This document shows positions 1 to 64,000 of a stretch of DNA of 64,000 bases, piece after piece; within the stretch, counting starts at the first letter, position 1, and each line of letters begins with the position of its first letter. This stretch comes from a virus. Made by a program: the position numbers and the translations under genes. The stretch is from positions 29,304 to 93,303 of IMG/VR virus record IMGVR_UViG_3300047476_001657; one strand, given 5' to 3'. The notes under the pieces are model-generated. The model saw only the letters and a program-made list of their open reading frames with translations. It was not told where the DNA came from and made no database searches.

Positions 1-1173
1 AAAAATAATGTTGACTACAGAAAAAGAAGTGATGCTTTTGAACTAAGACGTGCCAGTGATAATCCATTGATTGAAAATCAAATAGGAAAAACAGATTGGG
101 ATATGTCAAATAAAGTAGTTGGTTTCAATGTTGATATTGGTCCTCAAAATCAAGGTATTTTTATAAGTTTCAATGTTGGACAAGATGCTGGTAAAGCAAC
201 ATCAGAATCTTTAGAAGCTACTAATATGTTAGCAAACCAAGGGAATAATAGAGCAGGTTCTTCTCAAAGTGTTTCATTATATAACTTATATAAAAATAGA
301 AGTTATAGTTGTGACGTTGATATGATGGGTAATGCTTTGATACAACCAACTATGTACTTCAATTTGAGAAATGTTCCAATGTTCAGTGGACCTTATATGA
401 TTTTAGAGGTTAATCATAGTATAAGACCTGGTATGTTTTCAACTAGATTTACAGGTATAAGACAACCAACAGCTGCGTTACCAAAAATTGATAATTTTTT
501 ACAATCTTTAAAACAAAATTTAGTAAAAACAATCATTGAAAAAAATAAACAAGAAAAAGATGCTGCTCAGAAAAAATTAAGTACTAATAGTGTAACAACA
601 AGAACAACAACACCAACTAAGTTGAACGCAGTTGGTTTAGACCAAAATTGTACAGCATCAACTAAATACAGTACTTATGTAGTTGGAACAGCACCTAGTA
701 GTTATGAAACACTACAAAATATTGTTAATCAAATTGCAAGTAAAACTGATAGTGTTCTACTAAGATATTGTATGTTTGCAAGGATTTATTTTATATCAGG
801 TGGAGAAACTATTATTGAGTCATTTGCAAATAATTTTGCTGGTATAACCTTAAATCAAGATTGGGGGCCATCAGAAGCTTATTTTTCAAAATCTAAAAAG
901 TTTTTCTGTACACCTCAAAAAAATCCTATGGTATTCTTTGACACCTTAAATGATCAACTTAATTTTATGTTTGAAAGATGGAGAGGATATCCTACTTCAT
1001 TGAAATTACAAAATAATACTGCTGACATAACAAAATTTGTTGTAATAACTCTCAGTGCTAATTTTAACGAAGGTGAAAACAACTACAAAGCTTATGTTGG
1101 TACTGAAGAATTGAAAAATTTTGAATCAATAGTACAAAAATCAATTGATTTATATAATTCAGTGACAAGATAA
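1..1173 (+). CDS. Baseplate hub-like protein, 5' end cut by window
   Basis: The reading frame is open back to base 1, so this is the C-terminal part of a longer gene; the TTG at 67 is only the first possible start inside the window. The stretch around bases 295-465 (MGNALIQPTMYFNLRNVP, then SGPYMILEVNHSI and FTGIRQP) looks like a domain of gp27/VgrG/late-control-D type hub proteins, which form the ring under the tail tube. After a charged, Lys-rich linker a second domain contains GGETIIESFANNFAGI. That is loosely like the catalytic helix and NNxxGI motif of FlgJ-type glucosaminidases, so a peptidoglycan-cutting hub is possible but unproven. It is followed by two small genes and the ssDNA-binding protein. 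The hub family call is moderately sure; the enzyme domain is a guess. Confidence 0.55.
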   Translation, partial: KNNVDYRKRSDAFELRRASDNPLIENQIGKTDWDMSNKVVGFNVDIGPQNQGIFISFNVGQDAGKATSESLEATNMLANQGNNRAGSSQSVSLYNLYKNRSYSCDVDMMGNALIQPTMYFNLRNVPMFSGPYMILEVNHSIRPGMFSTRFTGIRQPTAALPKIDNFLQSLKQNLVKTIIEKNKQEKDAAQKKLSTNSVTTRTTTPTKLNAVGLDQNCTASTKYSTYVVGTAPSSYETLQNIVNQIASKTDSVLLRYCMFARIYFISGGETIIESFANNFAGITLNQDWGPSEAYFSKSKKFFCTPQKNPMVFFDTLNDQLNFMFERWRGYPTSLKLQNNTADITKFVVITLSANFNEGENNYKAYVGTEELKNFESIVQKSIDLYNSVTR

Positions 1174-1192
1174 ATTTTTAATCAAATAAAGA

Positions 1193-1200
1193 TATTTATA
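1193..1200 (+). promoter_or_regulatory. TATTTATA late-promoter-like motif
   Basis: TATTTATA lies 12 bases before the ATG at 1213 and is followed by an A-rich leader. The same motif recurs before many genes on both strands, always in the orientation of the gene. Function is inferred from position. Confidence 0.45.
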
Positions 1201-1212
1201 ATAAAAAACAAT

Positions 1213-1437
1213 ATGAGTGTAAAAACTATTCTAGAAAATTACTTAGGAAGACCTGCTCAAACAACTGAAAAAGATTTGGGTGATGGAACTAAACAAGTAT
1301 GTGATTTACAAACAGGTGAATGCTACACTGTTAGAATGAAAGATGGTCTAATTGAAAGAGTTGATAACACAATGAGAACACACAAAAAAATCCAAGTTGA
1401 AACAACAACAGGAATCAAACAATTATTAAACGGATAA
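1213..1437 (+). CDS. Small conserved-looking protein, unknown function
   Basis: This 74-residue protein follows the hub gene and is preceded by a TATTTATA motif and a run of A residues instead of a Shine-Dalgarno sequence. It contains a small hydrophilic core with two cysteines (QVCDLQTGECYTV) and a C-terminal basic segment ending TTTGIKQLLNG. I do not recognise the family. The next start is only 4 bases after its stop, so the two are probably co-transcribed. Its place among late genes suggests a virion or assembly role, but nothing in the sequence proves it. Confidence 0.6.
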   Translation: MSVKTILENYLGRPAQTTEKDLGDGTKQVCDLQTGECYTVRMKDGLIERVDNTMRTHKKIQVETTTGIKQLLNG

Positions 1438-1441
1438 AAAA

Positions 1442-2137
1442 ATGAAAATTGATATTAAAATTCTTAACGAAATTAAAAGATATAAAGATATTAATTCTTA
1501 TATAACTGAACAAGATGTTCCACCACCACCTCCACCCGCTGAAGATTTGGGTGCTTTACCACCTCCACCAGCAGGGGATTTAGGGGGAACACCACCTCCT
1601 CCAGCACCAGGAATGGATGCTGCAGCCGGTGCACCTCCTACACCACCACCAGCTCCAGAACCAGTCAATGTTGAAAATGACCCTGAAGTTGAAAAGGTTG
1701 GGGATGAAACTAAAGAAAAGAAAATTAAAGTAACTGATTTAGTTAAAGGTCAAGAGAGTGTTGAGAAGAAACAAGAACAATATTTTGAAAATTTGTTCCA
1801 ACATTTGGATGATTTAGAAAATAAGTTATCTAATATGGATCAAATTATTGATAAGTTAAATTCTATTGAAACTAAAATAGAAAAGTATCGTGTAAAAACA
1901 CCTGAAGAAAAATTAGAACTTAGAACATTAGATTCTGGACCATTTAACCAAAAACTATCACAGTTTTTTGATGAAAAAGAAGATGAATTTGAAGAAACAG
2001 GGAAAGACCAATACATTCTAACCCCAGATGAAGTTGAAAATTATTCACCTAATGACATCAAAAAAAGTTTTAGAGATTTCGAAGATATTGCTGACACTGA
2101 TTCTTTCAATAACAGTGGATATCAAAAAATTTATTAA
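1442..2137 (+). CDS. Proline-rich, coiled-coil structural-type protein
   Basis: The 231-residue product has three parts: a basic N-terminal helix (KILNEIKRYKDINSYITEQ), a Pro-rich segment at about residues 26-77 with runs such as PPPPPP, and an acidic alpha-helical region at about 100-165 rich in Glu, Lys and Leu that should form a coiled coil. The N-terminal segment resembles those of other structural or scaffold-like proteins of this genome (compare 61983-63734). Position after the hub gene and late-type expression suggest a virion or assembly protein. No catalytic motif is visible. The function is not known. Confidence 0.55.
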   Translation: MKIDIKILNEIKRYKDINSYITEQDVPPPPPPAEDLGALPPPPAGDLGGTPPPPAPGMDAAAGAPPTPPPAPEPVNVENDPEVEKVGDETKEKKIKVTDLVKGQESVEKKQEQYFENLFQHLDDLENKLSNMDQIIDKLNSIETKIEKYRVKTPEEKLELRTLDSGPFNQKLSQFFDEKEDEFEETGKDQYILTPDEVENYSPNDIKKSFRDFEDIADTDSFNNSGYQKIY

Positions 2138-2144
2138 AAGTCTA

Positions 2145-2176
2145 TTTGACAAACTCACGGCTGACACTTACTATTG
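2145..2176 (+). promoter_or_regulatory. Bacteroidota-type promoter candidate for gene 32
   Basis: TTTG at 2145-2148 is followed after 20 bases by TACTATTG at 2169-2176, one mismatch from the Bacteroidota consensus TTTG-N19-21-TAnnTTTG. The ATG at 2213 lies 36 bases downstream. This region lacks the TATTTAT motif, as expected for an early or middle gene. Confidence 0.45.
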
Positions 2177-2212
2177 TGTATAATATTTTCTAATTAAAAA
2201 CTTTTTACAATT

Positions 2213-3064
2213 ATGGCGACAAATGCTTTAGATGCAATCTTGGCTCAGTATGAGCAATCACAAAAATCTAGTACACCAACTAACAAAATGTCTCAAGATG
2301 AGAGAATGAAGAAATACTTCGCAGCTCTTCTTAAAGACAATGAAAAACAAGGACAAAAGAGATTAAGAATTCTTCCAACTAGTGATGGTAGTTCCCCCTT
2401 TAAAGAGGTGTGGTTTCACGAAATCCAAGTTGATGGTAAATGGCAAAAATTTTATGACCCAGGAAAGAACGATAACGAACGTTCCCCACTTTCTGAGGTA
2501 TATGAAGAACTTATGGCAACTGGTAGAGATGCTGATAAAGAACTTGCTAAACAATATAAACCCCGAAAATTTTACATCGTTAAATTAATTGACCGTGACA
2601 ACGAACAAGATGGTGTAAAGTTTTGGAGGTTCAAACACAACTACAAAAACGAAGGTATATTAGACAAACTAATTCCTATCTTCCGTGCTAAAGGTGATGT
2701 AACTGACCCTGAAAAAGGAAGAGACATTATCCTTGAAATGACTAAGGCTAAAACCCCTAAAGGTGCCGCATACACTGTTATCCAAACAATTATGTATGAT
2801 GACCCAGCTCCTATTCACGAGAATAAAGAAACAGCAGATAGTTGGGTTAATGATGAATTAACTTGGGCTGATGTTTATTCTAAGAAACCAGTAGAGTACT
2901 TAGAAGCTATCGCAAAAGGTGAAACACCAAGATGGGATAGTGAAAAAGGTGGTTATGTTTATGGAAACTCTGATGCTGGTGAAGTATCTTTCGGTGGTAA
3001 ATCTACACCAACTTATATGGATGATTCTGATGACTTTGAAGTAAGTGGTGACCTACCTTTCTAA
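2213..3064 (+). CDS. 32: Single-stranded DNA-binding protein (gp32-like)
   Basis: The 283-residue protein matches T4 gp32 in layout. It has a basic N-terminal region, a core starting KRLRILPTSDGSSPFKEVWFH, which lines up with the VIRFLPS stretch of gp32, and an acidic tail ending DDSDDFEVSGDLPF that would dock partner replication proteins. It coats ssDNA during replication and recombination. It contains no cysteine at all, so the His-Cys3 zinc site of T4 gp32 is absent; the equivalent stretch reads FYDPGKNDNERSPLSEVY. It sits immediately upstream of uvsX with its own promoter candidate and terminator. The family call is strong from order and motifs, although overall similarity is moderate. 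Confidence 0.85.
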   Translation: MATNALDAILAQYEQSQKSSTPTNKMSQDERMKKYFAALLKDNEKQGQKRLRILPTSDGSSPFKEVWFHEIQVDGKWQKFYDPGKNDNERSPLSEVYEELMATGRDADKELAKQYKPRKFYIVKLIDRDNEQDGVKFWRFKHNYKNEGILDKLIPIFRAKGDVTDPEKGRDIILEMTKAKTPKGAAYTVIQTIMYDDPAPIHENKETADSWVNDELTWADVYSKKPVEYLEAIAKGETPRWDSEKGGYVYGNSDAGEVSFGGKSTPTYMDDSDDFEVSGDLPF

Positions 3065-3079
3065 AATTATTATCTAACC

Positions 3080-3110
3080 TGAACCCCATCAAAAGTGGGG
3101 TTCAATTTTA
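3080..3110 (+). terminator. Intrinsic terminator after gene 32
   Basis: Nine paired bases (TGAACCCCA with TGGGGTTCA) close a 7-base loop and are followed by AATTTTATT. The ACCCC/GGGGT stem core recurs in two other terminators of this window. Confidence 0.8.
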
Positions 3111-3128
3111 TTCCTTAAAAATAAAAAA

Positions 3129-4133
3129 ATGGCAATTAAGAAAAACGACTTTAGTAGTATAAAGAAGAAATTCTCGACTTCTGCTAAATACAAACCCCAA
3201 AGATACTTTGACTTGGGTACTGAATTTTTGGATGCTGTTGGATTACCAGGACCTGCAATAGGACATTTGAATATGTTATTGGGACACTCTGATACTGGTA
3301 AAACTACAGCACTTATTAAAACTGCTGTTGATGCTCAAAGAAAAGGTATCTTACCTGTTTTTATCATCACAGAACAAAAATGGAGTTTTGAACACGCAAA
3401 ACTTATGGGACTACAATGTGAAGAAGTTGTAGATGAAGAAACTGGTGAAATGGATTGGGATGGTTTCTATTTATTCAACAACTCGTTTGAATATATCGAA
3501 CAAATTACCGATTATATCAATGACTTATTAGATGCACAAGAGAAAGGAGATTTGGAATACAGTTTATGTTTTATGTGGGATTCTGTTGGTTCAGTTCCTT
3601 GTAAAATGACATATGAAGGTAAAGGTGGTAAACAACACAATGCTTCAGTCCTTGCTGATAAGATTGGTATGGGTATCAATCAAAGAATCTCAGGTAGTAG
3701 AAAAGCTGAATCCAAGTTTGAAAATACTTTAATTATTGTAAACCAACCTTGGGTAGAATTACCTGATAATCCATTTGGACAACCAAAGATTAAAGCAAAA
3801 GGTGGTGAAGCAATTTGGTTGAACTCTTCTTTGGTATTTTTGTTTGGTAATCAAAAAGGTGCTGGTACAACTAAGATTACAGCTACCAAAGACAAAAGAA
3901 CTGTTAAGTTTGCAAGTAGAACAAAAGTATCTGTATTGAAAAACCACATTAATGGTTTGGGTTATGACGATGGTAAAATTATTGTTACCCCTCATGGATT
4001 CTTATCAGGGAAAGATGCTGCTGAAGAAAAATCTTCTATTGAAAAATATAAGAAAGAGTATGCTGAATATTGGAAAGAATTGTTAGGTTTGGAAGGAGAT
4101 TTTGATTTAAAAGAAGAAAAAGAATATGAATAA
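3129..4133 (+). CDS. uvsX: UvsX-like RecA recombinase
   Basis: The 334-residue protein is a RecA-fold strand-exchange ATPase. Walker A is GHSDTGKTT at about residues 52-60, the catalytic Glu region is FIITEQKWSF, and Walker B is LCFMWDSVGS. A helix-rich, Glu/Lys-rich tail follows, as in phage UvsX. It would form filaments on gp32-coated ssDNA and drive recombination-dependent replication and repair. The start is an ATG after an A-rich leader, preceded by the gene 32 terminator. Its end overlaps the start of the cytosine methyltransferase by 8 bases, so the two are translationally coupled. Confidence is high. Confidence 0.92.
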   Translation: MAIKKNDFSSIKKKFSTSAKYKPQRYFDLGTEFLDAVGLPGPAIGHLNMLLGHSDTGKTTALIKTAVDAQRKGILPVFIITEQKWSFEHAKLMGLQCEEVVDEETGEMDWDGFYLFNNSFEYIEQITDYINDLLDAQEKGDLEYSLCFMWDSVGSVPCKMTYEGKGGKQHNASVLADKIGMGINQRISGSRKAESKFENTLIIVNQPWVELPDNPFGQPKIKAKGGEAIWLNSSLVFLFGNQKGAGTTKITATKDKRTVKFASRTKVSVLKNHINGLGYDDGKIIVTPHGFLSGKDAAEEKSSIEKYKKEYAEYWKELLGLEGDFDLKEEKEYE

Positions 4134-5130
4134 GTTAAAAGTTATATCACTATTTTCAGGTTATGGTACACAAGAATTGGCACTAAAATATATTGGTGTT
4201 GATTTTGAGAATGTTGCAAATTGTGACATACTTAAAACTGCGAATATTGCTTATGATTCTTTACACGAAACGACAATGGGTAACTTGGGGGACATCTCTA
4301 AAGTAAATGAGAATGAGTTCCCCCAATGTGACCTACTTACATACTCATTTCCTTGTCAAGACATTTCAATATCAGGTATTCAGAAGGGTATTCAAAAAGG
4401 TACAAGAAGTGGTTTGTTATATGAGGTTGAAAGAATCTTAACGAAGAATCAACCCAAGTATCTTTTGATGGAGAATGTTAAGAACTTGGTATCTCATAAC
4501 CACATTGATAACTTCAAAGCACATATTTCATTCTTAAATGAGTTAGGATATGGTTGTTCTTGGCAAGTATTAAATGGTGCTGACTATGGATGTCCACAAA
4601 ACAGAGAAAGAGTTTTTATGATGTCTGTTTATGGGATGACAAATGAAGAAGTGGAAACTAAAATGCTCAATGTTAATAGGTACAAAAAGGATAGAGTACC
4701 AATGAGACCATTCATAGAAAATGTTGTCATAGACGACTTATTTATTGAATGTGAGGTTACACCTAACAAACCAAAAAAAGATAGTGTGTGCAAACTTGTG
4801 GCAAGGAGAAACGATGTAAGTTACGACCAAGCAAGACGTATATATTCTATTGATGGTTGTTCACCTTGTTTAACAACCACTGGTTCACCACAAATTATTG
4901 TTGATGGAAGAATAAGAAGTATAACAGGAAGAGAAGCTTACAGATTTATGGGTGTTAGAGAAGAAGATATTGATTTATTGTTATCAACAAACTTGACAAT
5001 AAAGAATCACGTTGCTTTGGCAGGTAACTCCATTTGTGTTCCTGTCATGGAAGCAATCTTTACAGAGTTCTTAGGTGAGTATATCACAGAAACAAAAAAA
5101 TCGTTCACACAATTAAGTTTATTTAAATGA
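4126..5130 (+). CDS. C5-cytosine DNA methyltransferase
   Basis: All main Dcm-family motifs are present: FSGYGTQE (motif I, residues 10-17), SFPCQDIS with the catalytic Cys77 (motif IV), ENV at 116-118 (motif VI), QNRERVF at 158-164 (motif VIII) and AGNSICVPV near the C-terminus (motif X). A target-recognition region lies between residues 190 and 270. It would transfer methyl groups from SAM to C5 of cytosine in a short DNA site, probably to protect phage DNA from host restriction. It overlaps uvsX by 8 bases and the exonuclease gene by 4 (ATGA), so it is embedded in the replication operon. No endonuclease partner is next to it. Confidence 0.92.
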   Translation: MNKLKVISLFSGYGTQELALKYIGVDFENVANCDILKTANIAYDSLHETTMGNLGDISKVNENEFPQCDLLTYSFPCQDISISGIQKGIQKGTRSGLLYEVERILTKNQPKYLLMENVKNLVSHNHIDNFKAHISFLNELGYGCSWQVLNGADYGCPQNRERVFMMSVYGMTNEEVETKMLNVNRYKKDRVPMRPFIENVVIDDLFIECEVTPNKPKKDSVCKLVARRNDVSYDQARRIYSIDGCSPCLTTTGSPQIIVDGRIRSITGREAYRFMGVREEDIDLLLSTNLTIKNHVALAGNSICVPVMEAIFTEFLGEYITETKKSFTQLSLFK

Positions 5131-6134
5131 TTAAAACATTATTGGTTGATGGTAACAATCTTATGAAGATAGGTTTTCATGGGGTCAAAGATTATTATCA
5201 CAATGGTAATCATATTGGGGGTATATGGCACTTCCTAAATACAATTAGAAGATTCATTGAAGAACACAACTTTGATAAAATAGTTGTTTTTTGGGATGGC
5301 GAGGGAAACTCAAGCAAGAGAAAAATTTTATACCCCCAATATAAAGAAAACCGAATCCAAGAACAAAACGAGTTTAAAGTTCAATCTTTCACTTTCCAAA
5401 AAGAGAGGGTAAAACAATATTTGGAGGAAATGTTTGTAAGACAAGTTAATGTTGATAATAATGAAGCAGATGACTTGATTGCTTATTATTGTCAAATTGC
5501 TGAGAATGAAAAGATTACCATTTTTTCATCTGACAAAGATTTAACCCAACTTATATCCGAGAATGTTTCAATTTATTCCCCATCGGCAAAACAAATGTAT
5601 AGAAATGGGGACAAAATAAAATTGAAAGAACACGAGATTCCTCATAATAATATTTTAACTTACAAGATATTAACTGGTGATAAATCGGATAATATTGATG
5701 GAATATATTATTTGGGTGATAAAACTTTATTTAAATTATTTCCCGAACTACTTGAACAAGAACTTACAATTACCGATATTTTATCTAAGGCGGAAAACCT
5801 TTTAAAGGAGAATAAAGAAAACTCAGCTTTAAAAAATCTACTGACTGGAAAGACTAAATCAGGGATATATGGTGACGAATACTTTGAAATTAATAAAAAG
5901 ATTGTAGATTTGTCAGAACCAATGATTGATGATGAAGGAAAAGAAGTTGTAGAACTTTATTATACTGAAACATTAGACCCAGATGGTAGGGGACATCGTA
6001 ATCTGATAAAGATGATGATGGAAGATGGTTTCTTTAAATTCTTGCCGAAAGGGGATGACGCTTGGGTAAACTTTGTAAAACCATTTATGAAATTAACAAG
6101 AAAAGAAAAAAACAATTTTAAAACAAAAAAGTAA
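5127..6134 (+). CDS. rnh: 5'-3' exonuclease / RNase H (T4 rnh-like)
   Basis: The 335-residue protein has the metal-binding signature of the FEN/Pol I 5'-nuclease family: LLVDGNN at residues 5-11, VVFWDGEG, the KRK...YKENR arch region, NNEADDL, SSDKD and GDKSDNIDG. It would remove RNA primers and flaps from lagging strands, as T4 RNase H does. Helix-hairpin-helix-like sequence follows the GDKSDN motif. The start overlaps the methyltransferase stop (ATGA). The C-terminal third is Lys-rich and less conserved. Confidence in the nuclease family is high; the exact T4 rnh equivalence is inferred from length and neighbours. Confidence 0.85.
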   Translation: MIKTLLVDGNNLMKIGFHGVKDYYHNGNHIGGIWHFLNTIRRFIEEHNFDKIVVFWDGEGNSSKRKILYPQYKENRIQEQNEFKVQSFTFQKERVKQYLEEMFVRQVNVDNNEADDLIAYYCQIAENEKITIFSSDKDLTQLISENVSIYSPSAKQMYRNGDKIKLKEHEIPHNNILTYKILTGDKSDNIDGIYYLGDKTLFKLFPELLEQELTITDILSKAENLLKENKENSALKNLLTGKTKSGIYGDEYFEINKKIVDLSEPMIDDEGKEVVELYYTETLDPDGRGHRNLIKMMMEDGFFKFLPKGDDAWVNFVKPFMKLTRKEKNNFKTKK

Positions 6135-6140
6135 AACACA

Positions 6141-6596
6141 ATGAGAGAAATGAATGATGTAACCAAATTGGAATTCTTAATGATGGTCAACGACAACATT
6201 ATTGTTCAAAGATTTTTCAATGTAAGAGATTACAATCCAGATGCAAGAAATTCAGTGGATTTCCATGATTATATGGACGATTTAGTTGGAAGATTGAATT
6301 ACCAACTAAAAATGAAAGCTGTAAGTTATCTATTGGAAAATCAATATGAAATTACAAACAACCCAAACATCCTAAACACTTCCTATGTCGATGGTCCTGA
6401 ATACTTTAACATTTATTTAAAACACGGAGATAGACTACTTTGTCACAGAAGATTCGATGCAAAAATCTACCCCCCAAAGGTTAGATACACAGTTGACATA
6501 AGACAAACAATCAAAGGAATCTTACAAGAATTGACCGGTATTTTCTCTGACAGAGACCTTTCTTACGACTACCTTGGACTTAATACAAGAGTGTAA
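6141..6596 (+). CDS. Conserved replication-cluster protein, unknown function
   Basis: This 151-residue soluble protein lies 6 bases after the exonuclease gene and just before the gp41-like helicase. It has a mixed alpha/beta composition, an N-terminal hydrophobic helix (VTKLEFLMMVNDNIIVQRFF) and many aromatic residues (PEYFNIYLKHGDRLL, SYDYLG). I do not recognise a domain or catalytic motif. Its location inside the replication operon suggests a helper of the replisome or a regulator, but this is only context. Confidence 0.6.
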   Translation: MREMNDVTKLEFLMMVNDNIIVQRFFNVRDYNPDARNSVDFHDYMDDLVGRLNYQLKMKAVSYLLENQYEITNNPNILNTSYVDGPEYFNIYLKHGDRLLCHRRFDAKIYPPKVRYTVDIRQTIKGILQELTGIFSDRDLSYDYLGLNTRV

Positions 6597-6604
6597 TATT
6601 TATT
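6597..6604 (+). promoter_or_regulatory. TATTTATT late-promoter-like motif
   Basis: The motif starts right after the stop of the previous gene and ends 19 bases before the ATG of the helicase gene. It is an outlier because the gene is a replication gene, so it may give late resupply rather than first expression. Confidence 0.35.
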
Positions 6605-6623
6605 CATACAGTAAACAAAAAAT

Positions 6624-8003
6624 ATGTCATCTAACAAAAATTTCGATTATTTAGGAAGTTCCTTTCAGATACAACTACTTAATCAAATTGTAGTGGATAA
6701 AGATTTCTCAAGGTCAATTATTGATGTAATAGAACCCAATTATTTTGATAACAAATACTTCAAAATCATCATACAGATGATTAAGGAGTATAGTAAAAAA
6801 TGGGATGGTATTCCTAGTTTTGATACATTGGAACAGATTACAAAATCCGAGTTCCAACAAGAAAATGTTGCCAAAGTGGTAATAGACACAATCAAAAAAA
6901 TTAAGGATGCTCCCATTGAAGGTGGTGATTTTGTACAAGAAAAAGCATTGAAGTTCTGTAAACAACAAGAACTACAAAAAGCGATTACAAAAGCACAGAA
7001 AGTTATTGATGGTGGTGAATTCGAGAGTTATGACACCCTTGAGGAAATGATTCGTGAAGCCTTACAAGTTGGTATTGTTGAAGATGGTATGTTAAACGTT
7101 TTCTCCAACTTGGATGAGGTATTAAATGAGGATTATAGACATCCGATACCAATGGGTATTCCAGGTATTGACAGGTTATTGAAAGGTGGTTTGGCTAAGG
7201 GTGAAATTGGTGTTGTATTAGCACCAACAGGTGTGGGTAAATCCACTATCCTAACCAAGATTGCTAACCACGCTTTCAACCTGGGATATAATGTTCTTCA
7301 AATATTTTTTGAGGATAATCCCAAGGTTATTCAAAGAAAACATTTTACCTTGTGGAGTAAAATCCATCCTGATGATATGTCTAATAAAAAGGAAGAAGTT
7401 TTGGCAAAAGTAAGAGAGATTGAAAGTAAAATGACTAATCACCTTATTTTGGAAAAACTTCCATCTGATACTATGTCAATGACACACATCAAAAATCTTA
7501 TTAGAAAAAAGATTGCAGATGGTATAAAAATAGACATGGTTTTATTAGATTACATTGATTGTGTTGTTCCTGAGAAAAACTTGGGTGATGAATGGAAATC
7601 AGAGGGGTCTGTAATGAGAGGATTTGAGGCAATGTGTCACGAACTTAATCTAGTAGGTTGGACTGCAACGCAGGGTAATAGAAGTTCAATATCTTCCGAA
7701 GTTGTAACAACAGACCAGATGGGTGGTTCTATTAAGAAAGCTCAAGTAGGACACGTAATCATATCGATTGCAAAAACCTTACAACAAAAAGAAATGAAGT
7801 TGGCAACAATTGCGATTACAAAATCAAGAATTGGTGATGATGGAATTATCTTTGAAAATTGTAAGTTTGATAATAGTATGTTGGAAATTGATACTGAATC
7901 TTCGGTAACCTTCTTAGGACACGAAGAACAAAAGGAAGAAAACAACAGACAGAGAATTAAAGATTTATTAGAAAAAAGAAAACAAAGAGAACAAAACATT
8001 TAA
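6624..8003 (+). CDS. 41: Replicative DNA helicase (DnaB/gp41-like)
   Basis: The 459-residue protein has a helical N-terminal domain and a RecA-like C-terminal motor. Walker [10 protein letters not shown] is at about residues 200-208, the Walker B region is MVLLDYID near 304, the Gln-containing sensor is [10 protein letters not shown], and the motif KSRIGDDG is near the end. It would form a hexamer on the lagging-strand template and unwind DNA 5' to 3', working with the primase at 41873. The start is an ATG after AACAAAAAAT. The C-terminus is highly charged ([19 protein letters not shown]). The family call is secure. Confidence 0.9.
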
Positions 8004-8005
8004 CT

Positions 8006-8956
8006 ATGACTGAAAAAATATTAATGGAGAATCCGAATCGTTTTGTGATTTTCCCCATCCAATACCACGACATTTGGGAATACTATAAACAACACCAAGC
8101 GGCATTTTGGACTGCTGAGGAAGTTGATTTAACTGGTGATATCAGAGAGTGGCAGAACTTATCAGAGAACGAACAATATTTTATTAAAAATATTTTATCA
8201 TTCTTTGCTGCATCTGATGGTATTGTAAACGAGAATCTTGCTGAGAACTTTTACAGAGAGGTTCAATACCCTGAAGCTAAGTTTTTCTATGGATTTCAAT
8301 TAATGATGGAAAATATACATTCTTTAATGTATTCTTTATTAATAGATACTTATGTATCAAACCCAAAAGAAAAAGACGAATGTTTCAATGCGATTGACAG
8401 ATTACCTGCGGTTCAAAAGAAAGCTAAATGGGCTTTAGATTGGATAGAAAATGCTTCATTCCAAGAAAGATTGGTAGCTTTTGCTGCAGTGGAAGGTATA
8501 TTCTTTTCAGGTTCTTTTTGTTCAATCTTTTGGTTGAAATCAAGAGGAATTATGCAAGGACTTTGTAACGCCAACTCCTTGATTTTTAAGGATGAAAACT
8601 TACATTGTGATTTCGCAATTCACTTGTTAAACAACCACGTTGAGAACAAACCAAGTGAAAAAAGAATCAAAGAAATCTTGTTATCAGCACTTGAAATTGA
8701 AAAAGAATTCATCACAGAATCATTACCAGTTTCTTTAATTGGAATGAACTCAAACTTGATGAAACAATATCTAGAGTTTGTTGTTGATGGATTATTACTT
8801 AAATTGGGATGTAGTAAACACTTTAATGTGGAACAACCATTCAAGTTTATGGAACAAATTGCAGTTGAAACAAAAGGTAATTTCTTTGAATCTAGAACGG
8901 TTGAATACCAAAAAGCTAAATTGAACGAAACTATTTCATTCACAGACGATTTCTAA
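8006..8956 (+). CDS. nrdB: Class Ia ribonucleotide reductase, small subunit NrdB
   Basis: The 316-residue protein carries the di-iron and radical site of class Ia R2 proteins: Asp71 in ASDGIV, then ENIHSLMY with Glu102, His105 and the radical Tyr109. Later ligands lie in the [12 protein letters not shown] and KDENLHCDF segments. With NrdA it reduces ribonucleoside diphosphates to deoxynucleotides for phage DNA synthesis. It begins 2 bases after gene 41 and is 12 bases before nrdA. The order is B then A, opposite to T4. All key residues are present, so it should be active. Confidence 0.95.
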
Positions 8957-8968
8957 AAATTAAAAAAA

Positions 8969-11386
8969 ATGTCATTAAGAATTCAAAAAAGAAATGGTGA
9001 GGTTGTGTCATTCAACCCCACCAAAATACAAACAAGGATTAAGAGAGCAAGTAAAAACTTAAATGTTAACGCAGACCAAATATTCATTAAGGTAATTACA
9101 TCAGTTCCTACTGAGGGTATAATTTCCACAAAACAACTTGATAAGTTGATTTATGAAATTGCTGCATCATATACAGGTAGCCACCACGATTATTCGAGGT
9201 TGGCTTCCTCTGTTGCTATATCTTCATACCATAAAGAAACTGACCCAAGTTTCTCAAATGTTATGCACACACTACACGTGGATGGTGTTGTAAATGACGA
9301 AATGATGAGAATTATTGAAAGTTATGGAGTTTCTAATATTGATAGTGTTATTAATCACGAGAATGATTACAACTTTGATTACTTTGCTTGGAGGTCTTTA
9401 TATGAGATGTACTTATTGAAAACCCCTCATGGTAAAACAATTGAAAGACCTCAACACATGTATATGAGGGTTGCACTATGGGTTACAAAATCATTTGAAG
9501 AAGCGGTAGAATATTACAAGTCACTGTCAACTCAACTTATCTCTCCTGCAACACCAATTATGATTAACTCTGGTACAAAGATACCACAGTTAGCCTCTTG
9601 TGTACTACATTACAATAACTCAGATTCAAGAGAAGGATTACTTAATACAATGACCGATATTTCAACTTATTCAGCTGATGCGGCAGGTATTGGACTTTGT
9701 ATGTCAAACATTAGAAGTAAAGAGAGTAGATTATCAACATCAGGTGGATTCGCTGGTGGGTTATTAAAATACCTTAAGATTGTAAATGAATCCCTAAGAT
9801 TCTTTAACCAACAAGGTAGAAGACCAGGTTCTGCAGCAATTTATCTTGAACCTTGGCACAAAGATATTATTGATTTGTTGGAGATTAAAAAGAATACTGG
9901 TGCAGAAGAATTAAGAGCAAGAGATTTATTTACAGCTCTATGGATTCCAGACAACTTTATGAAAGCTGTAAGAGAAAATGGTGATTGGTATTTATTCTGT
10001 CCTAATGACATCAAAAAAGCTGGATTACCTGCTTTACAAGAAGTCTATGGTGATGAATATGAATCAGTTTACAATAACGCTGTAAGTATGGGATTGGGTA
10101 AGAAAATTAAAGCACAAGATGTTTGGACAAAAGTTATTGAATCTCAAATTGAAACTGGTGTTCCTTACCTATGTTCAAAAGACAATGCAAACAAAAAGAC
10201 TAACCATCAAAATATTGGAGTTATTAAACAATCAAATCTTTGTAATGAGATTTATCAATATACTGATGAAACAACAACTGCCATTTGTACCCTATCTTCT
10301 ATGGTATTAAAGAACTTTGTACACGATGGTCAATTTGATTTTGAAGAACTTTACAACGAAACCTGTAAAGTAGTAAGAGCATTGAACAAAGTTGTTGACA
10401 TCAACAATTATTCAACAAGTAAGGGTGAAAAAGGTGGTAAAGAACAAAGAGCAATCGCTATTGGTACACAAGGCTTGGCCGATGTATTCTATCTGATGGA
10501 TTATGAGTTCACATCTGATGAAGCTAAAAAGTTAAACAAAGAAATATTTGAAACAATTTATTATGCAGCAATTAGTGAAAGTAATAAATTAGCTCACGAT
10601 GGAGAATATCCAAAATATGATTTTTTTGAAGGTTCACCAATGTCAAAAGGTATATTCCAATTTGATATGTGGGGACTAAACGAATCTGACTTATCAGGAA
10701 GATGGGATTGGAATGATTTGAAAGAAAATGTGAAGAAATATGGTGTTTGTAATTCATTATTTACGGCACAAATGCCAGTTGCAAGTTCTGCTAAGATTAC
10801 TGGTTCATACGAAATGACAGAACCAGCACACTCAGCAATCTTCAATAGAAGAGTAGTTGGTGGTGAGATTATGATTGTAAACAAATATCTAATAGCTGAC
10901 TTTGAGAAACTTGGTATTTGGGGAGAAGATTTGAAAAACGAGATTATATTAAATGAGGGTTCAATCCAAAACATTAACTTCAACAATTATCTAGACACAG
11001 AAGATAAAAAATACAATCAAAAGGTTAAACGTATTGAACATTTGATGAAGAAGTATAAAACGATTTGGGAAATCTCACAAAGAGAATTGATTGATATGGC
11101 GGCAGATAGAGGACCATTTATTGACCAATCACAATCAATGAATATCTATATGAGTAACCCAACCTTGTCAAAGATAACTTCATCACATTTCCATGCTTGG
11201 CAAAAAGGTTTAAAAACTCTTTGTTATTATGTAAGAACTAAGGCAATTTCAACTGGTGCAAAACACTTAGCGGTTGATATATCAAAAATAGACAAACCAA
11301 AAGTAACACCAACATTACCACATGTTGATATAATAACAGACAAACCAAGTGATTCACCTTTTGAATGTTTTGGTTGTTCAGCTTAA
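8969..11386 (+). CDS. nrdA: Class Ia ribonucleotide reductase, large subunit NrdA
   Basis: The 805-residue protein has an N-terminal ATP-cone (RIQKRNGEVVSFNPTKI), the substrate-reducing cysteine in LASCVLHY, the active-site loop SNLCNEIY with the radical Cys, the second cysteine in AICTLSSM, and a redox tail ECFGCSA at 799-805 that is recharged by a thioredoxin or glutaredoxin. It works with NrdB. The ATP-cone suggests dATP feedback control. The gene ends just before a strong terminator, which closes the replication and nucleotide block. No interruption by an intron or intein is seen. Confidence is very high. Confidence 0.96.
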   Translation: MSLRIQKRNGEVVSFNPTKIQTRIKRASKNLNVNADQIFIKVITSVPTEGIISTKQLDKLIYEIAASYTGSHHDYSRLASSVAISSYHKETDPSFSNVMHTLHVDGVVNDEMMRIIESYGVSNIDSVINHENDYNFDYFAWRSLYEMYLLKTPHGKTIERPQHMYMRVALWVTKSFEEAVEYYKSLSTQLISPATPIMINSGTKIPQLASCVLHYNNSDSREGLLNTMTDISTYSADAAGIGLCMSNIRSKESRLSTSGGFAGGLLKYLKIVNESLRFFNQQGRRPGSAAIYLEPWHKDIIDLLEIKKNTGAEELRARDLFTALWIPDNFMKAVRENGDWYLFCPNDIKKAGLPALQEVYGDEYESVYNNAVSMGLGKKIKAQDVWTKVIESQIETGVPYLCSKDNANKKTNHQNIGVIKQSNLCNEIYQYTDETTTAICTLSSMVLKNFVHDGQFDFEELYNETCKVVRALNKVVDINNYSTSKGEKGGKEQRAIAIGTQGLADVFYLMDYEFTSDEAKKLNKEIFETIYYAAISESNKLAHDGEYPKYDFFEGSPMSKGIFQFDMWGLNESDLSGRWDWNDLKENVKKYGVCNSLFTAQMPVASSAKITGSYEMTEPAHSAIFNRRVVGGEIMIVNKYLIADFEKLGIWGEDLKNEIILNEGSIQNINFNNYLDTEDKKYNQKVKRIEHLMKKYKTIWEISQRELIDMAADRGPFIDQSQSMNIYMSNPTLSKITSSHFHAWQKGLKTLCYYVRTKAISTGAKHLAVDISKIDKPKVTPTLPHVDIITDKPSDSPFECFGCSA

Positions 11387-11393
11387 AAAATAG

Positions 11394-11422
11394 AAATCAC
11401 GACTCAATGTCGTGATTTTTTG
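11394..11422 (+). terminator. Intrinsic terminator after nrdA
   Basis: A 10-bp perfect stem (AAATCACGAC with GTCGTGATTT) with a 5-base loop is followed by T residues. It separates the nucleotide block from the baseplate operon. Confidence 0.85.
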
Positions 11423-11430
11423 TTTTATGG

Positions 11431-11438
11431 TATTTATA
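11431..11438 (+). promoter_or_regulatory. TATTTATA late-promoter-like motif before gp25
   Basis: TATTTATA lies directly after the terminator and 29 bases before the ATG at 11468. A second copy, TATTTATT, is at 11457-11464, only 3 bases before the ATG, so the upstream copy is the better promoter candidate. Confidence 0.5.
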
Positions 11439-11467
11439 GAAAACAAATACAATTTATATTTATTGTT

Positions 11468-11926
11468 ATGGCTGAAGGTAAATCATATGGTATAAATTTT
11501 CCATTTAGGGACTCATATCAGGGTAATTATTTGTCTTTATCACAAACTAGTGATGAGGAAATTAGAAGTAACTTAGTTCATTTGTTATTAACAAGGAAAG
11601 GTACTAGATATTATTTACCAGACTTTGGTACTAGACTTTATGAGTATTTGTTTGAACCATTAGATGGTCCTACTTTTTCAGATTTGGAAGCTGAAATAAG
11701 AGATTCTGTTGGTGAATATTTACCAGGATTAACAATAACTAATATAACTATAACTGCGGCCTCTGATGGTGAGGAAAATAAAGGTACGTTTGTTAATGAT
11801 AGTAATGAAAGAGAATTTACTGTTACTAATATAGGGCAATTGGAACATACCGCAAAAATAAAAATTGACTACACGATTACTGATAGTGCTTTCAGTAGTA
11901 GTGATTTTGTAATTATCAACATATAA
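11468..11926 (+). CDS. 25: Baseplate wedge protein gp25-like
   Basis: From the ATG at 11468 the product is about 152 residues and begins MAEGKSYGINFPFRDS. A longer frame starts at a TTG (11420) inside the terminator tail, but that start is unlikely because the promoter motif would fall within the gene. The stretch EEIRSNLVHLLLTRKGTRYYLPDFGTRL followed by LFEPL is typical of the GPW/gp25 family, a wedge component that helps anchor the contractile sheath. It is followed 4 bases later by the gp6-like gene, a normal pairing for contractile-tail baseplates. The family call is firm. Confidence 0.88.
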   Translation: MAEGKSYGINFPFRDSYQGNYLSLSQTSDEEIRSNLVHLLLTRKGTRYYLPDFGTRLYEYLFEPLDGPTFSDLEAEIRDSVGEYLPGLTITNITITAASDGEENKGTFVNDSNEREFTVTNIGQLEHTAKIKIDYTITDSAFSSSDFVIINI

Positions 11927-11930
11927 TTGT

Positions 11931-13769
11931 ATGGCAAACAAAAAAATATCATATACCACTAGGGATTTTCAGTCAATTAGAACTGAATTAATTAACTTTA
12001 CAAGAACATATTACCCTGAATTAGTTGACAATTTCAATGACGCATCGGTATTCTCGGCACTATTGGATTTAAATGCTGCAGTTTCAGATAACCTTCAATT
12101 TAATATTGATAGAAGTATTCAAGAAACTGTACTTCAGTATGCTCAACAAAGGTCTTCAATTTTTAACATTGCAAGAACTTATGGTTTAAAAGTACCTGGT
12201 CAAAGACCTTCTGTTGCTTTAGTTGATTTTAGTATTGTAGTCCCAGCTTTTGGAGATAAAGAAGATTTAAGATATTGTGGAATATTAAGAAGAGGTGCGC
12301 AAGTAAATGGTGCTGGACAAGTTTTTGAAACAGTTTATGATATTGATTTTGCCTCAGCGGTTGGTGGTGATGGTACACCAAATAGGTTAAAAATACCAAA
12401 TTTTGATAGTAACAACAAACTATTAAATTATACAATTACTAAAAGAGAAACTGTAGTAAATGGTACTACAAAGGTATTCAAAAGAGTTATTACACCAAAT
12501 GACGTAAGACCATTTTTTGAACTGTTTTTACCTGAAAGAAATGTATTAGGTATAACAAGTGTATTATTAAAAGATGGAACACAGTATGCTAGTGTTCCTT
12601 CACCTCAAGAATTTCAAGGTTTAGATAATAGATGGTACGAAGTTAAAGCATTAATTGAAGATAGAGTTTTTGTTGAAGACCCTACAAAAGTTTCAGATAA
12701 TCCAGGTATCAAAGTTGGAGCATATATACAAACTAGTAGTAAATTTATTACGGAATATACACCTGAAGGATTCTTAAAAATGACTTTTGGGGGTGGTAGT
12801 CAATCAGCTGACGAACAATTAGCTGAATTTGCAAGAAATGGATTTACATTAAACTTATACAAATACTCAGATAACTTAGCTTTAGGAAGTACACTGAAAG
12901 CTAACACAACATTGTTTGTACAATACAGAGTTGGTGGTGGTACTGGAAGTAATTTGGGTGTTAATGTTATCAATAATATAGGTACAGTAACATTTGCAGT
13001 TAATGGTCCTTCATCAAGTGTTAATACAAGTGTGGTTAATTCATTGTCATGTACAAATGTAACTGCGGCAATTGGTGGTGCGGGTTTCCCAACGACTGAA
13101 GAAGTAAGAAACTTAGTTGCATACAACTTTGCAGCACAAAATAGAGCGGTAACTATCAATGACTATGAATCAATTATTAGAACAATGCCATCACAATTTG
13201 GTGCTCCAGCAAAAGTATCGGTGACTGAAGAAAATAACAAACTTAAAGTTAAAATGTTATCTTATGATGATAGTGGTAGATTAACTGAAATTGTTTCCAA
13301 TACCCTTAAAAGTAATGTTGCTAACTATCTTTCAAACTATAGAATGATTAATGATTATATATCTGTAGAAGTTGCAAATGTAATTGATTTAGGTTTCAAT
13401 ATTGACGTAGTTTTGGATAATAGTCAAAATCAAGGTGCTTTTGTTACTCAAATAATTGATATCGTTTCTCAATATATGGATCCTGGAAGTAGACAAATGG
13501 GTCAAAATGTTAATGTCTCTGAAATAAGAAGACTTATTCAATCTCAAAACGGTGTTTTATCTGTATCGGATATTCAAGTTTTCAATAAAGTGGGAGGACA
13601 ATATTCTTCATCTCAAACATCACAAAGATATTCAGATTCTACTACAAGACAAATTGAGTTAATTGATGACACTATATTTGCAGAACCAAGTCAGACATAT
13701 CAAGTAAGATTTCCAAACAAGGATATTATTGTTAGGGTTAAAAATCTTAAAACAGTTAATTTCTCCTGA
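11931..13769 (+). CDS. 6: Baseplate wedge protein gp6 / J-like
   Basis: The 612-residue protein starts KISYTTRDFQSIRTELINF, the usual opening of gp6-type wedge proteins. It continues with a domain of the baseplate J-like type (TFGGGSQS..., then VRNLVAYNFAAQNRAVTINDYESII) and a C-terminal region with VSEIRRLIQSQNGVLSVSDI. gp6 homologues form the inner ring of the baseplate around the hub. It follows gp25 closely and is preceded by no separate promoter, so it is translated from the same late message. Length matches T4 gp6 (660 residues). Confidence is high. Confidence 0.88.
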   Translation: MANKKISYTTRDFQSIRTELINFTRTYYPELVDNFNDASVFSALLDLNAAVSDNLQFNIDRSIQETVLQYAQQRSSIFNIARTYGLKVPGQRPSVALVDFSIVVPAFGDKEDLRYCGILRRGAQVNGAGQVFETVYDIDFASAVGGDGTPNRLKIPNFDSNNKLLNYTITKRETVVNGTTKVFKRVITPNDVRPFFELFLPERNVLGITSVLLKDGTQYASVPSPQEFQGLDNRWYEVKALIEDRVFVEDPTKVSDNPGIKVGAYIQTSSKFITEYTPEGFLKMTFGGGSQSADEQLAEFARNGFTLNLYKYSDNLALGSTLKANTTLFVQYRVGGGTGSNLGVNVINNIGTVTFAVNGPSSSVNTSVVNSLSCTNVTAAIGGAGFPTTEEVRNLVAYNFAAQNRAVTINDYESIIRTMPSQFGAPAKVSVTEENNKLKVKMLSYDDSGRLTEIVSNTLKSNVANYLSNYRMINDYISVEVANVIDLGFNIDVVLDNSQNQGAFVTQIIDIVSQYMDPGSRQMGQNVNVSEIRRLIQSQNGVLSVSDIQVFNKVGGQYSSSQTSQRYSDSTTRQIELIDDTIFAEPSQTYQVRFPNKDIIVRVKNLKTVNFS

Positions 13770-13822
13770 TAATTTATTTATTTAGGTTATAAGTTATCTT
13801 TTATTGAAAATAGCAAATAAAC

Positions 13823-13830
13823 TATTTATC
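13823..13830 (+). promoter_or_regulatory. TATTTATC late-promoter-like motif
   Basis: TATTTATC followed by TAAAAA lies 14 bases before the ATG at 13845. A further TATTTATT occurs at 13775-13782. The 75-base gap between gp6 and the next gene therefore probably holds a late promoter. Confidence 0.45.
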
Positions 13831-13844
13831 TAAAAAGGTAATTA

Positions 13845-16800
13845 ATGTCTAACTCATATAGAATAAGAACCCAAGTTGGGGTTGACAAAGCGATTAATGT
13901 ACATCTAGACCAAGATTTTGAATCGTTAGAAATACTTTCTTTAAAGATTTTACAAAGTGAAATTTATACCAGACAATGTGCTGATTATGGAGTTGTTATT
14001 GGTAGAATTAGTATTAATAATGGTTTTGGTCTGCCAAATTGTAAGGTATCAATTTTCGTACCTTTAGCAACTGAAGATGAAAATAATCCAATAGTTTCTG
14101 CAATATATCCATATAAATCTGTTGCGGATATAAATGATGTTGGTTATAGATATAATCTTCTACCATATGTTCCATCTTATTCAGCTCATATACCTACCGG
14201 TTCTTTTTTTGATAAAGAAGACATTTTAATTAATCAAAGTTATATTGAGGTTTTTGACAAATATTATAAGTACACTGCGGTAACAAACGAAAGTGGTGAC
14301 TTTATGATTTTTGGAGTACCAATCGGTGTACAAACAATACACGTTGATGTTGACCTTTCAGACATTGGTGAATTTTCATTAGCACCACAAGATTTAATAA
14401 GAACCGGATTAGCTACAGAAGCTCAAGTTTCTGGAACAAGATTCAAGTCTTCAAGTAATTTAAATGAACTTCCACAAATTGTTTCAATTAATAGAGTAAT
14501 AACTGTTGAACCTTTATGGGGTCAACCTGATTTATGTAATATTGGTATTAATAGAACTGACTTTGATTTGTCGGCAGAAGCAAATGTTGTTATTGAACCT
14601 ACTGCAATTTTTATGGGGTCAATGTTTTCTGATGTTGATAATTTAGCTTTAAAAAGAAATTGTAAACCCAAAGTAGCACAAGGGGAATTGTGTAGTTTAA
14701 CAACAAGTCCTGGTGAAATCTTAGCTATAAGACAAACAATTTTAAATGATGACATTGGATTACCAATATTGGAACAATACGAACTTGAAAGTGGTGGACA
14801 AGTAATTGATGAGAATGGAACTTGGTTATTAGATTTACCAATGAATTTGGATTTTGTTACAACTAATGAGTTTGGTGAAAGAGTTTTTTCTAATGACCCT
14901 GAAATTGGAATTCCAACGAGAGCGAAATATCGTTTTAAAATTAAATGGAATCAATCTCCAAGTTTAGACGAAAATGTAAAAAGGGGGTATTTTTTAGTTC
15001 CTAATGTTAGAGAATATGGGTGGACTAGTTCAGCAAGTAATCCTAATCCGATAGAACAAAAAAAATCTTATGCGTTTAGTTTGGATTGGAATGATTATGT
15101 TGACCCTCAAGTTGCAATAAATTGTGAAGATACATTTTACCAATTTTCATATAATAAAGTATATACAGTATCACAGTTAATTGACCAATATAGAAATGGA
15201 GTAATTGCAAATAAAATTGTTTCTATTAAAAACATATTAGACAACACATGTGAAAGTGTTAATAACAAATTCCCAACTAATGATTCTTCATTTAGATGGG
15301 ATTTCATTTTCCTTTTATATACTTTCGCATCTTATGTTTTCAGACCAATTTTAGTTGCATTAGTACCTGTAATTCATATGTTATTCTTCCTAATAATTTT
15401 ATTGAGGGTTGCATTAATCCCTCTGTTAATAACATATTTATCTGGTTTGTTATTCGTTGCATTACCCATTAAAATAGCTGGAGCTGCTGCAGGTGTTGTT
15501 AGTGCTGGTATGGTTTTTGGTTTTATTGCAGAAGGTGTGTCATTAATAATAGCAATTGTCGCACTAGGTCTATTACTAAGAGAATTATTTAAGATGAAAT
15601 TAAAAGGTATTAATTTACCTTTACTATTATATGATCAATGTGAATTTTGTTCATGTAAAGATGCTGATGGTTTAACTGAAGATGGTGTTAATTTACAAAC
15701 ATCATCATCATCATTAACACCACCTCCACCACCACTACCAAATGCGTCGGGAATACAAATAACTAATTTTGAGGGAGGTTCATATAATTCATCGTTAATT
15801 GAAAACGAACCTAATTATTCGTACTATAATTTATTGTTAAGTGGATACTTTGTAAAATATCCACCTAGAAATCCAACAGCTACAAGTAAAACACCATACC
15901 CTATAACTAGGGCTATTTACACATATCCTGATGGTTCAATAAAAGATGCCGCTTATAGAACAAGAAGTATTACACCTGCTGAAAGAATTAATTTATTTAA
16001 TGTTAAAGCGAAATATTTTGATGAGTCTATCGATAATCCAAATGGTGGTATAAATCAAGTTTATGTATCTATTGAACCAACATTAAATGGAGGAGGATAT
16101 ACGTATAACGGAAACCCATCCCAACCTTATACAAATGCTAGTCAAAAATATCATACTGATAATGTCATTGTGTTATTGATGACTCCTGATAGTTTGTCAG
16201 CTTTACCAATAGGAAGTTTACTTACATTTGTAAGTCCGAATACAACTTCAGATATAAATTATTCTGGGGCAACTTTAAATGATTATGGTAATAATGCAAT
16301 ATCAGGTGGTAGTTATTTGAATCTAACCTACCCTAACGCGACAAGTGTACCAATTTCTATGACTTACACTTTACCTAATGGGAGTCAACGAACTACAACT
16401 TATCAAATACCGATGCCTGATGGAAGTATTACTGGGAATACAAATTGTCATAAGTTTCCTACTGATATTGAGTATTTCCAAGTTATTACTGCAATGACTT
16501 ATACTAATTTTGAAACGAATGCTAATTTAGCACAATTCAATGCGGTAATTAACGGAAGTCAAGTTTTACCACAAAGTTTTAGAACTAGATTTTTGAACAA
16601 CGATACATTTATTAACATTGAAATAAAGGACAATCCCGACCAAGTAATATCAATACCTTCTATACAATCTCTTGATGATTATGATAAACAAGTTATTGTA
16701 ATATTACAAAGAGGTGTTGATCCTTATACAACAAGAGTTAAAACAAGATTTGATTTAGGAAGAATATTTGGAGTTAATGACCCTACATTGGTTTCTGTTG

Positions 16801-19145
16801 AGGGTAATTACCATTTAAACATCCCAATTCAAGGTGGATTTCTTAATGTAAAACATGATGGTTTATCTTCTTTAGATGCTAATGGAATTGATTCTTATAG
16901 TGGTAGTAAACTCTATTATCAAAACTACGATTATGTACCAGCACCAAATCCATCAATTCAAAGTTTTAGTGCTTTTACAAGTGCTTTGCCTCGTTATTAC
17001 TCATCATTAGATAACACAAATGTTCAAACAATAACTTGGATAAATTGTCCTACAACACAATCTCCACAACCAATTGATGGATATCCTGGAGCACTTATCG
17101 GAAATAAAGGTGCTGCAATTACAAGTCAACCTGAAAATAACCAATTTATTATTGAATACAACATTCCCATTTCTGGTGTGTACTTAACAGATATTACTAA
17201 CTTAAATTCAAGTAACCAAAATAGAGGGTATTATGGGAATGAAATAGTTGAAGGTGGTGGTTATATGAGGAATTTCTCTACATGGTGGACTTTCGGTACT
17301 AACTATCGTTATAACATATCATTAGTAGATTTAAACAGTCAGACTGGACAACCATTTGGTTATGAGAGTGGTGTTTATGTAGCTCCAATTTATTCATTCT
17401 TTAATCTCAATTTCACGAATACTCAATTAAGTAATAGAGAACTAGTAATGAGATCTGATAGACTTCCTACCTCAGATAGATTATTAAATAATTGTGAAAA
17501 CTCATTTGTTCTCCAACAGAATCAAAACCTAGGAATGTATTTAATCCCTGATGAAGGTGCTTTCGATGTTGCCTTTAATACTGGAGGAGCAACTTTTGGT
17601 AGCCAACCATATGAAGAGGATACTGAATTACAAAATTTTACAGCTGAATTATTAAGAAGTACAAATAGTTGTGTTGACAGTAGAAATCTAAGTTGTTATG
17701 AATTCCAAGCGAATAGAACATTACGAGATGGTACAAATCCAGGTGGTGGTGATTATATAATTAATTCAGGTAATTGTCAAAGATATTTAGGAAAACAAAT
17801 TTTTGAAAATGGTTGTTATAAATTAGTTACAACTGTTTTTGGGTCTTTAGTTTATGATATTGGTTTAGTTACTGAATGGTTATCTAGATTAAATATTACT
17901 TTTGGTGCTTGTAGAAACGTTTTTTCACATTTATTTACACATAATTGGATAAATGGTAGTTTGTACGCTTTCGCATTCAAAAATAATAAATTTGTTGACA
18001 ACAATGGTAATCCTCAACCTAGTTTTTGTACTGATTTAGTTTATTACGATTCAGATACTAATAATTTCTATTATAGAAGTAGTCCGTATCGTTCAACCAA
18101 TAACCCTGGTTTTATAGGTAAAAGAGCACCACAACCATCTCCTAATCGTAAAAACTTGTTATTCCCAACAACAATTATAGATTTGGGACCTAGAACTGAC
18201 TTTTTACAAGAAATCATTTTTTCTGATGAATATGATGGATATATTATGAATAGATTGAGTAGTACATCATATCAAGATGTTTCTGAACTATTAAATTTAC
18301 TCATAATTACCAGATTAGCGAATACGAGTTTTATAGCAATACTTCTTGGTGTTAACGGTGGTAGTATATTTCAATATTTCACAAGAGTACCCTTAATAAG
18401 TCCTAATCAAAGATTAAAGGTAGATGCCGATTACGCTCAAATGATTTCTATTAATTCAGAATTGGGTATAGTTCCATTTGAATCCTCAGCTTATCCTAAT
18501 TTACCAGCACCACCAGCACCTCAAGTAGTAATAGACCCAGTTTATTTCAACACTGGTCAATATTCTGACACTGTATTTGGTATTTTTTATTCTTCTGATA
18601 CTCAAATTAGGGATTTCATAACGCCAAAAAGAACAATTATAAATAATCAAGCCTTGTTAACTGATAGTTGTGCATTTAATAATTTTTATACCTATTCACA
18701 AGAAGTTCCATTTTATCAGTGGAAAATTGAAGATAATAGAAATACACCACCACCTGCGAATAGTATTTTTGGTTCTCAAAGAAATGATTGGTATTCAGAT
18801 TCAGTTCTTCCAAACAATCGTTTCCATAGTCATAAATATCAATCTATGGATAGAGCTAATCCAACATCAAGATACTTTAGAACAAATACAAGTCAATTTG
18901 CTGGAGATTTGAAGGGTTATATATATTCAATTGATACTAGGGATGTTCCTCCTTTTGGTTCATCACCATTTTGGAATACCCCATCACTTAATCCATTGAA
19001 TAACTCTTGGGCTCGTAACACACCGAATGATAATTTAATCACTGTTGGTGCACCATTTTATTTTTATTTCGGACTAAGGAAGGGTGCTAGTGCATGGGAT
19101 AGATTTGCCAAAAAATGGATAAACACTGAACCAATAACACAATAA
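13845..19145 (+). CDS. Giant baseplate/tail protein with membrane-like cluster
   Basis: The 1766-residue protein sits where T4 has the large wedge protein gp7, directly after gp6. The N-terminal 480 residues look like virion structural sequence, including a beta-sandwich-like stretch (YIEVFDKYYKYTAVTNESGDFMIFGVPIG) of the carboxypeptidase-regulatory-like type. Residues about 485-588 form four or five hydrophobic segments (for example RPILVALVPVIHMLFFLIIL and SLIIAIVALGLLLRELF), followed by a Cys cluster CEFCSC and a Pro-rich stretch. The remaining 1150 residues are Asn/Ser/Tyr-rich beta-type sequence. Such a hydrophobic block is not known to me in gp7 proteins and may touch or enter the host membrane. 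The stop overlaps the next start (TAATG). Confidence 0.65.
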   Translation: MSNSYRIRTQVGVDKAINVHLDQDFESLEILSLKILQSEIYTRQCADYGVVIGRISINNGFGLPNCKVSIFVPLATEDENNPIVSAIYPYKSVADINDVGYRYNLLPYVPSYSAHIPTGSFFDKEDILINQSYIEVFDKYYKYTAVTNESGDFMIFGVPIGVQTIHVDVDLSDIGEFSLAPQDLIRTGLATEAQVSGTRFKSSSNLNELPQIVSINRVITVEPLWGQPDLCNIGINRTDFDLSAEANVVIEPTAIFMGSMFSDVDNLALKRNCKPKVAQGELCSLTTSPGEILAIRQTILNDDIGLPILEQYELESGGQVIDENGTWLLDLPMNLDFVTTNEFGERVFSNDPEIGIPTRAKYRFKIKWNQSPSLDENVKRGYFLVPNVREYGWTSSASNPNPIEQKKSYAFSLDWNDYVDPQVAINCEDTFYQFSYNKVYTVSQLIDQYRNGVIANKIVSIKNILDNTCESVNNKFPTNDSSFRWDFIFLLYTFASYVFRPILVALVPVIHMLFFLIILLRVALIPLLITYLSGLLFVALPIKIAGAAAGVVSAGMVFGFIAEGVSLIIAIVALGLLLRELFKMKLKGINLPLLLYDQCEFCSCKDADGLTEDGVNLQTSSSSLTPPPPPLPNASGIQITNFEGGSYNSSLIENEPNYSYYNLLLSGYFVKYPPRNPTATSKTPYPITRAIYTYPDGSIKDAAYRTRSITPAERINLFNVKAKYFDESIDNPNGGINQVYVSIEPTLNGGGYTYNGNPSQPYTNASQKYHTDNVIVLLMTPDSLSALPIGSLLTFVSPNTTSDINYSGATLNDYGNNAISGGSYLNLTYPNATSVPISMTYTLPNGSQRTTTYQIPMPDGSITGNTNCHKFPTDIEYFQVITAMTYTNFETNANLAQFNAVINGSQVLPQSFRTRFLNNDTFINIEIKDNPDQVISIPSIQSLDDYDKQVIVILQRGVDPYTTRVKTRFDLGRIFGVNDPTLVSVEGNYHLNIPIQGGFLNVKHDGLSSLDANGIDSYSGSKLYYQNYDYVPAPNPSIQSFSAFTSALPRYYSSLDNTNVQTITWINCPTTQSPQPIDGYPGALIGNKGAAITSQPENNQFIIEYNIPISGVYLTDITNLNSSNQNRGYYGNEIVEGGGYMRNFSTWWTFGTNYRYNISLVDLNSQTGQPFGYESGVYVAPIYSFFNLNFTNTQLSNRELVMRSDRLPTSDRLLNNCENSFVLQQNQNLGMYLIPDEGAFDVAFNTGGATFGSQPYEEDTELQNFTAELLRSTNSCVDSRNLSCYEFQANRTLRDGTNPGGGDYIINSGNCQRYLGKQIFENGCYKLVTTVFGSLVYDIGLVTEWLSRLNITFGACRNVFSHLFTHNWINGSLYAFAFKNNKFVDNNGNPQPSFCTDLVYYDSDTNNFYYRSSPYRSTNNPGFIGKRAPQPSPNRKNLLFPTTIIDLGPRTDFLQEIIFSDEYDGYIMNRLSSTSYQDVSELLNLLIITRLANTSFIAILLGVNGGSIFQYFTRVPLISPNQRLKVDADYAQMISINSELGIVPFESSAYPNLPAPPAPQVVIDPVYFNTGQYSDTVFGIFYSSDTQIRDFITPKRTIINNQALLTDSCAFNNFYTYSQEVPFYQWKIEDNRNTPPPANSIFGSQRNDWYSDSVLPNNRFHSHKYQSMDRANPTSRYFRTNTSQFAGDLKGYIYSIDTRDVPPFGSSPFWNTPSLNPLNNSWARNTPNDNLITVGAPFYFYFGLRKGASAWDRFAKKWINTEPITQ

Positions 19146-20905
19146 TGGGTAATGTAGATAATTTTAGAGTTGTATTAGGTTCACTTAGGTACAAAGCAGC
19201 ACCTAATACTAACCTATTTTTCCAAGTTCCATTCTTTCAAACGAGTAAGGAAATGGATGAATTTGATAGGACTGTTGATGTTGCCTTGGAACAAGTATTT
19301 GACGATGAAAGACAAATTTCAGATTCATTTAGACCATCCTGTAAGTTCTCTTTAATTTTTAAAAATAAGTTTAGTGGGACTACTAATTATCCGCCTTTTG
19401 AAAATAACCTATACTATATTAATTCTGATGTAGCCGCAGCAGCTCAGTGTGAATTTGGTACATCAACAGTTTGGTCAGGTTATCCACAATTTGAGGAATT
19501 TAATTTTGTGAGAAATGATTATAATGTTTCTGGTTATACTATTCCATCAGGAAATACTCTACCACATGTGAATTTTATAGCAAAAAGTGCAAACTCTTAT
19601 AATTGGAATTTTTATATGAGTTACGCATTTGATAATATAGACAAACAACTTGAAGCTGTTGATTCATCAAACATCACACATCTTTGGTCGGCCTCAACAG
19701 GAATACCATTTACAATACAAAAGAGAGTAGTCAATGGAAAACCTTTAATATCGTTTAATTGTCCTATGAAACATGGTTTATCTATTGGAGAATATGTGAT
19801 GTTAAGTTTTTCATACAACAACAGAAATACATTCCAAGTTTATTCTTTGGGAAACAATATATTCAATTCAGAAGAATTTACATTTAATATAATTGACACT
19901 GGATTTACTGGTACTACCTTCAATAATAATACAATAGGTACATTCAAAAGAGTAATCAATCTTTCAAATACTGGTGATACAATATCTAAATATTATATAA
20001 GAAGACACAAGATTTTAACGAATCCTAAAGATGCTAATATGGTAAAAGCAGGATTTGAACAAAATATATTTGGGTCAAAGAAAAAATATGAAAGTTCAGG
20101 ATTTACTCCAAATTATGTTGCTAGAGTTTCTGTTTTGGAAGGTTCACAATCCTTTACTCTTTCTTACAACTCAGATTTGAAAATTGGTTCATTGTTAGAT
20201 AATCATCAAAGACCTTTGACTGAACTATTTTTTAGTGTTATTTGGAGAGGTTATTTTGGTTGGACATTAGGAAAAGACCAACAAGGAAATTATAGAAAAT
20301 TAAAACAAGGGTATCAATTTAACTTACCTAATGGTGGAACTCCAACCAATTGGTGGAGTTTTAATAACACAAAATCAAATACTAATTTTACATATGGTGA
20401 ATACTCAGATAGTAGTCTTACATATACTTTTACTTATGTAAATCCTTTACAACAAGGTGATTTAATTGATGGTGCTTTTTGTGAATGGAATGATTATGAA
20501 CAAAAAGAACGTGTAATATCAAATATATACCATAAAATAACTTATAACCCAACTGTATTTAACTTAAATGATTTGTCGGTAAATACAAATCCAAAAGGTT
20601 ATTACTATGAACCACACTACCCATTAACAATTAGAGTTTTTTCTGATTACATAGAAGAAGCTCCACCACAAAACAATTATGACATTCCAAATTACTCGTA
20701 TTTCTCACAACTTAATAATGCTTTCAGATGGAGAGATATATATTCATATGGGTACATAGATACCACTGGTTTAGGTGTTAACTACCCATTTTTAAATGGA
20801 TTTCATTATCCATTTGCAAATTATATATTTAGAATCATTCCGGAAGGTTCTGATTTTGTAGAACAAACCATAATCGAAGACCCAACAACTGATCCTTGTG
20901 AGTAA
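19145..20905 (+). CDS. Virion structural protein, baseplate region
   Basis: The 586-residue protein starts MGNVDNFRVVLGSLRYKAAP, with the start codon overlapping the previous stop. It is rich in Asn, Tyr, Phe and Ser with few charged runs, typical of beta-rich baseplate or fiber-attachment proteins. Its place two genes after gp6 matches that of T4 gp8, but I see no diagnostic motif, and it is longer than gp8 (334 residues). It ends within the next gene by an 8-base overlap. A structural role is likely; the precise equivalent is unknown. Confidence 0.6.
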   Translation: MGNVDNFRVVLGSLRYKAAPNTNLFFQVPFFQTSKEMDEFDRTVDVALEQVFDDERQISDSFRPSCKFSLIFKNKFSGTTNYPPFENNLYYINSDVAAAAQCEFGTSTVWSGYPQFEEFNFVRNDYNVSGYTIPSGNTLPHVNFIAKSANSYNWNFYMSYAFDNIDKQLEAVDSSNITHLWSASTGIPFTIQKRVVNGKPLISFNCPMKHGLSIGEYVMLSFSYNNRNTFQVYSLGNNIFNSEEFTFNIIDTGFTGTTFNNNTIGTFKRVINLSNTGDTISKYYIRRHKILTNPKDANMVKAGFEQNIFGSKKKYESSGFTPNYVARVSVLEGSQSFTLSYNSDLKIGSLLDNHQRPLTELFFSVIWRGYFGWTLGKDQQGNYRKLKQGYQFNLPNGGTPTNWWSFNNTKSNTNFTYGEYSDSSLTYTFTYVNPLQQGDLIDGAFCEWNDYEQKERVISNIYHKITYNPTVFNLNDLSVNTNPKGYYYEPHYPLTIRVFSDYIEEAPPQNNYDIPNYSYFSQLNNAFRWRDIYSYGYIDTTGLGVNYPFLNGFHYPFANYIFRIIPEGSDFVEQTIIEDPTTDPCE

Positions 20906-21716
20906 CAAATATTATTTCAAATTACCAACAACTAATCAGACAATTCAATTGCCTATTGAAATTCAGTGGGATTTTTTGGATAGATCCGATAGTATAGAAA
21001 TATATCAAAATGAAATTGTCAAAGAAGTTATTGGTTCTGCTGAAGATTTTGAAATAGCACAATTTGCACACGATGTGGTTTCACCTTTAGATTTATCAAC
21101 TAGTGTCAATTATGAGTTCTATTTTTACAATACTGGTTCACCAACAAGTATTTCCGCAACTACAACATCAAATGATTGGATTAACTCATATATAACTGAG
21201 GGATTTACAAGTAAAGAGATATATTATAATAGTAACTCATTTACTAAATCTTTTTTCAAATTGGATTTTTATGATAACCCAAACCCTAAGAATCAAGTAA
21301 ATTATTTTACAATTATTATACCAACTCAACAAGGTCTTACGATGACTGCATCAACCTCACCATATCTACCAACAGTTTTAATTAGAAAACCTAAATTTAA
21401 ACTTGATTATGTTGGAGATAAGGAGGGATTCTTTATTTATTGGTTGAGAAATACAAATTACTTGAATATAGACACTTTTTATATGAGTGCTAAATTCTTT
21501 GATGCTAAAATAGGTGTTTTTGTTAAAATGATGAATCAACCACAATCCAATTTACCAATTGGTAATGGAAGATTTAATTTTTTAGGTTCAACATATTTTT
21601 ATAATAAAGTTGTTTTGGATTACGAAAACAAGACTTACCAAGTTTTTAATAGTTCAAATCAAAGAATAGGGATTTCAAATAATCCAATAAAATGGTATGA
21701 ATATATTAGTCAATAA
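20898..21716 (+). CDS. Virion protein, unknown
   Basis: This 272-residue protein uses a GTG start (GTG AGT AAC) that overlaps the end of the previous gene by 8 bases; no in-frame ATG lies nearer. It is beta-rich, with many Phe and Tyr, and has no recognisable catalytic motif. Tight coupling on both sides (its stop forms TAATG with the next start) places it in the baseplate/tail operon. I do not recognise the family. Confidence 0.6.
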   Translation: MSNKYYFKLPTTNQTIQLPIEIQWDFLDRSDSIEIYQNEIVKEVIGSAEDFEIAQFAHDVVSPLDLSTSVNYEFYFYNTGSPTSISATTTSNDWINSYITEGFTSKEIYYNSNSFTKSFFKLDFYDNPNPKNQVNYFTIIIPTQQGLTMTASTSPYLPTVLIRKPKFKLDYVGDKEGFFIYWLRNTNYLNIDTFYMSAKFFDAKIGVFVKMMNQPQSNLPIGNGRFNFLGSTYFYNKVVLDYENKTYQVFNSSNQRIGISNNPIKWYEYISQ

Positions 21717-22894
21717 TGCAAAGTAGAAATTTTCATATTAAAATTTCACCAGAATTTATAAATGGGGATAAATTTTTTGTAAAATACAACGCTGGTACAT
21801 CACCAACAGGTGTAACAATAGACCCTTGTTGTGAAATAACAACCCCACCTACAATTGAAAATTATATAGGATACACAATAGCATATTCTGCTATGTCTCA
21901 AGTACTTTCAGGTGGAACTAAGGGTACTTCACTATTGACTGGATTAACAGTTCCAATCTTTTTAACACAAACGGCTGTTGATTTTGGGTACTATTCAGTA
22001 TTTGATGGATTTATATCTCAAAAAGACACAATGTTGAATTTTTTAGTTTCAGGTAGTACGAACCCACCATTTTATGATTGTTATTTTTATAACACATCAG
22101 AAGTTGAACTAAAAAAATATTTAAGTTTTACTGATTACTATCTTGATTGGGGTGATGGAAGTTCGGTACAAATTATCGGACCGAATTTACCAATGCCATA
22201 TCAACATACATACCAACAACCTGGTGAATATACAATAACATTTAGAGGTCTTAGTCCTTGGGGGAATAACTTGATTAAGAAAAAAGTTTACGTACCATTT
22301 ACTGGTGTTACAATAGATAACCCAAACGGTACAGCATATTTTACACCACAAGGTGGAAGTTGGTCAGGTACTGCCTTAGAATATGATTTTCTATATAGTG
22401 GTGATACGACTTGTGAAATTTATCAAGGGGGTGTTAATCCTTATTTATCAAGTCCTTTAGTAATATCAGGATATACTAAATCATCAATTGAAGATTTATC
22501 GGTTTATGGTCCTAAAAACAGTTTGTTTGGTGGTAAATTTAAACCTGATGTACAAGTGACAGGTACAACAGGTGTTGTTGGTACTGTATTTTCTGGTAAT
22601 CCAAGTTTACCATATACTGCATATACAATAAATGGAATGGATTATTATGATTATAATGATGGTACTACATTATTTATTGTTTCTGGTGTTACACCAATTG
22701 ATGTAATCTGTTCCGCAATAACCAAACAAGAATTTTTATTAAATGTTGTTGATGAACCTGAAATACAGTCTGATGTCTATATAGAAAGAGGAAAAAATTC
22801 AGCATTAGAACGACTTGTAAGATTGGGAGAGGTTGACAATGTTGGAGACTTAACCAAATATGGTTATGGTTTCTTTAATGTTATAAAAACATAA
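21716..22894 (+). CDS. Virion protein with PKD-like domain
   Basis: The 392-residue product includes a clear PKD-type beta-sandwich at about residues 137-180: LDWGDGSSVQI, then HTYQQPGEYTITFRG. PKD and related Ig-like domains are common in phage tail decorations and in Bacteroidota surface proteins, where they mediate binding or spacing. The rest is Gly/Thr/Tyr-rich. The start overlaps the previous stop. A role as a fiber or baseplate accessory is likely. The stop is followed by a TATTTATT motif for the next transcription unit. Confidence 0.65.
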   Translation: MQSRNFHIKISPEFINGDKFFVKYNAGTSPTGVTIDPCCEITTPPTIENYIGYTIAYSAMSQVLSGGTKGTSLLTGLTVPIFLTQTAVDFGYYSVFDGFISQKDTMLNFLVSGSTNPPFYDCYFYNTSEVELKKYLSFTDYYLDWGDGSSVQIIGPNLPMPYQHTYQQPGEYTITFRGLSPWGNNLIKKKVYVPFTGVTIDNPNGTAYFTPQGGSWSGTALEYDFLYSGDTTCEIYQGGVNPYLSSPLVISGYTKSSIEDLSVYGPKNSLFGGKFKPDVQVTGTTGVVGTVFSGNPSLPYTAYTINGMDYYDYNDGTTLFIVSGVTPIDVICSAITKQEFLLNVVDEPEIQSDVYIERGKNSALERLVRLGEVDNVGDLTKYGYGFFNVIKT

Positions 22895-22900
22895 AATTGA

Positions 22901-22908
22901 TATTTATT
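22901..22908 (+). promoter_or_regulatory. TATTTATT late-promoter-like motif
   Basis: TATTTATT followed by AAAAAAG lies 18 bases before the ATG at 22927. Confidence 0.45.
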
Positions 22909-22926
22909 AAAAAAGAAGTTATATAA

Positions 22927-23835
22927 ATGGCAATAGGTAATTATGGTACGATAAGACCAGCAGATGTTTCACCAGAAGATGTTGAAATCATATTAAATTA
23001 TACTCCAACTAGAGATGAAACTCAAAACTTTTTGTTGACTAAGTTAGATGCTAAATCAATATTAAGACCATATTTCAATAACTCTGACACTGGTGGTAAT
23101 GCTAATGTTGAAATATTAGGGGGGTTGTATAATCTTACACTTCCTGCTGAACAATTCAATAGAGTGGGGATATACACCCTAATGATAAGACCTGCTCAAA
23201 TTAGAACAACAATATTAGATTGTGGTATTTTATCAGCATTACCGAATGTTAAAGGGTTAGTAATTGATTTAAACTCAGTACCAAATGAATTTATTAACAA
23301 ATTCGTTAATCAAGGTTTAGTTGGATTTAGAGTGGAATATCTTAATGACGATGGCTCAAAAATACCTAACTTTTTTAGGATTATTACATCATCTTTTTTC
23401 TGTGAACCAGTTGTTCAAAACTTGACAAACACGTCACAAAAATCAATCAGATATAGATATACAGATTCAAATACTAACTTGATATTTTGTACTTTATCAC
23501 CTTCTACAGCACCAACTAATAAACCTAATGCAATACCTTTTATAGGTCAACCAAATCAGAATATTATAATCACTAATACGTTCTTTAATCCAATTGTTTT
23601 GGACATTGAAATTGGTGAACATGACTTCTCAACATTGGCAATTGGATTGTTTGGAAATCAAACTAAGTCAATTGATGATGGTATTTACACACTTTACGAT
23701 AGTGAAAACAACATTTATAAACAATACAACTTATACGAAATTAGAGATCAATTCAATGACTTACTATTTGAAGTTAGACAAGATAGAGGTGATAACATTG
23801 ATTTTAGTAAAAACTTTACAAATATAACACAATAA
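22927..23835 (+). CDS. Virion protein, unknown
   Basis: The 302-residue protein starts MAIGNYGTIRPADVSPEDVEIILNYTPTRD. It shows alternating hydrophobic beta strands (GLYNLTLPAEQFNRVGIYTLMIRPAQI) and a C-terminal region DDGIYTLYDSENNIYKQYNL. No catalytic motif is seen. It is preceded by a late-type motif and its stop overlaps the start of the 1056-residue tail gene (TAATG), so both are made together. It is probably a baseplate or fiber-attachment protein, by context only. Confidence 0.6.
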   Translation: MAIGNYGTIRPADVSPEDVEIILNYTPTRDETQNFLLTKLDAKSILRPYFNNSDTGGNANVEILGGLYNLTLPAEQFNRVGIYTLMIRPAQIRTTILDCGILSALPNVKGLVIDLNSVPNEFINKFVNQGLVGFRVEYLNDDGSKIPNFFRIITSSFFCEPVVQNLTNTSQKSIRYRYTDSNTNLIFCTLSPSTAPTNKPNAIPFIGQPNQNIIITNTFFNPIVLDIEIGEHDFSTLAIGLFGNQTKSIDDGIYTLYDSENNIYKQYNLYEIRDQFNDLLFEVRQDRGDNIDFSKNFTNITQ

Positions 23836-26800
23836 TGGCCAATAAATTTACTTGTCCACCTCAAGCGGTGTCTGGTTCAGATACTTTTTCAGATAATTTA
23901 GTTGGAGTACAACTAGTTAATGGAGGTGGATTAACGTTAGGTAATTTTAACTTTACTACAACTGTAACTGAAAAGGTTAATAGAAATTTCAGTATCGGTG
24001 TATTTTCAAATCCAATGAGTTTAGACTCAATGGGTGTTTCAGACGTTAATCAGGCCAAAAGTGTTGTTCAAAATAATTTTAAGGTATTTCCTAATTATGA
24101 TTTATCACAAGTAACAAATTTTACTTTATATGGTTCGTTGACTAAAAGAATGTCAGCAGCAATCACACAAATAATTAGTTATTTCCCAGCTGGTTTAGAA
24201 TCAAATAAAGTAGGTATTAATTATACTTCTGGAGTAACTGCTTCAGATATTTTTTACGATGATGTTACTAAACAAACAAAACTAAGTTTAGATGTTTCTA
24301 GATTAAGAAACCCATTTGAAGTTGATTTTACAGTAAATTCAACGAGAAATTTACAATTAAGAGAAATACAAGTATCTCCTTTGAGAGATATGACATTAGA
24401 ATATGCAAAGTATTCATTATATTACTTAGGTAGTGGTTTTAATGTAACTAGAATAGAACCCACACAATCATTGAATAGTGGAACTTTAGTTCTTTATGTT
24501 TCAGGAAATCCATTTTCTGGACAGTCTGAAGTTTATGAGGATATTATAGTAAGACCGAATGATTTAATTGTATCACAGACTTTCAATGAAGATTTAGACG
24601 AAGTTGAGAAGTTTTTACTAAATAGAAATATAAATCCAATTTATACTTCAAGTTTTAGAGTACCAAAAGAAAACGAAGATGGTACGTTTTATATTGAAAA
24701 TCAACTAGTTACTTGGCCACTTTACGGTAGATGGAATTTAGATATTATCACAGCTAATTTCCAACAATATTTAAGTAATTTAAATAGTATAAGTGAATAT
24801 TATGATAATTTAAGTACTAACTTAATATCAAGATTTTTAACACCAGAATCATTTACTGAATTTGATACAATTGACAGAAAAATTGAAAAAATATTACAAT
24901 TGTATGGTAGAAGTTTTGATGAGATTCAAAAATATGTAACACCACTATCTTTCATTAACTCAGTAAATTATAATGTTGGAAATGATATATCATCACAACT
25001 ACTTCGTAATTTGGCTTTAACATTAGGTTGGAGTACAAACATATCACCAATTTCCGATTCACAATTTTTGACTTCGGTATATGGCCAAATAAACAACGAT
25101 GTGTCAAAATATTCAGGAATTTCAACACAACCGACACCTGATGAATTAAATTATCAATTTTATAGAAATATTATTTTAAATTCAGCGTATCTTTTCAAAT
25201 CAAAAGGGACAAGAAAATCAATTGAAGGTCTTTTGAGAATGATAGGTGCACCAGAGGCTTTAACTGAATTTAATGAATTTGTATATACTGCTGACCAACC
25301 AATAAATCTTGATGAATTTAACACTTATTGGGCGAGTATTTCGGGTGGTACTTATATATCTGAAAGTCCAATCTTAGAAGAAGGTAATGTATTTTCAATT
25401 CAAGGAATTGACTATACAGGATTTACAACAACTAATTCAATTACTAGTGTAAATTTGTCTTTATCTGATTATCCTATTGATAGTGAAGGATACCCATCAG
25501 CTCCGGTGGACTCTGAAAGTTATTTTTTCCAAATAGGTGGTGGTTGGTTTGAACAAACACCGCAACACAGAGGTCCTGAAGTTGTCGTACCCACATTCAA
25601 CACTTTCACGGGTCAAAATACAAATATACAAACAAGTTTACTCCCCCCAACATATGGTCAAATCTATTTGAATAGATTTAGAAAATTTCCATTTATGAAC
25701 TTAGGGTTTGTTTTAATACCTCAAGTTGATAATAACAAAAGTTGGTATACATCTGAAACAGGTCTTAGAGTAAATCTTGATGCAAATTTAAATGCTAGAT
25801 ACTTTGTTGATGATGAGAAATTGGTAATGAATGTCAAAAATGTTGACATTTTTATGAATCCAGCTCAAGGTATTGCTTATGATATTTGGTCAATGTCAAG
25901 AGCATTTAATTATCCAATACCTAACGAGGGTTTAAATTATGTACAACCAACTTATTGTGACCCTAATCCATATACTATTTATCCTGATAAAGGTGGAGTG
26001 GATTGGACTGTAATTAATCCTGAACCTAAGTTAAAAACTTTTTTTGAATTTGCTCAAACATTTTGGCAAAACACAATTAATGTAAGAAATAGACAATTTT
26101 CATCTAATGGAAAAACAGGTGGTTACCCAACATTAGAATCTATATTTTGGAGATATATTGAATCTGAAGAAATTGCCAATTTACCTAATAACAACTTTAA
26201 ATATGAAAATATGATTGAGTATGTTAATGGTATGGGTGATTATTGGATTAGATTAATTGAACAAATGATACCAGCAACAACAATTTGGAATACTGGTATC
26301 AAAATGGAAAACTCTATTTTCCACAGACAAAAATTTGTATGGAGAAGACAAGAAGGTTGTAAATTAATTCCTGGTGATAAAGGTGGTACTCAATCAACAC
26401 CACCAATACGAAATCCTAAAGGGGGAGTGTTAGTTCAAACTCCACCAGCTGGAATTTCAGTACCGACTATCCAATTTAAACCAAGTGATTCTGAGGAAGG
26501 ACCTATTGGTTTCAAAGGTATGCCACCACTTTGTAGACCTTGTGCTTTAATTACAAACGTATTTGAGTATGATTGTGCTGTAGAGTCAATTGAATGTCCT
26601 ATATATCCTTGGGAATCTGACCCACAAGTTACAACAATAACTGGGGTTTTAGGAAAAGTACTTAATACTTATCTTATTAATAATGGGTATGAACTCAATG
26701 ATTGTGTTTTGAATTCACTTACTAGTGAATGGTACATACAATTAAAAATTAACAATATTGTTGTTATTGAAACCCCATTTTTCAATGGTACAACTTATTC

Positions 26801-27005
26801 TTTTGCACCATTAAATGCACCAACTGAATCACAATACTATACGGCTTTGATTTCATCTTTAAATTCATTGAAGACGATGGGTTATGATTATTACATAACA
26901 GAAAATAACACTGTTGTTGTTTTCAACCAATTATGTCAAACAAATGAAAATGGTTTTGTATTCACTATTGACATTGGTATAAACTTTCAAATATTTTGTA
27001 GTTAA
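23835..27005 (+). CDS. Large tail/baseplate structural protein
   Basis: The 1056-residue protein has an N-terminal beta-rich region and a helical part near residues 330-480. That part contains AYLFKSKGTRKSIEGLLRM at about 450-468, which resembles the SKGT-containing helix seen in tail proteins of the P2 gpI type; this would fit a wedge or tube-to-fiber connector. Towards the C-terminus lies a Pro/Gly-rich segment with clustered cysteines (PLCRPCALITN). The start overlaps the previous stop and the end overlaps the next start. A structural role is likely; the gpI link is a weak inference from one motif. Confidence 0.6.
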   Translation: MANKFTCPPQAVSGSDTFSDNLVGVQLVNGGGLTLGNFNFTTTVTEKVNRNFSIGVFSNPMSLDSMGVSDVNQAKSVVQNNFKVFPNYDLSQVTNFTLYGSLTKRMSAAITQIISYFPAGLESNKVGINYTSGVTASDIFYDDVTKQTKLSLDVSRLRNPFEVDFTVNSTRNLQLREIQVSPLRDMTLEYAKYSLYYLGSGFNVTRIEPTQSLNSGTLVLYVSGNPFSGQSEVYEDIIVRPNDLIVSQTFNEDLDEVEKFLLNRNINPIYTSSFRVPKENEDGTFYIENQLVTWPLYGRWNLDIITANFQQYLSNLNSISEYYDNLSTNLISRFLTPESFTEFDTIDRKIEKILQLYGRSFDEIQKYVTPLSFINSVNYNVGNDISSQLLRNLALTLGWSTNISPISDSQFLTSVYGQINNDVSKYSGISTQPTPDELNYQFYRNIILNSAYLFKSKGTRKSIEGLLRMIGAPEALTEFNEFVYTADQPINLDEFNTYWASISGGTYISESPILEEGNVFSIQGIDYTGFTTTNSITSVNLSLSDYPIDSEGYPSAPVDSESYFFQIGGGWFEQTPQHRGPEVVVPTFNTFTGQNTNIQTSLLPPTYGQIYLNRFRKFPFMNLGFVLIPQVDNNKSWYTSETGLRVNLDANLNARYFVDDEKLVMNVKNVDIFMNPAQGIAYDIWSMSRAFNYPIPNEGLNYVQPTYCDPNPYTIYPDKGGVDWTVINPEPKLKTFFEFAQTFWQNTINVRNRQFSSNGKTGGYPTLESIFWRYIESEEIANLPNNNFKYENMIEYVNGMGDYWIRLIEQMIPATTIWNTGIKMENSIFHRQKFVWRRQEGCKLIPGDKGGTQSTPPIRNPKGGVLVQTPPAGISVPTIQFKPSDSEEGPIGFKGMPPLCRPCALITNVFEYDCAVESIECPIYPWESDPQVTTITGVLGKVLNTYLINNGYELNDCVLNSLTSEWYIQLKINNIVVIETPFFNGTTYSFAPLNAPTESQYYTALISSLNSLKTMGYDYYITENNTVVVFNQLCQTNENGFVFTIDIGINFQIFCS

Positions 27006-29176
27006 TGAGTTGTTTTTTAAATGTTACATTAACTGGGTTTACTGGAGATTGTTTTAACACAAATAGTGGTTCTTTTGGTATTACAATTGATGGTAGTGCA
27101 CCTGATTATACAATCCAATGGATAAATCCTACGTATGGAACATTCCCTTTGGGAGCTGGTGTTACAGGATATTCATTAAATTCCCTTTCGGCCGGTACTT
27201 ATACATTTAATGTTATTGATAGTTGTCCATCAGGAAACACCAACAGTTTAATAAATGTTTATATATCATCAGGAACTTGTGTTTCTATATTGGATTCATC
27301 TAATACTAGTTGTGGATTCAATAATGGGTCTATTACAGCATCAACATCTAATTTATATTTTGCTTCAACATATAACTTATATGAGTTAACAAGTGGATTT
27401 ATAACTTCAGGTACAACAGCTGCACCATATTACATTTTTACTTCACTTTCAGCTGGAACTTATTATGTAATTGCTGATGATGGAGGTGGATGTTCGGGTA
27501 AAAGTGAAAGTTGTATTATAAAAAGTTCAACAACTCTAAACTTTGGGTTATATCAAATTAACAACTCAGCTTGTGTTAATAGTTTGGGTTCACTATATGT
27601 TACCGGATTGACAGGTACACCACCTTACACATACTCTTGGCTACCAAATGGTGAAACAACATCGTCTATAACTGGTTTAACCAATGGTTCATATTCAGTG
27701 ACAGTAACTGATGGTTTGGGTTGTACAACATCACAAGGTGCAATAATTGGACAAGTTCCAGTTTTAAATACGATTTTACTTAATGATGTACAACCAACTT
27801 GTTTTACGGCTAATGGTGAAAGTACATTATATATTTCAGGTGGTACTGCACCATATCATTTACAAGCATCAAATGGTGAAATTGTTATAACTTTTTCACA
27901 ATCATATATTTTTACTGGTTTATCATCAGGATATTTTTCAGTGACAGTAACCGATGCTGGATTATGTCAATCTACAGCGTACACAACATTACAAACACCT
28001 AGTGCTTTGTCAGTTATATCAATTGATGTTAGTAATTCTAATTGTAATAATTCTGATGGACAGATTTCTGTTTCAGTTTTTGGTGGTGCTGCACCTTATA
28101 CTTACACTTTAACAGATTCATCAAATTTCCAACAAATAGGAATACAACCAACACAAAATGCGGGATTTATATTTACATCTTTGAGTTCTGATACATATAC
28201 TTTGACAATTACAGACTCAAGTAATTTATGTCCTTATTCTGGAAGTGTGGTCGTTAATAATAACGTCTTGTTTAGTTTATCTGCAACACCAATTAATTCA
28301 TATTGCAATCAAGCAAACGGTGAAGTGTTTTTAAGTATTTCAAGTGGAGGAACACCTCCATACAGATATCAAATAAATGGTTTTGATATTTTGAATGTGA
28401 CAGGACAAACATACAATTTTACAAATTTACTACCAGGTAATTACACTGCTATAGTTACAGATGCTAATTTATGTTCTCAAACTTTACCATTTACAATAAA
28501 TAATGTAGGTTCATTAGATTTTGTATTCACAAGTGTAAATCCTACAATAGGTAATACTGGTGAAATAAGTACATTTTTAACTGAAGTTACACCCCCCTAT
28601 ACTTTATTTTGGAGTCCGAATGTAAATGGTCAAACAGGTCTAACAGTTACTGGTCTCACAGCTGGTACATATACCCTAACAGTAATAGATTATTGGGGTT
28701 GTACAAAAACTAGAAGTATTACTTTAACTGGATTAAATTTAGTTTCCTCTTTTGAAAGTTATACAATATGTCAAGGTTTACTTATTGATACTGGTACATT
28801 TATACGAAAAGGACCACAACAAATGTTGTTAGAAGGATTTACGGATTTAACATCAGGTGATACGAATTGTATTTTAAATCAAGCAGTATTTGAAGTTGTT
28901 GTAACTTTAACAGGAGTAACATCAGTAACAACTGCCACAACATTTTTCACAGGAACTAGTTTAAATGATTTCCCAAGTGATGATGATTATTATAATGTGG
29001 TAGAATCATTACTTTTGAGTTTCACTGGAATTACTGAAGTTATTGTAGAACCTATTGAAAATAAAATAACAATAGCTACTATTTGTAACCCCTCTGATGA
29101 ATATATAGATACTGATGTTTTGATAGAAATTAAAATCTATTATGATATAAGTTGTGAAAACATCGGTCCTCCATAA
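27005..29176 (+). CDS. SprB-repeat tail fiber / adhesin
   Basis: The 723-residue protein is made largely of tandem SprB-type repeats: each has a Cys near its start, a GTPPYTYSW-like core and an ending such as LTNGSYSVTVTDGLGC. At least six units can be seen between residues 90 and 590. SprB repeats are characteristic of large gliding-motility adhesins of flavobacteria, so this is probably a host-binding fiber built from a host-like module. The last 130 residues are a different domain. It is the last gene of the plus-strand tail operon, ending just before a bidirectional terminator. The repeat call is confident; the fiber role is inferred. Confidence 0.78.
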   Translation: MSCFLNVTLTGFTGDCFNTNSGSFGITIDGSAPDYTIQWINPTYGTFPLGAGVTGYSLNSLSAGTYTFNVIDSCPSGNTNSLINVYISSGTCVSILDSSNTSCGFNNGSITASTSNLYFASTYNLYELTSGFITSGTTAAPYYIFTSLSAGTYYVIADDGGGCSGKSESCIIKSSTTLNFGLYQINNSACVNSLGSLYVTGLTGTPPYTYSWLPNGETTSSITGLTNGSYSVTVTDGLGCTTSQGAIIGQVPVLNTILLNDVQPTCFTANGESTLYISGGTAPYHLQASNGEIVITFSQSYIFTGLSSGYFSVTVTDAGLCQSTAYTTLQTPSALSVISIDVSNSNCNNSDGQISVSVFGGAAPYTYTLTDSSNFQQIGIQPTQNAGFIFTSLSSDTYTLTITDSSNLCPYSGSVVVNNNVLFSLSATPINSYCNQANGEVFLSISSGGTPPYRYQINGFDILNVTGQTYNFTNLLPGNYTAIVTDANLCSQTLPFTINNVGSLDFVFTSVNPTIGNTGEISTFLTEVTPPYTLFWSPNVNGQTGLTVTGLTAGTYTLTVIDYWGCTKTRSITLTGLNLVSSFESYTICQGLLIDTGTFIRKGPQQMLLEGFTDLTSGDTNCILNQAVFEVVVTLTGVTSVTTATTFFTGTSLNDFPSDDDYYNVVESLLLSFTGITEVIVEPIENKITIATICNPSDEYIDTDVLIEIKIYYDISCENIGPP

Positions 29177-29180
29177 TAAA

Positions 29181-29205
29181 AAACCCCACCTAAAAAGTGG
29201 GGTTT
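29181..29205. terminator. Bidirectional terminator between convergent units
   Basis: A 9-bp stem (AAACCCCAC with GTGGGGTTT) with a 7-base loop lies between convergent stops at 29176 and 29210. T-rich sequence follows it on each strand: TAATTTTA on plus and TTTATTATGG on minus. Confidence 0.85.
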
Positions 29206-29209
29206 AATT

Positions 29210-29809
29210 TTACCATAAGTTTTCTTGTTTCATATAACCTAAAACACAACAATAGGCATCACTCATATCAAAGTTCTCTTTTTTGAGTGTATTATTTTTA
29301 GTATATACCCAATTGATTTGAGGTTCACGTTTTGCAACTTGCTCCCAAATTATTTGTTTCTTATCACAATCTTTGGGGAATCCACCAAATAAAACAAACT
29401 TACCTTTACCATTGTCTTTGACTAACCAAGGAAAAGCAAACTTTCTAGAATTATAAGTTGATATATATTCAGGAACAATCCCCAATATATCATAAATCTC
29501 TTTGGAAATGAGAGTGTTATACCTCATCAATGTTTGAATGGTGTAAACATTATTTGAGTTTAATAATGGTTCTTCAATTACAACCTTTGTAATACCTAAA
29601 TTTCTATACTCTAATAATTTTGTTTTAAATATTTCAGATTTACAAAACAATTCCTTAATTTTGTTATCCTCTTTTGGTTTAACAATTGGTGAGACATGGG
29701 TTAACTCTAATAGTTCCTTACTATTAATGTCAAAAAGTGCCCAACCAATTGTTTTGGTGGACACATCAAGACCCAATATCTTTGGGGTAGTTTCTATATC
29801 TTTTGTCAT
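29210..29809 (-). CDS. RuvC-like Holliday junction resolvase
   Basis: The 199-residue protein has the RNase H-fold acidic residues of RuvC-type nucleases: Asp15 in ILGLDVSTKTIGWAL, Glu79/Glu80 in VVIEEPL, and Asp181/Asp184 in DMSDAYCCVLGY. It would cut four-way or branched DNA, giving the resolvase function that T4 fills with the unrelated gp49. It is the last gene of the minus-strand fiber island and starts 3 bases after the 1090-residue fiber gene, an odd place for a DNA enzyme. The superfamily call is confident; substrate specificity is not shown. Confidence 0.8.
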   Translation of the reverse strand: MTKDIETTPKILGLDVSTKTIGWALFDINSKELLELTHVSPIVKPKEDNKIKELFCKSEIFKTKLLEYRNLGITKVVIEEPLLNSNNVYTIQTLMRYNTLISKEIYDILGIVPEYISTYNSRKFAFPWLVKDNGKGKFVLFGGFPKDCDKKQIIWEQVAKREPQINWVYTKNNTLKKENFDMSDAYCCVLGYMKQENLW

Positions 29810-29812
29810 AAA

Positions 29813-32800
29813 TTAGAAGTCAAATTTCACTACAAATTGTTGAATACCAGTTCTTGGATAAGGTGATTGTAGCTTAGAAACAATCATAAGTGTTTTATCA
29901 GAATCGTAAAGACCTATCTCACTTATGTGAACTTTTTTAGTATTATCCCAAGTTGGATTTGAAGATGCTAAAAATTCCGATTGACCCAAATTTATTTTGT
30001 ATCTCATTTCATAAATCGTTGCTTGAATATCTGTTTCAATGTTTCCATAAAAATAGTATTCATCTCCGAAATTAAGATTAGTAGTTGTACCTGATGGTAA
30101 ATCTATGTAGTCTGTAAGAACATAATTATTTGCATTGTCATACAAGTCTTGAGTTATAACAAAAGTATTACCAGTTAGACCTGATGCTGTTAAAAATCCA
30201 TTAATTGTAGAACCTGTTAATTGGTCTGTAAAATCTATTATTTTCCATTCTGTAGGTTCTGGTCTTTGATTACCAAAAACCTTTTGACAAATAATTTCAA
30301 ATTTATTAGCGACAAAACCAGTACCAACATTACATACTTGAGTACAAGCTGAGGTAGTAGCAGTAATTGTTGGACAAGTGCCTGTAGTTATACCAAATTC
30401 AGTTGTACCTGATACTTCTATCACAGATGAATCTAACAGTCCATCTATTGTTATAACACACCCACTATAGGTTGATGCTGAAGTAATTGAAATTTCACTA
30501 GAAATTATAAAATTACAATCTACTGTTTTTATTGTTGTTGAATCCCCAGTTGTTGTTGCACTAAATGGTTCACAATTGAATGTAAGACAACTTTCATACA
30601 ATGATGTTGTTAGACCGGTTACTCCAGAAAAATCAGGAATCCATGTACCAATTGGAACATCATTATTGGTTAGACCAGTTAAAATAGCGATTCTTGTATC
30701 TGCTGAATAAATTTCCCAATTTGAGTTAAAATAAACTAATCGTTCTGTTTGACTAAAATTACTTGGTAAATAACTATAAGTTGAAGCTGAAAGTGTTTCA
30801 TAATAACCTTGAGTAACACAAGTTGAACCTGATTCACAGATGTTTACACATAATATAGGTCTATAACTACATTCAGTGAAACCTGTTATAACCTCAACTC
30901 CAGTATCAAATGTAAAATTAGATATAAGTGAGTTATTTGTTGTTAGTAAAGGTGAATCAGGAAAAGGGGTATTTTGAGATACCATCCACTGACTTCCATC
31001 CCAATAAATATTTAGAATCAAACCATTAATACTTAATGATTTAAATATAGGATATCCATTAACTAGTTGTTCTGTATTATAGAATGGATAAGCAACAGAC
31101 AAATTGGGATATGATATTGGGTCAGGTAAAAACCAAAAAGTAAATCCTGAATACCAACAAGGTGTAATGTTTGAATTGGATAAACAAGACAATTCATCAC
31201 CAAATCTAACACTAACATTTTGAGATGGTAATGAGTTACAACTCACATTAGGACCAGTAATATTTTGATAGTAATTACAGTGTAAAGAATTAGTGAAACC
31301 AAAATCATTTGACAATCTATATGTTACATATAAACTTTCTGAATTACCAGTCAAAATACCCTCAACTGAATTGTTGTCCAAACCACATATGTTAGGTGTA
31401 ATTAAAGAAACTTTTGGTGCTGGTAAAGTCCAATTTCTATTAGATTTATATGACATAGCTGCAAGTAATTCCTCATCGTCAATTATAATAACTTTTAAGT
31501 CAGGAAATACTTTACCAACTCTATTTGGTAAATTAGGAATTATTGCATTAACATTTGGGTTATTATCCCAAAGGTGGAAATATCTAATTCCAGGTTCATT
31601 CATATCAACATTTTTAGTTGATTTGATGTAATTTACTTGAAATAAACCTAAATCCTCAAATCCTGGAGGGTCAACCCAAAATGTTTGACCTAAACAACAG
31701 TTAGGATTCTTATGCCACATCAACCAAGGTAAGTGTAACTTAAAGTTTCTTGCTTGACCAGTTGTATCATTTACACTATCATCAAAGGGTTGCATTGCAA
31801 ATTTCTCACCATAGAATAAATCCACAGTTTGATTTGTATAATGTATAACCCCTATTGCTTTTTGTTCTTCAGGTAAAACATTCACTATTTCATCAAAAGA
31901 ATTGAAATAGAATGTTGAACTCGTATCAGTTTGTCCACTACTTGAAGCGTAACCTAAATATTCCTTAGTACCCAAGTAATTAACCGAACCGAATTTAGTA
32001 TAATCATTTGATGTTGATGAGTCTAATCCTGCTGGATTTTCAGACCAAGGAATATTCATATTCCAAATCTTCACATCAAATTGGTCAGTATAACAAACCG
32101 ACTCAAAATTTATAACATTATCATTCCAATGTCTAAATGGTGTTATACTATCATAAATTTCAGTAATTTTTGATGGATAGATAATTGTTCTTGCAAAACA
32201 ATCACTTCCTAAATAACTGAAGTCTGGTGTTGCTCTATCTAAAGTGATTGTATTTTGACATACATTTACTATTCTATAAGTCAATATAGGATAACAACTA
32301 CTGATACTTACAACACAATTTGGTGGTGGTGTTGCTGGACAAGCATTACTTGGAGTTGGTGTTGGACAGAACGTAGCACTCGGAGTTGGTGTTGGAGTAG
32401 GTGATGCACAAGGATCCAAAGGTGTAGAAGTCGGTGTTGGTGTTGGACTTGAACCTATAGTTGGAGATGGTGTGGGCGAACTTGTTATTGATGGTGTTGG
32501 TGTAGGTGTTGGTAAATTTGAACAATTACAATCAACTAAACCAGTTCCATCATAATATATTGTGATTATATCACCTACAGCAAAACTTCTAACAACACTA
32601 GGGTTACAGTTATTATAAATTAAATTTACTGTATTAGTCCCCACCAATGTATTCATTTGGACAACATAGTTGGAGTTAATTGCATATAAATTGTTAGTCA
32701 AAGCACTCCAAGTATATGTTGCAGTATCACCTATTGGTGTACCTGAAAAAAATCCCCTTTCTGCAGCTGTATTAAATACAGATTCTATAAATGAATCCAT

Positions 32801-33085
32801 ATATGGAATACCATAAGTATTTCCACCAGCCTCATCAACATAAATTGGATACTTTATGTTTTCTTTGTTTGATTGTGGAACACCCGCAATACTTTGAGCT
32901 CCGAAACTTGGGTCAAAAACAAAGTAATTTGTTGGATTAAAATTTGGAATCACACTATAACTAACTTCACTATCACCAATTTGGAAATATGAAATATTAA
33001 AGTTACCTTGAGATAATTTTTGTCTCCCTGCGTCAGTTAATCTTGTATTTATTAAACCAGATGTATTTTTAAGTATATAGCCCAT
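29813..33085 (-). CDS. Large modular tail fiber with Pro-Thr linker
   Basis: The 1090-residue protein begins MGYILKNTSGLINTRLTDAGR, an N-terminal part that probably attaches it to the virion. At about residues 190-250 lies a linker of PTPTP units with interspersed Cys. Beyond it is a long beta-rich, Cys-containing region with repeated STYSG/TGLT-type stretches. The linker probably separates an attachment module from a receptor-binding part. A TATTTATT motif is only 3 bases before its ATG, so transcription from further upstream is also possible. Similar linkers occur in the fiber genes at 33848 and 39570. Fiber role is inferred from architecture and context. Confidence 0.68.
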   Translation of the reverse strand: MGYILKNTSGLINTRLTDAGRQKLSQGNFNISYFQIGDSEVSYSVIPNFNPTNYFVFDPSFGAQSIAGVPQSNKENIKYPIYVDEAGGNTYGIPYMDSFIESVFNTAAERGFFSGTPIGDTATYTWSALTNNLYAINSNYVVQMNTLVGTNTVNLIYNNCNPSVVRSFAVGDIITIYYDGTGLVDCNCSNLPTPTPTPSITSSPTPSPTIGSSPTPTPTSTPLDPCASPTPTPTPSATFCPTPTPSNACPATPPPNCVVSISSCYPILTYRIVNVCQNTITLDRATPDFSYLGSDCFARTIIYPSKITEIYDSITPFRHWNDNVINFESVCYTDQFDVKIWNMNIPWSENPAGLDSSTSNDYTKFGSVNYLGTKEYLGYASSSGQTDTSSTFYFNSFDEIVNVLPEEQKAIGVIHYTNQTVDLFYGEKFAMQPFDDSVNDTTGQARNFKLHLPWLMWHKNPNCCLGQTFWVDPPGFEDLGLFQVNYIKSTKNVDMNEPGIRYFHLWDNNPNVNAIIPNLPNRVGKVFPDLKVIIIDDEELLAAMSYKSNRNWTLPAPKVSLITPNICGLDNNSVEGILTGNSESLYVTYRLSNDFGFTNSLHCNYYQNITGPNVSCNSLPSQNVSVRFGDELSCLSNSNITPCWYSGFTFWFLPDPISYPNLSVAYPFYNTEQLVNGYPIFKSLSINGLILNIYWDGSQWMVSQNTPFPDSPLLTTNNSLISNFTFDTGVEVITGFTECSYRPILCVNICESGSTCVTQGYYETLSASTYSYLPSNFSQTERLVYFNSNWEIYSADTRIAILTGLTNNDVPIGTWIPDFSGVTGLTTSLYESCLTFNCEPFSATTTGDSTTIKTVDCNFIISSEISITSASTYSGCVITIDGLLDSSVIEVSGTTEFGITTGTCPTITATTSACTQVCNVGTGFVANKFEIICQKVFGNQRPEPTEWKIIDFTDQLTGSTINGFLTASGLTGNTFVITQDLYDNANNYVLTDYIDLPSGTTTNLNFGDEYYFYGNIETDIQATIYEMRYKINLGQSEFLASSNPTWDNTKKVHISEIGLYDSDKTLMIVSKLQSPYPRTGIQQFVVKFDF
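32351..32512. repeat. Low-complexity Pro-Thr linker repeat
   Basis: Degenerate GGTGTTGGAGT-like units on the plus strand encode PTPTP on the minus strand. The same units recur in two other fiber genes and could serve as recombination points. Confidence 0.6.
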
Positions 33086-33088
33086 ATT

Positions 33089-33096
33089 AATAAATA
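33089..33096 (-). promoter_or_regulatory. TATTTATT motif, very close to start
   Basis: AATAAATA on the plus strand reads TATTTATT towards the fiber gene. It is only 3 bases from the ATG at 33085, so a promoter here would give an almost leaderless message; the match may be accidental. Confidence 0.25.
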
Positions 33097-33111
33097 TGTA
33101 AAATAGAATTT

Positions 33112-33837
33112 TTATGTGGTAATGATATTACAACAATCACAACCATTTATGGTCAAATTTGATAATGAAAAAGTATGTATCCCATCCCCAACGTAACAAT
33201 CAACGAAATCATTTTTATAAAGTGTTGTTGTAGTTATTAAACTAAATGAATCACCGAAATTGTAATTAATACTTGGCCAAGTTTCGTTGAATGTTTCTAA
33301 AAATAACGTTTGACCTTGACAACCAGGTATCGGATTATATGTTGAACCAGTTGTTATCCCACTTGTTGAAGCCGAAAGTATTGTTGAATTAATACTAAGT
33401 TGAGAAACAGATGTTGTCGTTGTTGAACTAAAATTTGGGGACGACTTAGTAAGGAAAGAATGATTTAGAGTAAAGTTTAAATTTATATTATTAACCAAAC
33501 TCGGAAATACATTCAAAGTGGTTAAATATTCTGTTGTTGTTTCTGATGGTGATGAACTTATAACATTAGATGTCGTATTCAAATAGACTTGATATGTTAC
33601 AGAATCTTGTGGTTGTTGTAAAGTAACAACGTTAGTTGTAGTTTCACCCGATATATCATTTACTATAACAACATAATTTCCTTCACATAAATTTGAGTAA
33701 ATTGGGAAACTATTAAAAGTTAATCCATTATCTATTGAGTACGAATAAGGTGGATTCCCACCTGACGAGTAAATAGTTAAACCCCCATCACATCCACATA
33801 TTGTTTGATTTGTTGTTATGTTTGTTACTAATGCCAT
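33112..33837 (-). CDS. Small SprB-like repeat fiber protein
   Basis: The 241-residue protein starts with one SprB-like unit (GCDGGLTIYSSGGNPPYSYSIDNG, then YVVIVNDISGET), followed by a Thr/Ser-rich beta region and a C-terminal segment with paired cysteines (NGCDCCNIITT). It shares the repeat type with the 723-residue fiber on the other strand. It is 10 bases downstream of the BspA-type fiber gene and 26 bases upstream of the large fiber. It is probably an adhesion or fiber-tip protein. The repeat call is reasonable; the role is inferred. Confidence 0.62.
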   Translation of the reverse strand: MALVTNITTNQTICGCDGGLTIYSSGGNPPYSYSIDNGLTFNSFPIYSNLCEGNYVVIVNDISGETTTNVVTLQQPQDSVTYQVYLNTTSNVISSSPSETTTEYLTTLNVFPSLVNNINLNFTLNHSFLTKSSPNFSSTTTTSVSQLSINSTILSASTSGITTGSTYNPIPGCQGQTLFLETFNETWPSINYNFGDSFSLITTTTLYKNDFVDCYVGDGIHTFSLSNLTINGCDCCNIITT

Positions 33838-33847
33838 ATATTATTTT

Positions 33848-36079
33848 TTATACACCTGTATCACCAACAATATTCCAATTATAAGGTGGTGATGTTAATA
33901 TTGCTCTTGCTGCTCCAGCACCGATTATACTATATGTCAATCCTTGAACCCCAAGATTCACATTTGATTGTAAACTTGGTAAAACTGACCAATTCACTAA
34001 TAAATTATCGTAATTTGTTTGACTCATACTAGTGTTGTCTAACATTTTACTCATGTTTGTTACATTTGATACATCCCAACTACTTATGTCATCGTCAAAA
34101 GAAGTACAACCTAAAAAAGTGCTAAACAAACTAGTTGTTGATGACAAATCCCAACTAGAAATATTATTAATAGTCGTTAAAGAAATACAATTTTGGAATG
34201 TATTTCTTAACCCAACAGAAATTATAGGAGTATCAATTACTGTATTTAAGGTAAGATTCCTACAACCCCAGAAACCACCAGTTGATAAAACAAAACAACC
34301 ACCCCATTGATTCACTGATAATATTTTTGTGATGTCCCCAACACCGTTAAATGCCCATTCCCCTAGATTACCATATATTTTTATAGTATATACACCAGGT
34401 ATTGAATAAGTATGAATAGGATAAGATGGGAATGTTGTTATATTTTCAGTTACACCATCACCCCAATCAACAATACAATTTCTTGTTGTTGAATATGGTA
34501 AAGGTAATTTAATTTGATTAGCATTTGTTGTTATATTTGGTTTTACCTTAGTAGTATCCCATACACTTTCAAAATAAGTTGATGGGGAACAAGAAATTGG
34601 TAAAAATGGTGTACTTGTTGGAGTCGGTGTTGGTGAAAAACTTGGTGTTGGGGTACAAGAGCCTTCACTTACTGAATTTAAAACTTGTACTGATCCACCT
34701 ACATTCAATCCAATCCAATTTTTGAAACCTAATAGTTGGTTGTAAATACTCTGATAACTTCCACTAACATCAATTGCTGGAGCATAAATCCTATTACAAG
34801 GAACTTGTGTTGATGGATTAACAAATCCTGGTTGATTGAGAATACTTGATGTAGACCCTGAAACTCTATAACCTAACATTGGGTCATAGTAAACAAGTTC
34901 GTTACCTGTTGAAGAAGTCCAAGATGGTAAACTATTAATCAAAGAACCTGAACAGAAAGTCCAAGAAAATTTAATATACTCAACCACCTTACAGTCCCAA
35001 ATTCTTCCTATCATACAAAAGCACGTAGGTGCTAATGGTGGTGTTTGTGTTGGTGTTGGAGTTGGTGTAGGTGTTGGAGTATCAATTGTACAATTAATCA
35101 ATACTTGGAAATCACCAAATTGGTCAGTAATTTCTAAGAAATATGTACTAGGTAAAAGATTAGTTATGTTAGTTTGATTTGAATTGAACGGTGGTATATT
35201 TCTTAAAATATTTCCTGTTGAATTGAGTAATGTAACACTGTATGGTGGAGTGCCACCAGTTATTTTAATACTCAAACTACCAAATCCTCCAGTTGTTGTT
35301 GGTGGAGTTGGATTACAAATAACTCCCATAGGATAAATTGTTAATACCCCACACTCATTGACTGGTAAATAATTAGTTTGTAAGTAACTTCTAGGTGTTG
35401 GAGTCGGTGTTGGTTTAATACAAGAACCAAAAGATGAACTTGTAATTTTAAAACCAGTTGGTAAAGGATAAACATCTACCCAAGGATATGTTGAATTACT
35501 TATTGGATAAAAAGATGGATTTTCACAATACCCTAATAAAATTGAAGAAGAAATTATCATATGTTCCCACCTATCTACGGTAGAATTCCAATAAACAACA
35601 CTACCTGTTGGTGTTGTACAATTTGAAACGAACATAATATAATATGGTTTCCCATTTACAAAACTAGTATGTTGTATAGAACAAGTCCAAAAAAAAGAAC
35701 TAACAAGTTGATTTTGATAACTGAAACACATATCCAAGTTACAAGAAGTACCTGAAGTTTGATATACACTAATTGAAGGATTAGAATTAACCCAAGTGTT
35801 TCCTGATGGGCAATCACTTGAACTTGATATTGTACTACCACTTACATTATTGTAATATATTTCCCATTGTGTTGCACCAGAATTATATTCTAACTCAATA
35901 GGTATGTTAGTACCACAACATGGGTCATAACCTATATAGGAATATTTTCCATCTATTTCACCATTAGGAATCAATGATGTATTTATTACACCAGATTCTG
36001 AAGTTGAAGCTGATAATTGGATACAAGTACACATTGAGTTTATTGTACTTAATGCTTGAAAGGCGAAAAGTGTATACAT
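33848..36079 (-). CDS. Fiber with BspA-type leucine-rich repeats
   Basis: From the ATG at 36079 (a TTG at 36082 is also possible) the product is 743 residues. It has an N-terminal beta-rich region, Pro-Thr linkers, a PKD-like stretch (CIVDWGDGVTEN, then IHTYSIPGVYTIKIYG) and C-terminal BspA/DUF285-type repeats (SWDLSSTTSLFSTFLGC, SWDVSNVTNMSKML). It ends with a cap containing SPPYNWNIVGDTG. BspA repeats are found in surface adhesins of Bacteroidota and other bacteria, so this is a probable receptor-binding protein. It is transcribed with the other minus-strand fibers. Domain recognition is good; the target is unknown. Confidence 0.72.
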   Translation of the reverse strand: MYTLFAFQALSTINSMCTCIQLSASTSESGVINTSLIPNGEIDGKYSYIGYDPCCGTNIPIELEYNSGATQWEIYYNNVSGSTISSSSDCPSGNTWVNSNPSISVYQTSGTSCNLDMCFSYQNQLVSSFFWTCSIQHTSFVNGKPYYIMFVSNCTTPTGSVVYWNSTVDRWEHMIISSSILLGYCENPSFYPISNSTYPWVDVYPLPTGFKITSSSFGSCIKPTPTPTPRSYLQTNYLPVNECGVLTIYPMGVICNPTPPTTTGGFGSLSIKITGGTPPYSVTLLNSTGNILRNIPPFNSNQTNITNLLPSTYFLEITDQFGDFQVLINCTIDTPTPTPTPTPTQTPPLAPTCFCMIGRIWDCKVVEYIKFSWTFCSGSLINSLPSWTSSTGNELVYYDPMLGYRVSGSTSSILNQPGFVNPSTQVPCNRIYAPAIDVSGSYQSIYNQLLGFKNWIGLNVGGSVQVLNSVSEGSCTPTPSFSPTPTPTSTPFLPISCSPSTYFESVWDTTKVKPNITTNANQIKLPLPYSTTRNCIVDWGDGVTENITTFPSYPIHTYSIPGVYTIKIYGNLGEWAFNGVGDITKILSVNQWGGCFVLSTGGFWGCRNLTLNTVIDTPIISVGLRNTFQNCISLTTINNISSWDLSSTTSLFSTFLGCTSFDDDISSWDVSNVTNMSKMLDNTSMSQTNYDNLLVNWSVLPSLQSNVNLGVQGLTYSIIGAGAARAILTSPPYNWNIVGDTGV
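34611..34655. repeat. Pro-Thr linker repeat
   Basis: GTTGGAGTCGGTGTTGGTG-type units encode a PTPTP linker just before the PKD-like part of the BspA fiber. Another copy is at 35041-35080. Confidence 0.5.
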
Positions 36080-36104
36080 CAAAATTGATTAATCTTATTA
36101 CATA

Positions 36105-36112
36105 AATAAATA
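36105..36112 (-). promoter_or_regulatory. TATTTATT late-promoter-like motif
   Basis: On the minus strand TATTTATT is followed by TATG and lies about 25 bases before the ATG at 36079. It is in the 147-base gap between two fiber genes. Confidence 0.4.
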
Positions 36113-36113
36113 C

Positions 36114-36142
36114 AATAAGAGATATTTTATGATACTCTTATT
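36114..36142. other. Inverted repeat in fiber intergenic gap
   Basis: AATAAGAG and CTCTTATT form an 8-bp stem with a 13-base loop, just upstream of the TATTTATT motif on the minus strand. It could be a weak terminator for the preceding gene or a regulatory hairpin. Confidence 0.3.
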
Positions 36143-36229
36143 ATATCTAATATATTTTTTATTAGAAAACTATCTTATATATAAAAAATAAATCCTCCAT
36201 AATAAAAAAATATACAGAACAATTTGACT

Positions 36230-37447
36230 TTATAAATAATATAGAATGTCCGCAGAACCATTAAATGTTGCAGTATTACTCAATGGTGTAATACACAACC
36301 ACATTTCATCTCTTGTACCATTGACATTTGAACCAACTCTAATTTGGTTGTCATCAAGTTTTGTTGTAGTCAAGGCTGATGTACCTGCTTGACCAATTAA
36401 AGATGTCATAACGTGACCGGGTGATGTTATAGTATGTGTGTTTCCAGTACCCAAACTATATTGGAATGGTGAATTTGGAATATCTACCCAAGTTGGGGTA
36501 TAAGATAAAGTTGGATTAAATTCCATAGTCAATAAGTAATTGTCGTTGGACGTATTAAGAATACTAATTGAATCATATTGAGATGTAACTGATTTATAAG
36601 ACTCTTTCAATCGATAACCAATGTAAGGATACTTAACACCTGAATCGTTCAAAGTTGTGTTTGCTGTATAGGGTATTGATACTGTTGAATATAATCCATT
36701 GAGTGCACCTTCGGTGGAAACTTGTGAACATATCATATCAAAGTAACCTGAACCAACACCAACTTGTCTTATTTCATATCTTATTGGTTGATTTGGTGAG
36801 GACATATAAACCGTGGTTATATTGTTTGCGGCAGTATAATCAACAAAATATATTGTTTGTCCTGATAAAACCATACCAAATCTTACCCTACCAACACCTA
36901 ACCATTGATAATCTATGGTCATTAAGTTTACATCAGCCCAATTAAAGTTGTTAGGGTCAAATTGTGTATTATTCCAAACTGAAGTATCTGCACTATATGT
37001 ACAAGAACCACTTAGGTACACATTGAAAGTAATTGCACTTGTAACACCATTACTTTCCAAAAACAAACCATCAAAAACCGAATTATACGGAGAACCAGTT
37101 GTTGATTGAAAAACGCCAACTCTTTTAATCACATTAGTTTCAATTGTAAAGTTAGCAAAACTTGCCTCAAATAATTGACTTTTACCTGGTTGATAAATTG
37201 GATGTGTTTTTGATTGACGAATAACTAAATCATTATTTGCTGAAGTAGACATTCTAACTCTTGCAAATTGTTGATTGAATACTGATGTGGCAGTACCAGC
37301 AGTTACTTCATTTACTTGAAGAGGATTTTTATCGTAAGTGTGTTTGATATCTAAAAGATTAGTTACTGCTGCAGTTCTTAGTCTACCAAACGCATCTAAG
37401 TTTGGACTATCTGAGTATTTTATCGAATTATTAAAAATGTATGCCAT
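36230..37447 (-). CDS. Virion surface/fiber protein, unknown
   Basis: The 405-residue protein starts MAYIFNNSIKYSDSPNLDAFGRLRTA and contains a beta-rich core (SFANFTIETNVIKRVGVFQS, YSADTSVWNNTQFDP). Sequences of this type, with ARVRMSTSANNDLVIRQ, look like a decoration or tail-spike base protein, but I cannot name the family with certainty. It starts 1 base after the YadA-like fiber gene stop, so both are co-translated. There are no enzymatic motifs. A structural role is likely from context. Confidence 0.6.
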   Translation of the reverse strand: MAYIFNNSIKYSDSPNLDAFGRLRTAAVTNLLDIKHTYDKNPLQVNEVTAGTATSVFNQQFARVRMSTSANNDLVIRQSKTHPIYQPGKSQLFEASFANFTIETNVIKRVGVFQSTTGSPYNSVFDGLFLESNGVTSAITFNVYLSGSCTYSADTSVWNNTQFDPNNFNWADVNLMTIDYQWLGVGRVRFGMVLSGQTIYFVDYTAANNITTVYMSSPNQPIRYEIRQVGVGSGYFDMICSQVSTEGALNGLYSTVSIPYTANTTLNDSGVKYPYIGYRLKESYKSVTSQYDSISILNTSNDNYLLTMEFNPTLSYTPTWVDIPNSPFQYSLGTGNTHTITSPGHVMTSLIGQAGTSALTTTKLDDNQIRVGSNVNGTRDEMWLCITPLSNTATFNGSADILYYL

Positions 37448-37448
37448 A

Positions 37449-39215
37449 TTATATTATCCACCAATTATTATTTCTTGCCACCAATGTTAGTGACATATAG
37501 TTTATGTTCATATCAACGTAGGAGTTTCCATCTATTGTTCCTGCTATTGGGGTTAACCTTATTCTATAAGAACCTGAATAACCACCTTCATCTTTTATTA
37601 TTATTTTTAATCCATCATAACCAGTTGGGTTAGGTACTGAAACATCAACATTACCATTGTAATTGATTCCCCAATATGTTGTACCAGTTGTAATTGTAAA
37701 TGCTGAAGTTGTTAAACCTGTTGTTGAAATAATTTGAGTTGAGGCCGAAAAAACACCAATTACATTTAGGTTACCAAAAACATTGAATTCGTTATTTTCA
37801 CCAACAATCAAATTACTTCTGTTCAAATCATTTGTACCATTACCAATTATGAAAGCACCATCAGAAAATCCTGTAATATTATATTTACCTTGTACGTGTT
37901 GATAGTTTGATATTGCAATAGTTCCCCATCCCTCTGCGTGACCGAAGTTACCAAAAACCTTGGTTTCTCTACCTTCTGCATGTGAACCTTCACCAAACAC
38001 ATACGTGAGATATCCCTCAGCATGAGAATATTGTGTGATTGCGGATGTTTGGTACCCCTCAGTGTGAGACCCAGCTCCAAATGCTAAAGTTTGAACACCT
38101 TCTGAGTGAGCATACAAGGTTGTTGCCGAAGTTTGGTACCCCTCAGAATGTGAACCACCGCCTGATGCTAAAGTTTGAACACCTTCTGAGTGTGCATACA
38201 AGGTTGTTGCCGAAGTTTGAGAACCCTCAGAATGTGAATATATACCCGTTGCAATTGTATTGATTCCTTCAGAGTGAGCACCAGTTGCTGAAGCTAAAGT
38301 TTGTCTTCCTTCGGCATGTGAACCAATACCGGAAGAAATTGTAAAAACACCTTCTGCATGAGAACCCAAACCACTCGATGTACCCCCACTAAAAACACCG
38401 GCACTAAAATAACCTCCTTCAGCATGTGAATAATTACCAGAAGCCAAAGATCCAAAACCTTCAGCATGAGAATATAACCCCAACGAAATATTTGAAGCAC
38501 CCTCACTATGAGAATAATCACCAATAGCAATACTATTTATACCTTCAGCGTGAGCACCACTTCCTGATGCTAAAGTACCGGAACCCTCAGAGTGTGAGTG
38601 AAGTCCACTTGAAGTAGTAGAAGAACCTTCTGCATGTGAATCAATACCTGAAGAAATTGTTGACTTTCCTTCGGCATGAGAAAAAGAACCTGATGCAAGA
38701 CTTTGTCTACCTTGAGAATGTGAATATATAGTTGTTGCACTTGTTGAAAAACCTTGGGCGAATGAATAATTTCCTGATGCTATAACTGTTTGACCGAAAG
38801 CAAAACTATTAAGACCACTTGCGGTTGAACCAGTTGATTGTAAAAATCCGTTGAAAGTCATACCAGTAACAACATTTATACTTGTACTATATGTTGTACT
38901 ATCAGTTTCTGTGATAGTGAAAGTGTTAGCATCATTATATGTGAAAGCTGTGACACTTACATCAGTATAACCAGTAAGAAGACCTGTCACATTGAAACTT
39001 CCACCACTATCATTGTAGAATGTAATTGTACCTGTGGCAGGGTCATAAGTACCACCAGTTATAGTTGTCGGATTAATTAAATCCAAAACTTGACCCATAG
39101 TTGCTTTATATGATGAACCTGCGGGATTTTGAGATGTATCAGCGGTTATAACTATATGAATCAAATCATTAGCTGTAACACCAGTTGCTAAAACCCTATC
39201 AGTAAGAAATGCCAT
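37449..39215 (-). CDS. Trimeric fiber with YadA-like head repeats
   Basis: The 588-residue protein has an N-terminal attachment region (about 1-130), about 21 repeats of a 14-residue unit with the core SHAEG or AHSEG (about 140-440), and a C-terminal beta domain ending NNNWWII. The repeats match the left-handed beta-roll of trimeric autotransporter heads such as YadA and Hia, which fits a trimeric fiber shaft or head. Imino polar residues and Gly recur at fixed positions. A TATTTATA motif lies 13 bases upstream. Two neighbouring units are nearly identical at DNA level, which suggests recent expansion. The architecture call is strong. Confidence 0.8.
   Translation of the reverse strand: MAFLTDRVLATGVTANDLIHIVITADTSQNPAGSSYKATMGQVLDLINPTTITGGTYDPATGTITFYNDSGGSFNVTGLLTGYTDVSVTAFTYNDANTFTITETDSTTYSTSINVVTGMTFNGFLQSTGSTASGLNSFAFGQTVIASGNYSFAQGFSTSATTIYSHSQGRQSLASGSFSHAEGKSTISSGIDSHAEGSSTTSSGLHSHSEGSGTLASGSGAHAEGINSIAIGDYSHSEGASNISLGLYSHAEGFGSLASGNYSHAEGGYFSAGVFSGGTSSGLGSHAEGVFTISSGIGSHAEGRQTLASATGAHSEGINTIATGIYSHSEGSQTSATTLYAHSEGVQTLASGGGSHSEGYQTSATTLYAHSEGVQTLAFGAGSHTEGYQTSAITQYSHAEGYLTYVFGEGSHAEGRETKVFGNFGHAEGWGTIAISNYQHVQGKYNITGFSDGAFIIGNGTNDLNRSNLIVGENNEFNVFGNLNVIGVFSASTQIISTTGLTTSAFTITTGTTYWGINYNGNVDVSVPNPTGYDGLKIIIKDEGGYSGSYRIRLTPIAGTIDGNSYVDMNINYMSLTLVARNNNWWII
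38081..38238. repeat. 84-bp near-identical tandem repeat in fiber gene
   Basis: The stretch from 38081 recurs at 38165 with only a few mismatches over about 74 bases; the offset of 84 bases equals 28 residues, two YadA-like units. Confidence 0.75.
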
Positions 39216-39228
39216 TTTATATTTTTAA

Positions 39229-39236
39229 TATAAATA
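39229..39236 (-). promoter_or_regulatory. TATTTATA late-promoter-like motif
   Basis: TATAAATA on plus reads TATTTATA towards the YadA-like fiber gene, 13 bases before its ATG, followed by TTAAAAA. Confidence 0.45.
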
Positions 39237-39237
39237 G

Positions 39238-39537
39238 TTATGACATAAAGAAATATCCAACACCATCCATAAAATAAAAGTCTTCTAAATCCATAAATTC
39301 TTTTATATCTTCACTACAATATAATACTTTGAACCTTTCACACCCATCACTTGTTATAACTTTAACACCTATTGCTGGTGCTGAGTTAAATTGTTGTGGT
39401 AGAATTATTGTGTTTATTGATGGTACAGTTGTAGAAATATAAGCTAAAAGAACACACTGATTTCCAAATACGTCACAAACATATATGGTATAGGGTTCAT
39501 TTAACCCAAAAATACTGTTAAAAATTAGTACATTCAT
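39238..39537 (-). CDS. Small tail-associated protein, paralogue of 41601 gene
   Basis: The 99-residue protein contains PYTIYVCDVFGNQCV and, after a Pro-rich middle, GVKVITSDGCERF. The 72-residue protein at 41601-41819 has the same order of motifs (CNIYLCDQLITTCI and KTIDSNGCEVI), so the two are probably paralogues with a shared small beta fold and conserved cysteines. This copy has an extra acidic C-terminus. Its own late motif lies 17 bases upstream. Placed between fiber genes, it may be a fiber cap or assembly factor; the function is unknown. Confidence 0.58.
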   Translation of the reverse strand: MNVLIFNSIFGLNEPYTIYVCDVFGNQCVLLAYISTTVPSINTIILPQQFNSAPAIGVKVITSDGCERFKVLYCSEDIKEFMDLEDFYFMDGVGYFFMS

Positions 39538-39554
39538 CCAATTGTTATATTAAC

Positions 39555-39562
39555 TATAAATA
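39555..39562 (-). promoter_or_regulatory. TATTTATA late-promoter-like motif
   Basis: TATAAATA on plus reads TATTTATA towards the 99-residue gene, 17 bases before the ATG at 39537. Confidence 0.45.
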
Positions 39563-39569
39563 TAACAAA

Positions 39570-41597
39570 TTACAAACTACTTAAACAATTAGAACAATCA
39601 TTAAAGAAGGTATTACCTGTATAAGGGAAAAAACTTCCTGAAATAAATGTAAAAGTAGAACCCAAAGGTAATGTTGGATATGTTGCAGAATAGTACATAA
39701 ATTCCCAACAATAATTGTTATCTGTAGTTTTAAATACATCACCTAGTATAAATGTAGGAACACCTAACGTTTGAATGATGTATTCAGTTGGATTACCGCA
39801 TTGTCTATAAACGTAATAACCTGGAGTCATAGAAGGTGTTGGTGAAGGTGTTATTGTTGGTGTTATAGATGGAGTAACTGTTGGAGTTGGTGTCGGTGAA
39901 ACATTAGGTGTACAAAGTACACATTCACCTAAGTTAGAATAACCTAAAGGACCATCAATCAAATTAATATCATCAACTCCAATTGTATCCAAATTATAAC
40001 CAACAAATGAAATACATTTTGATACTCCATTAACATCAGCCTTGAAAATCATAAATTGATTGATACTTCCACCTGAAGGTAATGGTATGTTGTTGGTTGT
40101 ATAAAACATCTCACCATTAAAACAATCTTGAAATTGTTTACTATTAGGACATTTAATTTCTCCATTGATAGTATTAAATGATACTGAACCGGAAACACTG
40201 AATGGTCTTGTTATTTGTGGTGTTGGTGTAGGTGTTGTTGTTATCGTAGGTGTTGGTGTCGGAGTATAACCAGTGATTGTTACATCAACTACAATAATAG
40301 AACAAGGATTGCTTGAAGTTGGTGTTGGTGTCGTTGTTGGTGATACACTTACAGTTGGTGTAGGAGTTGGTGTTGGAATAAAATCACAATCAAAAACAGC
40401 ATTAAAGTCCAATACTGAACAATTAACTGTTGGTGTAGGAGTTGGTGTTGGACACGTACCACTAAAAACATATGTATCACATAAATCAGGACAAGATGAA
40501 TTACAAGGGTATGGGCCTTCCAAAAAACAAGTTCCACCTAAACTTGATGACATACACCAAGTACCATCGTTGGAAAAAAATATGAAATAGCCAGTTGATT
40601 CACCTAACCAATATGGATAACCATTATAGTCACCACCATACTTGAAATTGTCATCATAACCCAAACCAGTGTTACTTATACAATAATTTACTATGTCTGT
40701 TTTATCTATGAAAACACAATATGGTGAACCACTACAAGTGTATAATGTATAACCACTTGGACAACTATATCCACTTGTAGATAAAGGAACTTCTTGTCCT
40801 ATTAAATCCAAAGTACTAAAAATTGTGTCTGCACTTAATTGTGTTGTATTAGTGTAACCACTTAATGTTGAAACTGAACCAGAATATATCTCAAATGCGA
40901 AAGCAGCATCACTACCATAGTTTAACCCTTTCATCTCTATAATGTTAAGTCCTGATGAAAATGTGTAAGGTAAAATTGACCAAGTGTTTATAATTAAACC
41001 TTGGGCTAAACATGGGTTAACCCCTATAATTGGACTTGTTTCAAAAATTAAATTATTATTAATTCTTAGTTCGATTTCATTGTCTGCAGCAAATCCGATA
41101 AAGTAAGTACCACCACTTGGAATATCCAAACAATAAGAAAAACCTAACCATTCATTGATTGGATTTGGTGGCGTCCCAACCCAAACACCTGCGTTATTTA
41201 ATCTCCCCCAATATGTCCCTAAAGGAGGTGCTGGAAATGCTTGTCCCCATAATTGATTTTGCAATGGTGTTGGATTAGGTGGAGATGGAAAACAACCAGT
41301 ACCACCTACTTGAATATTCAATATTCTACCACTATTATCTATTAAAAATTGAGTATTGGTTAATAGTGTACCATTTTCAGTGGATACAGTACCTGTTGTA
41401 CCTGAATTAGTTATTGGAAAAGATAAATTAGTAACATCTTCATAAAATATAGCTCCCAAAACACAATAAGAGTTATTTTGACTACCCGTTGTTGCTGTAT
41501 AAAAATATGAACCACCACTTGTTGCTGCGGTAATTGTTAAAATACAAGCATCTGAATCTATGGTTGGGGTATAACCCGATGGACAAGGACAACTCAT
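39570..41597 (-). CDS. Modular fiber with PA14-like region and Pro-Thr linkers
   Basis: The 675-residue protein starts MSCPCPSGYTPTIDSDACILT. Residues about 110-250 include GGTYFIGFAADNEIELRIN and later LNIIEMKGLNYG, which recall PA14/GLEYA-type carbohydrate-binding folds. Cys-rich loops and four PTPTP linker blocks follow (nucleotides 39835-40457). The mosaic suggests a receptor-binding fiber able to exchange modules. It is 3 bases downstream of the small 72-residue gene and is translated with it. The carbohydrate-binding idea is an inference from a short motif; fiber status is likely. Confidence 0.62.
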   Translation of the reverse strand: MSCPCPSGYTPTIDSDACILTITAATSGGSYFYTATTGSQNNSYCVLGAIFYEDVTNLSFPITNSGTTGTVSTENGTLLTNTQFLIDNSGRILNIQVGGTGCFPSPPNPTPLQNQLWGQAFPAPPLGTYWGRLNNAGVWVGTPPNPINEWLGFSYCLDIPSGGTYFIGFAADNEIELRINNNLIFETSPIIGVNPCLAQGLIINTWSILPYTFSSGLNIIEMKGLNYGSDAAFAFEIYSGSVSTLSGYTNTTQLSADTIFSTLDLIGQEVPLSTSGYSCPSGYTLYTCSGSPYCVFIDKTDIVNYCISNTGLGYDDNFKYGGDYNGYPYWLGESTGYFIFFSNDGTWCMSSSLGGTCFLEGPYPCNSSCPDLCDTYVFSGTCPTPTPTPTVNCSVLDFNAVFDCDFIPTPTPTPTVSVSPTTTPTPTSSNPCSIIVVDVTITGYTPTPTPTITTTPTPTPQITRPFSVSGSVSFNTINGEIKCPNSKQFQDCFNGEMFYTTNNIPLPSGGSINQFMIFKADVNGVSKCISFVGYNLDTIGVDDINLIDGPLGYSNLGECVLCTPNVSPTPTPTVTPSITPTITPSPTPSMTPGYYVYRQCGNPTEYIIQTLGVPTFILGDVFKTTDNNYCWEFMYYSATYPTLPLGSTFTFISGSFFPYTGNTFFNDCSNCLSSL
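39835..40457. repeat. Cluster of Pro-Thr linker repeats
   Basis: Four blocks (about 39835-39900, 40217-40265, 40318-40378 and 40428-40453) of GGTGTTGGTGTAGG-type units encode PTPTP linkers between short domains of this fiber. Confidence 0.6.
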
Positions 41598-41600
41598 TCG

Positions 41601-41819
41601 TTATGGAACTATTAAATTATTTATAACCTCACAACCATTACTATCAATTGTTTTCAGATTATATGATAGTTGACCATCCAAAATAGATGGAACATCAAAT
41701 GAATATGGAAAAACTGAAACCGTATCAACAAATATACAAGTCGTAATTAGTTGGTCACAAAGATAAATGTTACAAGGTGTTGAACCCGTTATATCATTTA
41801 TAGTTATTGTTGTTGGCAT
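41601..41819 (-). CDS. Small tail-associated protein, paralogue of 39238 gene
   Basis: This 72-residue protein is the first gene of the minus-strand fiber island. It has the CNIYLCDQLITTCI motif and the NGCEVI end motif also found in the 99-residue protein at 39238. It has no signal peptide or membrane segment. A TATTTATT motif lies 17 bases upstream in the divergent promoter region shared with the primase. The role is unknown; a small structural or chaperone protein for fibers is possible. Confidence 0.58.
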   Translation of the reverse strand: MPTTITINDITGSTPCNIYLCDQLITTCIFVDTVSVFPYSFDVPSILDGQLSYNLKTIDSNGCEVINNLIVP

Positions 41820-41836
41820 TTGACAAAATTGTTTTT

Positions 41837-41844
41837 AATAAATA
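41837..41844 (-). promoter_or_regulatory. TATTTATT late-promoter-like motif at divergent region
   Basis: AATAAATA on plus reads TATTTATTAAAAAC on minus, 17 bases before the ATG at 41819. It would start the whole minus-strand island. Confidence 0.5.
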
Positions 41845-41872
41845 TATTAGGTAGAGAAACTTTGTGAATATT

Positions 41873-42775
41873 ATGTCAGATGATAGTGAAATAATCGTAG
41901 ACCTTCTACGAGATATATTTGGGGATGAAAAACAACACTATGAGTCCAAAGGACAAATTAGTCATCATTGTCCGGAATGTGATGAGGGAAGAAAAAAAGG
42001 CAATTTGGAAATAAATTATTTTCAACATGTATTTCATTGTTGGAGTTGTGGTGATACGAATAATATGCACGGAACACTACATAAGTTGATTAAAAAGTAT
42101 GGAAAAAAATCCCATCTTAAAACTTATTCTATATTAGCTCCAGAAGAAAACAAACCAACACAAAGAAAAAAAGTTAACAAACTTAAATTACCTGAATATT
42201 TCAAAAAGTTTAATGAAGTATCATCAATATATCCAGTAAGAAGACAAGCATACAATTATTTAACCAATAGAGGTATTACAGATGAAATAATAGAAAGATA
42301 TGGAATTGGTTTTTGTGATAATGGAAGTCATGCTGGTAGAATAATAATTCCATCCTATGATAAAAAAGGGGAATTAAATTACTATATTGCCAGAAGTTGG
42401 GATTTACATACAAGAGCCAAATACAAAAATCCCGAGGCTGAAAAAGATAAAATAATATTCTTTGAAAGTTTGATTGATTGGAATAAAGACATTACCTTGG
42501 TTGAAGGAGCATTTGACTCAATATTCATTCCAAATAGTATTCCAATGTTGGGAAAACATATGAGTTCATTATTATTTGACACCTTATATGAAAAAACTAA
42601 AGGTAACATAACAATAGCTTTGGATGGTGATGCTTTTGACAATGCAGTTAAATTATATCACGAGTTGAATGGGGGTAACCTCTATGGAAGAATTAAAATC
42701 GTTAAGTTACCTTTGGATAAAGATATTGCTGATTTGAGGGGACAAATAAATGAATATTATATAGAAATAAAATGA
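41873..42775 (+). CDS. 61: DNA primase (gp61-like)
   Basis: From the ATG at 41873 (a GTG at 41864 would add three residues) the 300-residue protein has a CHC2-type zinc finger (HHCPECDEG, then FHCWSCGD), a primase core with NRGITDEIIERYGIGFC, and Toprim motifs LVEGAFDSIF and ITIALDGDA. It makes RNA primers for lagging-strand synthesis and would partner the gp41-like helicase encoded 35 kb away. The gene is divergent from the fiber island and overlaps the next gene by 4 bases. Confidence is high. Confidence 0.9.
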   Translation: MSDDSEIIVDLLRDIFGDEKQHYESKGQISHHCPECDEGRKKGNLEINYFQHVFHCWSCGDTNNMHGTLHKLIKKYGKKSHLKTYSILAPEENKPTQRKKVNKLKLPEYFKKFNEVSSIYPVRRQAYNYLTNRGITDEIIERYGIGFCDNGSHAGRIIIPSYDKKGELNYYIARSWDLHTRAKYKNPEAEKDKIIFFESLIDWNKDITLVEGAFDSIFIPNSIPMLGKHMSSLLFDTLYEKTKGNITIALDGDAFDNAVKLYHELNGGNLYGRIKIVKLPLDKDIADLRGQINEYYIEIK

Positions 42776-43617
42776 CAGATTTATACAAAGTAAGAGACGA
42801 AATACTAGAAATAGTTAAAAAAAGGCAAGAAGAATTACAACTAACATTTGAGGAAGAATCCCACAAATACACAATGTTAGATAAAGAGGGTAATTTAAGA
42901 GATGATTGGTATTCGGTATCAAAAATCTTGAAGAATTATTATGACCCATTCCCAGCTGAAGAAATTGCATTAAAGAAAGCAAAAGGAGATGTTGAAGAAC
43001 AACAAAAACTATTAAAAGAATGGGCTGATGCTGGAACTTATTCAACCAACCTTGGTTCAAGAACCCACTTTTTATTGGAACAAAAATCACTTGAAATGTT
43101 TGACATCAAAAAGGAGGTTAGACAACCAATATTTGATTGTGATTTTGAACAAATATTAAAGAGTGATAGAATGGTGAGTGGGGGAATGAAATGTTTGGAA
43201 TTGATGAAAGAAAGGGGTGGTGTGTTACTTGATACAGAAATGGTATTGGGTGATAATGAGTTGGGTTATGTTGGACAACCTGATAAAATGTGGTTGATTG
43301 AAAATAAAGAAAAAAATCAAATTGGAATATTTTGCACTGATTGGAAAACAAACAAGAGTAAAAACTTTGAGTCCAATCATTTTACAAAATCAATGAAATA
43401 TCCTTTTAATAAACTACCAGACAATGCGTTGGGACATTATTATTTACAACTTCCATTATATTTAAGATTGTTATTCAAAATGTTGAAAGGAAGTAAGTAT
43501 GAAAATATTGGACTTTTTGGGGCAATAATAGTATTATTGAAGGAAGATGGAACATTCGAGGAGTTTAGAATACCATCATCAGTTATTAACCAAGTAATGA
43601 ATTTGAAAATCTTTTAA
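42772..43617 (+). CDS. PD-(D/E)XK nuclease (RecB/Cas4-like)
   Basis: The 281-residue protein shows the RecB-family nuclease order: GSRTHFLLEQ (metal His region), LGYVGQPDKMWL, CTDWKTNK with Asp190 and Lys192, and YLQLPLYLRLL (the Q-x3-Y helix). It would degrade or trim DNA, for example in recombination or host DNA breakdown. It overlaps the primase stop by 4 bases (ATGA) and so belongs to the replication unit. No Cys cluster is seen, so an iron-sulfur site as in AddB/Cas4 is unlikely. The superfamily call is strong; the exact role is unknown. Confidence 0.82.
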   Translation: MTDLYKVRDEILEIVKKRQEELQLTFEEESHKYTMLDKEGNLRDDWYSVSKILKNYYDPFPAEEIALKKAKGDVEEQQKLLKEWADAGTYSTNLGSRTHFLLEQKSLEMFDIKKEVRQPIFDCDFEQILKSDRMVSGGMKCLELMKERGGVLLDTEMVLGDNELGYVGQPDKMWLIENKEKNQIGIFCTDWKTNKSKNFESNHFTKSMKYPFNKLPDNALGHYYLQLPLYLRLLFKMLKGSKYENIGLFGAIIVLLKEDGTFEEFRIPSSVINQVMNLKIF

Positions 43618-43626
43618 ATATTAATT

Positions 43627-43812
43627 ATGGAATTAGAAAACGAAGTATTAACAGAAAAAGAAAAGGATTATTTAGATGACTTGAAATTTATTTTGGGTAA
43701 AATGAAAAAGAAATTCTCTTTTGAATATAACGGAGTTAAGTTTGTATCAAATAGGGAAATAATTGGTGTTGAACCAGAAACTTATAAATTAATTTACAAA
43801 AACAATAATTAA
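43627..43812 (+). CDS. Small charged protein, unknown
   Basis: This 61-residue protein starts MELENEVLTEKEKDYLDDLKFIL and is very rich in Lys and Glu, probably one helix followed by a short beta hairpin (FEYNGVKFVSNREIIGVEPE). I do not recognise it. It lies 9 bases after the nuclease gene and 3 bases before the next small gene, in the same operon as gp47. Confidence 0.5.
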   Translation: MELENEVLTEKEKDYLDDLKFILGKMKKKFSFEYNGVKFVSNREIIGVEPETYKLIYKNNN

Positions 43813-43815
43813 AAA

Positions 43816-44088
43816 ATGGAAAATCAAAAATTAGAAAGTGTTGAAGTTTCAGTTTATGAATCTTACACAACTTATCTTAGAAAAAAACCTTTAACAATTA
43901 ACATCTCAGATTATCCTGAATTAGAAGGTATGAATGAAGATGAAATTCAAAGTTATATACTTGAAAATGGTGATGAAATGAAACCAATGAATGATGATGT
44001 TTATGAAAGTTTAATGGGTGAATTAATAGACCAAGATATAGATTGGGATAAACTTGATAACGAAGATTTTAATATAATTGTAGAATAA
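43816..44088 (+). CDS. Small acidic protein, unknown
   Basis: The 90-residue protein is strongly acidic (Asp and Glu rich), for example LEGMNEDEIQSYI and DQDIDWDKLDNEDFNIIVE. It has no Cys and no membrane segment. Acidic small phage proteins can mimic DNA, but no evidence goes beyond composition here. It is located 3 bases after one small gene and 1 base before the zinc-ribbon gene. Confidence 0.5.
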   Translation: MENQKLESVEVSVYESYTTYLRKKPLTINISDYPELEGMNEDEIQSYILENGDEMKPMNDDVYESLMGELIDQDIDWDKLDNEDFNIIVE

Positions 44089-44089
44089 T

Positions 44090-44314
44090 ATGGATAACTT
44101 AATTAATACAGAAAAGAACTTACCGAGAATTGACTTAAAAGAACAACCAACATTAACTTGTGAGAAATGTGAATCCAAGTTTTTTGAAGAAGTTGTTATG
44201 GTAAAAAAAGTATCAAAACTTTTAACTGGAAGTATGGAAGATACTATTGTACCTTTCCCAACCTATCGTTGTGCTGATTGTAAACACGTTAACTCTGACT
44301 TTGAATTATTTTAA
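44090..44314 (+). CDS. Small zinc-ribbon protein
   Basis: The 74-residue protein has two CxxC pairs, CEKCESKFF near residue 24 and CADCKHVNSDFE near the C-terminus, as expected for a zinc ribbon. The N-terminus is polar and the middle contains Lys-Val repeats. It may bind nucleic acid or RNA polymerase. It is in the operon that ends with gp47, 3 bases before that gene. The zinc-ribbon call is good; the role is unknown. Confidence 0.62.
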   Translation: MDNLINTEKNLPRIDLKEQPTLTCEKCESKFFEEVVMVKKVSKLLTGSMEDTIVPFPTYRCADCKHVNSDFELF

Positions 44315-44317
44315 TTT

Positions 44318-45097
44318 ATGATAAACAAACTTGTCCATTTCTCGGACTTACATTTGAGATTGATTAAAGACCACGATTTATATAAATCCGTGTTGTCTGA
44401 TATGTTCAATCAATTTAAGGAAATACAACCTGATAGAGTCGTATTCACCGGTGATTTAGTTCATAGCAAAAACCAAGTCAGTCCAGAATTAATTGAAATG
44501 GTTAGATGGACATTGGAAGAATGTTCCAAAATTGCCAAGACAATCATTATTATTGGTAATCACGATATGTTAGAAAACAACTTATCAAGATTAGATACCT
44601 TAACACCCATCATTGAATCAATGAATAATGATAACATTGTTTATTACAAAGATAGAGGTGTATATGTTGATGAGAATATTGATTGGGTTGTGTATTCCTT
44701 ATTTGAACATAATATTCCACCAGTCATTGAGAAATCAAATAACCTAAAAATTGGATTATTTCACGGACCTATTATAGGGTTATATACAGACATTGGATAT
44801 AAGTTTGAAACAGGATATGAGGTGAGTAAATTTGATGGTTGTAATCTTGTTTTATGTGGGGATATTCATAAGAGACAAGTATTTGATATTCCTAATAATA
44901 AGAAAGCATATATGGTGGGTTCAACCATCCAACAAAACTATGGGGAAACAATTAAAAAACACGGATTTGGTGTTTATGATGTTGTTAAAGATGAATATAG
45001 ATTTGTTGACTTGAATAACCCCAAACCTTTTCTTAAATTTGAAATAAGTTCATTTGAAGATATAATTGATGGAAAAGAAAAACTCATTAACACTTAA
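44318..45097 (+). CDS. 47: Recombination nuclease subunit gp47 (SbcD/Mre11-like)
   Basis: The 259-residue protein has the calcineurin-type phosphoesterase motifs: HFSDLH at 7-12, VFTGDLVH with Asp46, GNHD at 80-83, LFHGP and CGDIHKRQ. It would form a complex with the gp46 ATPase to resect DNA ends for recombination-dependent replication. It is shorter than T4 gp47 (339 residues), lacking much of the C-terminal capping part. Its gp46 partner is not adjacent but 10 kb downstream. The end overlaps the next gene by 29 bases. Confidence is high. Confidence 0.88.
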   Translation: MINKLVHFSDLHLRLIKDHDLYKSVLSDMFNQFKEIQPDRVVFTGDLVHSKNQVSPELIEMVRWTLEECSKIAKTIIIIGNHDMLENNLSRLDTLTPIIESMNNDNIVYYKDRGVYVDENIDWVVYSLFEHNIPPVIEKSNNLKIGLFHGPIIGLYTDIGYKFETGYEVSKFDGCNLVLCGDIHKRQVFDIPNNKKAYMVGSTIQQNYGETIKKHGFGVYDVVKDEYRFVDLNNPKPFLKFEISSFEDIIDGKEKLINT

Positions 45098-45788
45098 CAA
45101 ACAAAATCAAAAAGATTTAACTGATTATTGTAAGTTGAATGATATTGAGGATGTTGATAAGTTTTTTCAACAATGTTTCAAACAAGGGTTTGATATTAAA
45201 AAATATGGTTTATTAGGTGAAAATAATGAAAGAGTTGTTGAATACATCGAAAAAGAAGTTCCGATTGAGGTTATCAAATATATTGAAAAGGAAACGATTA
45301 GAGAAGTCCCCATCGAAGTTATTAAAGAGGTTGAAAAAATTGTCGTTGTCGAGAAAGAAATCCCAATTGAGAAGATAGTTGAAAAAACTATTGAAGTACC
45401 AGTTGAGGTTATTAAAGAGGTTGAGAAGATTGTTGAGGTAACTAAGGAAGTACCAATTGAATCTAAAAATATTTCTCAAAATGAGATTATAGTGGAAAAA
45501 ATTATCCAAGTACCCATTGAAGTTGAGAAGATAGTCGAAAAAATTGTCGAAGTTCCAATTGAAGTAGTTAAAGAAATTATTAAAGAAGTTGAGGTAATTA
45601 AAGAGGTTGAAAAACCAAATGAAAAGATGGGAATGTTACAAGACACTTTGATGAAGTTAAGAAGGGAAATGGGAGATAAAGACAAAACTATAACTGAACT
45701 TAATAATAAAATAGAACAACTTGAAAAATTGGTATCAAATACTGGTGCTGTTTATATGAAGGGTTCTAATTTATCTCAAAATTTATAA
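45069..45788 (+). CDS. VPIEV-repeat coiled-coil protein
   Basis: From the ATG at 45069 (a TTG at 45066 is adjacent) the product is 239 residues. Residues about 60-180 are repeats built on EVPIEVIKEVEKIVE with a regular charge pattern, then a helical segment (KLRREMGDKDKTITELNNKIEQLEKLV). The repeats would give an extended or coiled-coil rod. The start lies inside the end of gp47. The last 12 residues (VYMKGSNLSQNL) are coded again, in diverged form, at 47282-47320 beyond the methyltransferase/endonuclease pair. No enzymatic motif is seen. The function is unknown. Confidence 0.6.
   Translation: MEKKNSLTLNKQNQKDLTDYCKLNDIEDVDKFFQQCFKQGFDIKKYGLLGENNERVVEYIEKEVPIEVIKYIEKETIREVPIEVIKEVEKIVVVEKEIPIEKIVEKTIEVPVEVIKEVEKIVEVTKEVPIESKNISQNEIIVEKIIQVPIEVEKIVEKIVEVPIEVVKEIIKEVEVIKEVEKPNEKMGMLQDTLMKLRREMGDKDKTITELNNKIEQLEKLVSNTGAVYMKGSNLSQNL
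45750..45788 (+). repeat. Left copy of duplicated gene end flanking cassette
   Basis: These 39 bases code VYMKGSNLSQNL-stop. They match 47282-47320 at 33 of 39 positions; five of the six differences are synonymous. Confidence 0.85.
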
Positions 45789-45796
45789 ATAAAATA

Positions 45797-46663
45797 ATGT
45801 ATACAAATACTGATTGGAACAAATTTCATTTAATTGATGTTGTTGAAGGATTAAAAAAAATTGAATCAAATTCCGTTGATATTGTATTGTCAGATCCACC
45901 ATATAACATTGGTAAGGATTTTGGACTTTGTAAAGACAATTTAGAGTTAAACACCTACTTACAATGGTGTGATGAGTGGATAAATGAAAGTATTAGAATT
46001 TTAAAACCATCTGGGTCACTGTTTATCTATGGTTTCAGTGAAATCTTAGCTCATTTGTCAGTTAGGATTAATTTAGATAAAAGATGGTTAATTTGGCACT
46101 ATACCAACAAAACAGTTCCAAGTTATAATGGATGGCAAAGAAGTCACGAAAGTATTCTTTATTGTTGGAAAGAGAAACCCGTATTCAATAGAGATGAAAT
46201 TAGAATTCCTTACACTGAAACTTTCCTTAAAAACTCGGCAGGTAAAACAAGAAAAAAAAGTAACACTGCAAGATTTGGGGGTAAAGAAGAAACTACATAT
46301 ACAGCACATGAAAATGGAGCACTCCCAAGAGATGTTTTTACTGATGTTTCTACTTTAGCAGGTGGTGCAGGTAAAGAGAGATATTTTTTATATGATGGTG
46401 AAGTCTATCCTGGTACGGAAATAAAAAACTTTGACATTGAAAAATGTCTTAAACACCCAACACAAAAACCTTCAAAATTGACTCAAAAATTATTACTTTC
46501 AGCTAAAACTGATGGTTGTAAAGTAGTTATCCCATTTGGAGGTTCAGGTTCTGAAGGTGTTGTTTCTAAAAAATTGGGTTTAGATTTTATTGGGTTTGAA
46601 ATAAATGAGGATTATTTAAAACTAGCAAATGGGGCTGTAAATAAATTTCAAGATATATTTTAA
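45797..46663 (+). CDS. DNA methyltransferase, DPPY class (R-M type)
   Basis: The 288-residue protein has DPPY at 33-36 (motif IV, within VLSDPPYNIG) and the SAM-binding motif VIPFGGSGSEG near residue 235, followed by FIGFEINEDYLKLA. This motif order fits the beta class of N6-adenine or N4-cytosine methyltransferases. It faces an endonuclease-like gene, with only a palindromic terminator between them, so it probably protects DNA in a restriction-modification pair. The start is an ATG right after the VPIEV gene. The recognition site cannot be read from the sequence. Confidence for the enzyme class is high. Confidence 0.9.
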   Translation: MYTNTDWNKFHLIDVVEGLKKIESNSVDIVLSDPPYNIGKDFGLCKDNLELNTYLQWCDEWINESIRILKPSGSLFIYGFSEILAHLSVRINLDKRWLIWHYTNKTVPSYNGWQRSHESILYCWKEKPVFNRDEIRIPYTETFLKNSAGKTRKKSNTARFGGKEETTYTAHENGALPRDVFTDVSTLAGGAGKERYFLYDGEVYPGTEIKNFDIEKCLKHPTQKPSKLTQKLLLSAKTDGCKVVIPFGGSGSEGVVSKKLGLDFIGFEINEDYLKLANGAVNKFQDIF

Positions 46664-46698
46664 ATAACTTTGTGAGTTAACTCACAAAGTTATTTAAA
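46659..46698. terminator. 40-bp perfect palindrome between convergent genes
   Basis: A 40-base perfect palindrome (centre GTTAAC) contains the methyltransferase stop on its left arm and the endonuclease stop at its centre. It would act as a bidirectional terminator, although its T tracts are short. Confidence 0.7.
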
Positions 46699-47195
46699 TC
46701 TTCAACATTTCTAATTGGTGTTAAATAGTTTTTTATGTTTTTATAATTACACCAAAGTCCTTGTCCTTCGGCACCACCTTGTTGTGTGACCAATCCCTTA
46801 GACTTCAAATTAAGTAAGTCTGATTTACTTATGATGAACACATCAATACTATTGAAATTAACACCACAGAATAGTAGATAATCATATTCGTGATCCTCCA
46901 TTATATGTTGCCATTTCCAATCACCATTAGTGACCCAAAATCTTGAAGATTTAACTTCAAAGTTTTTACCTGATAATATTTGACGTAAATCGTGACCTGT
47001 ATTAGTTGGCTTATCAAGGGATAAACATTCCTTAATAATTCTTTGTATTTTTTCCCCAAACGATTTATTACTAAGAGAAACGATTTTTAGTATGTCTGGA
47101 TGTGCATTGTTTTCAACATAATAATCTAATTGAGTTTTTACAGTTTTTATACTTTCAAAAGTTTTAGTTTTACTTATTTGTTCTATTGATATCAT
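46677..47195 (-). CDS. Type II restriction endonuclease-like, PD-(D/E)XK
   Basis: The 172-residue protein has a nuclease-like signature: GHDLRQILSGKNFEVKSS with Asp69, Glu80 and Lys82, preceded by FGEKIQ with Glu48 and followed by WQHIMEDHEYDYLLFCGV. This GxD...ExK spacing fits small type II restriction enzymes. It is convergent with a DPPY methyltransferase, the usual restriction-modification layout. It could cut unmethylated host or rival phage DNA. Alternatives are a Vsr- or HEG-type nuclease. The start is an ATG at 47195 after an A/T-rich leader. The fold is inferred by eye; the partner supports it. Confidence 0.65.
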   Translation of the reverse strand: MISIEQISKTKTFESIKTVKTQLDYYVENNAHPDILKIVSLSNKSFGEKIQRIIKECLSLDKPTNTGHDLRQILSGKNFEVKSSRFWVTNGDWKWQHIMEDHEYDYLLFCGVNFNSIDVFIISKSDLLNLKSKGLVTQQGGAEGQGLWCNYKNIKNYLTPIRNVEDLNNFVS

Positions 47196-47281
47196 ATTAC
47201 TTATTTTTATTTAATGTAAACATAATTAAAAATTTTGAATTGTAAAAAAAAATAATTAATTTCTTTAAAAAGGATAATTGG

Positions 47282-47320
47282 GTTTATATGAAAGGTTCTA
47301 ACCTATCTAAAAATCTGTAA
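47282..47320 (+). repeat. Right copy of duplicated gene end
   Basis: These bases code VYMKGSNLSKNL-stop without a gene in front; upstream homology to the VPIEV gene stops at once. It marks the right edge of the cassette. Confidence 0.85.
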
Positions 47321-47328
47321 TATTTATT
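47321..47328 (+). promoter_or_regulatory. TATTTATT late-promoter-like motif
   Basis: The motif follows the duplicated stop codon directly and is 10 bases before the ATG at 47339, with an A-rich leader. Confidence 0.45.
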
Positions 47329-47363
47329 GTAAAAAAATATGGAAAAGTTAATTAAAAGAGTTT

Positions 47364-47666
47364 TTGGAAGATAGAATTGATTTTGAGGGATATGATATCA
47401 GAGTTAATCCAAACAGAAAAATTAGTCAGTTATATGATGTATTTGAAGATGAATATGGCTGGGCTATCAAAAGAATGGGAGAAAAGGAAGCTATAATTGA
47501 ATGGTTACGAGGATTACCTAGTGTATTAGATATCCCCTTCTATTACTATGATATCAGTAATTTATTATATGCTTTAGGTTTTGATGAAGTTAAGGAAATG
47601 GAAGATACAGAAATTGGTGATTTATACTATGACTTACTCGCAAAAACCATTATGGAAAACAAGTAA
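47364..47666 (+). CDS. Small protein, probably frameshifted at its start
   Basis: The open frame codes 100 residues from a TTG at 47364 (LEDRIDFEGYDIRVN...). A much better start is the ATG at 47339, 10 bases after a TATTTATT motif and an A-rich leader, but that frame (MEKLIKRVF) hits a stop at 47372. Removing one T from the T5 run at 47361-47365 joins the two frames into a protein of 108 residues (MEKLIKRVLEDRIDF...). Either the gene is broken, uses frameshifting, or has a sequence error. The product is acidic and unrecognised (NLLYALGFDEVKEMEDTE). Confidence 0.5.
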   Translation: MEDRIDFEGYDIRVNPNRKISQLYDVFEDEYGWAIKRMGEKEAIIEWLRGLPSVLDIPFYYYDISNLLYALGFDEVKEMEDTEIGDLYYDLLAKTIMENK

Positions 47667-47691
47667 ATAATTTAACATTTAATTTTTACAG

Positions 47692-47735
47692 AACCCCACT
47701 ATTTTAATTAAAAAAAAGATAGTGGGGTTTATTTA
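47692..47735 (+). terminator. Terminator overlapping the next reading frame
   Basis: An 11-bp stem (AACCCCACTAT with ATAGTGGGGTT) has a 16-base loop. Its right arm carries the possible GTG start of the next gene at 47722. Confidence 0.75.
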
Positions 47736-48018
47736 CTTTATCAAAGATAATTCCAATCAAGTCAAAATCGGATATACAAATAGGGATGTACAAAAGAGGG
47801 TGAAAGAATTGAATTCACCCAATTTAAGTATTATCCTTGAATTTGAGTCCAAACATCCCACCAAATTAGAAAAGGCCTTACATTTTAGATTCAAACAATA
47901 TAATATTGAGAGGGAGTGGTTTAATTTAACAGATTTCAGTATTGAAGAATTGAAGAAAATTTGTTATACTCTTGAAGAGGGTATTAACACTATAAAACAA
48001 AATAATAATTTTTTATGA
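47722..48018 (+). CDS. T5orf172 / GIY-YIG-type small nuclease
   Basis: The 98-residue protein starts GFIYFIKDNSNQVKIGYT and continues RVKELNSPNLSIILEFESKHPTKLEKALHFRFKQYNIEREWFNL. This matches the T5orf172/MUG113 branch of the GIY-YIG superfamily. Such proteins are common in phages and are thought to act on DNA. The only usual start is the GTG at 47722, inside the terminator's right arm; ATT codons further up are the alternative, and N-terminal loss by rearrangement is possible. The end overlaps the next gene by 4 bases. Confidence 0.62.
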   Translation: MGFIYFIKDNSNQVKIGYTNRDVQKRVKELNSPNLSIILEFESKHPTKLEKALHFRFKQYNIEREWFNLTDFSIEELKKICYTLEEGINTIKQNNNFL

Positions 48019-48218
48019 AAAACATTTTAGTAAAAATTGGATTTAGAATAGCAAGTTGGCTATACAAACAAGGAATTATCGCACCACAACTTTTATCACA
48101 CGAAGATGGAGCTCCAGTGGAGTATATTAAAGTTCTAACATCAAATGAAAGTGAAGAACTTAAAAACAATGGGAAATTGAAAGGGGATTGGTCTTGGGAA
48201 ATAAACTATCAAAAATAA
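48015..48218 (+). CDS. Small protein, unknown
   Basis: The 67-residue protein starts MKNILVKIGFRIASWLYKQG and overlaps the GIY-YIG-type gene by 4 bases (ATGA). It is basic at the N-terminus and acidic in the middle (TSNESEELKNNG), ending GDWSWEINYQK. I do not recognise it. It is probably co-transcribed with the membrane protein that starts 9 bases later. Confidence 0.5.
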   Translation: MKNILVKIGFRIASWLYKQGIIAPQLLSHEDGAPVEYIKVLTSNESEELKNNGKLKGDWSWEINYQK

Positions 48219-48227
48219 TAATTTTTT

Positions 48228-48572
48228 ATGATGACATTAATTGCTTGGTTTGTTATGGCCTATGGGTTCACAAACATTATGGTTTATGGAAGTATTTTTC
48301 AGGGATTGAGAGATACTATTAAAAATTGGGGGAATAACCCATATTTTCCACTTAACTTCTTATTCAATTTTATAGATGGGATTCTGTCTTGTGTAATGTG
48401 CTGCTCAGTTTGGATCGGATTTTTCATTGGTTTGGTAATTTGGTCACCCAATAGTCATTTATTTGGAATGCCAATATACACATCTTGGTTTTTTGATGGA
48501 TTAATGGCGTCAGGTGCAGTATGGGCAATTAATGCTATTGTTGAATATTTTGAAGAGAATAGACCCAAATGA
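48228..48572 (+). CDS. Small membrane protein with Cys motif
   Basis: The 114-residue protein has three hydrophobic segments: about residues 3-25, 45-72 (with LSCVMCCSVWIGFFIGLVIW) and 83-105. The Cys cluster next to a Trp-Gly-rich helix resembles DUF1360-type membrane proteins. It might change the host envelope, for example in superinfection exclusion, but this is speculation. The end overlaps the next methyltransferase by 4 bases, so they are co-translated. Two ATG codons in a row start the gene. Confidence 0.58.
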   Translation: MMTLIAWFVMAYGFTNIMVYGSIFQGLRDTIKNWGNNPYFPLNFLFNFIDGILSCVMCCSVWIGFFIGLVIWSPNSHLFGMPIYTSWFFDGLMASGAVWAINAIVEYFEENRPK

Positions 48573-49189
48573 AAAAAGTATTAGAATTATTTGCTGGTAG
48601 TCGTTCTATTGGTAAAGCTGCTGAATCACTTGGAATGGAAGTATTTTCAGTTGATTGGGAACAATATGAGGGTATTAATTTATCAAAAGATATTGGACAA
48701 TTAACAATGGAAGATGTACCTTTTGTTCCTGATGTTGTTTGGGCTTCACCAGATTGTACAACATATACCATTGCGGCAATATCACACCACAGAAATGGAA
48801 CTGAACCAAAGAGTGAATATGCCATCAAATGTGATGGAGTTAATCAACATTTTATATCTTTGATAAAAGAATGGTTAAACATTAATCCAAATATGGTGTT
48901 CTTTATTGAGAATCCAAGGGGTATGTTAAGAAAGATGCCTTGGATGCAAGAGTTTACAAGACATACAATATGGTATTGTAAGTATGGGGATGAAAGAGCA
49001 AAACCCACCGATATATGGACAAATAGCACAACTTGGATTCCAAGACCGATATGTCACAATGGTAATAAAGAATGTCATCACCAACCAGCACCAAGGGGCA
49101 GTAAAACAGGAACACAAGGTAGAAAGGGAAGTTATGAAAGAAGTAAGATACCGGAACAACTTTGTATGGAAATATTAACATCCTTTTAA
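48569..49189 (+). CDS. C5-methyltransferase-like protein with SPDC motif
   Basis: The 206-residue protein begins VLELFAGSRSIGKAAE, a SAM-binding motif I, and has SPDC at 60-63 where the usual PPCQ stands, ENPRG near 114 (motif VI) and YERSKIPEQLCMEIL at the end. It resembles the short phage cytosine methyltransferase-like family. A cysteine is present but one position away from the canonical site, so catalysis by the usual Cys mechanism cannot be taken for granted. Target recognition is likely compact, as the protein is only 206 residues. Enzyme class is likely; activity is not. Confidence 0.72.
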   Translation: MKKVLELFAGSRSIGKAAESLGMEVFSVDWEQYEGINLSKDIGQLTMEDVPFVPDVVWASPDCTTYTIAAISHHRNGTEPKSEYAIKCDGVNQHFISLIKEWLNINPNMVFFIENPRGMLRKMPWMQEFTRHTIWYCKYGDERAKPTDIWTNSTTWIPRPICHNGNKECHHQPAPRGSKTGTQGRKGSYERSKIPEQLCMEILTSF

Positions 49190-49271
49190 TGTTGTTTATC
49201 ATTTGTTATGTATAGGCACGGTGAATTACAGATGGACTTAATTAAATGAACGAAACTAATAATTTTTAAAA

Positions 49272-50012
49272 ATGTGGGATGGTAAATATACTTTTGAAAA
49301 AAGTAAAATAATACAAGGTGATAGTTTAGATAAAATGAAATATATACCAAATGGTAGTGTTGATTTAATTGTAACTGACCCACCATATAAAATGACAAAA
49401 CAAGGAAATTCTTGTAGACCAAATTATATGAAAAGTGGAATGGGTGAAAATTTATTTGATGGGGAATTACCAAATACAAAAGAGTGGATGAACCTATGTT
49501 TTGATAAATTAAGAGATGACGCACATTTTTATGTTTTTACAAATATCAATAGTTTACACGAATATTTAGATGTGGCAAAAGAATGTGGATTTAAATTACA
49601 CAACATAATTTCTATGATTAAAGACACTAAAATGCCAAATAGGTGGTATTTGAAATATACGGAATTTGTTTTGTTTTTCCGAAAAGGTAGAGCATTTCCA
49701 ATAAATGATATGACAAGTAGGGATTATGAATTTGTAGAAACACCAACACTAAAAAATGGTAAAATACATATATCACAGAAACCATTAAATTTTATTGAGA
49801 AATTAATAACTAATTCATCAAAAGAAGGTGAAATATGTTTGGATTTATTTAGTGGTAGTGGAACTCTTGCAGAGGCGTGTTTAAATACAAATAGGGATTT
49901 TATCATTATAGAGAAAAATCCAAATGACTTTGAAAAAGGCAAAAAGAGGGTTGAAGAAATTTTTAAAAATTATGGATTTAACCCACAAAGTTTATTAGAC
50001 ACACAAATGTAG
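49272..50012 (+). CDS. DNA methyltransferase, DPPY class (solitary)
   Basis: The 246-residue protein has DPPY at 36-39 (within VDLIVTDPPYKM) and the SAM motif CLDLFSGSGTLAEA at about 191-204, with HISQKPLNFIEKLI between, so it is a beta-class adenine-N6 or cytosine-N4 methyltransferase. It starts with ATG after TTTAAAA and has no endonuclease next to it, which suggests a protective role. It is not closely related to the cassette enzyme at 45797 beyond shared motifs. Confidence is high. Confidence 0.9.
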   Translation: MWDGKYTFEKSKIIQGDSLDKMKYIPNGSVDLIVTDPPYKMTKQGNSCRPNYMKSGMGENLFDGELPNTKEWMNLCFDKLRDDAHFYVFTNINSLHEYLDVAKECGFKLHNIISMIKDTKMPNRWYLKYTEFVLFFRKGRAFPINDMTSRDYEFVETPTLKNGKIHISQKPLNFIEKLITNSSKEGEICLDLFSGSGTLAEACLNTNRDFIIIEKNPNDFEKGKKRVEEIFKNYGFNPQSLLDTQM

Positions 50013-50114
50013 TGTTTGCACTTAACTAGAATATATACGTAAGTCGCTATAACAGATTATTATTCAATCACTTAAAAGACCCAACTATAAGGATTCGTAA
50101 ACAAAAGTTAAATT

Positions 50115-50261
50115 ATGAAAGAGAAAAGATTAGTAAGATTCCCAAATGAAAGTGAGTTTTTGGAAATTGAGATTGAAATGGATGATTTCAATATGGTAAC
50201 AATATTCCAAGATGAAGTGTTTGGGTGGTATAAAGGAACATATATTTCAATAAAACTATAA
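50115..50261 (+). CDS. Small acidic protein, 48 residues
   Basis: An ATG at 50115 opens a 48-residue frame (MKEKRLVRFPNESEFLEIE..., ending FGWYKGTYISIKL) whose stop overlaps the start of the thioesterase gene (TAATG), a spacing used between many genes here. It is acidic in the middle and has aromatic residues near the end. I do not recognise it. The coupling makes it likely real. About 100 bases before it hold no other feature I can see. Confidence 0.5.
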   Translation: MKEKRLVRFPNESEFLEIEIEMDDFNMVTIFQDEVFGWYKGTYISIKL

Positions 50262-50692
50262 TGGAATTAATAACAACTTATATTTGTAAATTATCGGACA
50301 CTGGTGTTCACGATAATATATTTGGTGGAACAATACTTGGATTGATTGACCAAAGTGCTGGTGCTTATGCTGCTCAAATTTGCGACACACCTAGAATGGT
50401 TACAGTTAAAATTGATGAATTGGTTTTCAAGAATCCAGTTAAAGCTGGAACAATCATCAAAATATATGGAACTGTAAAAGAATTTGGCAATTCATCGATT
50501 ACTTTATATGTTGAAGTCAGAAAACACAATGTTTATACTGGTAAACAAGAGGTTGTGGTTTCAACTAATATAAAGTTTGTTAGAATAGATGAAGAAGGAT
50601 ATCCAATACCAATCTCGGAACGAATTAAAATTAGATACAATGAAAGATTTGAGAAATATGGTAAAGGATTATTAAACCCCGATGAAAAATAA
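50261..50692 (+). CDS. Hotdog-fold acyl-CoA thioesterase-like
   Basis: The 143-residue protein matches the YciA/BFIT-type hotdog thioesterases. It has N19-IFGG, the acidic Asp30 in LGLIDQSAGAYAA at the start of the central helix, a VTVKIDELVFKNPVKAG strand pair and an EVVVSTNIKFVRID end. These enzymes hydrolyse acyl-CoA esters. In a phage it could alter host lipid metabolism or act on another thioester. It overlaps the small gene before it (TAATG) and thyA by 11 bases, so it is co-translated with nucleotide metabolism. The fold call is good; the substrate is unknown. Confidence 0.75.
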   Translation: MELITTYICKLSDTGVHDNIFGGTILGLIDQSAGAYAAQICDTPRMVTVKIDELVFKNPVKAGTIIKIYGTVKEFGNSSITLYVEVRKHNVYTGKQEVVVSTNIKFVRIDEEGYPIPISERIKIRYNERFEKYGKGLLNPDEK

Positions 50693-51530
50693 AGTTATGA
50701 ATAAGGCTGATAAATACTATATCCAAAATATATCCAAAATTATGTCAGAGGGTTCTTGGGATGAGAATCCTAGGCCAAAATATAAAGATGGAACACCAGC
50801 ACATTCCAAATTCATAACCCAAGTTTGGGAAGAATATGATATTTCAAAAGGTGAATTTCCAATAACTACACTAAGACCAACGGCAATTAAAACTGGGATT
50901 AAAGAAATATTATGGATTTACCAAAAACAAACTTCGTCATTACAAGTTGCTCGTGAGATGGGTATTAATTGGTGGGATGAATGGAATATTGGTGATGACA
51001 CAATTGGTAGAAGATATGGGTCAACAATTGGTAAATATGCTTTAATGGATGGATTGTTGGGTGGATTAATGAAAGACCCATTCAGTAGAAGACATATTAT
51101 GAATATGTACCAATATACTGATTTGAACGAAACAAAAGGGTTATATCCTTGTGCTTATGAAACTATTTGGTCGGTAAGAAAAGTTGATGACAAATTATGT
51201 TTGGATTTAACTTTAATCCAGAGATCAAATGACTACTTGGTTGCTGGCTACATAAATAAAATCCAATATGTTGCCTTACAAATGATGGTTGCAAAACATT
51301 GTGGTTTTGAAGTTGGTAAGTTTTGTCACTTGGTTCAAAATCTCCACATATATGATAGACACTTTGATGTTGTTACTGAGTTGATAAATAAAGAACCATC
51401 CAAAGACAATTATCCATTTATTGAATTGTTAACTGATAAAAACTTCTATGATTATACAATAGATGACTTTAAGATTCACAATATGAGTGGTATAACTAAA
51501 ATTAATTCAAAATTAGAGTTAGCGATATAA
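50682..51530 (+). CDS. thyA: Thymidylate synthase ThyA (phi3T/B. subtilis ThyA type)
   Basis: The 282-residue enzyme methylates dUMP to dTMP with methylenetetrahydrofolate. The active-site stretch is YPCAYETIW with Cys157, and the folate/dUMP region has LIQRSNDYLVAGYINKIQY. The C-terminus is complete (KINSKLELAI). The residue after the Cys is Ala rather than His, as in the phage phi3T/B. subtilis ThyA subgroup, so this is not a defect. The start may be 50682 or the ATG at 50697. A homing endonuclease gene follows 49 bases later, but thyA itself is not interrupted. Confidence is high. Confidence 0.93.
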   Translation: MKNKVMNKADKYYIQNISKIMSEGSWDENPRPKYKDGTPAHSKFITQVWEEYDISKGEFPITTLRPTAIKTGIKEILWIYQKQTSSLQVAREMGINWWDEWNIGDDTIGRRYGSTIGKYALMDGLLGGLMKDPFSRRHIMNMYQYTDLNETKGLYPCAYETIWSVRKVDDKLCLDLTLIQRSNDYLVAGYINKIQYVALQMMVAKHCGFEVGKFCHLVQNLHIYDRHFDVVTELINKEPSKDNYPFIELLTDKNFYDYTIDDFKIHNMSGITKINSKLELAI

Positions 51531-51551
51531 GGTTTTTCTGATATATTTAGA

Positions 51552-51559
51552 TATTTATA
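51552..51559 (+). promoter_or_regulatory. TATTTATA motif overlapping endonuclease hairpin
   Basis: The motif lies 20 bases before the endonuclease ATG, and its last three bases form part of the left arm of a hairpin (51557-51581). A late transcript starting 5-8 bases after the motif would lack that arm. Confidence 0.5.
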
Positions 51560-51581
51560 TGGTAAGGAGGTAAAACCATAT
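51557..51581 (+). promoter_or_regulatory. Start-codon hairpin with Shine-Dalgarno in its loop
   Basis: ATATGGT (51557-51563) pairs with ACCATAT (51575-51581). The loop holds AAGGAGG (51564-51570), and the right arm holds the first bases of the ATG. A T-G and an A-T pair extend the stem to include the whole codon. It is the only strong Shine-Dalgarno sequence I noticed in this window. Confidence 0.65.
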
Positions 51582-52332
51582 GATAATCTACAGAACAACA
51601 AATTTAATAAATCAAAAATTTTATATCGGTAAAGATACTCATAATAACCCAAACTATTATGGGTCTGGAAAAAAAATGAAGTTAGCAATCAAAAAATATG
51701 GAAAAGAAAACTTCAAAAAGGAAATATTAGAAATTTGTGAAACAAAAGAGCAATTAAACGAAAGGGAAAAATATTGGATTGAAAAATTAAATGCGATTAA
51801 TGAGGGTTACAATATTTCTTTGGGTGGTGATGGTGGAGATACAATCTCAAATAATCCAAAAAAACATGAGATTGCTAAAATCCATAGTGAAAAAATGAAA
51901 ATGGAAAAATTTAACAAAAAAAAAGGAACAAAAGTTGTTAAATTAAAAAAAAGAGATGATTCTAATTGGGTTAATCCAAATAAAGGTAAAGTTAGTCCAT
52001 TAAAAGGGAAATCAACAGGTAAAAAAGGAATACCCAATCCAACACATTCTGAATGGATGAAAAAAAATAACCCCTTCAAAGGAAAAACACATACTAAAGA
52101 AGTTAGAGAAATTTTGAGTAAAATTAATTCTAAACCAAAAAGTGAAGAACATAAACGAAAAATATCTGAAACATTAAAGGGGAATAAACCTAGTAATATG
52201 AGGAAAGTTATTGTTGATGATATAGAATATGAAAGTTTAAGTTTTGCGGCAAGAAAAATAGGAATACCTATTTCTACTATGAAAAATAGATTAAAATCCC
52301 CAAAATTTGACAATTACAGATACAAAGATTAA
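51580..52332 (+). CDS. GIY-YIG homing endonuclease
   Basis: The 250-residue protein starts MIIYRTTNLINQKFYIGKD, the GIY-YIG catalytic module, with YYGSGKKMKLAIKKYG and a downstream Glu-containing region (NEREKYWIEKLNA). It has a long basic middle with SEEHKRKISETLKGN (NUMOD3-like) and a C-terminal helix-turn-helix-like end (SLSFAARKIGIPISTMKNRL). It would cut DNA at a specific site to spread itself. It stands free after thyA, the gene that carries the I-TevI intron in T4. The start region has an unusual Shine-Dalgarno and hairpin, unlike its neighbours, which suggests foreign origin. Confidence is high. Confidence 0.88.
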   Translation: MIIYRTTNLINQKFYIGKDTHNNPNYYGSGKKMKLAIKKYGKENFKKEILEICETKEQLNEREKYWIEKLNAINEGYNISLGGDGGDTISNNPKKHEIAKIHSEKMKMEKFNKKKGTKVVKLKKRDDSNWVNPNKGKVSPLKGKSTGKKGIPNPTHSEWMKKNNPFKGKTHTKEVREILSKINSKPKSEEHKRKISETLKGNKPSNMRKVIVDDIEYESLSFAARKIGIPISTMKNRLKSPKFDNYRYKD

Positions 52333-52355
52333 ATTTCCTTTATCAAATTAATAAT

Positions 52356-52598
52356 ATGAAAACAATCAAAATTAGATTTATCTATTATCCAAATCGTGAT
52401 AGATACACTATCCAAAGAAAAACTTTATTTGGTTGGAAAGATATTACACGTAGAATAGATTTTGGGTATGGTAGTGGTATTGAGTATTACGCTGGAAGTA
52501 CAAAAGAAGATTTATTGAATGTTGTATTGGATGATTATTATATAGTTAATAAAAAACATATTAGAATTGTTGAATATCCCGAATTAAAATTTTATTAA
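52356..52598 (+). CDS. Small basic protein, unknown
   Basis: The 80-residue protein starts MKTIKIRFIYYPNRDRYTIQRKTLFGWKDITRRI and is rich in aromatic and basic residues, suggesting a small beta sheet. I do not recognise the family. It is 23 bases after the homing endonuclease and begins a run of small genes that end before gp46. No promoter motif lies in front, so it may be read from upstream. Confidence 0.5.
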   Translation: MKTIKIRFIYYPNRDRYTIQRKTLFGWKDITRRIDFGYGSGIEYYAGSTKEDLLNVVLDDYYIVNKKHIRIVEYPELKFY

Positions 52599-52599
52599 T

Positions 52600-52863
52600 A
52601 TGAAAACAGAAACATTAAAAAAACTGATACAAAATGTCTTTGATAAGACAGATGACAAAGAAGAAATATATAGTGAAATTATGGCGTTGATTACATTATA
52701 CGAATTGGATCAACCAGAACCTAAATTTCTAAACAACAAGTTCAACTATAAAACATTTGAAAATCCATATTACATTAATTGTAGTTGTAATCCAATTAAT
52801 GGTGGTGATGGAGTTTGTGGATGTACACTTGGGGGACAATATTATTCAACTTCAACAATATAA
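52600..52863 (+). CDS. Small protein with C-terminal Cys cluster
   Basis: The 87-residue protein has a helical, acidic N-terminal half (LKKLIQNVFDKTDDKEEIYSE) and a Gly/Cys-rich end (NCSCNPINGGDGVCGCTLG) with four cysteines that could bind metal or form disulfides. I do not recognise it. The start is 1 base after the previous stop. Its function is unknown. Confidence 0.5.
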   Translation: MKTETLKKLIQNVFDKTDDKEEIYSEIMALITLYELDQPEPKFLNNKFNYKTFENPYYINCSCNPINGGDGVCGCTLGGQYYSTSTI

Positions 52864-52869
52864 AAACAA

Positions 52870-53433
52870 ATGGGACTAGTAGATTACGCAAAATTAGAAT
52901 TACAAATGGCTGGATATTTTGATGAAGATTCAGATTATGGTGGAGCTTTAGGTGAAGCTGTTATGGAACTTATTGAAGTATTTGCAAAACAAGGACATTC
53001 AGGTATGTCAGCAGCAATGGTAAATGGGTTATTTACAACATTAGCTGACTACAAACCTCTATTACCAATCACAGGGAAAGATGAAGAGTGGGGTGATATA
53101 AGGGATTATAGTGATGACCCTTATTATCAAAACAAAAGAGAAAGTGCTTTATTCAAGTATAGTGATGGTAGTGTTCATTACATAAATGCAATTGTTAAAA
53201 GAACTCCTAATGGATTAACTTGGACAGGCCCATTATATCTTACAAGAGAAGATGCTATTAATTGTGTAAATAGAATCGGTAGTAGTTTAGAAATAAAAGG
53301 ATTTCCATTCATACCAAAGACATTTTACATTGATGTATTAGAAGAAGAAATTGAAAAGGATGATTGGATTATGTGGTGTAAAGACCCCTCTCAATTAGAT
53401 GAAGTTTGGGAATACTATAAAAAACCTTATTAA
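52870..53433 (+). CDS. Conserved phage-type protein, unknown
   Basis: The 187-residue protein contains the stretch VMELIEVFAKQGHSGMSAAMV, which I recall from small uncharacterised phage proteins with a helical bundle. It continues with a beta-rich half (FKYSDGSVHYINAIVKRTPNGLTWTGPLYLT) and an acidic end. It has no catalytic motif that I can name. It is 6 bases downstream of the Cys-cluster gene. Confidence 0.55.
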   Translation: MGLVDYAKLELQMAGYFDEDSDYGGALGEAVMELIEVFAKQGHSGMSAAMVNGLFTTLADYKPLLPITGKDEEWGDIRDYSDDPYYQNKRESALFKYSDGSVHYINAIVKRTPNGLTWTGPLYLTREDAINCVNRIGSSLEIKGFPFIPKTFYIDVLEEEIEKDDWIMWCKDPSQLDEVWEYYKKPY

Positions 53434-53445
53434 TACTGAAATAAT

Positions 53446-53976
53446 ATGAAACAAACACCAGTAGAATGGTTAGTTAATGAGTTACGAAAACTCTCTCACA
53501 ATAAAAATTACCATTTAGGAATGGGTGATATTAGGATTACTCAAGGAATGTTAGATGACTTATCTGAACAAGCCAAAGTAATGGAAAAAACACAATCTAT
53601 CATCACAGAAGATACTTCAGATGGATATCACACATTCAAGGAACTATACGAGTTTAGAAAGGCATATAATGTTGCTCTTTTCAATGAATGGGGAACACAA
53701 CAAGTAAGAAATCCAAAATGGGCAAGTGAAGATAACCAACCAGTTAATTTACCAAAGTATGATGTTCACAAAAGTTGGAGATATAATGATGGTGAATTAT
53801 GTGGTGGTGGAGGATGGTTTATAGTAGTAGCGGTATTACCTACTGGACAAATTAGTAATCACTATCAAGCACAAGATTGGGAATTATTCAATATACCATC
53901 ATATGAAAAGGCAAAATATCCTTTTGATGGACATACTCCAAAGGATGTTATGGATAGATTACTTAAACTTAAATAA
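53446..53976 (+). CDS. WDGH-domain-like phage protein
   Basis: The 176-residue protein has SDGYHTFKELYEFRKAYNVALFNEW and, near the end, GWFIVVAVLPTGQISNHY followed by DWELFNIP and YPFDGHTP. This order matches the WDGH family of phage proteins, with FDGH in place of the usual WDGH. The function of that family is not known to me. It lies in a run of small genes before gp46. The start is an ATG after ATAAT. Confidence 0.6.
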   Translation: MKQTPVEWLVNELRKLSHNKNYHLGMGDIRITQGMLDDLSEQAKVMEKTQSIITEDTSDGYHTFKELYEFRKAYNVALFNEWGTQQVRNPKWASEDNQPVNLPKYDVHKSWRYNDGELCGGGGWFIVVAVLPTGQISNHYQAQDWELFNIPSYEKAKYPFDGHTPKDVMDRLLKLK

Positions 53977-53977
53977 T

Positions 53978-54253
53978 ATGAAAAAATTATTTAATATACT
54001 TAAACGATTTTTTTGTAGGATAAATGTTGATAGTAGTAATCCTATCTCCGATTTAGAAAAAAGAATTGTAAAAGCAAAAGAAATAGTAAATTATAGTTTC
54101 TCATATGAAAATAGGATATTTGTTGAGAACTATTATGAAGTACTAGATGTATTGCAATATGAAGACACACTTGGAATGAGGTTATTTGTTCGTGACTTTA
54201 TTGCAAGAAAAGTTGATACAGATGAATGTGTTAAACATCTACAACACAAATAA
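53978..54253 (+). CDS. Small protein, unknown
   Basis: The ATG at 53978 gives 91 residues (MKKLFNILKRFFCRINVDSS...). A longer frame beginning at 53903 would overlap the WDGH gene by 74 bases and has no support. The N-terminus is basic and amphipathic, and the rest is helical (LEKRIVKAKEIVNYSFSY, DECVKHLQHK). I do not recognise it. Confidence 0.5.
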   Translation: MKKLFNILKRFFCRINVDSSNPISDLEKRIVKAKEIVNYSFSYENRIFVENYYEVLDVLQYEDTLGMRLFVRDFIARKVDTDECVKHLQHK

Positions 54254-54281
54254 TCGGTTAATTAATAAAAAACCTTATTAG

Positions 54282-54518
54282 ATGAAAACCTACATCCACG
54301 TCAACCAACATAATGTCCGTTCCAATAAAACAAAAGGAACGGATTTACCTGTTATCTCAATCAAACAAGGAAGAAAAAACACTTATTGTAATGAAGTTGA
54401 AATATTAGGTCCGAGTAAAGTTATATATGGTGGTGAAGGTTGTGATGCAAAACCAATATTAGCTTGTGGTGCAAGGGTGGTTATTGAAACTGAAGCTGAA
54501 ATAAAAATAATAAAGTAA
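54282..54518 (+). CDS. Small beta-type protein, unknown
   Basis: The 78-residue protein starts MKTYIHVNQHNVRSNKTKGTDLPVISIKQG and ends ARVVIETEAEIKIIK, with a Gly/Cys stretch YGGEGCDAKPILACGARV. It appears to be a small beta barrel. Such short phage proteins are common, but I cannot name the function. Confidence 0.5.
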   Translation: MKTYIHVNQHNVRSNKTKGTDLPVISIKQGRKNTYCNEVEILGPSKVIYGGEGCDAKPILACGARVVIETEAEIKIIK

Positions 54519-54531
54519 AGTTATGTTCAAC

Positions 54532-54568
54532 TTCGCCAAAACTCATAAATTCAACCACATTTGGCGAA
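54532..54568. other. Hairpin of unknown role
   Basis: TTCGCCAAA (54532-54540) and TTTGGCGAA (54560-54568) form a perfect 9-bp stem with a 19-base loop. No T tract follows on the plus strand. It might be a regulatory or protein-binding site. Confidence 0.4.
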
Positions 54569-54583
54569 ATATAAATTTCACCA

Positions 54584-54615
54584 TTTGACAATCCAAGGTT
54601 GATTTCATACATTTC
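54584..54615 (+). promoter_or_regulatory. Bacteroidota-type promoter candidate before 54628 gene
   Basis: TTTG at 54584-54587, 20 bases, then TACATTTC at 54608-54615, one mismatch from TAnnTTTG. The ATG is 12 bases downstream, so the leader would be short. Confidence 0.35.
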
Positions 54616-54627
54616 AATAAAAAAGAT

Positions 54628-54837
54628 ATGATATTAGTACAATTTACAATCAAGGATAAGCCAATCTATATCAATCCAAAAACTATTGTATCAATTTCAC
54701 CAAGAGAAGAAGGAACAGAGATAACAACGGTGAATTACAATGAGTTTTACGTGGTTGACCAAAAGATTGATGCAATTATCAAAACATTCAAAACACATTC
54801 ATTAACCAAACAAATTATCAATACAACAAATGGGTAA
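54628..54837 (+). CDS. Small protein, unknown
   Basis: The 69-residue protein (MILVQFTIKDKPIYINPKTIVSISPREEG...) looks like a small beta protein. Its end overlaps the start of the next gene by 8 bases, so they are translationally coupled. It may begin the transcription unit that leads into gp46, given a weak promoter candidate in front. The function is unknown. Confidence 0.52.
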   Translation: MILVQFTIKDKPIYINPKTIVSISPREEGTEITTVNYNEFYVVDQKIDAIIKTFKTHSLTKQIINTTNG

Positions 54838-55075
54838 GAAAGAAAAAGAACACCGCAAAAAAGTAGCAAAGAGAAACGAAAGAATTGCTGCAGAAAAGAA
54901 AGAATTCCAAAAACAATACACACAACTTTTGGAACAAAAATTGAAGGAATATCAAGCAAAACTTAAAGAAAACGAACAACTTGAAAACGACCTTAAAATT
55001 AGTTTAGGTGGACAAGATTTAGGTTTCTCAATTGTTGACCCAAGTGAATTAGAACAACCCACAACCGAAGAATAG
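54830..55075 (+). CDS. Basic coiled-coil protein next to gp46
   Basis: The 81-residue protein is a single charged helix for most of its length (KKEKEHRKKVAKRNERIAA, LLEQKLKEYQAKLKENEQL), ending in an acidic tail. It starts within the previous gene and stops 3 bases before gp46. It may be a binding partner of the nuclease complex or a nucleic-acid binder; this is inference. Confidence 0.52.
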   Translation: MGKKEKEHRKKVAKRNERIAAEKKEFQKQYTQLLEQKLKEYQAKLKENEQLENDLKISLGGQDLGFSIVDPSELEQPTTEE

Positions 55076-55078
55076 AAA

Positions 55079-57451
55079 ATGGATTTATTCAATCCACCAC
55101 CAAATTTCAATTACAATTTTATGATTAAAGATATTGATTTTAACAAGTTTGATAACCCATACATTCAGGTTATATGGGAAGATTTTGCTGAAAACTTTAC
55201 TCAAGAGAAGATAAAGAGTGTAAGACATTATTTTCAAAAGAAATATAACACAACGAATGTTAATGTAATAACCAAAACTAAATCCATTGATGTTGTAAAT
55301 CAAAATGTTGATGTATCATTTAACATTCTTGATAAGAACTATCAGTACGAACTTGTTAAGTCATATTTGGAAAACAAAGGTTTAACTAATATCACAGAAG
55401 AGATTGTTAAATTAGATAATGTTGTAGATAACAAGATTTTACTAGAAGATAGTGAAATCACCCCATTCAAAAGATGGTATATCAAAAACATTGAGTTTTC
55501 CAATTTCTTATCGTATGGTGAAAATCAAAAGTTAGATTTTGAGAAATGTAATGGAATATCTGTTGTGGAATCCAATCCACCAAATTTTGGAGGAAAGACA
55601 GTATTGACTGTGGATTTACTTCTATTCTTATTCTTCAATGAAACAACAAAGACATCAAAAGCTGAAGAGATATTTAACCGATTCTCTAATAAAGATAAGG
55701 TTTATGTCAAAGGTGAAATCATCATTGATGGTGATGAATATGTAATAGTTAGAAACATAGAAAGAAAGAAGAAAAAAGATGGTGAATGGAATGTGAAAAC
55801 TGAATTGGATTTCTTTAAGAAACTAAGTGATGGGTCATTACAGAACTTCACTGGTGAACAAAGGAGAGAAACTGAAAAGTTTATCAAAACCTCCATTGGT
55901 TCAAAAGATGATTTCTTAATGACAATCTTGACAACCGCAACCAATTTGGAAGAATTAATTGATTCCAAACCAACGGCAAGGGGACAAGTATTATCCAGAT
56001 TTATGGGATTGGATTTCTTGAAAAAGAAAGAAGATACCGCAAAAGAAATCTATTCGGAGTTTTCCAAATCAATGTTATCAAATGTTTATTCAAGTGAAAA
56101 GTTAAAAACTGATAATGATAGTTACAAAGCAAGAATTATTGACCTTGAACTGGATAATAGAAAACAACAAGAAAATCTAATTGATGTTCAAAATAGAATT
56201 ATCAAAGGACAAGAATATAGAGATAACTTGTTGAAATCAAAACATACGGACATTGATGTCGAGATTGCCAATCTTAATACAGCATCGGTTGAATCGGAAA
56301 TCATTGGATTAAAAACCCAAAGACAAAGTGTTGAAAGACAATTAAAAGAACTTAAAGTGGTTGAACCCACAGAGTTTTACTCGGAACAAGAACACGACTG
56401 GTTAAAAGATGAACACAAGTTGTATTACAAAAAGATTGTTCAATTGGAACAAACAATTAAATCTATTGAAGACCTAAAATCTTCTGTTAATGGGGGAATC
56501 AAATGTGAACATTGTGGAATTGAATTAATAACCGCAGCAATAACCCAAAACAAAATATCCGAACTTGAAGGACATATCAGTCAAAAGAGTGAATATGAGG
56601 GGTTAATGAATGATTTATTAATTAGAGAAGCCAAATATGTTCTATTGAAAAAAGAATTTGATGAGTATGAAAAGAACAAACTTATTAAAGAAAAGTACGA
56701 GTTGACAATTGAGGGTTATGAATTAAAAATCAAGGGTTTGGAAGATAAGTTGGAAAAGTTCAATTCGTTACAGGATAAGATATCCACCAATAACAAAATT
56801 GAAACCCAACTTATTAAAGCCAACCTCAGAATTGATGAGTTAGATAGAGAGAAAAGTTCAGTTCAAAGAATAATTGATTCAAACAATTATCAAATTGAAA
56901 GTTTGAAGGAGAAGATTGAACAGAATATCCAAATGATTGAGAAAATCAAAATAGAATCTGAAAAGGAAAAAATCTACAAGGTATATTTGGAAATCTTCGG
57001 AAAGAATGGTGTATCAAAAATGATTATGAAAACAATGATTCCGATGTTGAATAATGAATTACAGAGATTGTTGGAAGATAGTTGTCATTTCAGATTGGAG
57101 ATTAACATTAATGATAAGAATGAGGTTGAATTTTTGATGATTGATAACAATACTCAGGTTGAAAAATTAATGTCATCTGGGTCAGGATATGAAAGGACTA
57201 TCGCATCATTGGCATTGAGAGCTGTGTTAACAAAAATATGTTCTTTACCGAAACCTAATATAGTGGTGATGGACGAAGTGTTTGGAAAGATATCAAATGA
57301 AAATCTTGAAATGGTTGGTGAGTTTTTTACTAAAATAAAGAATTATTTTGAAAAGATATTCGTTATCACTCACAATCCACTGGTTAGTAATTGGGCTGAC
57401 AATATTGTGAAAATCACCAAAGAGAATAACATCAGTAGTGTAACACAATAA
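55079..57451 (+). CDS. 46: Recombination nuclease ATPase gp46 (SbcC/Rad50-like)
   Basis: The 790-residue protein has an ATPase head with SVVESNPPNFGGKTVL (Walker A), a long coiled coil with a zinc-hook CEHCG at its middle, a signature-like LMSSGSGYERTIASLALR and Walker B IVVMDEVFGKIS. With gp47 it resects DNA ends. Unusually the ATPase starts only at about residue 134 (RWYIKNIEFSNFLSYG); the first 130 residues are an extra, polar domain not seen in typical SbcC/gp46, which begin almost at this motif. It is followed by a strong terminator. Confidence is high. Confidence 0.9.
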   Translation: MDLFNPPPNFNYNFMIKDIDFNKFDNPYIQVIWEDFAENFTQEKIKSVRHYFQKKYNTTNVNVITKTKSIDVVNQNVDVSFNILDKNYQYELVKSYLENKGLTNITEEIVKLDNVVDNKILLEDSEITPFKRWYIKNIEFSNFLSYGENQKLDFEKCNGISVVESNPPNFGGKTVLTVDLLLFLFFNETTKTSKAEEIFNRFSNKDKVYVKGEIIIDGDEYVIVRNIERKKKKDGEWNVKTELDFFKKLSDGSLQNFTGEQRRETEKFIKTSIGSKDDFLMTILTTATNLEELIDSKPTARGQVLSRFMGLDFLKKKEDTAKEIYSEFSKSMLSNVYSSEKLKTDNDSYKARIIDLELDNRKQQENLIDVQNRIIKGQEYRDNLLKSKHTDIDVEIANLNTASVESEIIGLKTQRQSVERQLKELKVVEPTEFYSEQEHDWLKDEHKLYYKKIVQLEQTIKSIEDLKSSVNGGIKCEHCGIELITAAITQNKISELEGHISQKSEYEGLMNDLLIREAKYVLLKKEFDEYEKNKLIKEKYELTIEGYELKIKGLEDKLEKFNSLQDKISTNNKIETQLIKANLRIDELDREKSSVQRIIDSNNYQIESLKEKIEQNIQMIEKIKIESEKEKIYKVYLEIFGKNGVSKMIMKTMIPMLNNELQRLLEDSCHFRLEININDKNEVEFLMIDNNTQVEKLMSSGSGYERTIASLALRAVLTKICSLPKPNIVVMDEVFGKISNENLEMVGEFFTKIKNYFEKIFVITHNPLVSNWADNIVKITKENNISSVTQ

Positions 57452-57458
57452 AAAGATT

Positions 57459-57490
57459 AAACTCACCGAAAAAAAAAGGTGGGTTTTTTT
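57459..57490 (+). terminator. Intrinsic terminator after gp46
   Basis: AAACTCACC pairs with GGTGGGTTT (one G-T pair) around a 10-base loop, followed by T residues. It separates gp46 from the sigma-factor unit. Confidence 0.85.
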
Positions 57491-57518
57491 GTTTTATTGA
57501 AAAATGGTTATATCTTTG
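57488..57518 (+). promoter_or_regulatory. Bacteroidota housekeeping-type promoter
   Basis: TTTG at 57488-57491, 19 bases, then TATCTTTG at 57511-57518 exactly matches the Bacteroidota consensus TTTG-N19-21-TAnnTTTG. The ATG at 57545 is 26 bases downstream. It would let host RNA polymerase start the sigma-factor operon. Confidence 0.75.
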
Positions 57519-57544
57519 TACTCAACAAAAAATCCCAATAGAAT

Positions 57545-58093
57545 ATGAAATACTTACTGACAGTTTTTATAGCACATGAAAATCAAGATTTATTTGCTCA
57601 ATCAGTTGCAATGGAGATTAGCCAACTTACAAAGGTGAATGGTGTTAAATACCACTACGGTCCTCAAGCTGTAATTTACACCTTTGAAACAAAAACAAAG
57701 TTTGAAACGGTAAAGTCATTCTTTGACACAATCTTAGGTGACTTATCAATTACACACATCTTAGTACCAATAAAAACTGACAAAATGTCATATTGGTTTG
57801 AAAAACAATTTGAAAAACATCTATTTGGTACGGATATTTGTAAGTCAAATGAAGAGTACTCAAAAGAAGAACAAGAAATGTTACAAGACCAAATGTTTGG
57901 TGGAACAAATATTTTTGATGACATTGATGAAGATGATGAGGATGAAGATGAAATCCAAAAAATTGTCAAAAAATCTATGGAAGTAGAAAAGAAATCCCCA
58001 TCTTTGGATGACATTTTAGACAAGATAAATGAAAAGGGGATGTCCTCCTTAACTAAGATTGAAAAAGATTTATTAAAACAATATTCAAACTAA
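57545..58093 (+). CDS. Acidic protein preceding sigma factor
   Basis: The 182-residue protein has an N-terminal beta/alpha domain (MKYLLTVFIAHENQDLFAQSVAMEI...), an Asp/Glu run (DDIDEDDEDEDEIQK) and a C-terminal segment LDDILDKINEKGMSSLTKIE, a motif that I know from the ends of Bacteroidota host proteins. It is the first gene after the host-type promoter and lies 1 base before the sigma factor, so the two are made together. It could control the sigma factor or host polymerase; this is inference. Confidence 0.6.
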   Translation: MKYLLTVFIAHENQDLFAQSVAMEISQLTKVNGVKYHYGPQAVIYTFETKTKFETVKSFFDTILGDLSITHILVPIKTDKMSYWFEKQFEKHLFGTDICKSNEEYSKEEQEMLQDQMFGGTNIFDDIDEDDEDEDEIQKIVKKSMEVEKKSPSLDDILDKINEKGMSSLTKIEKDLLKQYSN

Positions 58094-58094
58094 T

Positions 58095-58895
58095 ATGAAA
58101 GAGAAAAACACAGGTATGCCAATCAATCAAGAAGAAATTCAACAATATCTTAAGGATATTAGAAAGAAAAGAGTTATGACTCCTGAAAGGGAGAAAGAAC
58201 TTGCAGTTTTAATGAAGTCAGGTGAACTAACCCCTAAACAAGTGGAACAAGTAAATAAAGAATTATTGGAGGGTAATCTAAGATTCGTTATTACTGTGGC
58301 CAAACAATATCAAAATCAAGGATTAGATTTATCCGATCTTATTGCTGAGGGTAATTTGGGATTGATGAAAGCTATCAAGAACTTTGATTGGAACAAAGAT
58401 TTAAGATTTATTTCCTATGCTGTATGGTGGGTTAAACAATCTATTCTTCAAAGTTTGAATGACAATGCAAGAACCATTCGTCTCCCAGTGAATGTTGTTC
58501 AAGATTTACATAGAGCAAAAAAAGAAATTGATGCGAAAGGTGGTGAATTGGAAAGTAAGTTTGCTAATCTTCCATCTATGATTGATTTGGATATGGATAT
58601 CAATGAAGAAGGTGATACATTATTTGATGTATTAAAAAATGATGAGGCAGACATGCCTGATGAATCCTTTAACACGAAGGATATTCTTAAAACCAAGTTG
58701 TTAGGACTATTAACTTGTTTGGATGATAGGGAACGAGCAATTGTTGAAGATTATTTCGGATTGTCAGGTTCGCCAAGAACATTGGAAGACATTGGTGGTG
58801 ACTTTAATCTTACCAAGGAAAGAGTTCGTCAAATCAAAGAAAAATCATTGAGAAAGTTGAGAAACTTATCAGGTGATTTGTTTGAGTGGATGTAA
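58095..58895 (+). CDS. RNA polymerase sigma factor (RpoD-like)
   Basis: The 266-residue protein has region 1.2 (EIQQYLKDIRKKRVMT), region 2 (NLRFVITVAKQYQNQG, SDLIAEGNLGLMKAI, FISYAVWWVKQSI), a short region 3 (ARTIRLPVNVVQDLHRA) and region 4 (TLEDIGGDFNLTKERVRQIKEK). It is close to the Bacteroidota housekeeping sigma factor but has a reduced region 3. It would redirect host polymerase, most likely to the TATTTAT-type late promoters, as gp55 does in T4. It is co-transcribed with the acidic protein before it from a host-type promoter. The family call is very strong; the promoter target is inferred. Confidence 0.93.
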   Translation: MKEKNTGMPINQEEIQQYLKDIRKKRVMTPEREKELAVLMKSGELTPKQVEQVNKELLEGNLRFVITVAKQYQNQGLDLSDLIAEGNLGLMKAIKNFDWNKDLRFISYAVWWVKQSILQSLNDNARTIRLPVNVVQDLHRAKKEIDAKGGELESKFANLPSMIDLDMDINEEGDTLFDVLKNDEADMPDESFNTKDILKTKLLGLLTCLDDRERAIVEDYFGLSGSPRTLEDIGGDFNLTKERVRQIKEKSLRKLRNLSGDLFEWM

Positions 58896-58910
58896 TAAAC
58901 AATTAAATAA

Positions 58911-58918
58911 TATTTATA
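58911..58918 (+). promoter_or_regulatory. TATTTATA late-promoter-like motif before lysis genes
   Basis: TATTTATA lies 9 bases before the ATG at 58928, right after the sigma-factor gene. Confidence 0.45.
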
Positions 58919-58927
58919 AAATAAAAG

Positions 58928-59227
58928 ATGATGGACAAAATCGGAAAGTTTATTCAAAAACACGGACTGTTGATTGTATTATTATTGGTCGTGTTAAATA
59001 CTTGTACTGGTAGTATGAGTAAAAAAAGATTTGAAAAGAAGGTAATGGGTGAATTTGATAGTTTGAAAACTGAAATCAAAGTATTGAAACAAGAACTCCA
59101 AAAAGAAATCAAAGTTGAGGGATTGAAAGTTGAAAAAAGAATGATTCAATCAACAGACAGAAAAATTCTTGATGTTAATAGACAAGCTGAAATTGACAAA
59201 GAAATTCAACAATTAGAAAAACAATAG
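58928..59227 (+). CDS. Membrane-anchored coiled-coil protein
   Basis: The 99-residue protein has one hydrophobic segment (residues about 14-27, LLIVLLLVVLNTCTG) followed by a charged helical region with heptad-like spacing (FDSLKTEIKVLKQELQKEI). The layout fits an inner-membrane spanin-like or lysis-timing protein. It directly precedes the 4-TM protein and amidase. A second ATG follows at 58931. The lysis role is inferred from architecture and neighbours. Confidence 0.55.
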   Translation: MMDKIGKFIQKHGLLIVLLLVVLNTCTGSMSKKRFEKKVMGEFDSLKTEIKVLKQELQKEIKVEGLKVEKRMIQSTDRKILDVNRQAEIDKEIQQLEKQ

Positions 59228-60034
59228 ATGAATAACTTACTAACTTGGATTAAAGATAATCCCATCCGTTCAATGTTCCTTGTACCCATCTTTTTGGTTG
59301 CGGGAATTTCAATCTCTCACGTTGTTGCGTGGTATGATATCACAAACCCAATTAGTTGGGCAATCTATCTATCAATTGCAATTGAGATTGGTGCTATTAC
59401 AGCCCTCATTGCCGCCACACAAAGAATTAAAGGTGGAGTGTGGTTTATGTTTGGATTGGTAACATTCGTTCAAATGGTGGGAAATATATTCTATTCATAT
59501 AAAGAGATTGACCCAACAGGAGATTTATTCAAAGCGTGGGTTGAATTAACTTCACCAATCTTTGAGATGTTTGGAACTGAACCAACAGATATTATTGCAC
59601 ATAAAAGATGGTTGGCAATATTAGGTGGGGGTTTATTACCTGTAATATCATTGACATCTCTACACTTCTTTGTAAAATATGAAGAACCAAAAAAACCTAA
59701 TTTTGAGAACGATAGAGATTTGGAAATCGTATCATTAATGGATTTGGAAACTTTGGAAAAAGAAGAGGAAGTTGAAAAACCTAAAACAAAGAGGGGTAGA
59801 AAGAAAAAAGAAGTTGAAGAACCAAAAGTAGAAGATAAGGAAATTGTTTTACCTGAACCGATAGAACCTATTACTGATGATGAAATTGAAAAGTTTTGGG
59901 TTGATGAAGTAGAGATATCAAATAATGAAGAAAAAAAAGAGGTAACAGAAACTCCAATAGTTGAAACACCAAAACCAACACGTCCTACTAAACTGACATA
60001 CACAAAACCAAATGTTTCCATAGATAGAATATAA
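59228..60034 (+). CDS. Four-segment membrane protein, holin candidate
   Basis: The 268-residue protein has hydrophobic segments at about residues 15-35, 40-62, 70-88 and 130-150, then a long charged tail with TKRGRKKKE. It is adjacent (0 bases) to the coiled-coil membrane protein, and its stop overlaps the amidase start. This order suggests a holin, but its size and long tail are unusual for one, and a host-envelope protein is an alternative. No motif settles it. Confidence 0.5.
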   Translation: MNNLLTWIKDNPIRSMFLVPIFLVAGISISHVVAWYDITNPISWAIYLSIAIEIGAITALIAATQRIKGGVWFMFGLVTFVQMVGNIFYSYKEIDPTGDLFKAWVELTSPIFEMFGTEPTDIIAHKRWLAILGGGLLPVISLTSLHFFVKYEEPKKPNFENDRDLEIVSLMDLETLEKEEEVEKPKTKRGRKKKEVEEPKVEDKEIVLPEPIEPITDDEIEKFWVDEVEISNNEEKKEVTETPIVETPKPTRPTKLTYTKPNVSIDRI

Positions 60035-60624
60035 TGGACATAATAAAATACGGAGACTTTAAACCATTAGGTAAACAAAAAAAGAAGAGTCAAATAATTC
60101 TCACACATACTAGTAGAAATGTTGAGAGTTATTTGGCTTCTCTTCGTTATAGATATAATGGAAAATTTAATAGAATACCAAACTATGTAATAACTAAAGA
60201 AGGTAAAATTTTACAACTTTTAGAAAACATAGAACACACGAATTATTTCAGTGAAACTAACATCAATAGAAATGCAATAATTGTGAGTTTAGAAAATCTT
60301 GGATGGTTAGAAAAACAACCACTTCAAGACCACTACATTAATTGGATAGGTGATATTTATAAAGGAAAACCATTTGAAAGAAAATGGCGAGATTATTTTT
60401 TTTGGGATTCTTATACTGAAAAACAAATGACTAGTTTAATTTTTTTATGTAAAGAAATTTCAAATAAAATGAATATAAAAAAAGAAGTTATTGGACATAA
60501 TACAAAGATAAGTGGAATTCAAAGATTTGAAGGTATAATAACTAGAAGTAATTTGGACTCTAATTTTACGGACGTAAATCCATCATTCAATTTCGATACT
60601 TTAGAAAAAATGTTAAACTTATGA
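60034..60624 (+). CDS. N-acetylmuramoyl-L-alanine amidase (endolysin)
   Basis: The 196-residue protein looks like an amidase-2/T7-lysozyme-type enzyme: IILTHTSR with His25, YVITKEGKILQLL, NAIIVSLENLGW, and IGHN with His155, then FTDVNPSFNF with an Asp where the third zinc ligand is expected. It would cut the amide bond between MurNAc and the peptide. It lacks a signal peptide, so it needs a holin, and the 4-TM protein in front is a candidate. The start overlaps the previous stop and the end overlaps the next gene. The family call is likely. Confidence 0.75.
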   Translation: MDIIKYGDFKPLGKQKKKSQIILTHTSRNVESYLASLRYRYNGKFNRIPNYVITKEGKILQLLENIEHTNYFSETNINRNAIIVSLENLGWLEKQPLQDHYINWIGDIYKGKPFERKWRDYFFWDSYTEKQMTSLIFLCKEISNKMNIKKEVIGHNTKISGIQRFEGIITRSNLDSNFTDVNPSFNFDTLEKMLNL

Positions 60625-61232
60625 TGAACAAACATGATGAAATTAAAAAGTTATTAAAGGCAACAAAAAATATGTTAATGTCTGATAACCAACTTATTGA
60701 ATCCATTGAAATAAAAAAACAATATAATATCATTTCAGAACAAGAAATTGTATCAACATCAGGAAATATTACTAAAAAAATTGATGTAGGTTCTGCAATT
60801 GAAGACGAAATAGAATCCGATGAACTAAAATATAAAAAAAGTGGAAAGGATAAAAAACAAGCATTCAGAATATCTGGAGGGATCTTAGTTCTTCACGGTA
60901 AGAAACAATCAGAATTAGAATTAACTACTGATGAAAAAGTGGCATTCCAAGAAACAATGAATGAATTTATTGCTGAAGTTTCAGACTTAGTGGAATTTAA
61001 CCAATTGAATGTATATCACAATACTGTTGAATGGTCTGGGAAATTACTAGAGTTTAATATAGATTTTATATATATCATTGGTGAAGAGAATGGAATTTAT
61101 ATAAAAGGTGATATGATTAATGCTGATGATGAATTTTTAGATTTCATACAAAAACTTAAATCTTACTATGAAAAATTTAAATCAAAGTGGGCAAAAGTAT
61201 TAGGTAATAGAAAATTAACTAAAGTTTCTTAA
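60621..61232 (+). CDS. Virion or assembly protein, unknown
   Basis: The 203-residue protein starts MMNKHDEIKKLLKATKNML and overlaps the amidase by 4 bases. It has helical ends and a beta core (FRISGGILVLHGKKQ, LNVYHNTVEWSGKLLEFNIDFIYIIG). I do not recognise the family. It is placed before two more structural-type genes, so a virion or assembly role is likely from context. Confidence 0.55.
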   Translation: MMNKHDEIKKLLKATKNMLMSDNQLIESIEIKKQYNIISEQEIVSTSGNITKKIDVGSAIEDEIESDELKYKKSGKDKKQAFRISGGILVLHGKKQSELELTTDEKVAFQETMNEFIAEVSDLVEFNQLNVYHNTVEWSGKLLEFNIDFIYIIGEENGIYIKGDMINADDEFLDFIQKLKSYYEKFKSKWAKVLGNRKLTKVS

Positions 61233-61234
61233 AT

Positions 61235-61957
61235 ATGAGTTTAAATACTGATTTAGCTAAAAAGGTGAATAGTATGATTGGTTCTGAAATGGGTTCTTCA
61301 GTTGATACTGGGGAATTTATAAAATCAATGAATAGTGTTATGTCAACTCTTGAACAATCTGAACAAACAATTATTAAAAAAAAATTAAAAAAATCAGATA
61401 TGATTAAAAATTTATCCAAAAATCAAGGAATGACTACCCCTATTGGTAAAATATATAGTATGGGTAAAAGTGAAAATAAAGAAGCAACATCGGCTGGTGC
61501 AGCTGGTGGATTCACACCAGCATTATCGGGAGAAATGAAAGAAAAGTGGAGTCAAAAATATAAAGATTCTATTGATTGTGATAATCCAAAAGGGTTTAGT
61601 CAAAGAGCACATTGTGCTGGGAAGAAGAAATCAGATAATTTAAAAAAGGTAGAAACTAAGGAAGCTACAAGCTCAGCTTCAGCAGGTTCTTATGTTACTA
61701 CTGCGGCTTGGGCCAAATCAACAAAAAAGAAAGATTGGAGAGGTAAGAGTAAAACACAAATACCTGGTGGTAGTTTTGTTCAAGTTAAGAAAAAATGTAA
61801 AAAATTTCCTTATTGTAATCAAGGTGATATCAATGCTTTAAATATAACAAACGAGGAAAAAATGAATAAAATCATTAAGTCTTTGAGTAAAAAACATAAC
61901 ATTAGTGAGACAGTGATTAAAGATATTCTGAAAAAAGATTATTTCAAAAACAAATAA
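61235..61957 (+). CDS. Basic virion-type protein with Cys motif
   Basis: The 240-residue protein has a helical N-terminus, then repeated EATS(A/S)-type segments and DCDNPKGFSQRAHCAGKKK with two cysteines, a motif I recall from short conserved phage proteins. It also has KKKCKKFPYCNQGD and a helical end. It is very Lys-rich and may bind DNA or act as a capsid-linked protein. The start is 2 bases after the previous gene. The function is unknown. Confidence 0.55.
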   Translation: MSLNTDLAKKVNSMIGSEMGSSVDTGEFIKSMNSVMSTLEQSEQTIIKKKLKKSDMIKNLSKNQGMTTPIGKIYSMGKSENKEATSAGAAGGFTPALSGEMKEKWSQKYKDSIDCDNPKGFSQRAHCAGKKKSDNLKKVETKEATSSASAGSYVTTAAWAKSTKKKDWRGKSKTQIPGGSFVQVKKKCKKFPYCNQGDINALNITNEEKMNKIIKSLSKKHNISETVIKDILKKDYFKNK

Positions 61958-61960
61958 AGA

Positions 61961-61968
61961 TATTTATA
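61961..61968 (+). promoter_or_regulatory. TATTTATA late-promoter-like motif
   Basis: TATTTATA followed by TTAAAAAAC lies 14 bases before the ATG at 61983. Confidence 0.45.
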
Positions 61969-61982
61969 TTAAAAAACAAAAA

Positions 61983-63734
61983 ATGAAAAATTCAGAACAA
62001 TATTTAAAAAATATTTTAAGAAAAACCTTGAACGAAACCTTAGATGAAAAGGCTGATAAATTAATGGATAAAATCAAAAAGGCTGAAATGGAAGAAGGAT
62101 TTGATTCTCCTGAAATTAAATTAGATAGAGGTGGTAGAGATTATGACAAAGATGAGTTCAAAAAAATGAGATTTAGACCATACGAATTTGAAAAAGATTA
62201 TGATTTAGATTCAACAACTGAGGATGAATTTGAATATCGTTTAAACACTAGAGATATTAATTTGGATGATGAATTATATGGCGATGATGAAGATTTAGAC
62301 TTTTTTACAAGAGAAGATGACGACATCGAACCAATTAATGAAGGTCAAATGTGTGAACAATGTGGTTCAGGTAATATAAGTGAAGGGGAATGTAATGAAT
62401 GTGGTTACAAAAGAATGGACGAAGGAATATATGATGTTGATGATATTGATGACGAAAATGAATTCGATTATGTAGAAGAACAAGATGAAGATGAATTACC
62501 TTCAGATGAAGAAATTTTAGCTAGACATTGTAAATCAAATACAGATGAAGATATTAAAATATGTAATGACCGTAAAGAAATGATGGGTATGGAAATTAAA
62601 GAAAAATTATATGGTAAACAACATAAGTTGGATAAAAATAAAAACGGAAAAATAGATTCTGAAGATTTTGCTATGTTAAGAAAAGAAGAAATTTCTGAAA
62701 AATGGAAAGGTGATGTTGAAGTTGAAAAAACTGGTGAATATGCTGATATGACAATTGAAGAAATTAATTCAGCTATTAAGAAGTTAAAAAAACAAAACGA
62801 GAAATATAAAGAAGATGGAAAAAAAGTTCCTCAAAAAAATAGAGAAAAAATGAGTGAACTTTATTTTGCTAAAAGGGCTAAGCAAGGATGGAAGGGTAAA
62901 GGAAAAGCCGAAGTAGATGAAGAAGTTGAGGAAGGTAATAAATTTACTGGTATGTTAGCAAAAGCTCGTAAAGGGGATAAGTTTACAATTGATGGTAAAT
63001 CTTATACTGACACTTCAGATTATGATGTAAACGAGAGTATTGAATATCGTATTAAGGATAACTTTGGTTCATATATCAAATTAAATGAAAATGAAATGGT
63101 TGAATTAATTGAGAATATCGTTTCAGAACAAAAAACTAAATTAAAAGTAATTGGTAAACCAAAAGGCTTAACTACTTACGAAAAAGCCCACAAAGGGTCA
63201 GGTGAGGAAAATAATGAATATTTGAAATCGGTAAATAAAAAAATGAAAGACTATCTTAAAGATGGATCAAAAGGTGAATATGATATGAATCCAAAAATAT
63301 TCCCTAAAGGAAATGGTGAATTGGGTAAAATGGATAAGAAAGCTTTCAAAATGACAGATGATTTAGAAGATTTCAATTATGAAATTGCCGGTCAAAACTT
63401 CCCAGTTCCTGATGCAATTGATTACAATGAAGAATGGATGGAAAAATTGTTTAAAGGTGACTCTATGACTGGAAATGCACCTGGTGGTAATGCTTTAGAA
63501 TCAGATACTAATGAAAGATTTAATAAAATGAGAAAGAAAAATACTCTTAAAAAATTGAAAGACCAATCATATAAGAGAGTACCACAACCAGTATATAATG
63601 AAAAAACAGGGACTGATGTAGGTAAAGGTTTGAGTATTAAATTAGAAACTATAGAAGCTAAAAAAACACACCAACTTAATGAAGAATTTGATAGAATAAA
63701 AAATCTATTTTCTTATAGTAAAAAAACACAATAA
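61983..63734 (+). CDS. Acidic protein with zinc-ribbon and EF-hand-like loop
   Basis: The 583-residue, Asp/Glu/Lys-rich protein starts MKNSEQYLKNILRKTLNETLDEK. It has a Cys4 zinc ribbon (CEQCGSGNISEGECNECG, about 123-141) and a calcium-loop motif DKNKNGKIDSEDF at about 217-229, of the EF-hand or dockerin type. Several segments resemble scaffold or core proteins in composition. It is driven by its own late motif. A prohead-core or virion-internal role is plausible, but calcium binding and role are not shown. Confidence 0.58.
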   Translation: MKNSEQYLKNILRKTLNETLDEKADKLMDKIKKAEMEEGFDSPEIKLDRGGRDYDKDEFKKMRFRPYEFEKDYDLDSTTEDEFEYRLNTRDINLDDELYGDDEDLDFFTREDDDIEPINEGQMCEQCGSGNISEGECNECGYKRMDEGIYDVDDIDDENEFDYVEEQDEDELPSDEEILARHCKSNTDEDIKICNDRKEMMGMEIKEKLYGKQHKLDKNKNGKIDSEDFAMLRKEEISEKWKGDVEVEKTGEYADMTIEEINSAIKKLKKQNEKYKEDGKKVPQKNREKMSELYFAKRAKQGWKGKGKAEVDEEVEEGNKFTGMLAKARKGDKFTIDGKSYTDTSDYDVNESIEYRIKDNFGSYIKLNENEMVELIENIVSEQKTKLKVIGKPKGLTTYEKAHKGSGEENNEYLKSVNKKMKDYLKDGSKGEYDMNPKIFPKGNGELGKMDKKAFKMTDDLEDFNYEIAGQNFPVPDAIDYNEEWMEKLFKGDSMTGNAPGGNALESDTNERFNKMRKKNTLKKLKDQSYKRVPQPVYNEKTGTDVGKGLSIKLETIEAKKTHQLNEEFDRIKNLFSYSKKTQ

Positions 63735-63762
63735 TATACATTTCTAAAAAAGGTGTTATAAT

Positions 63763-63797
63763 TTCTCCATAAGTTAATTCTTATGGAGAATTTTTTT
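63763..63797 (+). terminator. Terminator overlapping next start codon
   Basis: An 11-bp perfect stem (TTCTCCATAAG with CTTATGGAGAA) with a 6-base loop is followed by seven T. The ATG of the next frame (63783) lies in the right arm. Confidence 0.8.
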
Positions 63798-64000
63798 AAT
63801 TACATAACAAAGCCCATTCCACCTGATGAAGTGGAAATTTATTTCAGAGTTAATAATATGATTCCTGAAAAAATGGAATTATTTTCTGATTTCTGTCAAT
63901 CACTAAATTTATTAGTATTTGAAACTTATTTGGGAGAACAAAAAGATAGGAATGAAACTAAAATACATTTATCTGAAGAGGATAATATAAAACATTTTGA
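63783..64000 (+). CDS. Partial gene at right edge, unknown
   Basis: An ATG at 63783 opens a frame that runs off the window (MENFFNYITKPIPPDEVEI..., then NNMIPEKMELFSDFCQSLN), so the 3' end is missing. The start codon lies in the terminator's right arm; the in-frame ATG at 63858 is an alternative. The visible 72 residues show no motif that I recognise. Confidence 0.5.
   Translation, partial: MENFFNYITKPIPPDEVEIYFRVNNMIPEKMELFSDFCQSLNLLVFETYLGEQKDRNETKIHLSEEDNIKHF

Follow-up and report, generated by a model that had tools for sequence, protein, structure and literature searches.

How is the synthesis of phage-borne homing endonucleases tied to the stage of infection? The closest described system is T4 I-TevI, encoded in the td intron. 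According to the excerpted text of PMC2988022, RNA initiated upstream of this gene carries a hairpin over the translation start, which is removed when transcription begins at a late promoter adjacent to the gene. The same excerpt describes similar arrangements for I-TevII, I-TevIII, SegB, and Aeh1 MobE (for MobE and SegB, see also the excerpted text of PMC3014915), and together these sources give the arrangement experimental precedent in T4 and Aeh1. With I-TevI, SegB, and MobE as precedents, the gating principle is already known, free-standing genes included.

Here, we examine the leader of a free-standing endonuclease gene in a 64,000-nt stretch of viral DNA (the window), which forms the final 64 kb of a 93,303-bp IMG/VR virus contig. 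Judging from its sequence and, with good support, from comparison with other loci, this leader is likely to be a transcription-timed translation gate, a cassette that probably keeps the endonuclease silent until late infection.

The thyA–endonuclease locus

The phage is of the Bacteroidetes type. Among isolates, Flavobacterium phage immuto is close, though only weakly, in the thioesterase, helicase, and baseplate genes tested, and isolates that are near in some genes infect Flavobacterium. A host search of GTDB genomes returned a single, uninformative match, to a Clostridia MAG (50% over 106 residues). On the + strand, an intact thymidylate synthase gene, thyA (50682–51530; Pfam PF00303, E 1e-59)—the putative source of read-through RNA—is followed after 49 nt by a free-standing gene for a 250-aa GIY-YIG homing endonuclease (51580–52332; PHROG 314, homing endonuclease). 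The protein has GIY-YIG, SegE_GIY-YIG, NUMOD3, and I-TevI_DNA-bd domains above the Pfam cut-offs (PF01541, PF19835, PF07460, and PF20987); the GIY-YIG, NUMOD3, and I-TevI DNA-binding domains, together with the adjoining thyA, identify it as a relative of I-TevI. Since the upstream thyA is intact and the window has no Rfam intron match, a group I intron around the endonuclease was rejected. The interval between the two genes contains no terminator-like site on the + strand, and the hairpin described below was accordingly rejected as a terminator. Elsewhere in the window, translations and one DNA match point to a cluster of DNA-methyltransferase-like ORFs at 45797–50012 (45797–46663, 48569–49189, and 49272–50012) with a small GIY-YIG-like ORF inside it (47722–48018).

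Motif, hairpin, and Shine–Dalgarno sequence in the leader

The original prediction placed a late-promoter-like motif, a Shine–Dalgarno (SD) sequence, and a hairpin over the start codon in this leader, and their + strand positions are as it gave them. The putative late promoter motif TATTTATA spans 51552–51559. The repeat arms are ATATGGT (51557–51563) and ACCATAT (51575–51581), the second running into the ATG (51580–51582), and AAGGAGGT, a very strong SD (51564–51571), lies within the 11-nt hairpin loop (51564–51574). The ATG does sit in the right arm, but the stem is longer than originally described: the left arm covers 51548–51563 (outer helix 51548–51552, inner 51555–51563) and pairs with a right arm at 51575–51590 (inner 51575–51583, outer 51586–51590) that extends over the ATG and codons 2–4. 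The predicted fold of 51531–51620 has an energy of -16.9 kcal/mol, and the positions of its two helices place the spacer through codon 4 in the buried region. A hairpin over the start in upstream-initiated RNA, the mark of late-promoter/hairpin-gated leaders, is thus present in the predicted fold.

What would become of this hairpin in a late transcript? It had been proposed that an RNA starting just after TATTTATA loses the left arm, while read-through RNA keeps the start codon sequestered, and predicted folds of both forms agree. RNAs beginning no earlier than 51560 fold at only -1.6 to -1.1 kcal/mol, with the hairpin lost, and the predicted cost of opening the start is 8.4 kcal/mol in the long RNA vs. 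1.3 in the truncated one. By analogy with the spacing between motif and RNA start in T4, transcription would begin at about 51565. Judged by sequence position, TATTTATA fits a late RNA without the left arm, and the motif marks structural genes (see below). In the gate that we propose, the left arm of RNA reading through from thyA would fold onto the right arm and bury the AUG and codons 2–4, so that little endonuclease would be made early. Late transcription would begin just after TATTTATA, within the hairpin loop, and the short RNA, without the left arm, would leave the SD and AUG free, allowing the endonuclease to be made.

Could the inverted repeat be incidental in AT-rich DNA, with motif, SD, and start each conserved for plain expression and no gate at all? 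Seven-bp perfect repeats with a 9- to 13-nt loop are common in the window (61 vs. about 50 in shuffles) and, on their own, unremarkable, as this explanation would have it. Leader–start pairing as strong as that observed arose in just 2 of 2,000 dinucleotide shuffles of the leader. We consider it improbable that there is no gate, given the conservation and group-wide pairing presented in the following sections.

The SD sequence had been singled out as the only strong one, and its rank among 80 genes bears this out. Scored against an assumed 16S tail of the Flavobacterium type, it pairs at -13.1 kcal/mol; the next strongest reaches -7.1, and the median is -1.3. Across the fetched contigs, SDs precede 11 of 68 GIY-YIG endonucleases vs. 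32 of 927 other genes (p 7e-5). The strong 16S pairing and the placement of the SD entirely inside the loop would also suit a hairpin that aids initiation, presenting the SD as a landing site and melting upon ribosome binding. This is very improbable, as the AUG and codons 2–4 are themselves within the stem and, with an SD at so few of the endonucleases, start pairing is not tied to SD presentation.

That a single gene has so strong an SD where SDs are otherwise scarce recalls the mRNA for bS21 (rpsU) in Flavobacterium johnsoniae and further Bacteroidota, whose SD is at the level of -13 kcal/mol (PMC9976891). The endonuclease gene, however, is not a ribosomal protein gene, and its SD barely reaches the value reported for rpsU. 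We found no phage-encoded bS21 in the 93-kb contig, which is possibly incomplete, and rejected this explanation of the SD. A more speculative reading, which we hold to be rather unlikely, is a lock with two keys, in which late transcription would free the start codon and the SD would direct translation to bS21-lacking ribosomes. In this reading, ordinary Bacteroidia ribosomes, in which bS21 helps to cover the anti-SD, would translate so strong an SD poorly. If the lock were real, a selfish gene would be responding to the phage clock as well as to the condition of the host's ribosomes and carrying the lock to each new thyA site. The endonuclease message is a candidate for a second class of SD-dependent mRNA in Bacteroidota.

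How well does TATTTATA qualify as a late-type promoter motif? The T4 late motif is TATAAATA, so that TATTTATA on the + strand—its reverse complement, a relationship that the original prediction overlooked—looks reversed. Of 80 genes in the window, 22 have TATTTAT in the 60 nt upstream, vs. 5 with its reverse complement, and the genes with the motif are found on both strands. The motif frequently lies 13–20 nt before the ATG (a sheath-like gene is one example), and between 45.8 and 58.9 kb, the endonuclease is the sole gene that bears it. In immuto, TATTTAT precedes the genes for TerL, portal, a virion structural protein, sheath, tube, hub, tail spike, PhoH, and GroES; no replication or nucleotide gene among those examined has it upstream, and several structural genes also lack it. 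Among the fetched contigs, it is found before 37 of the 68 GIY-YIG endonucleases vs. 121 of the 927 other genes (odds ratio 8, p 2e-14), the corresponding counts for the reverse complement being 9 and 72. A count of the T4 motif TATAAATA on both strands showed no excess over chance; to be informative, the test has to take strand and gene into account. From its position and the class of genes it precedes, we infer that TATTTAT is a late promoter motif, and the claim that TATTTATA is of the late type gains support from the occurrence of this orientation upstream of late-type genes in the phage group. TATTTAT is thus late-promoter-like in both immuto (NC_055915.1, L130–L132) and the window contig. 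A possible reader is the phage's sigma-70-type factor (58095–58895, + strand; Sigma70 r1.2, r2, and r4; PHROG 351); the protein encoded immediately upstream of it (57545–58093) has a C-terminal DUF6576 domain. The literature consulted contained nothing relevant on late promoters of Bacteroidetes phages or on the regulation of their endonucleases.

The leader and its thyA sites

Does the leader belong to the endonuclease or to the site in which it is found? The pattern TATTTATATGGTAAGGAGGTAANRCCATATG is present in 19 IMG/VR contigs. We compared the window with eight relatives (L005–L008, L010–L012, and L125) that share 76–87% amino-acid and 60–73% third-position identity with its endonuclease. 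From -30 to +3 (51550–51582, + strand), 32–33 of the 33 bases are identical, and just 4–9 of the 15 positions from -45 to -31 match; a nearer relative, L002, matches the window throughout. The part of the left arm that lies past the promoter (TGGTA) is likewise conserved, which argues against conservation for plain expression without a gate.

Wherever the upstream gene is readable, it is a thymidylate synthase, and two classes occur: one with a window-like end and one, recognized as thyA by eye, ending like ..NYQSHPTIKMPLSN. In two endonuclease-free relatives (L086 and L087), the gene immediately after thyA is a homologue of the window gene at 52600–52863 (+ strand), which marks the empty site. 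The endonuclease is thus present or absent at a common site, and the same gene occurs at two thyA classes. A leader far more conserved than third positions, found at both classes, indicates that it travels with the endonuclease. With the empty site also considered, promoter motif, hairpin, SD, and ORF together appear from these comparisons to form one mobile unit; motif, hairpin, and SD would have moved with the gene as a single cassette among different thyA genes.

An almost invariant, near-palindromic leader, next to a gene for an endonuclease with an I-TevI-type DNA-binding domain, is also what would be expected of a DNA operator at which the endonuclease represses its own late promoter. 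I-TevI acts in this way through an operator that overlaps the late promoter of its gene, according to the excerpted text of PMC2988022. Such an operator could coexist with an RNA gate, although we think it unlikely. Its derivation from thyA as a homing-site-like copy was rejected, as the likeness between leader and thyA is at chance level (best match 14/20 vs. 14–16 in shuffles; the homing site may lie outside thyA). Moreover, other lineages pair the start codon with unrelated sequences, for which an operator has no need, and a G-U-type pair in L020 suits RNA rather than a DNA palindrome.

Other relatives show further arrangements at thyA. In three contigs, related endonucleases lie between two thyA halves with differing break points (L021:3472-5562, L022:3280-5709, and L025:3478-5447); a common tail like KTDDELYENYLK closes the N-half, and a common head like YTKEEFLEQIKIDKEF opens the C-half. 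Either thyA is in pieces or the endonuclease has carried thyA fragments along (compare Aeh1 nrdA, split by mobE); a group I intron was rejected here also, as there is no Rfam match. A different GIY-YIG endonuclease follows thyA at L090:3896-4639, and its end, NYQSHPTIKAPLSN, resembles the C terminus of the other thyA class, as if part of a former host gene had been carried along. The leader of this gene has 13-base inverted arms around TATTTATA.

Start-region pairing across GIY-YIG endonucleases and known systems

If endonucleases are gated in this way, their start regions should pair best with their own upstream DNA. At 68 nonredundant GIY-YIG loci, we compared the pairing of each start region with its own upstream DNA and with that of other endonucleases. 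Mean pairing was -9.07 kcal/mol with the own region vs. -7.22 when permuted (z -6.8), while other pairs of regions at the same loci gave a background from local composition (z -1.5 to -2.0). At the 36 motif-bearing loci, the signal came from the region that late RNA would lose (z -5.8) and not from the region it would keep (z 0.0, with less power because this region is short); the lost region gave z -1.1 for 107 motif-bearing control genes other than endonucleases, which were identified with a simple ATG-based ORF rule. Shuffling of the upstream regions yielded z -9.4, or -4.5 without the eight strongest loci, and 16 of the 68 loci were individually significant at 0.05. Overall, endonucleases could not be told apart from other motif genes by the gain in opening energy upon truncation (p 0.43); the swap test is more specific but was run after this comparison, and several tests were applied to the same data.

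That these signals appear across endonucleases and are absent in other genes argues further against an incidental repeat. Within the near family, covariation is absent, as would be expected without a gate: no pair shows two-sided compensatory change, but there is too little variation for it, with 8 of 14 pairs invariant. In L018, two stem pairs are lost. Among lineages, stem sequences vary—the motif lies in the loop of a long stem at L081, and the left arm overlaps it at L036—so that the stems look as though they have been rebuilt repeatedly. Start-codon pairing is concentrated in DNA that would be absent from the late transcript, which suggests that early synthesis of the endonuclease has repeatedly been selected against.

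How, then, does the proposed gate compare with described systems? The same switch had been thought to have evolved convergently here, which is only partly right. The repeatedly rebuilt stems agree with this, but the protein itself is I-TevI-related and sits beside thyA, and segB and mobE are free-standing precedents (excerpted text of PMC2988022). The locus shares with T4 I-TevI an endonuclease of the same GIY-YIG family, a thymidylate synthase context, and a hairpin with a late promoter (PMC2988022, in excerpt). It differs in that the gene is free-standing, with no intron found; the motif is TATTTATA rather than TATAAATA; and the leader, whose hairpin holds the SD in its loop and the AUG in its stem, moves with the gene. 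Two related endonucleases at thyA are arranged differently: in Yersinia phage fHe-Yen9-01, the gene overlaps the thyA end without such a leader, and in Salmonella phage Melville, it is annotated inside a thyA intron and has its own start hairpin. SegB and MobE are closer in being free-standing, with a hairpin-sequestered start and a late promoter, and the excerpted texts describe no traveling leader cassette for either (PMC2988022 and PMC3014915). Both differ from the window in phage group and promoter; in addition, MobE is of the HNH type and located in nrdA, and SegB is found in a tRNA region. New features are a phage group and a late motif unlike those of the described systems, a cassette traveling between thyA genes, the group-wide statistical signature, and the sole very strong SD of a genome nearly devoid of them. 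With this leader, the late-translation switch of T4 and Aeh1 would extend to a distant phage group whose late promoter motif is not the same, in the form of a compact natural control cassette that is directly testable with reporters.
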